Virus record (IMG/VR): IMGVR_UViG_3300008110_000712
Location: 1-31,103 of that record
Direction: 5' to 3' (one strand)
Source: a virus
DNA length: 31,103 bases
Position 1 is the stretch's first letter. Each line of letters starts with the position of its first letter. Made by a program: the position numbers and the translations under genes. Of this stretch, positions 1-31,103 are shown piece by piece. The notes under the pieces are model-generated. The model was not told the origin of the DNA, ran no database searches, and worked only from the letters and a program-made list of their open reading frames with translations.

Positions 1-41
1 TACACAAGTAGAATAAAAAAAATTACAACTTTTGAAATCGA

Positions 42-53
42 AGTTGTTATATA
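42..53 (+). promoter_or_regulatory. Candidate late-promoter motif AGTTGTTATATA
   Basis: AGTTGTTAT lies 40 bases before the scaffold start codon. The same 9-mer lies exactly 40 bases before the gene at 2536 and 30 bases before the gene at 26440, and a variant lies before 9836. No TTTG/TAnnTTTG host promoter with 20-base spacing is visible in the first 81 bases. A late promoter or operator is an inference from this repeated placement. Confidence 0.35.
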
Positions 54-81
54 TTATATAATTTAGAAAAACAAAAAAATT

Positions 82-807
82 ATGAACGCTAAAAAAGTAT
101 TAGGTAAGATATTAAGTTTATTATCACAAGATGAAGTTAATTTAGCTTACGCAAAATTAAAAGACGGAACAATCGTAGAATCAGCTACTTTCGATGTAGG
201 TGAAGATTTGTTCGTAGTATCAGAAGATGGAACTAAAACTCCTGCACCAGATGGTGAGCATGAGTTATCATTGAAAGATACTGAAGGAAATGAAACTCTA
301 ATTAAAGTAATCTCTAAAGATGGTAAAATCGTTGAAAGAGAAAATGTTGAATTAGAAACTGTAAAAACTGAAGATATCCCTCAAGCATCAGGTGATAAGG
401 AAAAAGCTAATGAAGTTAAAGACCAAAAGAACCAAGTAAAAGATGGTACTTTAATGGCTGAAGAAACTGAAGAAGTTGACCCTAATATGCCTGAAACCAA
501 TGGCGAACCAATGGAAGATGAAGAACCTTCTATTGAAATCGAATTGAAAGATATGGTTGAGAAATTAGCTTATCGCATCGAAGAGATGGAGAAGAAGATA
601 ATGGATATGCAAGAAGTAAAAGAAGAGGTAGTAGACAAAGAAGCTGATATCAAAAAAGAAGATGATATCGAAGAAATGGAACTTCCTAAATTAGATGGTG
701 CTCCAATCGAAGAGGGTACTAAATTCTCAGCACAAAGCAATAACAAAAATTATGGTAAGAAAGTAGAGAACGCTCAAAGCTCATTCTTATCAAAACTTTA
801 TAAGTAA
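82..807 (+). CDS. Probable capsid scaffolding protein
   Basis: This 241-residue, strongly acidic Glu/Lys-rich protein lies directly before the major capsid gene, the usual place of a scaffold in HK97-type phages. Residues about 20-95 are a small folded part with a conserved-looking AKLKDGTIVES stretch. Residues about 95-210 are low-complexity and charged, with heptad-like spacing around 155-200 that suggests a coiled coil. The C-terminus is basic (FLSKLYK), as in scaffolds that contact the capsid protein through a basic helix. No protease motif is visible, and the likely protease is encoded far away at 16206. The ATG follows an A-rich leader without a Shine-Dalgarno site. The scaffold role is inferred from position and composition, and a head-fibre or internal head protein is possible. 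Confidence 0.7.
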   Translation: MNAKKVLGKILSLLSQDEVNLAYAKLKDGTIVESATFDVGEDLFVVSEDGTKTPAPDGEHELSLKDTEGNETLIKVISKDGKIVERENVELETVKTEDIPQASGDKEKANEVKDQKNQVKDGTLMAEETEEVDPNMPETNGEPMEDEEPSIEIELKDMVEKLAYRIEEMEKKIMDMQEVKEEVVDKEADIKKEDDIEEMELPKLDGAPIEEGTKFSAQSNNKNYGKKVENAQSSFLSKLYK

Positions 808-841
808 AAATATTTTAACTCATTTAAAAAACAAAGGAAAA

Positions 842-1807
842 ATGAAAGCAAAACAAAATTTCGCACTTCCTACAATTACTTCTACCTACGCAGGTGAAGC
901 AGCTTCTGGCTATATAGCAGCAGCATTGTTAAGTGCAAGAACTTTGGATAACAAATTAGTAACTATCATGCCAAACGTGAAGTTCAAATCTGTAATCCAA
1001 AAATTAGACGTATCTGGTATCGTACAAGATGCTAGTTGTGATTTCGTAACTTCAGGTAGTGTATCTATTTCAGAGCAAGTATTGACTCCGAAAGAATTAC
1101 AAGTTAACTTGGAATTATGTAAGCAAGAATTCGTAGATAGCTGGGAAGCTCTACAATTAGGATTTTCTGCATTCGATGAAATTCCAAAGAACTTCAACGA
1201 TTTCTTAATCTCTTATGTTGGTGGTAAAGTTGCAGAAGCAACTGAAACAGCAATTTGGCAAGGTACAACAGCGAATGGTTCATTCCCTGGATTCCAAACC
1301 GCATTATCTGCATCTATTGCAGCTGGTGGAGCAGGAGCAGTATTAGCAGCTAAGAGTGGTTCAGTAATCATCTCTGGCTCTATCACTTCAGCTAACGTAT
1401 TATCAGTAATGAACTCAGTATTAGATACTGTGCCAGATACTGTATATGGTAAAGAAGATTTATTGTTGTATGTTCCTACTAACGTAGCAAAAGCATACCA
1501 ACAAGCTTTAGCAGGTGGTGCTATCGGTGCAAACGGATGGAACAACCAAATGAACGTTGGTGAGAAACCATTCAACTTCAACGGTGTTGAAATCGTATTA
1601 TGTCCAGGTATGAGTGCATCTAAAATCGTAGCAGCTCAGAAATCAAACTTATTCTTCGGAACAGGTTTATTATCTGATTACAACGAGGTAAGAGTATTAG
1701 ACATGGCTAATATCGATGGCTCACAAAACTATCGTATTATAATGAGATATACTGCAGGTACTCAATTTGGTATCGGACAGGACATCGTTTACTACGGAGC
1801 ATACTAA
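842..1807 (+). CDS. Major capsid protein (HK97-like)
   Basis: This 321-residue protein follows the scaffold gene and has the layout of phage major capsid proteins. It has an N-terminal arm, then an alpha/beta core in which FNDFLISYVGGKVAEATETAIWQG (about residues 120-143) resembles the spine-helix region of the fold. A later stretch near residues 200-215 (DLLLYVPTNVAKAYQQAL) resembles the A-domain pattern of a 'voltage' of strand and helix, and the C-terminus ends in beta strands (RIIMRYTAGTQFGIGQD). AAAGGA lies shortly before the ATG, a better ribosome site than most genes here have, which fits high expression. A GC-rich hairpin follows the stop codon. The assignment rests on position, size and fold-like pattern and is fairly secure, although no close relative was compared. 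Confidence 0.85.
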   Translation: MKAKQNFALPTITSTYAGEAASGYIAAALLSARTLDNKLVTIMPNVKFKSVIQKLDVSGIVQDASCDFVTSGSVSISEQVLTPKELQVNLELCKQEFVDSWEALQLGFSAFDEIPKNFNDFLISYVGGKVAEATETAIWQGTTANGSFPGFQTALSASIAAGGAGAVLAAKSGSVIISGSITSANVLSVMNSVLDTVPDTVYGKEDLLLYVPTNVAKAYQQALAGGAIGANGWNNQMNVGEKPFNFNGVEIVLCPGMSASKIVAAQKSNLFFGTGLLSDYNEVRVLDMANIDGSQNYRIIMRYTAGTQFGIGQDIVYYGAY

Positions 1808-1825
1808 TAACTAACTAACAATAAC

Positions 1826-1847
1826 GGGTGGGGAGTAATCCTCACCC
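1826..1847 (+). terminator. GC-rich hairpin after the capsid gene
   Basis: GGGTGGGG (1826-1833) pairs with CCTCACCC (1840-1847) around a 6-base loop, with one G-T pair. This is a strong stem in AT-rich DNA, but only ATTTATT follows, not a clean T run. It could be a leaky terminator or a 3' stabiliser of capsid mRNA that lowers expression of the next gene. Confidence 0.45.
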
Positions 1848-1878
1848 ATTTATTAACAAATTTAAAACACTAAAGTAT

Positions 1879-2415
1879 ATGGCATGTTTATTAACGCAAG
1901 GACGTCAAGAGGTATGTAAGGAAAGTGTAGGTGGACTTCAAGGAGTTTACTTCATTAACTATACTACTGGCTCCTTTACGAAAAACGGAAGCGGACAAGT
2001 AACCGCATTACCATCAGGTTCGACGGTTTATTACTACGAATTGAAAGGTAATTCTGCATATACTGAAACTGTAAATACTTCTCGTGATAATGGTACAACT
2101 TTCTTCTCTCAAGAGTTAACTCTTAATTTGAAGAAATTAACAAACGAAATGACTACTCAATTAAAGCTTATGGCTTATGGTAGACCTCAAATCGTTGTAT
2201 GGACTATGAACGGAGATGCATTGTTAGTTGGTGAAAAAGAAGGTGCAGATGTAACTGCAGGTACAATTCAAACAGGTGGAGCAATGGGTGACCTTTATGG
2301 TTATTCAGTAACTTTCACAGGTCAGGAAGCTTTACCGGCATCATTTTTGAGTGGTAGTACAACTACTAACGCATTCGCAGGTTTATCTACACAACCGACA
2401 ATCGTATTTAACTAA
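1879..2415 (+). CDS. Probable major tail (tube) protein
   Basis: This 178-residue beta-rich protein starts MACLLTQGRQEVCKESVGG. A GTG in the same frame at 1828 would add 17 residues, but it lies inside the hairpin after the capsid gene, so the ATG at 1879 is preferred. Towards the C-terminus, MGDLYGYSVTFTGQEALPA is the strand-turn-strand pattern I associate with tail-tube subunits of Bacteroidetes phages, and NTSRDNGTTFFSQELTLNL near residues 65-85 also resembles that family. Its place straight after the capsid gene and before a strong terminator suggests an abundant product. A decoration or head-completion protein is the alternative. The structural role is likely, while the tube assignment is from memory of the family. 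Confidence 0.6.
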   Translation: MACLLTQGRQEVCKESVGGLQGVYFINYTTGSFTKNGSGQVTALPSGSTVYYYELKGNSAYTETVNTSRDNGTTFFSQELTLNLKKLTNEMTTQLKLMAYGRPQIVVWTMNGDALLVGEKEGADVTAGTIQTGGAMGDLYGYSVTFTGQEALPASFLSGSTTTNAFAGLSTQPTIVFN

Positions 2416-2439
2416 TTCAGTATATTAGTAAAAAATATT

Positions 2440-2471
2440 AAAGGGTATTACTTAGGTAGTACCCTTTTTTT
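2440..2471 (+). terminator. Intrinsic terminator after the head/tube genes
   Basis: GGGTATTAC (2443-2451) pairs with GTAGTACCC (2456-2464), nine pairs with one T-G, around a TTAG loop. Flanking A and T residues extend the stem, and seven T residues follow directly. This is a textbook rho-independent terminator. Confidence 0.85.
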
Positions 2472-2495
2472 ATGCTTAACTATTTATAGTTGTGT

Positions 2496-2507
2496 AGTTG
2501 TTATTTA
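2496..2507 (+). promoter_or_regulatory. Candidate late-promoter motif AGTTGTTATTTA
   Basis: The motif lies between the terminator at 2440-2471 and the gene at 2536, with AGTTGTTAT beginning 40 bases before the ATG as it does before the scaffold gene. TATTTATAG also occurs twice here (2481-2489 and 2502-2510), 21 bases apart, so the two copies face the same side of the helix. A promoter is needed after the strong terminator, and no host-type promoter is visible. The function is inferred. Confidence 0.4.
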
Positions 2508-2535
2508 TAGATAAAGACAAGATAAAACATAGATA

Positions 2536-2895
2536 ATGTTAGCATATTTTATATCACAAAGTAATCAGTATGTATTCAGAACTCAACCTACTGCAAGTTC
2601 GCAGTACACTATGAGTCTGCAAGATATGACAACCTTAGAAAACTTCACTGCTTCTATTAGCGGATTAACATACGAATCATACGAATCATATGTATCATTC
2701 TCTTTAGACATAAGTGGAGCTAATGTTGGAGCTGAATATAGAGCAACATTAATCAATAGTGGCTCACTTACTCCAATTTGGAATGGTTCTTTTCAGGTAT
2801 TTGCTTCACAAAGTATCGATAAGACAGTATATGAAAATAAAAATAGGCAATATATTTCTCACCAATCAGAGAATCGATATATAATAATGGATTAA
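2536..2895 (+). CDS. Small structural protein of unknown role
   Basis: This 119-residue protein is predicted beta-rich (alternating Ser/Thr/Tyr, no cysteine). The C-terminal stretch from about residue 88 (FASQSIDKTVYENKN, then QYISHQSENRYIIMD) resembles a family that I remember from Bacteroidetes phage structural clusters and for which no function is known to me. It is the first gene after the terminator and candidate promoter, and ends one base before the portal start, so it is co-expressed with the portal. A neck, decoration or head-tail joining role would fit the position but is not shown. The ATG has an A-rich leader and no Shine-Dalgarno site. Confidence 0.75.
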   Translation: MLAYFISQSNQYVFRTQPTASSQYTMSLQDMTTLENFTASISGLTYESYESYVSFSLDISGANVGAEYRATLINSGSLTPIWNGSFQVFASQSIDKTVYENKNRQYISHQSENRYIIMD

Positions 2896-2896
2896 T

Positions 2897-4201
2897 ATGA
2901 AACAACAACAACAATTTTCAGTAGTTAACGTAAACACAAATCAGCTTCCTATAATTACGGAAGATACAAAGACCCGATACAGCTGGGTGCCGTTTGGTGT
3001 TTATGGACACGATGATTTCTTTGATGCCGTAACATTAGCTTACAATACTTCTACAACTAATGCAGCATCTATCGAAGGTATTGCAGATTTAATATTTGGT
3101 AAGGGTATATACTCTAAAAGACCTGAATTGAATGATGTAATAGCTAGAATATTACCACAAGAGGAATTAAAGAGAGTATCATTTGATTTTAAATTATTTG
3201 GTAATGCAGCATTTCAGGTTTATTGGAATGATGAGCATACTAAGATAATTAAAATGTATCACATACCAGTTCAAACACTTCGTGCTGAAAAACTATATGG
3301 TTCTCCGAGAATCGACAATTATTATTATTGTACTGATTGGAATGACCAAAGAAAGATAAAAGATAAGAAAAAGATTCCTGCATTTGAAACATCAAATGAG
3401 AAAATGGAAATCCTTTACATCAAACATTATTGTCCTGGTTTATATTACTATGCATTGCCTGATTATGTTTCATCTTTACAATTCAGTATAAGTGAAGCAG
3501 AGTTAAGTAACTTACATTTAAGTAATATTACTAATGGCTTCTTGCCAATGGTTATGGTAAACTTTAACAATGGAGTACCTGCACCTGAAGAAAGACAAAC
3601 TATTGAAGATTTACTTCAAGCTAAGTTTACGGGCACAAACAACGCTGGCCGTTTTATGTTATCATTTAATGATGACCCACTCACTAAACCTACTGTTGAT
3701 ACAATTAGTATCGACAATTTACACGAAAAGTTTCAATACGTTGCGGAATATGCGCAAGACAGAATATTAGTATCACATAGAATTACATCGCCTTTATTAT
3801 TTGGTATTAGAACTGCTAACAATGGATTCTCTTCTCAATCAGAAGAAATGAAAACGGCATTCTCTATTATGCAAACGATGACTATTATGCCATTCCAAAA
3901 CATTCTATTGAACGCAATTGATTACGCATTAACGTGTGGCGGATACGCTGATACTGAATTATACTTTGAACAATTAACTCCATTAGTAATTCTTTCACAA
4001 ACTGCTGAAGAAACTGATAAGAGTGTTGAGCAAGTAGAAGATGAGGTAAACGATTCAATGGAGAATCCTGCAACAACAGAGGATGAGCCGGTAGATACAA
4101 ATGAAGATGTTGTAATGGCTAAAGCAGTGGATACATCTGATATAGATTTTATCAGAACAGTAGGAACGCAATCAGCATTTTTTGAAAGAGAATTTAAATA
4201 A
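2897..4201 (+). CDS. Portal protein
   Basis: This 434-residue protein has the usual length and layout of a phage portal. An N-terminal alpha/beta clip-like part includes VSFDFKLFGNAAFQVYWN and KMYHIPVQTLRAEK (about residues 95-140). It is followed by a region with SRITSPLLFGI (about 296-306) and a long helical segment EMKTAFSIMQTMTIMPFQNILLNAIDYAL (315-345), which matches the stem/wing helices of SPP1/HK97-type portals. The last 70 residues are acidic and probably disordered. The portal forms the 12-fold ring at one capsid vertex through which DNA is packaged by the terminase encoded at 24298. In many phages the portal lies just before scaffold and capsid, but here it lies after them. Confidence 0.85.
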   Translation: MKQQQQFSVVNVNTNQLPIITEDTKTRYSWVPFGVYGHDDFFDAVTLAYNTSTTNAASIEGIADLIFGKGIYSKRPELNDVIARILPQEELKRVSFDFKLFGNAAFQVYWNDEHTKIIKMYHIPVQTLRAEKLYGSPRIDNYYYCTDWNDQRKIKDKKKIPAFETSNEKMEILYIKHYCPGLYYYALPDYVSSLQFSISEAELSNLHLSNITNGFLPMVMVNFNNGVPAPEERQTIEDLLQAKFTGTNNAGRFMLSFNDDPLTKPTVDTISIDNLHEKFQYVAEYAQDRILVSHRITSPLLFGIRTANNGFSSQSEEMKTAFSIMQTMTIMPFQNILLNAIDYALTCGGYADTELYFEQLTPLVILSQTAEETDKSVEQVEDEVNDSMENPATTEDEPVDTNEDVVMAKAVDTSDIDFIRTVGTQSAFFEREFK

Positions 4202-4209
4202 ACAAATAT

Positions 4210-4725
4210 ATGTACGCATTATTCATAACACGAAACGATATCATTAAGAATAGCCCACTACAAGGTGCGATAGATGCAGATGCTCTATTACCATTTTGTA
4301 GAACTGCACAGGATAAGTACTTAAAGAACTTATTGGGAACTGTTTTATTTGATTTTCTACAATCGAAAATAGAAACCAATACGTTTAATACATTGGATGT
4401 ATATTATCAGGACTTAATGGATGACCATATCAAATATACCTTATTGTGGTATGCGTGTGTTGAATATATTCCATTTAGTTCAGTTCAGTTTAAATCTAAT
4501 GGAGCAGTAAAGCAACAAAGTGAGCAAGGTATCGCTCCATCTAAAGGTGAGATAGATTACCTTTTACAAAAAGCACAAAACAATGCTGACTACTACGCAC
4601 TTAGATTACAAAACTATTTGATTGCATATTCAAACAATATTCCTCAATACTTACAAAGTGTTGGAAATCAAACGCAGATATATCCTGACCAATCGAATCA
4701 ATATTTTGGTGGAATCCAATTATAA
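4210..4725 (+). CDS. Head-tail connector/head-completion-like protein
   Basis: This 171-residue mostly helical protein starts MYALFITRNDIIKNSPLQG. The run DADALLPFCRTAQDKYLKNLLGT (about residues 22-44) is typical of a family I associate with head completion in Bacteroidetes phages (I believe DUF6712, not checked), which resembles helical connector proteins of the gp6 type. It sits 8 bases after the portal and 6 bases before a tail-terminator-like gene, exactly where a connector is expected. It probably docks below the portal ring. The position supports the role well, but the exact family is uncertain. Confidence 0.7.
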   Translation: MYALFITRNDIIKNSPLQGAIDADALLPFCRTAQDKYLKNLLGTVLFDFLQSKIETNTFNTLDVYYQDLMDDHIKYTLLWYACVEYIPFSSVQFKSNGAVKQQSEQGIAPSKGEIDYLLQKAQNNADYYALRLQNYLIAYSNNIPQYLQSVGNQTQIYPDQSNQYFGGIQL

Positions 4726-4731
4726 TAAACT

Positions 4732-5598
4732 ATGGCACAACAAATTGTACATAATACAGGCGTAAACTACTCTCTTTATTACAACGTTTTAAATTATTTT
4801 AAGACGATAATGAAGAACCATCCATCGATTCAATCCGTTACCTATGGTGATATTGACTCGATTGATGATAAGCAGTACACCGAATATCCATTAGGTAATG
4901 TTTTAATTACTGATAGTAGATTTGAAACATCAACAACTACTTTTACAGTACAATTAACAATTGCTGATAAGCAAAAGAATCTAAACAATGAATCATCAGG
5001 TAGCACAAACGCTCAAACTATTCCGTTCTACGGAGTGGATGACATGGTTGATATTCATGCTAACACACTTGCAGTATTAAACGATTTAACGGCTTACACA
5101 CAAAGGGGGGTGCAGGGATTCGAAGTAAACGGAGATATTGTTTGTCAACCCTTCTCCGATAGGTTCAATAATGGACTCGCGGGGTGGGTAGCAACCTTTG
5201 AGTTAACTACTCACAACGATAAAAATCGTTGCCTTTTTTTTTTAGTTAATCCAAGTGGAAGTGGATATATAATTGAAGAGTGTGATACGGGTGAGCAGTA
5301 TAAAGCGGTATTAGCTGAATCAGGCAGTATAGGTCAGGTCTTTATGAGCAAATATATATTAGATGCTAGAAGAGACATCACTACCTACTACGACTACAAT
5401 TGTTATACTATTGTAGATACGTTCAATGGTTCAGATGATTTTGATTTTGTGAATTTACCAATACTTGCTTTACCATATGTTGATTTTGGAACGTGTGAGT
5501 ATTGTGAACTATGGGCTAATCCACAAATATGGAATACAACACCACAAAAGTGGGGAGAAGGAACGGATGTAGCATATAGACAATGGCAATACGATTAA
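4732..5598 (+). CDS. Tail terminator-like protein with Cys-module extension
   Basis: The protein has 288 residues. Residues 1-165 look like a complete tail-completion/terminator protein of about the usual size, ending with GWVATFELTTHNDKNRC. The rest is a separate region containing C..TIVDTFNGS and a C-terminal FGTCEYC, which matches a Cys module also present in the genes at 7415 and 13033. The joint between the parts falls on a run of ten T residues preceded by a perfect hairpin (5214-5243). Gain or loss of one T, or ribosomal -1 slippage, would stop translation after 170-172 residues and give the bare terminator protein. The reading frame shown here continues through the run. The role is inferred from position between connector and tail genes. 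Confidence 0.7.
   Translation: MAQQIVHNTGVNYSLYYNVLNYFKTIMKNHPSIQSVTYGDIDSIDDKQYTEYPLGNVLITDSRFETSTTTFTVQLTIADKQKNLNNESSGSTNAQTIPFYGVDDMVDIHANTLAVLNDLTAYTQRGVQGFEVNGDIVCQPFSDRFNNGLAGWVATFELTTHNDKNRCLFFLVNPSGSGYIIEECDTGEQYKAVLAESGSIGQVFMSKYILDARRDITTYYDYNCYTIVDTFNGSDDFDFVNLPILALPYVDFGTCEYCELWANPQIWNTTPQKWGEGTDVAYRQWQYD
5214..5243 (+). other. Terminator-like hairpin and T10 slippage site inside a gene
   Basis: CAACGAT (5214-5220) pairs perfectly with ATCGTTG (5225-5231) around AAAA. After CC come ten T residues (5234-5243) and then A. In the gene's frame the bases read CTT TTT TTT TTA, which includes the -1 heptamer T TTT TTA. Both other frames meet a stop within two codons (TAG at 5243, TAA at 5247). 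The layout is that of transcriptional-slippage elements that share features with intrinsic terminators. Function is inferred. Confidence 0.5.
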
Positions 5599-5615
5599 AA
5601 GATAAATAAAATAAA

Positions 5616-7412
5616 ATGGGAAGTTTAAGTAACTTATATATTTCACAAAGCTATCAATCATTATTACATTTTGGTAATAATTCATCAGCTTCTGCTACAT
5701 TAGTTGAAATACAAGATGGAGTTGGTACAGGCTTAGGTGTATATTTAAATGCAACTGGTAGTATATCAGCATCTAATACAATTACTACTAATAATTTAAT
5801 TGTAAATAATAGTACTGAATTAACGGGTGTATTTGATTTAGATACATACTTTACTGCATCAACGCCGGCGTATATAAATTCAACACAACCATTCTTTACT
5901 GATACGGTATTTGTGACTGGTAGCTATCCATTGGGTGGTTATCCTCCATCAATTGCCGATGTGCAAGTTGGTTGGATAGGTAATGGTATAAACGTTACAA
6001 ATGGTGTGGTAACTGCGGTATCTCAATCGGTATCTGGCTACTATATTACAATGGCAGGTCAGTTCCCACAATCATTACAGCCTTATACATTCAGAGGTCA
6101 AATCTCTCCAACTGCCAGAATAACAGGCTCTTTGGAAATATCTGAAAACTTAATTATTTCAGGTACATTTGATATTGAAGGTAAAGTAGTTGTAAACGAT
6201 AACGTAAGAATTAATGGTAATTTAGAAGTAAGTGGAAGCCAAAGAAATACAGGCTCTCTATTTGTTAGTAATGAGATATCTTCTTCTACTATAAATGGTA
6301 TAGGTAACGTAACCTCATTCTCACAATCTTTGTGGGCTGAATTTACTAACCTCGAAAACTATACATCTTCATTAAGAACTGCATTTACTGCAAGTGGTGT
6401 AGACACTATATTCTCAAATGATATTACTGCTTCTAATATTGAAGTAAGAAATAATTTAAATGTAGTTGGTACTTTATTCGCAAGTAAGGTAGTAACACTA
6501 ATAGAATCATCATCAATTATATTCTCTTCAGGGAGCAATATATTAGGAGATAGCATCTTAGATACACAAACACTCAATGGAGATGTGATAATGTCAGGAA
6601 GCGCTTCTTTGACAGGTTCTATGGGTATCTCTAATAACTTAGAAGTAAAAGGAAATATTTCTTCTTCTACAATTAGTGGAATTGGTAATGTAACTTCTTA
6701 TTCTCAATCGGTAGATGCTCGTTTAGATTTTTTAGAAGGACCATTTAGTACTTCAGTAGATGCCCGTTTAGATGAATTAGAAAACTGGTCATCATCTTTA
6801 GAAACAGCTTTTGCAACAACTGCAGAGTTAACACAAACTGCATCTGTATTACAAAGTAATATTAATCAGAAGTTATTTACTTCTTCATTTAATGCTTATA
6901 CACAATCATTTAGTGCATCGATAGCAGCTGATTTTGTAACAACGAATAATAATATAACTTCGTTATCGCAATCAGTTTCTTCTTCGAATGGATTAACAAA
7001 TGCTAGAATAAATACATTATCTTCATTTACTGGCTCATACGCAACGACTGGAAGTAATACATTCAATGGTAATCAAATATTTAGTGGAAGTGTTAGAGGT
7101 AGAGTAATTAATTTAAGTGTAACATCTCAAACAGCAAGTATGGATTTAAGTTTAGGTAACTTTTTTACTTTAACTTTACCAACTGCATCTGTAACATTTT
7201 TAAATACAACAAATATACAACCCGGCGAAACTGTTCAGTTATTAGTAACTCAACAATCTACGACTGGTAGTTTAAATTACTCATCAGCATTAAAGTTTGC
7301 AACAGGTTCTGCATATAGTGCATCGGTATTTCCTAACTCCGTAGATATACTTTCATTTGCAACATTTAATACATCCTCAATATACGCAGTTAGTATTAAA
7401 AATATGGTTTAA
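5616..7412 (+). CDS. Repeat-rich tail fibre-like protein
   Basis: This 598-residue protein is rich in Ser, Thr, Gly and Asn, with many SGS and SxS turns. Two copies of a module are visible: SSSTINGIGNVTSFSQS (about 223-239) and SSSTISGIGNVTSYSQS (about 349-365), followed by VDARLDFLEG and VDARLDELEN coiled-coil-like segments. SSGSNILGDSILDTQTLNG (about 306-324) matches a module that occurs twice in the large fibre gene at 26741, as does YATTGSNTFNGNQIFSG near residue 480. Such short beta repeats are typical of trimeric fibre shafts and appendages. It lies between neck and tail genes, so it could be a head/neck whisker or a tail fibre. The family is only broadly recognised. Confidence 0.75.
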   Translation: MGSLSNLYISQSYQSLLHFGNNSSASATLVEIQDGVGTGLGVYLNATGSISASNTITTNNLIVNNSTELTGVFDLDTYFTASTPAYINSTQPFFTDTVFVTGSYPLGGYPPSIADVQVGWIGNGINVTNGVVTAVSQSVSGYYITMAGQFPQSLQPYTFRGQISPTARITGSLEISENLIISGTFDIEGKVVVNDNVRINGNLEVSGSQRNTGSLFVSNEISSSTINGIGNVTSFSQSLWAEFTNLENYTSSLRTAFTASGVDTIFSNDITASNIEVRNNLNVVGTLFASKVVTLIESSSIIFSSGSNILGDSILDTQTLNGDVIMSGSASLTGSMGISNNLEVKGNISSSTISGIGNVTSYSQSVDARLDFLEGPFSTSVDARLDELENWSSSLETAFATTAELTQTASVLQSNINQKLFTSSFNAYTQSFSASIAADFVTTNNNITSLSQSVSSSNGLTNARINTLSSFTGSYATTGSNTFNGNQIFSGSVRGRVINLSVTSQTASMDLSLGNFFTLTLPTASVTFLNTTNIQPGETVQLLVTQQSTTGSLNYSSALKFATGSAYSASVFPNSVDILSFATFNTSSIYAVSIKNMV

Positions 7413-7414
7413 TT

Positions 7415-8944
7415 ATGTATATACCCGTAACTTATTGGAATAATCAACTAGCGACAAGAGCAGATTTAACTGTAAACTATTCAGCTACTTCATTTAGTGG
7501 AGTTCCTCAAAACTTTACTTATTTATTCGATGGTGTATCAATATCAGGCTCAGCAACAAAGGTTTCAGTACCTGTTCAGGTTTGTATGGATGTTGTTAAT
7601 AGCAGTGATATAATAAAGAGTAATGTTTATGTAGCGGGTACAGCCTTTTTTTGTAATGCTGCTCCATCTACTTCTTTTACAACTACCGATTGTATAAACT
7701 ATACATTTGAATATGGTGGAATTGGATGTTCTGTTGGTGGTGCTGCAACTGCTGAATGGTATGATTGTAGTGGTAATCAACAATTAGAAACGGTATATTG
7801 GGGGCAACCTCCTATAACTAGATGTGTAACATCAGTTGTTGATAGAAGTTGTGTTAGAGAAGTTTCACTTGGAACTGTATGTGGTAGTAGAACTACATCT
7901 CAACCATCACAATGTTGTATAAATTCATATCCAAATACAGGTGTAGAAGCTTGGTATATCGATATAACGTATGGTAGTAATCTTGGTGATAAAGGACTTC
8001 AATATTATAATTACATTGATATAAATGGAAATATTGTAAATGATACTATTGCATTTGGACAAACTAAAAGAATTATTTCTCAATGTAATCCAATGGCTAT
8101 CGGTTCTGCCAGTAATTTTTATGGAATGCGTATTCTATGGACAATTGTATCAAAATTTCCAGGGCAGGTATTAGCATATCCATATAAAGGAATTCCGTGT
8201 GATTATACTTTAACTTTAAAGCGTGATTCAGCGGTTACACCTGGTAACTATTTCTTTCCATATATTACTTCGCAAACTCTTCAAAATAGAAACGGATTTT
8301 GGTCAAGCAATTTATCATCATCCATTTTGATTGGAACACCTGGTTCATTAAACTCAAGTATAATAGTTTCTTCAGAAATGCCACCACTTGATGGTGGTAC
8401 GAATAATAACGAATATGGTTCTGCAATTTGGATTACAAATGTAACACCAAAACCCAAAGGTGCTTTATTACTATCATCTTGTTTAACTACACATAGTTTA
8501 TGGGTAACTTTAGATGATTATGCATATTATAATACAGGTAGTGTATTAAAAGTTAATAATACTGAATTAACTACTACTTCATCTTGTTGGACTGTAACTA
8601 ATTTAACATCATCTTTATCTACATCAGTTTCTTTAACCAATGTAGATGTTTCTGCTTCATTTTCTACATGCTTTACATGTCTTTCAGGAAGTATAACATC
8701 ATCATTAAGTGTAGAGTATCTTTTAGTAGCAGGAGGTGGCGGCGGAGGTGCAGGTGCAGGTGGTAATGGTCCTGGTGCAGGTGGTGGTGCAGGTAGTTTA
8801 TTATCTGGAAGTTTTTCATTACAACCTTCTTCTGTTTACCCTGTAACTATTGGGTTAGGTGGTAGAGGAGGAAGTACTAATTTGCAATCCGGTTCAAATG
8901 GACAAAATTCTTCAGTATTTTCACTAACTGCTATCAGGAAGTAA
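7415..8944 (+). CDS. Cys-rich tail protein with glycine-rich C-terminal domain, cut by a frameshift
   Basis: The 509-residue open frame starts two bases after the preceding stop. The first 350 residues hold several Cys-containing beta stretches. Residues about 350-427 form a Cys module (LLLSSCLTTHSLW, CWTVTNL, FSTCFTC) shared with the genes at 4732 and 13033. From about residue 440, VEYLLVAGGGGGGAGAGG starts a glycine-rich adhesin-type domain. The frame stops at 8944, but in the +1 frame the same domain continues without pause from 8934 (SGSNLYPGGGGGG) to a stop at 9381-9383 that overlaps the next start codon. The intended product is therefore about 655 residues. A single inserted A near 8933 would explain the break. 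Sequencing error, mutation and programmed +1 shift cannot be told apart here. Probably a host-contact tail protein. Confidence 0.75.
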   Translation: MYIPVTYWNNQLATRADLTVNYSATSFSGVPQNFTYLFDGVSISGSATKVSVPVQVCMDVVNSSDIIKSNVYVAGTAFFCNAAPSTSFTTTDCINYTFEYGGIGCSVGGAATAEWYDCSGNQQLETVYWGQPPITRCVTSVVDRSCVREVSLGTVCGSRTTSQPSQCCINSYPNTGVEAWYIDITYGSNLGDKGLQYYNYIDINGNIVNDTIAFGQTKRIISQCNPMAIGSASNFYGMRILWTIVSKFPGQVLAYPYKGIPCDYTLTLKRDSAVTPGNYFFPYITSQTLQNRNGFWSSNLSSSILIGTPGSLNSSIIVSSEMPPLDGGTNNNEYGSAIWITNVTPKPKGALLLSSCLTTHSLWVTLDDYAYYNTGSVLKVNNTELTTTSSCWTVTNLTSSLSTSVSLTNVDVSASFSTCFTCLSGSITSSLSVEYLLVAGGGGGGAGAGGNGPGAGGGAGSLLSGSFSLQPSSVYPVTIGLGGRGGSTNLQSGSNGQNSSVFSLTAIRK

Positions 8945-9383
8945 TTTATACCCAGGCGGTGGTGGTGGAGGTGCTTCATCAGCCGGAACTGCATGGATAT
9001 TTAATGCAGGTGCAGGGTATTTATCTTACGCAGGTAGTGGTGGTTCAGGCTCACAATGGTTAGATGGAAATTATTACGCAGGTGGAGGTTCTGCCGGTGG
9101 AGGTAATTCTTATGGTATTAATCCTGGTACTCCTGGAATTGGTGGAGGTGGAACTGGTGGTGATGAACAATTTGGTATATTAGCAACAGCAGGTGCACCA
9201 AATAAAGGAGCAGGTGGTGGCGGTGGAGCATCATTCAGTCCAATAACAGGAGCAAGTGGTTCTGCTGGTATTAATATTATACGATATCCAGGAACAACAC
9301 AACTTATTGGTGGTGGTAGTGTTTCAATATCAGGCTCGTATGTATATCATACATTTACATCTTCAGCTAACATATCAACATAA
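8943..9383 (+). pseudogene. Out-of-frame remainder of the glycine-rich tail domain
   Basis: In the +1 frame relative to the gene at 7415, these 146 codons encode an uninterrupted glycine-rich sequence (PGGGGGGASSAGTAW, YAGGGSAGGG, GGGGTGG, GAGGGGGASF) ending SGSYVYHTFTSSANIST and TAA. No start codon with a plausible leader exists for it, so it belongs to the upstream gene. Its stop (9381-9383) shares a base with the next ATG (9383), the coupled spacing seen elsewhere in this operon, which shows that this frame is the real end of the gene. Glycine-rich domains of this type in phage tails are usually receptor-binding tips or adhesins. Confidence 0.7.
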
Positions 9384-9781
9384 TGGCAACATTAGCACAA
9401 ATAGCAAATAAGATTAGAGATTTAGCTGTTTTAAAAGCACCTAAAAAGACGGGTAATCTAAAACGTAAGTTAGCAGATTATAATCGTCCTTCAGGTATGA
9501 TTAAGCAATCTAAAGCTGGTGCTAAACGTTCATTTGAATTTGAATTAGATGTTTCTCCGCCAGGCGCTGAGTATGGTAAGTTTTGGAATGACCCAAATGT
9601 ATCAGACAGTGTTAGGACTGGTAAAACTCCAAACGTACCTAAATCAATTAACTTTGCTCAACAGGCAATTAATGACCCGTTAGTTCAAAAGATGATTGAT
9701 GATTATGTAAGCGCACTTGTAGATGAAATAGCAGTCGAAGTAGGCAACATTGTGGAGAAAGAATTTAGGGATGTAAAATAG
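9383..9781 (+). CDS. HK97 gp10-like head-tail joining protein
   Basis: This 132-residue protein has the N-terminal pattern IANKIRDLAVLKAPKKTGNLKRKL (about residues 7-30), matching the 'AP..TG.L' signature of the HK97 gp10/minor tail family. It ends in a helical segment (DDYVSALVDEIAVEVGNIVEKEF) also usual for that family. The length is typical. These proteins act at the head-tail joint or tail end. The ATG overlaps the stop of the glycine-rich frame by one base, showing translational coupling with that frame. Its place downstream of fibre-like genes, rather than next to the connector gene, is unusual. Confidence 0.7.
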   Translation: MATLAQIANKIRDLAVLKAPKKTGNLKRKLADYNRPSGMIKQSKAGAKRSFEFELDVSPPGAEYGKFWNDPNVSDSVRTGKTPNVPKSINFAQQAINDPLVQKMIDDYVSALVDEIAVEVGNIVEKEFRDVK

Positions 9782-9803
9782 TATCGAATACTTTTATAAA
9801 GTC

Positions 9804-9815
9804 GGTGGTTATTTA
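9804..9815 (+). promoter_or_regulatory. Candidate late-promoter motif variant GGTGGTTATTTA
   Basis: This copy differs at two positions from AGTTGTTATTTA. It lies in the only sizeable gap (9782-9835) of this part of the operon, 32 bases before the ATG at 9836. It probably boosts the baseplate and tape-measure genes, by inference from the other copies. Confidence 0.3.
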
Positions 9816-9835
9816 TAATAAACACATAGTACTTT

Positions 9836-11005
9836 ATGGCTCTTAGTATTACACAAACACCAGCATCAGCATCGTTAGCTCAATCACCGATTATATTTAC
9901 GGTAAGTGAGAATACGCCACTATATACATCATCTTCATTTCAATATGTAGGTGAATTATATTATTGGCAAGGAAATCTATTCCAATCATCTTCGGTGCCT
10001 GATTACACATTATTAAAGTTTCCAAATACTTCAACAGTAGGTATATTCGATTTGAATAGAATTATAAACTCAACTCTAACTGATTTGAGAATTGATAATC
10101 CTTCAAACGTAATGTATTTCGCAGTTGATTTCTATACACAATATCTTTCAGGTAGTGTATATATAACAGGCTCACACGTTCGTTCACAAACTTATAGAGC
10201 ATTGGATGGGTATGGTATATTCCCTGAGCCAATAGGACAACAAATATCAGCTAAAACACCATTCTGGCCTTTAATGACTGATGGACCTGTAACACAATCC
10301 GTATTAACTACTGATGTTGGAACTATGGGTGTATTCATTGGTAACGTTGGTGCAATTGTTCCTGATAGGATAACATATGATTCTAATTTAGGAACTGCTA
10401 CTGATTTAATTACCGAAAATGCTACGACAACATCTTTGTGTATATTACAATATCCACAAGCACCATCTAACGCAGGATTTCCATATGCAGCATCTTTAAG
10501 TTCATTAGAATGGTTTAGTATGCAAGCATATACTGGCTCTACACCAATAGGAACATCGGTTAGATTTGAAATAGTTTGTCCTACAAAATATCCTAATCAA
10601 AGGATTGCATTTAAAAATAGATACGGTCAGTTTGACTATATTGATATGAATGAAGTTAGTAGACAATCTTTTGAAACTGAAAAGAGAACTTACCAACCAC
10701 AAATTGGTACATGGGAAGGTTCTACTTTATCATATCAATCAACCGATAGCTCAGTATTAAATTACATATCAGATTCTAAACAATCACTTTCACTAAATAC
10801 AAATTGGTTGACAGAAGATTGGAATGAAATATTAAAACAATTATTAGTTTCAGATGAACTATATTGGGTTGATACTAAATTTAATGTATTAAGACCTGTA
10901 ACGATAGCGACACAGGGTATGACATTTAAAACAGGTGTTGTAGATAAATTAATTCAATATCAATTTGAATTTAATTTTGGTCAAAGCTATAAATTAATAC
11001 TATAA
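9836..11005 (+). CDS. Baseplate/tail structural protein
   Basis: This 389-residue beta-rich protein has a C-terminal half with features I remember from a widespread Bacteroidetes phage tail family: FKNRYGQFDYIDMNEVSRQSFETEKRTYQPQIGTWEG around residues 260-296, LNYISDSKQSLSLNTNWLTEDWNE near 305-328, and KLIQYQFEFNFGQSYKL at the end. No enzyme motif is visible. It overlaps the next start by one base (TAATG-type coupling), and is followed by two more baseplate-like proteins and the tape measure. It is therefore likely part of the distal tail or baseplate. The exact role in the complex is not known to me. Confidence 0.75.
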   Translation: MALSITQTPASASLAQSPIIFTVSENTPLYTSSSFQYVGELYYWQGNLFQSSSVPDYTLLKFPNTSTVGIFDLNRIINSTLTDLRIDNPSNVMYFAVDFYTQYLSGSVYITGSHVRSQTYRALDGYGIFPEPIGQQISAKTPFWPLMTDGPVTQSVLTTDVGTMGVFIGNVGAIVPDRITYDSNLGTATDLITENATTTSLCILQYPQAPSNAGFPYAASLSSLEWFSMQAYTGSTPIGTSVRFEIVCPTKYPNQRIAFKNRYGQFDYIDMNEVSRQSFETEKRTYQPQIGTWEGSTLSYQSTDSSVLNYISDSKQSLSLNTNWLTEDWNEILKQLLVSDELYWVDTKFNVLRPVTIATQGMTFKTGVVDKLIQYQFEFNFGQSYKLIL

Positions 11006-13029
11006 TGGGAGTAATTAGTACACAATCGTTTACTTTTCGATTAGTTGCCAATGGGCAACAATTAGATTTATTCGCAGATGAGGATATTAAGTTATCAAAT
11101 AACGTAACAGGTTTATTTGATATCGGAGTATTACCATCTGATTTTACTCGTCAAATTACTTTGCCAGGTACAAAGGTAAACAATGCTTTTTTTGAGCACG
11201 TTTATGATATTAGTATCGATTCACCTTTCTTATTCGCAACAAACATAAAGGTGCCGGCATATTTTGATTTTGATTCAGTATATCTTTCAAATGGATATCT
11301 TCAACTTAACAAAGTAAATGTTCTTGCTAATAAATTTATTGATTCATATGAAGTTACTGTATATGGTACACTATCTTCATTTGGTAGAGATGTTAATAGA
11401 GATTTCTTAACTAATCTAACTTCTTTAGCAAAATTCAATCACACTGCATCTTTAGATAATATTTCAGCAAGTTGGAATGGTAATCTTTTCAATGGTGATA
11501 TAGTTTATCCTTTAGCAGATTATGGTACGGGGTATCAATACGCATCAGGCGATTTACAAACATTTGGAATGAATGACCAAGAGGGAGCATTGACTGTGCA
11601 AAACTTTAAACCTGCAATCAGAGCAAGAGCTGTAATGGATGCTATATTTGAAGAAGCAGGATACACATATTCTTCATCATTTATGAATGAACCATTTATG
11701 GATGATGTATATATGATTTGTAATCATTCTTTAAAGTATCCTGAATTTGATGGTATTGATATGGAAACATATGGTAAAATTAAAATAGGGGCAATTAGTG
11801 GTAGTGGAATGACAGATGTTCTTATGCCATCAAATACTTTTGTTACTTTGCCTTGGTATAATAGTTTATCAGACCCACAAGGATTTTATCAGAATGGTGC
11901 ATATAGAGTAGAGAAAACAACTAATTTAGAAGGTATTCTTAATCTTAATCTAAATGTAAGTTGTTCAGTAAATAACATACCTGGAACTTTTAGTGCAAAT
12001 GGTACGTTCCAATTACAATTGGCAGAAACCGGTAGCGGAACTGCATATTCATTAGGCGCTTTACAATCTTATATTAATTTCTTTGACCAATTACAAAATA
12101 GTAGAACAGGTGGTATAAACACTACATACGAATTACAAACACAATTTAAATTGTATGGAATTCCAGCGGGTAATTATTACTTTCAACTAAAACAAAAACC
12201 TAATTTTGCATCACCAACTGTACAACCAACTGTAACTATCGACCCCGATAATACTACAAAATCTTATTTACAAATTACGCAAGTAAACCAAGCAGCTGAT
12301 GGTAGAGTGATGGATATACCATCTAATATGCCGTATGGTACTAATGGAATTAAGCAAATTGATTTTATTACAGGCTTACAAAGAAAGTTTAATTTAGTAA
12401 TATATCCTAATAAATCTAAAACAAATGAGTTCATTATTGAAACATTTAATAGTTGGTATAATAAAGGACAGATAAAGGATTTTAATAGATACATTAATTT
12501 AGATGATAAGATTGAAGTAATTCCAGCTAACAACTTAGCTGTAAACCAATTAAATTTTGGAGATACATTAGACCAAGATTACCTTTCACTACAATTTAGT
12601 AAAGCAGCAAATAGGGAATATGGTAAAATATATTATACTGATACAACAAACTTCTTCTCACAAGGTAAGTTTGAAGTTAAAACAACATTTGCATCTACAC
12701 CATTAACCAGAATACCAGGAACAGGTTTAAGTGGTAGTGTTGGTGGATTTGCACCACCACCTGTTACATCTTATATGTTTGTTATGGGTAATAACGGATA
12801 TTCAAGTCCATCTGCAGCTTGTAGTAACACATATTCATTTCAAACAATAGTATATGGCCAATATGGCAATCCGGATTTAAACACACAATTATTTACTGAT
12901 TCTGCATTAACAACTCCATTCAATGGTGGATACCAATATTGGAAGTGGGGATTCCCGTATTACTATTCAAAAGTTACATCATTTATAGATTATGGTGGAA
13001 ACGTTTATTCAACAACTACATGCCCTTAA
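11005..13029 (+). CDS. Large baseplate/distal tail protein
   Basis: This 674-residue protein belongs to a common but functionally uncharacterised Bacteroidetes phage tail family. Recognisable parts are FADEDIKLSNNVTGLFD (22-38), SDFTRQITLPGTKVNNAFF (44-62), NFKPAIRARAVMDAIFEEAGY (about 197-217) and NREYGKIYYTDTTNFFSQGKF (about 532-552). The final 85 residues form a Cys-flanked module (AACSNTYSF, LFTDSALTTPFNGG, final TTTCP) like short carbohydrate-binding-type insertions in other tail proteins. The stop TAA at 13027-13029 is the only stop separating it from the next gene, which is in the same frame. In relatives I recall, the two may form one chain. The start overlaps the preceding stop by one base. 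Confidence 0.75.
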   Translation: MGVISTQSFTFRLVANGQQLDLFADEDIKLSNNVTGLFDIGVLPSDFTRQITLPGTKVNNAFFEHVYDISIDSPFLFATNIKVPAYFDFDSVYLSNGYLQLNKVNVLANKFIDSYEVTVYGTLSSFGRDVNRDFLTNLTSLAKFNHTASLDNISASWNGNLFNGDIVYPLADYGTGYQYASGDLQTFGMNDQEGALTVQNFKPAIRARAVMDAIFEEAGYTYSSSFMNEPFMDDVYMICNHSLKYPEFDGIDMETYGKIKIGAISGSGMTDVLMPSNTFVTLPWYNSLSDPQGFYQNGAYRVEKTTNLEGILNLNLNVSCSVNNIPGTFSANGTFQLQLAETGSGTAYSLGALQSYINFFDQLQNSRTGGINTTYELQTQFKLYGIPAGNYYFQLKQKPNFASPTVQPTVTIDPDNTTKSYLQITQVNQAADGRVMDIPSNMPYGTNGIKQIDFITGLQRKFNLVIYPNKSKTNEFIIETFNSWYNKGQIKDFNRYINLDDKIEVIPANNLAVNQLNFGDTLDQDYLSLQFSKAANREYGKIYYTDTTNFFSQGKFEVKTTFASTPLTRIPGTGLSGSVGGFAPPPVTSYMFVMGNNGYSSPSAACSNTYSFQTIVYGQYGNPDLNTQLFTDSALTTPFNGGYQYWKWGFPYYYSKVTSFIDYGGNVYSTTTCP

Positions 13030-13032
13030 TAT

Positions 13033-14232
13033 ATGAGTCAGATAATTCCAATATACATACCAACCTACATATCAGATGCATCATTTAATCCATCTAGAGT
13101 TCTACCACGATTATTCTTTTATAATGGAATGGTTGAATGTGAACCATATTGGATAGAAAGCGGTTCAGCAGCTTTTGGTGGTGTAACTTATCAACAAGAT
13201 GCATTTCCTTATTTTGACAACTATAATGTAGTAACAGGTAGTTTTCCAACTGAAGGTTCTTTATCATTATTATTTAATAACGAAGGTACTTCTTATGGAA
13301 TTGTTCCATCAGGCTCACTTTATACAAACTATTGGGAAAAGTATATATCATTACTATACAATCCAAAAACGAGATTGCTTAATTGCTCTGCAATAATCCC
13401 TTTAGCTGATTATGTTAAAATGGAATTGAATGATATTGTAAACTTTAGAGGTAACTATTATCATCTTCGTGCAATAAATGATTATTCATTAAAAGATGGT
13501 ACGTGTGATTTACAATTATTAGGTCCAATTATTTCAGATACATTCTTCCAAGCAACTGAAAATACTCCTGTTGTGACTAGTTGTTGTTCGCCAACAATTA
13601 CATCAGCAACACAAAGTGGTTCAAGCGTTAACATCAGCTTTACTTTAGGTGGTGGAGATACGTGTATAGATTGCGTTGCAACTACTGTACAAACATCACT
13701 TGATGGTATAAGTTGGGGTGGAAGTAATACAGCAGGGTGTACATCACCAAGAACATTATCAGTTCCGGCTGTAGCTACATATTATAGAATAATAACAAAT
13801 TGTACGGGTGGTACGGAATCTTCACCATCAAACGTAGTATATTTTACTCCGGAGCCTGTTTATGTTTGGCATCAAATACAAAGTTGTGATGATGCATCTA
13901 CATTAACAACAACATCGTATCTACAAAATACATTCTTTACAAATGATAGAGTAACATATGCTGGCAATGATTATACAATTGTAAACACATATGGTTCGAA
14001 TCCAGGTGGAGCAAACGTATCAATAACAGCAACAGGTCAATATGGTTGTCCTACGGTTGAATGTAGAGATTACTCATACTACGCTTACGCAGGATGTACA
14101 ATTTATTGGACTAATTGTGGTGGATTTGCACAATCAGCATTTGTGCCAGTAGGAAACACTTATAACTTATATTGTGTTAGAGAAGGAAGTACGAGTGGAT
14201 GTGGTCCATTTACAGGTGGAGCATATTGTTAG
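13033..14232 (+). CDS. Baseplate/tail protein with Cys modules
   Basis: The protein has 399 residues. Its N-terminal 175 residues resemble the C-terminal part of the large baseplate family: SRVLPRLFFYNG (22-33), YWEKYISLLYNPKTRLLNC near 97-115, and NIVNFRGNYYHLRAINDYSLKDG-type sequence near 135-157. A fibronectin-III-like domain follows (SATQSGSSVNISFTLGGG to SSPSNVVYF, about 191-272). It carries several cysteines. Two Cys modules end the protein (QSCDDAST, YTIVNTYGSN, GCPTVEC; then CTIYWTNCGG to GGAYC). It begins three bases after the stop of the previous gene and in the same frame, so re-initiation or readthrough is possible. It probably decorates the tail tip. The receptor or ligand is unknown. 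Confidence 0.75.
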   Translation: MSQIIPIYIPTYISDASFNPSRVLPRLFFYNGMVECEPYWIESGSAAFGGVTYQQDAFPYFDNYNVVTGSFPTEGSLSLLFNNEGTSYGIVPSGSLYTNYWEKYISLLYNPKTRLLNCSAIIPLADYVKMELNDIVNFRGNYYHLRAINDYSLKDGTCDLQLLGPIISDTFFQATENTPVVTSCCSPTITSATQSGSSVNISFTLGGGDTCIDCVATTVQTSLDGISWGGSNTAGCTSPRTLSVPAVATYYRIITNCTGGTESSPSNVVYFTPEPVYVWHQIQSCDDASTLTTTSYLQNTFFTNDRVTYAGNDYTIVNTYGSNPGGANVSITATGQYGCPTVECRDYSYYAYAGCTIYWTNCGGFAQSAFVPVGNTYNLYCVREGSTSGCGPFTGGAYC

Positions 14233-14275
14233 TAACTGCCTGGAAAGATGGTTGGAGAAAATTAATTAGAGAAAT

Positions 14276-16174
14276 ATGGCTGAGAAGAAAGTCACAGTAA
14301 AAGTAGATATTGAAGCGGATACCGCTCCCACCATTGCCAATTTAAAAGCATTAAAGAGGCAGATAAAGGAAACGGCAGCAGGTTCTGCTGAATTCAATAA
14401 GATATCGGCATCCATTCGTGACATGGATGATGCAATTAAAGATGCTTCTGCAACTTCGGATGATTTTGCCGGCTACTTAGAGAACGCATCAGGTCCATTA
14501 GGAGTATTAGGACAAGGATTAAGAAGTGCTCAAAAGAACTTCTCATCTTTTAATGCCGTACTAAAAGCATCAGTAATTGGTTTAATTGTAGCAGCAGTAG
14601 GTGGATTAGTTGCAGCATTTTCACAAAGTGAAGTTGCAATGAAGAAAATACAACCACTATTTATCGCATTCGAAAAGATATTGGGTGGTATATTCAGAGC
14701 ATTTGAGCCTGTATTAGATGCCTTTATTGAAATGGCTACATCAGCATTACCATATATCACAAAGGGTATTGGTATGTTCTATTCGGGTCTATACTCTCTA
14801 TTCACATTAGTAAAGAACGTAGGTGTATCGGTAGGTAAGATTCTTAAAGGTGTATTCACATTAGATTTTGATGCACTTAAAGAAGGTGCTGCAGGTATTA
14901 AAGATGCGTTTACAGGTGTTGCTAAAACCTTTGATGATACATACAAACGATTTGAATCAGGTACAAAGGAGCAAACTAAAACTGAAAAGGAAGAGTTAGA
15001 TAAAAGAAATAAGAATGCAGGAGATGCAGCAGCTAAAAAGAAAGCAGCAGAAGAGAAAGCAGCAGCAGAAGCAGAGAAGTTAAGACAAGAAAACTTAAAG
15101 AAAGCTGAAGCAGCAAATGCAGTTGAATTAGAAGCATTCAAAGCTACACTTTCAGAAAGAGAAAAATCTGAATATGAAGCAGGATTAAAATTAGCAGAAC
15201 AAAGAAAGGTATTAGCAGAAGCAGGTAGAACTGATATGACTGCTATTGAAGAGCAGTATCGTATTACACTTGCTGAAATAAAGAAGAAGTACGATGATGA
15301 AGAAGCTAAAAAGAAAGAAGAGAAAGATAAGAAGGATAAAGAAGATTTACTAAAGAAGCAAGCCGATGAAAGAGGTATCTTATTATCAGGCTTACAAAGT
15401 AAGTTAGAAGATTTAGATAGACAGAATCAGTTAGTAGAATTTGATTTCGAAGCTGATATAGCTCGTTTAGGAGAACAAAGAGCGATACTTGCTGAGCAAG
15501 AAGCATTAGAATTACAAAATACTGAACTTACTGAATTTCAGAAAACTGAAATCAGAAAGAAGTATGCAGATGCAAGAAAGGGAATAACTGACCAAGAGAT
15601 AGCAACTGAAAGAGCAGCAAATGCAGCTAAGCATGAAATCAATATGGCATACTTAGGATTGTTTGAACAATTCGGAGGTGTGTTATCGCAAGTTGCAGGA
15701 AAGAATAAAGCATTGGCAATCGCTGGTGTAATTATACAACAGGCAGCATCTATTGGACAGATTATCGCATCAACGGGTATTGCTAACGCTAAAGCAGTAG
15801 CGGCATCACCATTAACATTCGGTATGCCGTGGGTAGCAATCAACTCCGTATCAGCAGGTTTATCAATTGCGGCATCCGTAGCAGGAGCAGTTAAATCAAT
15901 ATCAGAAATTAATAAAGCAGCATCTCAAGCGGGTGTAAGTGGTGGAGGTGGCGGAAGTGCCGCATCAGCACCATCGATTGCAGTACCGAGAGTTGCAGGA
16001 GCAGCCGCACCACAAATACAAACGGGTGGTGGTATGAATCCAAATACACAAATAGCTCAAACACTATCAGCAGCTCAAAAGCCTGTACGTGCTTATGTAG
16101 TGAGTGGAGATGTATCATCACAACAGGCATTAGATAGAAGAACGAGTAGAGCAGCTACCTTTACGGGTGGATAA
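14276..16174 (+). CDS. Tape measure protein
   Basis: This 632-residue protein has the tape-measure layout. There is a helical N-terminus, then a hydrophobic segment with two likely membrane-type helices (SVIGLIVAAVGGLVAAFS, about 100-117, and further weak ones to 185). A long charged Lys/Glu/Ala coiled-coil region spans about 230-465, and a second hydrophobic Ala/Gly-rich region 475-545. A Gly/Ser linker and a polar tail follow. It sets tail length and reaches into the tail tube. It is short, which by the usual residue-to-length relation suggests a short siphovirus tail of roughly 90-100 nm (inference). The expected tail-chaperone pair is not directly upstream. A chaperone-like frameshifted gene is at 25621. 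Confidence 0.85.
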   Translation: MAEKKVTVKVDIEADTAPTIANLKALKRQIKETAAGSAEFNKISASIRDMDDAIKDASATSDDFAGYLENASGPLGVLGQGLRSAQKNFSSFNAVLKASVIGLIVAAVGGLVAAFSQSEVAMKKIQPLFIAFEKILGGIFRAFEPVLDAFIEMATSALPYITKGIGMFYSGLYSLFTLVKNVGVSVGKILKGVFTLDFDALKEGAAGIKDAFTGVAKTFDDTYKRFESGTKEQTKTEKEELDKRNKNAGDAAAKKKAAEEKAAAEAEKLRQENLKKAEAANAVELEAFKATLSEREKSEYEAGLKLAEQRKVLAEAGRTDMTAIEEQYRITLAEIKKKYDDEEAKKKEEKDKKDKEDLLKKQADERGILLSGLQSKLEDLDRQNQLVEFDFEADIARLGEQRAILAEQEALELQNTELTEFQKTEIRKKYADARKGITDQEIATERAANAAKHEINMAYLGLFEQFGGVLSQVAGKNKALAIAGVIIQQAASIGQIIASTGIANAKAVAASPLTFGMPWVAINSVSAGLSIAASVAGAVKSISEINKAASQAGVSGGGGGSAASAPSIAVPRVAGAAAPQIQTGGGMNPNTQIAQTLSAAQKPVRAYVVSGDVSSQQALDRRTSRAATFTGG

Positions 16175-16205
16175 TAATTTTTAAATTTCTAATTGTTAAT
16201 ATATT

Positions 16206-17240
16206 ATGAAAGATTTATTATACGAATTACGCATTGAAGATGATACCGATGAAGTTTTTGCTATTAGTTTAGTAGAATCTCCAGCGATAGAATCTGATTT
16301 CGTTTATTTCGATAAAGAAGCAGTTCAGTTTGCTAAAGTAGATACTGAACAAAAAATGCTATTAGGACCGATACTAATACCTGATAAAAAGATATTAAGA
16401 GTAGATGGTGAAGGACAACCATACCACGTATTTTTCACAAAGGATACAGTTAAGAAATTAGCTCAAAACTATTTGATGAAAAAATATACTGACAAAGCTA
16501 CAATTGAGCATGACAAAAGTGTCAAAGGAGTTCATTTAGTAGAGAGTTGGGTTAAAGATGGTAAGTTAGACAAATCAAATAACTATGGTTTAAGTTTACC
16601 TGAAGGAACTTGGGTTGGTATGTTTAAGATTACTGATGAAAAGATTTGGAACGATTATGTTAAAACGGGTAAGGTACAAGGATTCAGTATAGAAGGATTA
16701 TTCACTCATGCTTTAGTACATGCTTCTAAAATCGATTTAGAGAAGGATTTAGAGGAGCTAAGTGAAAATGAGGTGAATGTATTGCTTGGACAGATTAAAG
16801 CGATTATACGAAAGGATAAGCGATTTGGTAAGGGTGAAAGGATAGAGATGGAATCTTATTCCGATTATGGTAGTGGTATTTCTAATAACGCTAAGAAAGG
16901 AATTGATTTAAACGATAAGAATAATAATAAATGCGCTACTCCGGTAGGTAAAGTAAGAGCTCAGCAATTAGCAAAGGGTGAACCAATAAGTGTTGAAACC
17001 ATAAAGAGAATGTACTCTTATTTGAGTAGAGCAGAAGAGTATTACGATGAAAGTGATATGAATGCCTGTGGAACTATCTCATATCTTTTATGGGGTGGTA
17101 AAGCAGGTTTAGCATGGAGTAGAAATAAATTAAGAGAATTGGGATTACTTACAGAGACTGAAGCTAATCCATCAATTCCTAATTCATCTTACCCAGGTGA
17201 AAAAGCAAAAGATATTGTATCACCTGCATTATTAGATTAA
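16206..17240 (+). CDS. XkdF-like prohead serine protease with C-terminal extra domain
   Basis: This 344-residue protein has an N-terminal XkdF-like phage protease domain: GPILIPDKKILRVDGEG (52-68), then His102 in TIEHDKS and Ser161 in GFSIEG, which fit the catalytic His and Ser of prohead proteases. Residues about 215-325 form a separate domain, with KKGIDLNDKNNNKCATPVGK, VETIKRMYSYLSRAEEYY and CGTISYLLWGGKAGLAWS, which I remember fused to this protease in other phages but whose function I do not know. The protease would cleave scaffold and perhaps capsid during maturation. Its place after the tape measure, about 15 kb from scaffold and capsid, is unusual. The start is the only good ATG. Confidence 0.75.
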   Translation: MKDLLYELRIEDDTDEVFAISLVESPAIESDFVYFDKEAVQFAKVDTEQKMLLGPILIPDKKILRVDGEGQPYHVFFTKDTVKKLAQNYLMKKYTDKATIEHDKSVKGVHLVESWVKDGKLDKSNNYGLSLPEGTWVGMFKITDEKIWNDYVKTGKVQGFSIEGLFTHALVHASKIDLEKDLEELSENEVNVLLGQIKAIIRKDKRFGKGERIEMESYSDYGSGISNNAKKGIDLNDKNNNKCATPVGKVRAQQLAKGEPISVETIKRMYSYLSRAEEYYDESDMNACGTISYLLWGGKAGLAWSRNKLRELGLLTETEANPSIPNSSYPGEKAKDIVSPALLD

Positions 17241-17241
17241 T

Positions 17242-17565
17242 ATGAATATTAATTCAGTACATAATAGAATTAAGCAGTTCTTTGCAGAAGAACAAACTAT
17301 ACCTGTTAGAAGATTAAGAAATTTAACTCTAGCTAATAAGAACGTACCATTTAAAATATGGGGTTCTACTTTAGAAGGTGATACCTATTCAGGCAGAGAA
17401 GTGTTTACATTCAACGGACCAAGCAGAAATCCTGGCGTTGGATATAACTACAATGCGTTAGGATATATGATTATGTATGATATGAGTAAGGGAGATTACA
17501 GAACGTTCGTCTATGACAACATAACGAAGTTAGAATTAAACGGAATAGTATATAACGTACAATAA
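17242..17565 (+). CDS. Conserved-looking small phage protein, function unknown
   Basis: This 107-residue protein starts one base after the protease stop. It has a basic N-terminal helix (VHNRIKQFFAEEQTIPVRRLRNLT) and a beta-rich C-terminal part (YMIMYDMSKGDYRTFVYDNITKLELNGIVYN), which looks like a small SH3- or WYL-like barrel ending. No catalytic motif is visible. Its position between the protease and two other small genes suggests a minor virion or head-maturation protein. I do not recognise a named family. Confidence 0.7.
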   Translation: MNINSVHNRIKQFFAEEQTIPVRRLRNLTLANKNVPFKIWGSTLEGDTYSGREVFTFNGPSRNPGVGYNYNALGYMIMYDMSKGDYRTFVYDNITKLELNGIVYNVQ

Positions 17566-17576
17566 AATTAAAAGAT

Positions 17577-17918
17577 ATGCCAGTAGATAAACCAAAAGCA
17601 GGAGAAAGTAGAGATAACTATTTAAATTACTGCATACCAATTGAGGTACAATCAGGTAAGGAAGTAGACCAAGCTGCAGCTATTTGTAATTCATATTACG
17701 ATAAAGATAAGATGAGTAAGATAAAAGATACTACATCTAAAGTAATGGCTAGAGTATCTTATGATACTAAATACAAAGGAATCCATTTAGGACAGATTTT
17801 ACCAAATGGTGAGTATGAATTTGAAGACCCATGTTGGGATGGATACGAACAATATGGTACAAAGGACATGGATGGTAGAGAAGTTCCTAATTGCATACCA
17901 ATAGATGAAGAAAAATAA
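17577..17918 (+). CDS. Small protein with protease-associated CIP-motif repeats
   Basis: This 113-residue protein has an N-terminal segment SRDNYLNYCIPIEVQSGKEVDQAAAICNSYYD (about 11-42), a motif commonly found fused to phage head proteases or portal-linked proteins. A second segment, LPNGEYEFEDPCWDGYEQYGTKDMDGREVPNCIP (about 75-108), is also known from such fusions. Four cysteines occur in regular Cys-Ile-Pro and Cys-Asn contexts, so a small metal or disulfide fold is possible. Here it is free-standing downstream of the protease gene. Its function is unknown, and a link to capsid maturation is inferred only from these associations. The next ATG overlaps its stop. Confidence 0.65.
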   Translation: MPVDKPKAGESRDNYLNYCIPIEVQSGKEVDQAAAICNSYYDKDKMSKIKDTTSKVMARVSYDTKYKGIHLGQILPNGEYEFEDPCWDGYEQYGTKDMDGREVPNCIPIDEEK

Positions 17919-18061
17919 TGGAAGCTAGATTATTACAATTAGAACTGAATATGGATTCAGCTAAACGAGATATCGAAGAACTTAAAGAGTTAGTAACAAA
18001 CTTAACCTTTATGGTAAACCAATTGAATACAAGCATTAAAGATTTAATAGAGAGTAAATAA
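17918..18061 (+). CDS. 47-residue coiled-coil protein
   Basis: ATG at 17918 shares its A with the stop of the preceding gene. The 47 residues (MEARLLQLELNMDSAKRDIE through KDLIESK) have hydrophobic residues at heptad positions throughout, predicting a single coiled-coil helix. It is the last gene before the operon terminator. The tight coupling and clean heptads support a real gene. The function is unknown. Confidence 0.65.
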   Translation: MEARLLQLELNMDSAKRDIEELKELVTNLTFMVNQLNTSIKDLIESK

Positions 18062-18087
18062 ATCAGAGAATAACCAACCGAATGAAA

Positions 18088-18125
18088 GAACCCCACAACC
18101 AATTAAGGAAGTGGGGTTTCTTTTT
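18088..18125 (+). terminator. Terminator of the structural operon
   Basis: GAACCCCAC (18088-18096) pairs with GTGGGGTTTC (18111-18120) with one T bulged, and TTTTT follows. It lies between the rightward structural block and the end of the leftward glycosyltransferase. The hairpin might also slow transcription from the other side, where the T run is weaker. Confidence 0.8.
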
Positions 18126-18142
18126 ATCAATCAACATGGCAA

Positions 18143-19297
18143 CTATATATCTTTGTAATTCTTTGGTTTTAAATCTGCATCTAAAAGTAATGCTTTAAGT
18201 TCATTAAAGTGACCTGTATCGGACAATTCATATGCTCTACCTAAACATTGTTCAGCTTGCTGATACTGATAATCATCATCATCCAATAATCTATCTAACA
18301 TTGTTTCTAATTCAGCATCATTATTATAGAACATTCCATTCTGATTAATTTCTCTATAATTGTCACACTCACCAAACAATACAGGACAGCCTTTCATCAT
18401 AGCATCAGTTGCTGATAGTGACCATCCGTGATGATGTTCAACTGGCGTAACACAAACTCTGAAATTTGACAAGGAATTTAAGTATTCTTCTTTTGGTTTG
18501 TAATCGCATATAATCCAGCTCTCATCAAATCTACTACCATCAATGCCGGCTTGAGATACCCATAAAACAAAGTCCTGTCTTTTCTCTCTATACTTTTTAA
18601 GAAACTTATAGAACTTTGGCCATCCTTTGTAATCTGCTAATCGGTGATTAAACACAATTGCTTTCTTATTGAATGGAGTAGGAGCTTGGACTAAAGTATT
18701 AGAATCAGTATTTAAATAGAATGGCTGAATGATTTCATCTAACTTCATTAGAATATTGTCATTAAAGAATCTAGCTGCTTCTCTCATTACTGATTGCTTT
18801 TGAGTAAATGTATTTACATACAATCTTTCCATTTGCAATGTACCTAATATCTCATGCTCAAAGTTTAACCATCTATTTAGATTACTGATACCATTTGAGA
18901 AAGTAAATTCCCACCAATGACAATATCCAACGATTGGCTTGTTAGTAAATCTACCAACAGGCCAATCAGGTAAGTGTGAATAGACTACATCGTAATCTAA
19001 TCCGCTTTGGAAATGCATAAGTTTAATTAAATCCAATGGTAAGTTATTACGCATCCAAATCATATTACCAGACATCTGAATAATATGTTGCTGAACATTT
19101 TCAAATTTAGCTAATCGCTTAACAGGTTCAGGCAGAGGAATATGCCAGAAGAACTCATCTCCTAACTTCTCTATGTGGTTATGCAGTACATCAATGAATG
19201 AGTCTGCTTCTATTTTTCTACTGTTTGTAATATTAGGGATTACTAATATCTTACGTTTACCATCTGTGGGGTTGTTCCAAAATTTCATATGTGCCAT
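18143..19297 (-). CDS. GT-B family glycosyltransferase
   Basis: This 384-residue cytosolic protein shows no signal peptide or membrane segment. The C-terminal half has the nucleotide-sugar-binding pattern of GT4-type enzymes: AIVFNHRLADYKGWPKFYKFLKKY (about 215-238), then CVTPVEHHHGWSLSATDAMMKGCPVLFGECDNYREI (about 289-324), where the usual E..E loop is partly replaced by D residues. The N-terminal half is the acceptor domain (DVVYSHLPDWPVG, VGYCHWWEF). Donor and acceptor cannot be told. It could modify virion proteins, phage DNA bases or a host surface glycan. It is the only large leftward gene, with its own consensus promoter (19311-19342) about 15 bases upstream, and sits between modules like an acquired accessory gene. 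A second Met at residue 4 is an alternative start. Confidence 0.75.
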   Translation of the reverse strand: MAHMKFWNNPTDGKRKILVIPNITNSRKIEADSFIDVLHNHIEKLGDEFFWHIPLPEPVKRLAKFENVQQHIIQMSGNMIWMRNNLPLDLIKLMHFQSGLDYDVVYSHLPDWPVGRFTNKPIVGYCHWWEFTFSNGISNLNRWLNFEHEILGTLQMERLYVNTFTQKQSVMREAARFFNDNILMKLDEIIQPFYLNTDSNTLVQAPTPFNKKAIVFNHRLADYKGWPKFYKFLKKYREKRQDFVLWVSQAGIDGSRFDESWIICDYKPKEEYLNSLSNFRVCVTPVEHHHGWSLSATDAMMKGCPVLFGECDNYREINQNGMFYNNDAELETMLDRLLDDDDYQYQQAEQCLGRAYELSDTGHFNELKALLLDADLKPKNYKDI

Positions 19298-19310
19298 ATT
19301 TTAAGTTATA

Positions 19311-19342
19311 CAAATATAAGTATAATTTTTTAGATTTCCAAA
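19311..19342 (-). promoter_or_regulatory. Bacteroidetes-type promoter for the glycosyltransferase
   Basis: On the minus strand TTTG (19342-19339), 20 bases and TATATTTG (19318-19311) match the TTTG/TAnnTTTG consensus exactly. Transcription would start near 19305, leaving a leader of only about 8 bases before the first ATG. It begins directly at the end of the T tract of the upstream terminator. Confidence 0.7.
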
Positions 19343-19376
19343 TAAAAAGCCCCCAAAGCAGAATGCAATGAGGGCT
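19343..19376 (-). terminator. Leftward intrinsic terminator ending the small-RNA locus
   Basis: On the minus strand AGCCCTCA (19376-19369) pairs with TGGGGGCT (19355-19348) with one U-G pair, followed by TTTTATTT. The G-U pair exists only in the minus-strand RNA (it is a C-A mismatch on the plus strand), which sets the direction. Confidence 0.75.
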
Positions 19377-19491
19377 ACAAAAAAGTTTTGTTTGGGATGG
19401 CACTCAACCAAACAATATATACAAAGTAGAGGGACACTGATTATAGTTTAACAATAAAGAATCAGTATTGATTAAGTCCCTCTTTCTTAGT
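19343..19491 (-). ncRNA. Candidate structured small RNA with three hairpins
   Basis: A perfect promoter (19498-19529) would start an RNA near 19491. Reading leftward, hairpin 3 has an outer stem AGAGGGAC/GTCCCTCT (19483-19476 with 19435-19428) and an inner stem ACTGATT/AATCAGT (19466-19460 with 19442-19436), continuous on one side with a 9-base bulge on the other and a 17-base loop. Hairpin 2 is TTGTTTGG/CCAAACAA (19415-19408 with 19395-19388) with a 12-base loop. Hairpin 1 is the terminator. No reading frame with a start is present. The RNA would be about 150 bases. No Rfam family is recognised. It could be a trans-acting regulator, a polymerase-binding RNA or a decoy. Confidence 0.6.
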
Positions 19492-19497
19492 AGATAA

Positions 19498-19529
19498 CAA
19501 AGATAGGTAAAAAAATCTACAATTCCAAA
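19498..19529 (-). promoter_or_regulatory. Bacteroidetes-type promoter for the candidate small RNA
   Basis: On the minus strand TTTG (19529-19526), 20 bases and TATCTTTG (19505-19498) match the host consensus exactly, with the same spacing as the two neighbouring leftward promoters. It starts two bases after the stop codon of the 40-residue gene and points at a stretch with no gene. Confidence 0.7.
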
Positions 19530-19530
19530 G

Positions 19531-19653
19531 TTATTTTTTTAATCCTACTTTTTCCATCCATTCGATGGTCTGCCTGTTTCTCTCCATAAGCTCCTCATAA
19601 CCTTTCTGAATGCTTTTGTAAATTGCCTGAAGTTCTTCATCTGTCTTAGTCAT
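19531..19653 (-). CDS. 40-residue helical protein, function unknown
   Basis: The frame is open from 19728, but the -10-like element of its promoter (19688-19695) lies inside that longer frame, so the start must be at 19680 (49 residues, almost leaderless) or more likely at 19653 (40 residues, MTKTDEELQAIYKSIQKG onward, about 29-base leader). The product is a charged amphipathic helix with no recognised family. As an early leftward gene beside the control region it may be a small regulator or host-takeover protein. This is inference. Confidence 0.5.
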   Translation of the reverse strand: MTKTDEELQAIYKSIQKGYEELMERNRQTIEWMEKVGLKK

Positions 19654-19687
19654 AGTGTTATTTCTTAGTTCATCTCTCATTACATAA

Positions 19688-19719
19688 CAAATATACGCAA
19701 TTCCCCTGAATAATCCAAG
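19688..19719 (-). promoter_or_regulatory. Bacteroidetes-type promoter for the 40-residue gene
   Basis: On the minus strand CTTGG with TTG at 19718-19716, then 20 bases and TATATTTG (19695-19688). The -7 element is perfect and the -33 element has one mismatch (CTTG). The predicted start is near 19682. Confidence 0.6.
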
Positions 19720-19810
19720 CAAAATCATTTAAATATTTTTTAATATTTTCGGCGGTTTGGAAAATCTTTATTATATTTAGTCATAGTGATATAAAGTATT
19801 ATAAAGATTA

Positions 19811-19842
19811 TTTGGTAATTCAAAATATTCTTCGTATATTTA
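19811..19842 (+). promoter_or_regulatory. Bacteroidetes-type promoter for the rightward replication genes
   Basis: TTTG (19811-19814), 20 bases and TATATTTA (19835-19842) differ from the consensus only at the last base and keep the spacing seen in the three leftward promoters. Transcription would start near 19849, about 16 bases before the ATG at 19865. Confidence 0.5.
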
Positions 19843-19864
19843 ATTTAACAAAAAATAAAAAAAG

Positions 19865-20479
19865 ATGGCAACAAATCTAAAAAGAAAGTTACTTAGCAGG
19901 ACTATCGGTAAGACCTCATATTGGTCTTTAAATAAACAAATGGTCAAATCCATTGGTTTAGAATCTACTCTAATTTTACAACACATTATTGATTTACAGG
20001 AAGCTTTTAAGAAAGATGAGATATTCCAATCTCAGCCTGATATGTCTAATGAATTAGGAATTAGTGAATATGCAGTAAAAAATAAAATAGCTGAGTTAAA
20101 TAAATTAGGCTATATCAATGTAGTTAAAAAGGGTGTACCTTGTAAGAACTATTATAGTACAAACGATGATAAAATTATTGGTATTCTGGTCAACGGACTA
20201 GACCATACGAAATCAACGGACTTGCCAGTTGACAATGTTAGTGAGTATGAATCCAACGGACTAGACCATACGAAATCAACGGACTTGACAATATCAAATC
20301 AACCGACTAGTGATACCGAAATAGTATCCACTATTACTAATAATACAAACCAAGAATACGAGACTAATAATATAAAGACTAATAATACAAATACAGTAAG
20401 CATAGACACTATAAGGAATCACGATTATCAGACAGCTGAATATATGGAAAGACAATTTAAAGAATTAAATTTATTATAA
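19865..20479 (+). CDS. Winged-helix replication initiator-like protein with internal iterons
   Basis: The protein has 204 residues. Residues about 15-100 form a winged helix-turn-helix (SYWSLNKQMVKSIGLESTLIL, MSNELGISEYAVKNKIAELNKLGYINVVKKG), the layout of N-terminal domains of phage replication initiators of the lambda O or Rep type and of some regulators. Residues about 108-175 are polar and low-complexity. They carry two copies of NGLDHTKSTDL encoded by a 34-base direct repeat, part of a set of five evenly spaced iterons. The last 25 residues may be a helical interaction tail. An origin inside the initiator gene is known from lambdoid phages. It is the first rightward gene of the control region. 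No helicase gene follows in this window, so a pure repressor or regulator cannot be excluded. Confidence 0.65.
   Translation: MATNLKRKLLSRTIGKTSYWSLNKQMVKSIGLESTLILQHIIDLQEAFKKDEIFQSQPDMSNELGISEYAVKNKIAELNKLGYINVVKKGVPCKNYYSTNDDKIIGILVNGLDHTKSTDLPVDNVSEYESNGLDHTKSTDLTISNQPTSDTEIVSTITNNTNQEYETNNIKTNNTNTVSIDTIRNHDYQTAEYMERQFKELNLL
20191..20308 (+). repeat. Five iterons, likely replication origin
   Basis: CAACGGACT starts at 20191, 20214, 20254 and 20277, and CAACCGACT at 20300. The spacings are 23, 40, 23 and 23 bases. Each is followed by AG or TG. The pairs are embedded in a perfect 34-base direct repeat (20191-20224 and 20254-20287). The even spacing of about two helical turns fits a protein-binding array such as an origin. 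Confidence 0.6.
20336..20387 (+). repeat. AT-rich repeats next to the iterons (candidate unwinding element)
   Basis: ACTAATAATA occurs at 20336, 20363 and 20378 in a segment with very few G or C bases, starting 28 bases after the last iteron. AT-rich direct repeats beside iterons are the usual form of a DNA-unwinding element. The role is inferred from the arrangement. Confidence 0.45.
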
Positions 20480-20480
20480 T

Positions 20481-20996
20481 ATGAAAACTTGCAATCAATG
20501 TAATGAATCTAAATCTACTTCTGAATTTTATAAACGTTCAGCATCACCGGATGGTTTACAATTTAAATGTAAAGTGTGTTGTAAACAAATCAATACTAAT
20601 TTCAGACAAACTAAACCTACCTATCAGGTTGACTGGCAAAGAACAAATAGAAAGAGATGGTCTGACTATGTTGTTGCATGGGGTAAAGTAAATAAAAACG
20701 CAGATGATTCTCGTTCAGCAATTTATTACATTATAAACCCAGAGAGAAAAGTATATGTAGGTTCTACTCAAACTTCTTTCAGTGCCAGAAAATCAGCACA
20801 TAAAAAAGAATATAAAATAAACAATGGACTGATGCCTTACTTACATCATTCGTTTGACATGTATGGTTACGATAAGCATAAGTGGATTATAATGGATATG
20901 GCAGGTACTGATAGAGAAACTCTAAGAACAATAGAATACACAATGATAAACCACTTCAATAAATTAGGAATGAGCTTAAACAAAAGATTAAAATAA
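20481..20996 (+). CDS. GIY-YIG endonuclease with N-terminal zinc finger
   Basis: The protein has 171 residues. Residues 4-34 hold Cys4-x2-Cys7 and Cys30-x2-Cys33, a zinc-ribbon-like DNA-binding element typical of phage HNH and GIY-YIG nucleases. Residues 81-158 form the nuclease domain, with IYY (81-83), VYVG (91-94), Arg103, His107 and the metal-binding Glu152 in TIEYTMIN, all expected catalytic residues in order. It is probably a free-standing homing endonuclease or a phage-competition nuclease, since no intron or intein is seen nearby. It starts one base after the initiator-like gene. Confidence 0.75.
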   Translation: MKTCNQCNESKSTSEFYKRSASPDGLQFKCKVCCKQINTNFRQTKPTYQVDWQRTNRKRWSDYVVAWGKVNKNADDSRSAIYYIINPERKVYVGSTQTSFSARKSAHKKEYKINNGLMPYLHHSFDMYGYDKHKWIIMDMAGTDRETLRTIEYTMINHFNKLGMSLNKRLK

Positions 20997-21001
20997 AACA
21001 A

Positions 21002-21151
21002 ATGAGAAAAGATAAAAGCGATTACGCAATGATACAATTGCCAAAAGAAATGCATACAGCGTTAAAACAATATTGTACACATCACGGATTTACAATGTCC
21101 GGATTTGTATCAGCATTAATCAGACAAGCAATAGCAAATAAAAAAAGGTAA
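21002..21151 (+). CDS. Ribbon-helix-helix DNA-binding protein (49 residues)
   Basis: The short frame MRKDKSDYAMIQLPKEMHTA through RQAIANKKR fits the Arc/CopG/MetJ ribbon-helix-helix pattern: a strand (YAMIQLP), helix A (KEMHTALKQYCTHHG), a turn (TMSG) and helix B (FVSALIRQAI). Such dimers repress transcription by inserting the strand in the major groove. It lies 5 bases after the nuclease stop and 3 bases before the next gene, so it is in one operon. A likely target is one of the control-region promoters, but no operator was identified. Confidence 0.7.
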   Translation: MRKDKSDYAMIQLPKEMHTALKQYCTHHGFTMSGFVSALIRQAIANKKR

Positions 21152-21154
21152 GTA

Positions 21155-21352
21155 ATGAAAAGAATTAAAATAGGAGATTGGGTAGAGGCGCTGATATATA
21201 CGCTCTCCTTTGGAACAGGTGAACACATAGCACTATGGATAGCGAGAACGTTCTTTAAATCGAATTCCTGTGGGTGCTGTGAGCGAAAGCAGTGGTTGAA
21301 TAGATTAACAAATAAAGATTACAATGGTTATTGTGACCAAATTAAGTTATAA
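21155..21352 (+). CDS. Small Cys-containing phage protein
   Basis: This 65-residue protein has an amphipathic N-terminal helix region (WVEALIYTLSFG, HIALWIARTFF) and a Cys39-x-Cys41-Cys42-ERKQWLNRL motif. A similar Cys-Gly-Cys..R...LN ending occurs in short proteins of many phages, as I recall, without known function. A metal-binding or packaging-related role is possible. It is tightly spaced with its neighbours, so it is probably genuine. Confidence 0.6.
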   Translation: MKRIKIGDWVEALIYTLSFGTGEHIALWIARTFFKSNSCGCCERKQWLNRLTNKDYNGYCDQIKL

Positions 21353-21355
21353 TTA

Positions 21356-22003
21356 ATGTATTACATTTATCATATACCAAAAGTTAAAGTAGGGTGTTCT
21401 ATAAATCCTAAACGTAGAGTTAAAGCTCAGGGTTATACTGATTTTGAAATATTAGCTGAAGCAGTTGATAAATTTACAGCAGGCAATTTAGAAGCTCAAT
21501 TTCAAAAGCAATATGGATATAAAGTTGATTGTGTTAAGTATTATCAAACCAACTATAAATCAATGGGGCATAAAGGTGGTGCTAAAACGCATGAATTAGG
21601 ACATACAAAGAAGTTGCAAGAAATAGGTCATAAGATAGCTGCATCACTACCAAGAACTGAAGCACAAATGGAGCAGGCTAGAAAGGTACAAAAGATTGGT
21701 GCTAAAATAGCTTGGAGTAAACCTAGAAGTGAAGCACAAATGGAGCAGGCTAGAAAGGTTCAAAAAATAGGATGTGTATTAGGTGGAAGGGTAGCAGGAG
21801 CTATTGTAAAAGAAAAATTAAGAGTTCCTATTGCAGCATATAGAAAATCGGACAATTCTTATGTAGGAGAATATATTTCAGTAACGGATTGTGCTAGAGA
21901 ACTTAACTTAATACCAAGCGATATATTTAATTGCTTAAATACAAACAAAACTCAAAAAACAACCAAAGGATATAAATTTATAAAACTAAAAAAACAATTA
22001 TGA
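21356..22003 (+). CDS. GIY-YIG-like homing nuclease with NUMOD-type C-terminal domain
   Basis: The protein has 215 residues. The N-terminus (MYYIYHIPKVKVGCSINPKRRVKAQGY, then LEAQFQKQYGYKVDC) resembles the GIY-YIG fold, with YYIYHI and KVGCS standing for the two signature strands and Arg19/Arg20 for the catalytic Arg. The middle (about 98-135) holds two copies of EAQMEQARKVQKIG, probably DNA-contacting NUMOD3-like segments, encoded by a perfect 30-base repeat. The C-terminus (PIAAYRKSDNSYVGEYISVTDCARELN, then TKGYKFIKL) fits a NUMOD1 helix-turn-helix. A degraded active site is possible because the spacing is tighter than usual. Confidence 0.65.
   Translation: MYYIYHIPKVKVGCSINPKRRVKAQGYTDFEILAEAVDKFTAGNLEAQFQKQYGYKVDCVKYYQTNYKSMGHKGGAKTHELGHTKKLQEIGHKIAASLPRTEAQMEQARKVQKIGAKIAWSKPRSEAQMEQARKVQKIGCVLGGRVAGAIVKEKLRVPIAAYRKSDNSYVGEYISVTDCARELNLIPSDIFNCLNTNKTQKTTKGYKFIKLKKQL
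21658..21759 (+). repeat. 30-base direct repeat inside the nuclease gene
   Basis: The 30 bases at 21658-21687 recur without change at 21730-21759. The 72-base offset keeps frame and encodes EAQMEQARKV twice. Flanking bases are also similar, so this looks like a recent in-frame duplication of a DNA-contact segment. Confidence 0.8.
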
Positions 22004-22275
22004 AAGCAGAAAAAGCAACATTAAATTTCGGTGAAACATTAAAACCAAACGTAGACCCAAAAGCGGTTTATCTTATTGACTTTTCAAAGTTAGAATCAGT
22101 AAATGATTTGATTTTGATTATCGGCTCCATGGGCATATCATTCTCACCAACTCATCCGCATTGGGAATTGGTAAGTAAGTTCGCCAATTTGGACAATCCT
22201 ATTTATCCTAATCAGGGTATTCCTTTACAAAAGCCAGAAGAAATTAAATTACCTAAACTAAAACCAATTAAATAA
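22000..22275 (+). CDS. Hypothetical protein, 91 residues
   Basis: The ATG overlaps the nuclease stop by four bases (ATGA type) and its own stop overlaps the next ATG, so it is translationally coupled on both sides. It has a predicted alpha/beta segment (VYLIDFSKLESVNDLILIIGSMGISFSP, about 23-50) and a Pro/Lys-rich tail. No family is recognised. Its place in a chain of small overlapping genes leading to the sigma-like gene suggests early or middle expression. Confidence 0.65.
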   Translation: MKAEKATLNFGETLKPNVDPKAVYLIDFSKLESVNDLILIIGSMGISFSPTHPHWELVSKFANLDNPIYPNQGIPLQKPEEIKLPKLKPIK

Positions 22276-22526
22276 TGGAAGAATTGAAACCGGATGTAGC
22301 ACAATCTAAATACCATCCATTATCATTGGAAGAGTTTCAGGAGTTAGATAGAACTGTATCATCGTTAGGTGCATATTTGCCAGAAAATCTAGCACCATAT
22401 ATTTGGAATACATTCAATCATCTAAGAAATGAAAACGAACCTCGTCCTTGTACGTGTGGTAGTGCAGGAGCACATTGGAAGAGAGCAGTTGATTATCTAA
22501 CGGATTGGATAAAACAAAAGAAATAA
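22275..22526 (+). CDS. Small protein with CxC motif, 83 residues
   Basis: The first half is helical (LSLEEFQELDRTVSSLGAYLPENLAPYIWNTFNHL). The second has RPCTCGSAGAHWKRAVDYLTDWIK, a Cys-x-Cys-Gly-Ser-x-Gly-x-x-Trp motif found in small proteins of many Bacteroidetes phages, of unknown function in my memory. It overlaps both neighbours by a base, so it is part of the same coupled operon. Confidence 0.65.
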   Translation: MEELKPDVAQSKYHPLSLEEFQELDRTVSSLGAYLPENLAPYIWNTFNHLRNENEPRPCTCGSAGAHWKRAVDYLTDWIKQKK

Positions 22527-23086
22527 TGATAAGTGGAAGCATGTTAGTAGCCGAATGTAATAAGAGATTAGAAACTCTATGTAAAGACTCACATAATTGG
22601 TTACTCAATATGGCTTTAGCTGTAACTAGAGATAGAGATGCTGCAGATGATTTAGTGCAGGAACTCTATCTCTATCTCGCAGAAAAGTGTAATCCTGCAA
22701 TCTTTTGGGGTAATAGTTACAACATTATGTATTGCCAACAATATTTGAAAACCCGTTGGATAAATAAATGTAAAAGAAACTCAAAGATTTTATTCAAAGA
22801 AGAAGTATATTCTGATGAAATTGACATACCTTATGATGAAGAAAGAGATATTGGTATTCAGCAAGCATTTGATGATGTGATGCATGAACTTAAACATTTA
22901 GAAACAACTAAGATGTGGCCAGCATCTCGTATCTTTCAGTTGTATTGGATGAGTGATAGAACTTTGGACTCAGTAGCAAAAGATATAAAGATAAGTAAAT
23001 CAACAACGTTCTTAGCAGTTAAGAAAATAAGACAGCACTTAAAAGAAGTTATAAATAATCCATACATAGATGAGAGTAATAAATAA
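22526..23086 (+). CDS. Sigma-70-like transcription factor
   Basis: The protein has 186 residues from the ATG that overlaps the preceding stop. A TTG 21 bases upstream is less likely. Residues about 25-70 (WLLNMALAVTRDRDAADDLVQELYLYLAE) fit sigma region 2, with the DA.DLVQE. pattern of ECF-type sigma factors. Residues about 135-178 (IFQLYWMSDRTLDSVAKDIKISKSTTFLAVKKIRQHLKEV) fit region 4 with its helix-turn-helix. It would redirect host RNA polymerase, probably to late genes. The candidate target is the AGTTGTTATWTA motif before structural genes. Region 2 is somewhat divergent, so a non-sigma terminase-linked DNA-binding protein with a similar fold is the alternative. Confidence 0.7.
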   Translation: MISGSMLVAECNKRLETLCKDSHNWLLNMALAVTRDRDAADDLVQELYLYLAEKCNPAIFWGNSYNIMYCQQYLKTRWINKCKRNSKILFKEEVYSDEIDIPYDEERDIGIQQAFDDVMHELKHLETTKMWPASRIFQLYWMSDRTLDSVAKDIKISKSTTFLAVKKIRQHLKEVINNPYIDESNK

Positions 23087-23091
23087 GTTAT

Positions 23092-23541
23092 ATGTTTAAT
23101 AAAGGAAAGTGGAACGGACCTGAAGATAGAATATGTAGATATTGTGGAGACCCATTCCATGCTATTAGACCTGCATGGAGATGTAAAGCATGTCAAAGTA
23201 AATTACAAAAAGAATGTAATGAAAGGAGTAGGAGAGCAAGGAAAGAACAATACCCATTCGATACCTCAAATGGTGAAGCTAAAAGCAGATTTCGTAGAAT
23301 ATATAGAGAACTAAATAAGTGTGAGACTAGAGAAGAACTAACTGCACACTATGATAAGATGTTCAAAGAAATTGAAGAGTTAGGAATACTACAATGGATA
23401 ATGGATAGAAGAGATGCGGAAACGGCTGAAGCAAAGAAAAGCAAATCAGTTAAAAGAATCAGAAATCAATATCCCGATACGAGAGGAATGACATGGGAAG
23501 AATATCAGAAGGGGCTGGGGGATGAAGAAGTCGATAGTTAA
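23092..23541 (+). CDS. Zinc-finger protein
   Basis: This 149-residue basic protein has Cys15-x2-Cys18 and Cys31-x2-Cys34 (ICRYCGDP, WRCKACQ), a four-Cys zinc ribbon near the N-terminus. A Lys/Arg-rich helical region follows (NERSRRARKEQYPFD, about 43-57), and then an acidic helical tail. No nuclease residues are visible. It probably binds DNA or RNA and may be an accessory to the sigma-like factor encoded 5 bases upstream. This is inferred from neighbourhood. Confidence 0.65.
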   Translation: MFNKGKWNGPEDRICRYCGDPFHAIRPAWRCKACQSKLQKECNERSRRARKEQYPFDTSNGEAKSRFRRIYRELNKCETREELTAHYDKMFKEIEELGILQWIMDRRDAETAEAKKSKSVKRIRNQYPDTRGMTWEEYQKGLGDEEVDS

Positions 23542-23546
23542 AAATT

Positions 23547-23849
23547 TTGATAGTGATAAGACAAGAAACATACCAAAGGATTGCGGACACATTCGGTACG
23601 GGATTAGGTGTAGCAGAGTGGGAAGGCGAGTTCTATCCACGCTATTCTAATCTAAGAAAGATACCAGATGAATTTAAAGTAGTGATTTTGACAAACCTTA
23701 TAATAAGAGAAGAGATATATCAGCCAGTAATAAGAGAAGTATATAGACTAGAAACAAAGTATAAGAACAAAAGAATAAAGCAAAGCACAATATATGAGAA
23801 AGCTATTAACAACATTGTGGAAAGGGATAATCTCATTCTTCACTACTGA
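23547..23849 (+). CDS. Hypothetical protein, 100 residues, non-ATG start
   Basis: The frame opens with TTG at 23547 or GTG at 23553. No ATG precedes the well-formed sequence RIADTFGTGLGVAEWEGEFYPRYSNLRKIP. A stretch of about 60 residues with charged helices follows (YQPVIREVYRLETKYKNKRIKQ). It ends with TGA, one of few TGA stops in the window. No family is recognised. The 3' end overlaps a small membrane-protein gene by 56 bases in another frame. Confidence 0.5.
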   Translation: MIVIRQETYQRIADTFGTGLGVAEWEGEFYPRYSNLRKIPDEFKVVILTNLIIREEIYQPVIREVYRLETKYKNKRIKQSTIYEKAINNIVERDNLILHY

Positions 23850-23946
23850 TACAATGATAATCCTTATAGCATACCTGTTCCTACTATGGATACTATCATT
23901 TGGATTTGATATGCTATTGACAATATGGAAGGCACTGATTGGATAG
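23794..23946 (+). CDS. 50-residue membrane protein
   Basis: ATG at 23794 opens a frame of 50 codons ending TAG at 23944-23946. Residues about 21-38 (MIILIAYLFLLWILSFGF) form a clear membrane helix, and a second hydrophobic stretch (about 40-49) follows. It overlaps the end of the preceding gene by 56 bases. A holin-like or superinfection-exclusion protein would be typical of such size and place, but no lysin gene lies nearby in this window, so function is open. Confidence 0.5.
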   Translation: MRKLLTTLWKGIISFFTTDTMIILIAYLFLLWILSFGFDMLLTIWKALIG

Positions 23947-24020
23947 TGTATATATGTATATATGTGTATATCAACTACAAAAGAATTCGACTATGTTATA
24001 TTTAAATAATAGGAATTAAT

Positions 24021-24314
24021 ATGGGATTTACAAAAGGACATAAATTAGCAACGGGCAGACCCAAAGGCGCAATCAATCGTTCTACGGAGATGATGAAGCT
24101 GACAATTGCAAGAGCAGTAGATAATACACTCAATACATTATCAGCTGATTTAGAAAAGATTAGGAAGGAAGACCCGGAACGTGCAATAGAACTGGCACTT
24201 AAACTAATGGAGTTCACAATACCTAAATTGAGTAGGACAGAATTGAGAGGAGAGATAGAGCAAAGGATTCATACTATATCAGTAAACATAAATAAGAGTG
24301 GAAGTAACGATTAA
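24021..24314 (+). CDS. terS: Probable small terminase subunit
   Basis: The 97-residue protein starts MGFTKGHKLATGRPKGAINRST, a Gly/Arg/Lys-rich N-terminus I associate with small terminase-type proteins of Bacteroidetes phages. A helical middle (IARAVDNTLNTLSADLEKIRKEDPERAIELALKLMEFTIP) is suited to ring oligomerisation. It lies directly before the large terminase and overlaps it by 17 bases. It is shorter than usual and lacks an obvious helix-turn-helix, so it might instead be a regulatory DNA-binding protein. A low-complexity TATATGTATA stretch (23951-23975) precedes it. Confidence 0.65.
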   Translation: MGFTKGHKLATGRPKGAINRSTEMMKLTIARAVDNTLNTLSADLEKIRKEDPERAIELALKLMEFTIPKLSRTELRGEIEQRIHTISVNINKSGSND

Positions 24315-25452
24315 CACCACAGTCACATTTGAGAATCTATTAGAATCTAAAGCAAGAGTTAGTCAGCATATTGGTGGAACTCGTAGTGGTAAGACTTATG
24401 CAATACTCCAATTTCTCATTGTAATGGGGCTAGAATCGGCGCAAACTATAACAGTGGTGCGTAGAACCATTCCATCGCTTAAACGTACTATAATCAAAGA
24501 TTTCACCGATATACTGAAAAGCTTAGGAGTGTGGGATGATATGGATTGGAACACAACTGACAGAACATATAAGTTAGGTGAAAGTATAGTTCAGTTTATT
24601 AATAGTGATGACCCGGAGAAGTTAAGAGGATTAAAGAGTGATATACTCTACATAGATGAAGCATCGGAATTAGATGAGGAAAGTTATTTTCAGTTAAGTA
24701 TTCGTACAACAGGTAGAATCATACTATCATACAATCCAACGGTATCACCTTATCATTGGTTAAGAACTATGCAAGATTGCGATAGATACATAACTACATA
24801 TAAGGATAACATATACTTGCCTATCGAAATGGTTAGAGCAATTGAAGAGTTACAATATAAGAATCCAAAGCAATGGACAATATATGGTAAAGGTGAGTTT
24901 GCTGCAAACGATAAAGCAATATACCAATTCGAAGTAGTAGAAGATTACGAAGGGGAGTTTGTGGCATTCGGATTAGACTGGGGATATTCGCAAGACCCTA
25001 CTGCTGTTGTAGCAATCTATAAGAATGGAGATAACCTTTACTTAGAAGAGATACTATATGAGAAAGGATTAGTTCTAAAGGATATTGCGGATAAGCTAAA
25101 TAAATTAGACATAACTAAATCGGAAGAGATATGGTGTGATAGTAGTGAGCCGAGAAGTATAGAAGAACTATACCGAATGGGATTCAATGCAAAGGCAGTT
25201 AAGAAAGGACCGGATAGTATTAAGTTTGGTATATCAGTAATGCAGAATCATAAGCTGCATGTACATAAGAAATCACAAAACCTCATCAACGAAATGTACG
25301 CCTATCAATACGCAACTGATAAGCATGGTTATATTACAGACACACCCGAAGGTGGATTAGACCACTTATTGGATGCTGCTCGTTATGTAGCAATGATGAA
25401 GTTAACACAAAAAGCAACAAACAAAGGAAAGTATGTCATCACAATTAGATAG
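24298..25452 (+). CDS. terL: Large terminase subunit
   Basis: The 384-residue packaging motor ATPase and nuclease starts with GTG at 24298, inside the end of the small subunit gene. The Walker A motif GGTRSGKT is at residues 26-33 and Walker B (ILYIDE) has Asp120 and Glu121. The RNase H-like nuclease half has Asp227 in FGLDWGYSQDP, Asp281 in WCDSSEP and Asp355/Asp359 in GLDHLLDAARY, giving the acidic cluster for two metals. The size and motifs fit the PBSX-type Terminase_3/3C family. It translocates DNA into the capsid through the portal encoded at 2897 and cuts the concatemer. PBSX-type terminases occur with both cos and pac phages, so the packaging mode is not decided here. Confidence 0.9.
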   Translation: MEVTINTTVTFENLLESKARVSQHIGGTRSGKTYAILQFLIVMGLESAQTITVVRRTIPSLKRTIIKDFTDILKSLGVWDDMDWNTTDRTYKLGESIVQFINSDDPEKLRGLKSDILYIDEASELDEESYFQLSIRTTGRIILSYNPTVSPYHWLRTMQDCDRYITTYKDNIYLPIEMVRAIEELQYKNPKQWTIYGKGEFAANDKAIYQFEVVEDYEGEFVAFGLDWGYSQDPTAVVAIYKNGDNLYLEEILYEKGLVLKDIADKLNKLDITKSEEIWCDSSEPRSIEELYRMGFNAKAVKKGPDSIKFGISVMQNHKLHVHKKSQNLINEMYAYQYATDKHGYITDTPEGGLDHLLDAARYVAMMKLTQKATNKGKYVITIR

Positions 25453-25627
25453 TACACAAACGTGGAGTGCAGAAGAGATAAGAGATTTAATACTCTTTGC
25501 TCAATCACTAAGAGAAGAGAACGAAGATTTAAAAGCAAAGCTGATAGCAATGGATGCCTATGTAAAGAATGGTGATGCTAAAGTAAAACAATTAATGTTA
25601 ATATTAAAACAAAACAATATATGGTAA
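25433..25627 (+). CDS. Small coiled-coil protein, 64 residues
   Basis: The ATG lies 20 bases before the terminase stop. The sequence is nearly all helical with heptads (WSAEEIRDLILFAQSLREENEDLKAKLIAMDAYV), predicting a coiled coil. It overlaps the next start by 7 bases. No family is recognised. It may be a packaging accessory or part of the tail-assembly gene pair that follows. Confidence 0.65.
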   Translation: MSSQLDSTQTWSAEEIRDLILFAQSLREENEDLKAKLIAMDAYVKNGDAKVKQLMLILKQNNIW

Positions 25628-26298
25628 GCGAATTAGAAATTAAAATACCCACATCTTATGCGGATATTACTTTAAAGAAGTGGATACAATTGCAGAAGGA
25701 ATTGAAATCATATGAAGATGATGAGGAAGCAACTGTTGCTTTACTTCTTATGCACCTATGCAATCTACCCGCTGAGTACCTGAGAGGTTTAGCAGTAGAT
25801 GATTACAATATGATTAAGAATGAGTTAGGTGCATTCTTAGGACAAACTGAATTAGAATTACAACAATTCATTTGGATAGATGGAGTAGAGTATGGATTTG
25901 AACCTAATTTATCAGAGATGAGTTATGGCGCATATTCGGACATTACTAAGTTTACTGATATACAAATAGATGATAATTGGGCAAAGATAATGTCTATACT
26001 ATATAGACCAGTAGATAAGAAAGTACTTAACAAATATTATAGTATAAAGCCATATAGTGGCAAAGTAGATTCTACTAAGTTTTTAGATTTAGGAATGCAT
26101 ATACACTTCGGGGCCCTTTTTTTTTTATTCAATTTATTAACGGACTTGCTGAAAGATACCCTGAAATCTACGATGGAGATGGAGCTTCCTCACAACATCA
26201 AGCCAATTTTGCAAAGAAGTGGGGCTCATATGCTACAATTGTTGAGCTCGCCGATGGGGACATTACCAAATTCGATAGGATTGTTGAAGAGCCGTTAG
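25621..26298 (+). CDS. Tail assembly chaperone-like protein (0-frame product)
   Basis: The 225-residue frame starts SELEIKIPTSYADITLKKWIQLQKELKSYEDDEE, which resembles a Bacteroidetes phage family I associate with tail-assembly chaperones (functional counterparts of lambda gpG). The first 168 residues look like a folded domain. From Leu169 on, after a T10 run at 26117-26126, the 0-frame sequence becomes hydrophobic and then compositionally odd (FNLLTDLLKDTLKS, then Pro/Leu/Ser-rich to the stop). The -1 frame reads a normal globular sequence instead. Both products may be made, as with gpG and gpGT. The tape measure gene is not adjacent, which is unusual for this class. Confidence 0.65.
   Translation: MVSELEIKIPTSYADITLKKWIQLQKELKSYEDDEEATVALLLMHLCNLPAEYLRGLAVDDYNMIKNELGAFLGQTELELQQFIWIDGVEYGFEPNLSEMSYGAYSDITKFTDIQIDDNWAKIMSILYRPVDKKVLNKYYSIKPYSGKVDSTKFLDLGMHIHFGALFFLFNLLTDLLKDTLKSTMEMELPHNIKPILQRSGAHMLQLLSSPMGTLPNSIGLLKSR
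26117..26127 (+). other. Slippery T10A site for -1 frameshift
   Basis: After GGGGCCC come ten T residues (26117-26126) and A. In frame the bases read CTT TTT TTT TTA, containing the canonical heptamer T TTT TTA (26121-26127). A -1 slip continues at ATT (26127) into 88 open codons. A T10 tract is also long enough for RNA polymerase slippage. Confidence 0.65.
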
Positions 26299-26393
26299 AG
26301 AAGTGTTTATTGTATTTAGCTTATAGAGCTGATAAATCTTTAATAGAAACTTTGATGCATAGAGAGAGTATTGCAAAAATGAATAGCCGTTAA
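26127..26393 (+). CDS. -1 frame extension giving the long chaperone-like product
   Basis: In the -1 frame 88 codons run from ATT at 26127 to TAA at 26391. They encode a normal mixed-charge domain: GLAERYPEIYDGDG, then FAKKWGSYATIVELADGDI, then EKCLLYLAYRADKSLIE. The KWG..ATI..LADGDI pattern is one I recall from small proteins after such genes in Bacteroidetes phages. It has no start codon of its own, so it can only be made as a fusion, total 257 residues. A one-T sequencing shortfall (T11 in reality) would fuse the frames without any programmed event, and this is the main alternative. Confidence 0.6.
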   Translation: MQFINGLAERYPEIYDGDGASSQHQANFAKKWGSYATIVELADGDITKFDRIVEEPLEKCLLYLAYRADKSLIETLMHRESIAKMNSR

Positions 26394-26409
26394 CAATTTC
26401 TTCCTTAGT

Positions 26410-26421
26410 AGTTGTTATTTA
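26410..26421 (+). promoter_or_regulatory. Candidate late-promoter motif AGTTGTTATTTA
   Basis: This copy is identical over 12 bases to the motif at 2496. It lies in the gap between the frameshifted gene and the gene at 26440, 30 bases before that ATG. It would drive the small Cys protein and the large fibre gene. Confidence 0.4.
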
Positions 26422-26439
26422 AATTAAACAATAGCATTA

Positions 26440-26724
26440 ATGGGTAAATGGTCAAATAGTAGAAATGGTAATCTGCGTTATTCTGTCAATAGAGAGAATC
26501 AAAGCGGTATATACATAGGACCTACGTTAGGTCTAAGTTCGCCTAAGAACAGTAGAAGAGCATGTTTGTGTTTGGATTCGGACACATATGATGTAAAGTG
26601 TTGTAAAGGACATTTGATGCAGCAGGGTATTGGTGTAATCCAATCACCTGTAAGAACATTCGGTGGTGCATTTGACGATGGATACTCTGATGGATTCAAC
26701 GTTGGTTCACCATTAAACCAATAA
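26440..26724 (+). CDS. Small Cys-containing phage protein, 94 residues
   Basis: The protein holds RRACLCLDSDTYDVKCCKGHLMQQGIG (about 39-65), a Cys-x-Cys and Cys-Cys motif seen in small proteins of many Bacteroidetes phages. I recall no function for it. The C-terminus has a Gly/Phe/Asp-rich turn region (GGAFDDGYSDGFNVGSP). It is the first gene after a candidate late promoter and directly precedes the long fibre gene, so it is likely a minor virion or fibre-linked protein. Possibly the cysteines bind a metal. Confidence 0.65.
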   Translation: MGKWSNSRNGNLRYSVNRENQSGIYIGPTLGLSSPKNSRRACLCLDSDTYDVKCCKGHLMQQGIGVIQSPVRTFGGAFDDGYSDGFNVGSPLNQ

Positions 26725-26740
26725 AATAAGATTTTAGAAT

Positions 26741-29700
26741 ATGCCATTAAATAAACAACAATTACTTCAGGAGAATAATACGAACTTTCCTAATAATAAT
26801 GACCAGTTAATTACTCCTCAATTATTAAGAGAGTTCAATGCCGATATGATTGATTCCATGCAGTTAACACAAAGCATGGATGCTTACGCTGTATTAAGCG
26901 GTAGCAATTCTTTCATAGGTAATCAAAATATAGCAGGTAATTTAAACGTAACAGGTACTTTAACTGCCACTACAATACATACAATAACTGAATCAGCTTC
27001 AGTTATATTCTCATCAGGCAGTAACCAATTAGGAGATGAGTTAACTGACACACAAATACTTTCGGGTAGTGTTAAAGTAGTTGGTAGCCTTACTATTAAC
27101 GGATTTCCTATCTTTACAGGTAGTGTGAATGTTGATACAGGAAGCCTTGTAACAACCGCATCATTCAACGCATATACGCAGAGTAATAACCAAAGGGTTA
27201 CTTCATTAGAAGCAAATACAGCAAGTGTAAATACTTCTATAAGTAATTTAAACTCATTTACTGCATCTCAAAGTGCACTCAATGGAACATTTGCAACGAC
27301 TGGTAGTAATACATTTACAGGCAATCAAACAATAGATAAAACAAAAGCATTATATACAAATGCTTTATATTGGACTAGTAGTGAGGTTGGATATACTAAT
27401 TTAGAAATCATAAACCAAGGTGGAGGTAATTTAGATTTTGCTTCTCTTAATGGTGGTAGAATGAGAATTGTTAATACTCCATTAATTTTGACTGGAAGTG
27501 CATTAACATCATCTAATGATATTAGTACATCAGCTAATATATACGCAGCTAACTTAACAGGTAGTGCAATCAATACAGGCAGTTTAGTAACAACGGCTTC
27601 GTTTAACGCATATACTCAATCAAACGATACAATAGTTAGTTCATTGGTAATAACTACCAATGCTCAACAAATATTAATAGGTAATTTAAACGTAGCAACT
27701 GCTAGTTTATTTACATCGGCAAGTAACGCATTAGTAACTGCATCTTTAAGTGGACAAACATTAACATTTAGAAAAGGTGATAATAGCACATTTGCTGTTA
27801 CTATACCTGATGTAAGTGGTAGTGATATATCTGCATTGAATGCTTTTACCGCATCACAATTACAAATCAATAGTGGATATAATACATTCACACAATCAAT
27901 ACAAGCTGAAGTAGATAGCTTACAAGCAGCAACTTCATCTTACGCAATTAGTGCAAGTGTAGCAGCAGTAGATGCGGCACAACAAGCACAAATAAATTCG
28001 TTGATAAACGCTACATCCTCTTACGCAAATTCTGCATCATTTGCAGCATCACAATTAGCACAAGATGGTAGAATAGATGGGTTATCAGCACAAACATCTT
28101 CATATGTAACTGAAAGTGAAACTGCATCTTTCGCAAGAACAAATGTAGATAACAACTTTACAGCAAACCAAACGTTTACAAACATAACGGCAGTATCTGC
28201 ATCATTTACATATGTTCAAACCACATATGAAACGAGTTCAGTAATATATTCATCTGGCTCTAATCAATTTGGTGATGAACTAAGTGATGTTCAAACTTTA
28301 AGTGGAAGTGTGAAGGTGCAAGGTTCATTGACTGTTAATGGTACGCCTGTATTAACCTCATCGGTTGATATTAGTGGATTAGTAACAACTGCTTCATTCA
28401 ACGCATATACACAATCAAATGACCAAAGAGTAAGTTCTTTGGAAACGAATAGTGCAAGTGTAAATATATCGATTACAAATGTAAACTCTGCAACAGCAAG
28501 TTTGTTCACATCTGTAAACAATTTAAATACATTCACACAAAGTGCACAAACATCTATAAACGCTTTAAATGCAGCAACATCATCTTATGTAAGTTCAGCA
28601 ATAACTGCAAGTTCATTAGTAACTGCTTCATTTGATAATGGAACTCGTAACTTAACATTCACAAAAGGAGATGCATCTACATTTAGTGTAAACATCCCTG
28701 ATGTTAGTGGTAGTACGGGTAACTTCGCTACAACTGGTAGTAACACATTTAGAGGAACACAAACTATTGAAACCGGAGACCTATTAATGGGTAATGGATT
28801 TCGTATCAACGCACCATCAGGCAACATTACAAACTTATCTGCAGAAACCACAATTCAATTTATAACAGAAGGAACGGCAGGACCTGGTGGAACTAATGAT
28901 ATTAAATTTTACAATAGAGTAACAGGTAGTTCAATTTCATTCATAAACGAACAAGCCGGCGCTGGTAATGAAATATACTTTGAAGGAGGTAAATTAGATT
29001 TTAATATAGCACCTCGTTCAGGTTCGACTGGTATAGTAACATTTAGAAATAATGTAGCATCAATAGATGCATCATCAACACCAATAACTGCATCAGCATT
29101 TAAAGCAGGAGTAGGTGGTATTGATTCAACAGGTGCTTTAACAGCATCTTTACAACAAGGATACGCTTGGGTAGGTAATAGTAGTGGTGTTTCTACATTA
29201 GTAGCAACCTCTTCTTTTGGAACAACAATCAATACAGGCTCATTCGCTACAACTGGCAGCAACACATTCATCGGTACACAAACGATTAGTGGAAGTGTAT
29301 TACCATTAGTAGATGGACAAGGTGATTTAGGAACTGATTCTTTAAAATGGAATTCGGTAGTTGTAAACGGACAAGTTAAAGGTAGTTCAGTAAACGGAAG
29401 TGGTAGAAATAATTTAGGAACAGTTCTAATTGGTGATGAAACATTCCCATTAAGTTTCCTAAGTGCAAGAGAAATAGTTGGTGATGGTAGTGGAGCAGAT
29501 ACACATATGTACTATGGTACAGGCTCAGCAACCGATGCATTAAGAGAATTTGTTTACGCACCATCAGGTAGTAACGCAAACTTTACTGAAGTATCCCAAT
29601 CATTTGATAGTAGAATAAATGGTATAGTTACCGGAACAGGCTTTGCTACAACAGGCTCTAATACATTTACTGGCAATCAAACTATATCAACTGCCGGTAA

Positions 29701-31103
29701 TACTCAATTAAATCTTATAGCACAACCTGGTTTCCAAACCAATGTTGAATTTCAATCTGAAAACTCTAACTTCCAAGCATATGGAGATTTCCGTATTAAC
29801 AATAACGGACAATTCGGTGGAAGTGGTAGTGTAAAGATGTTGGTGAAAGATAATTTTATCGAATATGCAGCAGACCAAGGTTTCCGATTTGGTGTGACTA
29901 ATGGTATTGGTAACGCTATCGATAATAGTGGATTTGTAACTATAAATGTTCCATCTGGTAGCCAACAATTCCAATTGACTGGAAGTTTAGTTGTATCAAA
30001 TACTTTAACTGCTTCATTACAAGAAGGATACGCTTGGGTAGGTGATAGTAATAATAGAAGTGTATTAGTAGCAACATCATCATTTGGTGGTGCAATAGAT
30101 ACAGGTAGTTTCGCAACATTGGGAGCTAATACATTCTCAGGCACTCAAACAATACAAGATGCTAATTTAACTATATCAAATACTGGTAGTGCATTTTGGA
30201 CAATGAATGGAGCTACGCAGAATAACATATTATTCAATTCTCCATCTACACAATTCACTTCATATGGTGCATTTATTTTTAATAATAATGGTAGTGCAGG
30301 TGGTTCAGGTAGTTTACAATTTACTGCAACATCTGCAAGTGCAAATTTCTATACAAGAGATGGATTTATATTCGGAAGAGCTGAACCTTCGCCAGTAGGT
30401 AACGGATTTGTTAGAATGAATACCATATCAGGTAGTTTAGTTTTAGCACCATCTGGATTTAATAATACTGCAGCTTCTTTATTACATCTATCTTCTTCGT
30501 CTAATACTAACAACGTTAACTTAATCTTTAAGAATAATAATACTGCCGCTGATACAATCATATCAGGTAGTGGTAATATATTTAGTAACCCTGCGGCACC
30601 AACTGCAGGATTTAAGAGATATATGACTGGTGGTAATATAGCAGTTGGAGGATTAGGTTCTGCTATTCCACAAATATCAGGCTCTATGGCTTGGTCACCT
30701 ACTATTGCAAATAACGTATTCGCAGTATCTGGTACACCAATAACTTGGAGAGGACCTGTTTCTGCATCAGCATCTAACCTTAACAATAACGTATTCGCAG
30801 GTGGAAACGTTGTATTAGGTACTTCAGCTGCAAATAACTTTGAAAAAGCAACGAATGCAACTAATATTACAGCAAACTTATTAGCAGGTACTATACAGGC
30901 AGTAGCATTTAAAACTCCTTTATCAGCATCTGTTGTTATGAGTAATAATATGATTGGTGGAGGAGCTGTACTAAGTATGGATAGTTCATCTATCAGTTTT
31001 AGTGGTAATAGTGTTCAGGGGCAATTTATTGTAAACAACTCATACTTCCCATCTACACTCAATACAAACTCTTCATTACAAGTTAATGGTGGATTATATA
31101 TTG
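26741..31103 (+). CDS. Very long repeat-rich tail fibre protein (cut by window end)
   Basis: At least 1454 codons are open from the ATG at 26741 to the window edge without a stop. The N-terminal 50 residues (PQLLREFNADMIDSMQLTQ) are helical and may anchor the fibre. The rest is low-complexity beta-repeat: a FATTGSNTF.G.QTI unit recurs at least five times (near 27294, 28728, 29248, 29640, 30111), the SSGSNQLGDEL.D.Q.LSGSVKV unit twice (near 27013, 28252), and ASLQ.GYAWVG twice (near 29143, 30010). Related units occur in the gene at 5616. Spaced polar repeats point to a trimeric shaft. The C-terminal tip, which usually carries receptor-binding or peptidase S74 chaperone domains, lies beyond the window. 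Confidence 0.8.
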   Translation, partial: MPLNKQQLLQENNTNFPNNNDQLITPQLLREFNADMIDSMQLTQSMDAYAVLSGSNSFIGNQNIAGNLNVTGTLTATTIHTITESASVIFSSGSNQLGDELTDTQILSGSVKVVGSLTINGFPIFTGSVNVDTGSLVTTASFNAYTQSNNQRVTSLEANTASVNTSISNLNSFTASQSALNGTFATTGSNTFTGNQTIDKTKALYTNALYWTSSEVGYTNLEIINQGGGNLDFASLNGGRMRIVNTPLILTGSALTSSNDISTSANIYAANLTGSAINTGSLVTTASFNAYTQSNDTIVSSLVITTNAQQILIGNLNVATASLFTSASNALVTASLSGQTLTFRKGDNSTFAVTIPDVSGSDISALNAFTASQLQINSGYNTFTQSIQAEVDSLQAATSSYAISASVAAVDAAQQAQINSLINATSSYANSASFAASQLAQDGRIDGLSAQTSSYVTESETASFARTNVDNNFTANQTFTNITAVSASFTYVQTTYETSSVIYSSGSNQFGDELSDVQTLSGSVKVQGSLTVNGTPVLTSSVDISGLVTTASFNAYTQSNDQRVSSLETNSASVNISITNVNSATASLFTSVNNLNTFTQSAQTSINALNAATSSYVSSAITASSLVTASFDNGTRNLTFTKGDASTFSVNIPDVSGSTGNFATTGSNTFRGTQTIETGDLLMGNGFRINAPSGNITNLSAETTIQFITEGTAGPGGTNDIKFYNRVTGSSISFINEQAGAGNEIYFEGGKLDFNIAPRSGSTGIVTFRNNVASIDASSTPITASAFKAGVGGIDSTGALTASLQQGYAWVGNSSGVSTLVATSSFGTTINTGSFATTGSNTFIGTQTISGSVLPLVDGQGDLGTDSLKWNSVVVNGQVKGSSVNGSGRNNLGTVLIGDETFPLSFLSAREIVGDGSGADTHMYYGTGSATDALREFVYAPSGSNANFTEVSQSFDSRINGIVTGTGFATTGSNTFTGNQTISTAGNTQLNLIAQPGFQTNVEFQSENSNFQAYGDFRINNNGQFGGSGSVKMLVKDNFIEYAADQGFRFGVTNGIGNAIDNSGFVTINVPSGSQQFQLTGSLVVSNTLTASLQEGYAWVGDSNNRSVLVATSSFGGAIDTGSFATLGANTFSGTQTIQDANLTISNTGSAFWTMNGATQNNILFNSPSTQFTSYGAFIFNNNGSAGGSGSLQFTATSASANFYTRDGFIFGRAEPSPVGNGFVRMNTISGSLVLAPSGFNNTAASLLHLSSSSNTNNVNLIFKNNNTAADTIISGSGNIFSNPAAPTAGFKRYMTGGNIAVGGLGSAIPQISGSMAWSPTIANNVFAVSGTPITWRGPVSASASNLNNNVFAGGNVVLGTSAANNFEKATNATNITANLLAGTIQAVAFKTPLSASVVMSNNMIGGGAVLSMDSSSISFSGNSVQGQFIVNNSYFPSTLNTNSSLQVNGGLYI

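Follow-up and report, generated by a model that had tools for sequence, protein, structure and literature searches.

A conserved phage RNA family whose loop seed evolves with the start of a neighbouring early gene: a candidate trans-acting antisense repressor

Antisense RNAs at start codons and the phage locus

Antisense RNAs that act at start codons are already known, as are cis hairpins on the homing endonuclease mRNAs of phage T4. In IS10, the antisense hairpin RNA-OUT uses its loop region to pair with the 5' end and start codon of RNA-IN, the short-leader mRNA of a selfish gene. RNA-OUT is encoded opposite its target and is fully complementary to it over the pairing region. In plasmid pMV158, the small antisense RNA RNAII inhibits translation of the replication initiator gene repB. 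This 48-nt countertranscript matches, along its full length, sequence ahead of the initiation signals, and its 5' tail rather than a loop does most of the binding (PMC4485353). The sar RNA of phage P22 is antisense to ant, pairs with the phage mRNA, and disturbs translation initiation (PMC12197685). In T4, homing endonuclease mRNAs carry hairpins in cis that hide their own Shine-Dalgarno sequence or ribosome-binding site (PMC2988022).

The RNA described here is predicted from the minus strand of a 31,103-nt stretch of viral DNA, which is referred to as the window. It resembles RNA-OUT in placing an antisense hairpin loop on the start codon of a short-leader mRNA, but it is encoded apart from its predicted targets, relies on 7-12 nt of complementarity, and carries a conserved body as a distinct part. 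No overlap with the predicted targets was found, and neither was the extended perfect complementarity to an opposite-strand gene start that marks RNAs of the RNA-OUT type. The predicted pairing is instead short and imperfect, as in trans-encoded base-pairing small RNAs; it falls where translation of a separately encoded target begins and appears to be kept by compensatory change. Like RNAII, the phage RNA is a putative antisense small RNA against a replication initiator, although it would pair via a loop. As with sar, a phage RNA would act on a phage mRNA; the account of sar describes no conserved body with a changeable terminator-loop seed (PMC12197685). The T4 hairpins, too, repress at the RNA level homing endonucleases that sit inside phage transcription units, but they act in cis, on the endonuclease mRNA itself.

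Two other classes of regulatory RNA can be set aside. 6S RNA is a long hairpin with a large central bubble resembling an open promoter, whereas the phage RNA has a one-sided 9-nt bulge and gave no 6S match in Rfam. Riboswitches and leader attenuators lie in the leader of the gene they control. The phage RNA does not: in the window the next promoter starts at its end, and its orientation to the early genes varies between phages. Neither the literature searched nor Rfam yielded a conserved scaffold with a changing terminator-loop seed that follows the start codon of a neighbouring phage gene.

The window is a tailed phage, a 31.1-kb virus record with a portal gene at 2897 and a large terminase gene at 24298. 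The nearest terminases belong to Bacteroides and Phocaeicola phages (about 37% identity), and the promoters in the window are of Bacteroidota type; the virus infects Bacteroidota-type bacteria. A nucleotide search of the sequenced phage collection with the 1.6-kb locus returned no match. At the right end, a single open frame (26741-31102, plus strand) of at least 1454 aa passes the end of the record, so that the record is either cut within a large gene or circular there. Bacteroidota rely little on Shine-Dalgarno pairing. They are not known to possess Hfq, and hardly any small RNAs have been described from their phages.

A small-RNA locus with a covarying body

A promoter matching TTTG-N20-TATCTTTG exactly lies at 19498..19529 on the minus strand. 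The initial annotation had singled it out as an exact host-type promoter, and the search of the window bears this out: exact TTTG-N20-TAnnTTTG sites number two (19529-19498 and 19342-19311, both minus), with 0.28 expected by chance. The predicted small RNA of about 149 nt occupies 19343..19491 (minus); it is delimited by fold statistics and by comparison with relatives, and its 5' end is placed from the promoter. For the sequence 19496-19343, the predicted folding energy is -45.4 kcal/mol, whereas shuffled versions average -27.6 (z = -5.26; 0 of 200 shuffles at least as stable), a stability beyond chance that agrees with the three hairpins proposed earlier. The stretch of about 150 nt was also said to hold no usable reading frame, and the sole ORF nearby (19403-19257, GTG start) is indeed broken by 1-nt indels in relatives.

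Hairpin 3 and the T-run behind it form a predicted intrinsic terminator (19341..19375, minus), with the stem GCCCUCA../..UUUGGGGGC, one G-U pair, and then UUUUUAUUU. It is directional, as had been noted, since the opposite strand has an A.C mismatch in this stem and no T-run. The glycosyltransferase promoter, an exact TTTG-N20-TATATTTG at 19311..19342 (minus), has its TTTG inside the terminator tail, so the remark that the next promoter starts where the terminator ends also holds. With its own promoter and terminator and no ORF, the locus has, judged by its sequence, the makeup of a stand-alone transcription unit. A 65-aa ORF lies upstream on the same strand (19531..19728, minus), and similar ORFs occur in L003, L058, and L011.

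Hairpin 1 (19428..19483, minus) is the body of the RNA and scores 83.9 bits with covariance model R1. It was described in advance as a stem of 15 pairs with a one-sided 9-nt bulge, and this is precisely its form. Helix P1 (19483-19476/19435-19428) contributes 8 bp, AGAGGGAC/GUCCCUCU, and helix P2 (19466-19460/19442-19436) contributes 7 bp, ACUGAUU/AAUCAGU; the bulge UUAAUCAAU spans 19475-19467.

Relatives were sought via the protease-like gene of the phage, then with DNA motifs, and then with two covariance models, and the RNA was found in about 40 phage contigs. Its usual place is the same syntenic region, close to where the early genes begin, in either of two orientations. In the reverse type (the window, L003-L007, and L057-L068) the RNA runs opposite to the early genes from its own promoter. 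In the forward type (L010, L028, L030, and others) it is co-directional, following one early gene and preceding the promoter of the next. The 62.6-kb contig of L068 (G048) carries two divergent copies (29122-29192 and 61673-61745). The second of these, like the copy in L021, adjoins what seems to be a small basic protein gene rather than early genes.

Compensatory change in the stems was named beforehand as a check, and the RNA passed it. Across 34 sequences, 12 of the 14 pairs of P1/P2 have changed on both sides. The covariation is 0.69 against 0.21 in shuffled alignments (0.53 against 0.17 with 19 sequences) and at most 0.14 in slid controls, and 94% of cells in these helices are paired, compared with 67% when shuffled and 34-47% when slid. 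Such heavy compensatory change in hairpin 1 marks a real structured RNA family. The stems vary freely, while the bulge UUAAUYAAU and the closing AC/G pairs are near-invariant; two divergent members have the bulge UUAAAAAAU. In many forward-type members the body is extended by an outer helix, such as AUAUGUGU/ACACAUAU in L028 and AAUAUGUU/AACAUAUU in L190.

The family is apparently undescribed, and the literature searches turned up no account of this RNA. With Rfam 15, the whole window gave 0 matches at gathering score, and the best permissive match reached 19.1 bits against a threshold of 85. This negative search, together with the covarying stems, upholds the view that the locus is a dedicated gene for an RNA of no recognised kind. 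A motif search of the bacterial and archaeal genome collection gave 11 matches, none confirmed by the covariance model. Of the DNA-motif matches, those that failed the model were taken as chance and dropped. Model R1 found no copy in 395 Bacteroidota genomes, a weak result because the search had no positive control.

Loop seed and the start of the neighbouring gene

In the window, the seed GUGCCAU (19397..19403, minus) sits in the loop of hairpin 2 (19388..19415, minus; stem UUGUUUGG/CCAAACAA), which also folds in the relatives examined. The seed is mostly unpaired in the fold and is complementary to gene starts of the form AUGGCAC. In most members of the family, the hairpin after the body is the terminator itself, and its apical loop is GUGCCAU, UUGUCAUU, CGUCAUUG, or a variant. 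These three loops are the reverse complements of AUG plus a second codon; elsewhere the seed loops UGCCAUGUUU and GCUAUU also occur. A run of 7-12 nt can pair between the loop and the start-codon region of the adjacent first early gene; in most forward-type phages the match to the start of the following gene is 7-10 nt long.

Loop and target evolve together. In the forward group, loops pair with their own neighbouring gene over 6.3 nt, compared with 4.3 nt for swapped loops (-10.3 versus -7.4 kcal/mol; p < 2e-5), and at least 7 nt of pairing over the AUG was found for 61% of neighbouring genes but 3.9% of all genes. Thirteen further members, gathered after the hypothesis had been formed, served as a fresh test set. 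Their own pairing averaged 8.5 nt, against 6.4 nt with swapped loops (swap test p < 5e-6), and pairing of at least 8 nt occurred in 11/13 of them but at only 3/183 other gene starts in the same loci (Fisher 9e-14). The reverse group taken alone gave p 0.26, its loops being too alike to discriminate. A genome-wide swap test over all gene starts was weak (p 0.0035 for the maximum; 0.20 for counts of at least 8 nt); the signal became clear once limited to the neighbouring gene, a restriction that was then tested on the members found later. The permutations treat related phages as independent, although several of the changes are clearly separate events.

A common preference for Ala or Thr as second codon was considered as the cause of the match and excluded, because the non-coding leader bases covary as well: in the GUGCCAU class, counting leader bases before the AUG only, 2.2 versus 0.7 bases match. 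Individual pairs are instructive. L191 and L192 share a near-identical body and the same target gene family, yet loop CAUCGG of the former faces CCGAUG and loop CAUCUUC of the latter faces AAGAUG. In L087, the loop UGCCAUGUUU accompanies the site AAACAUGGCA. In L016 (GCUAUU/AAUAGC), the CAU of the loop and the AUG of the site have both been lost, and the pairing falls just before the true start; L006 likewise has a 10-nt pairing just upstream of the real start. A single bulged base interrupts the pairing in L089 (AAUG-A-GCAC) and L090 (AAUG-A-GCACAA). Targets are weak in L059, L082, L149, and L194, and no convincing one was found in L036 or L037.

For the phage of the window, the most likely main target is a replication-initiation (O-like) gene at 19865..20479 on the plus strand (phrog_270, 6e-10; phrog_428, 9e-9). 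Its start region GATGGCA (19864..19870, plus) is complementary to the seed, and GAGUGCCAUCCC against GAUGGCA gives a predicted duplex of -14.7 kcal/mol with only 7 nt contiguous. Upstream lies an early promoter recognised by pattern match, TTTGGTAAT..TTCGTATATTTA (TTTG-N20-TATATTTA; 19811..19842, plus), of a type that also precedes the target gene in most relatives. Forward-type targets are mostly homing-endonuclease-like, with HNH_3, endonuclease VII-like, and homing-endonuclease matches.

A second candidate target box in the window is the start ATGGCACATATG (19297-19286, minus) of a glycosyltransferase-like gene (18143..19297, minus; weak Pfam GT matches below the curated cut-off). The seed against AUGGCAC at this start gives -11.6 kcal/mol. 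The gene carries an extra box, AUGGCACAUAUG / ATGGCACATATGAA, which is absent from its homologues, whose proteins start with MFWEN. It encodes an N-terminal MAHMK extension, with ATGGCACATATGAAA before TTTTGG, that is missing in homologues of 42-47% identity. The box resembles a portable target site that was attached to a captured gene. Phages with the MFWEN form, several of them represented by fragmentary contigs, yielded no copy of the RNA. The same 14-base start is present in the unrelated first early genes of L007 and L057. The glycosyltransferase was also considered as the reason for the RNA to exist and was rejected, since the RNA persists in relatives without it; the gene is missing from nearly all RNA-bearing relatives.

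Proposed action and alternative explanations

We propose, with a probability of roughly 0.78, that the small RNA made from the locus belongs to a new phage family and acts in trans as an antisense repressor of early-gene translation. The conserved body (P1, the bulge UUAAUYAAU, P2, and often the outer helix) would carry a terminator-type hairpin whose apical loop serves as an antisense seed of 7-12 nt. The seed would target the first gene behind the early promoter, pairing at its start codon or with the leader bases immediately ahead of that codon. The predicted leader of the target mRNA is A-rich, very short at about 20 nt, and devoid of a Shine-Dalgarno sequence; a seed lying over the AUG would therefore be expected to shut out the 30S subunit and reduce translation. 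The RNA thereby probably turns off translation of the neighbouring viral gene. In the window, it would control gene 19865 and, via the added AUGGCACAUAUG box, the glycosyltransferase; since it lies on the strand opposite gene 19865 without overlap, it could reach that gene only in trans. In other phages, the target would often be a homing-endonuclease-like gene. Expression, action in trans, and repression are what we infer from these sequence patterns. The initial annotation had suggested regulation of late genes, which the pairing evidence does not support: it points to early genes, namely the replication initiator, homing-endonuclease-like genes, and here also the glycosyltransferase.

We lean, with less confidence, towards a broader reading, a reprogrammable translation switch. 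A conserved scaffold would hold an evolving terminator-loop seed that tracks the start codon of whichever gene lies behind the early promoter (replication initiator, homing-endonuclease-like gene, or captured cargo), and cargo would join the regulon by gaining a small start-codon box. The visible coevolution of seed and start codon is a natural experiment on antisense RNA action in Bacteroidota, in which an RNA family predicts its own targets phage by phage. It also suggests how phages restrain embedded homing endonucleases and new cargo genes.

Among other explanations, the body might be the working part, binding a host or phage protein or RNA polymerase, with the loop pairing secondary and self-regulating. 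The near-invariant bulge UUAAUYAAU and its AC/G flanks, whose constancy pairing with a variable target would leave unexplained, could indeed bind a protein. But it is the loop that evolves in step with a gene, and the RNA shows no likeness to 6S or any other Rfam family; we consider this account unlikely. Nothing was found in favour of two functions suggested at the outset, binding of host RNA polymerase and action as a decoy against host defence. Slightly less probable is control in cis, where the loop on read-through transcripts folds back on the start codon some 110-140 nt downstream and limits read-through translation. In forward-type phages, the loop does lie on the same strand at a near-constant 112-144 nt upstream of the target AUG, and such pairing is possible there. 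A promoter of the TTTG-N20-TATATTAC type nevertheless separates the loop from the AUG, and the main mRNA would thus be expected to lack the loop. In the window and other reverse-type phages, RNA and predicted early target are on opposite strands, which makes control in cis inapplicable to gene 19865.

About as doubtful, or a shade more so, is that the RNA activates its target, for instance by unfolding the leader or shielding the mRNA. The seed lies over the start codon itself, and the short, A-rich leaders offer little structure that could be opened. Least probable by some way is a DNA element, a single-strand hairpin or origin, rather than an RNA. The locus adjoins a replication gene, and a hairpin formed as DNA would covary too, but the stems contain G-U pairs on the strand read from the promoter (GU and UG cells in the pair table of 34 sequences), promoter and terminator point in the same direction, and a DNA element would leave the complementarity to mRNA starts unaccounted for.

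Two further details concern relatives. Some forward-type phages, for example L080, L082, L036, and L059, have no TAnnTTTG upstream but share a AATACAAATTAAAAA..TGTTATA-like stretch before the RNA, which may be an alternative phage promoter or may mark where the preceding gene's 3' UTR is processed. In addition, the terminator arms CCCUCAUUGC../..GCUUUG.GGG of the window (19343-19380, minus) recur in L059 (6900-6945, minus) but enclose another loop, a pattern reminiscent of a fusion or exchange between hairpins 2 and 3.
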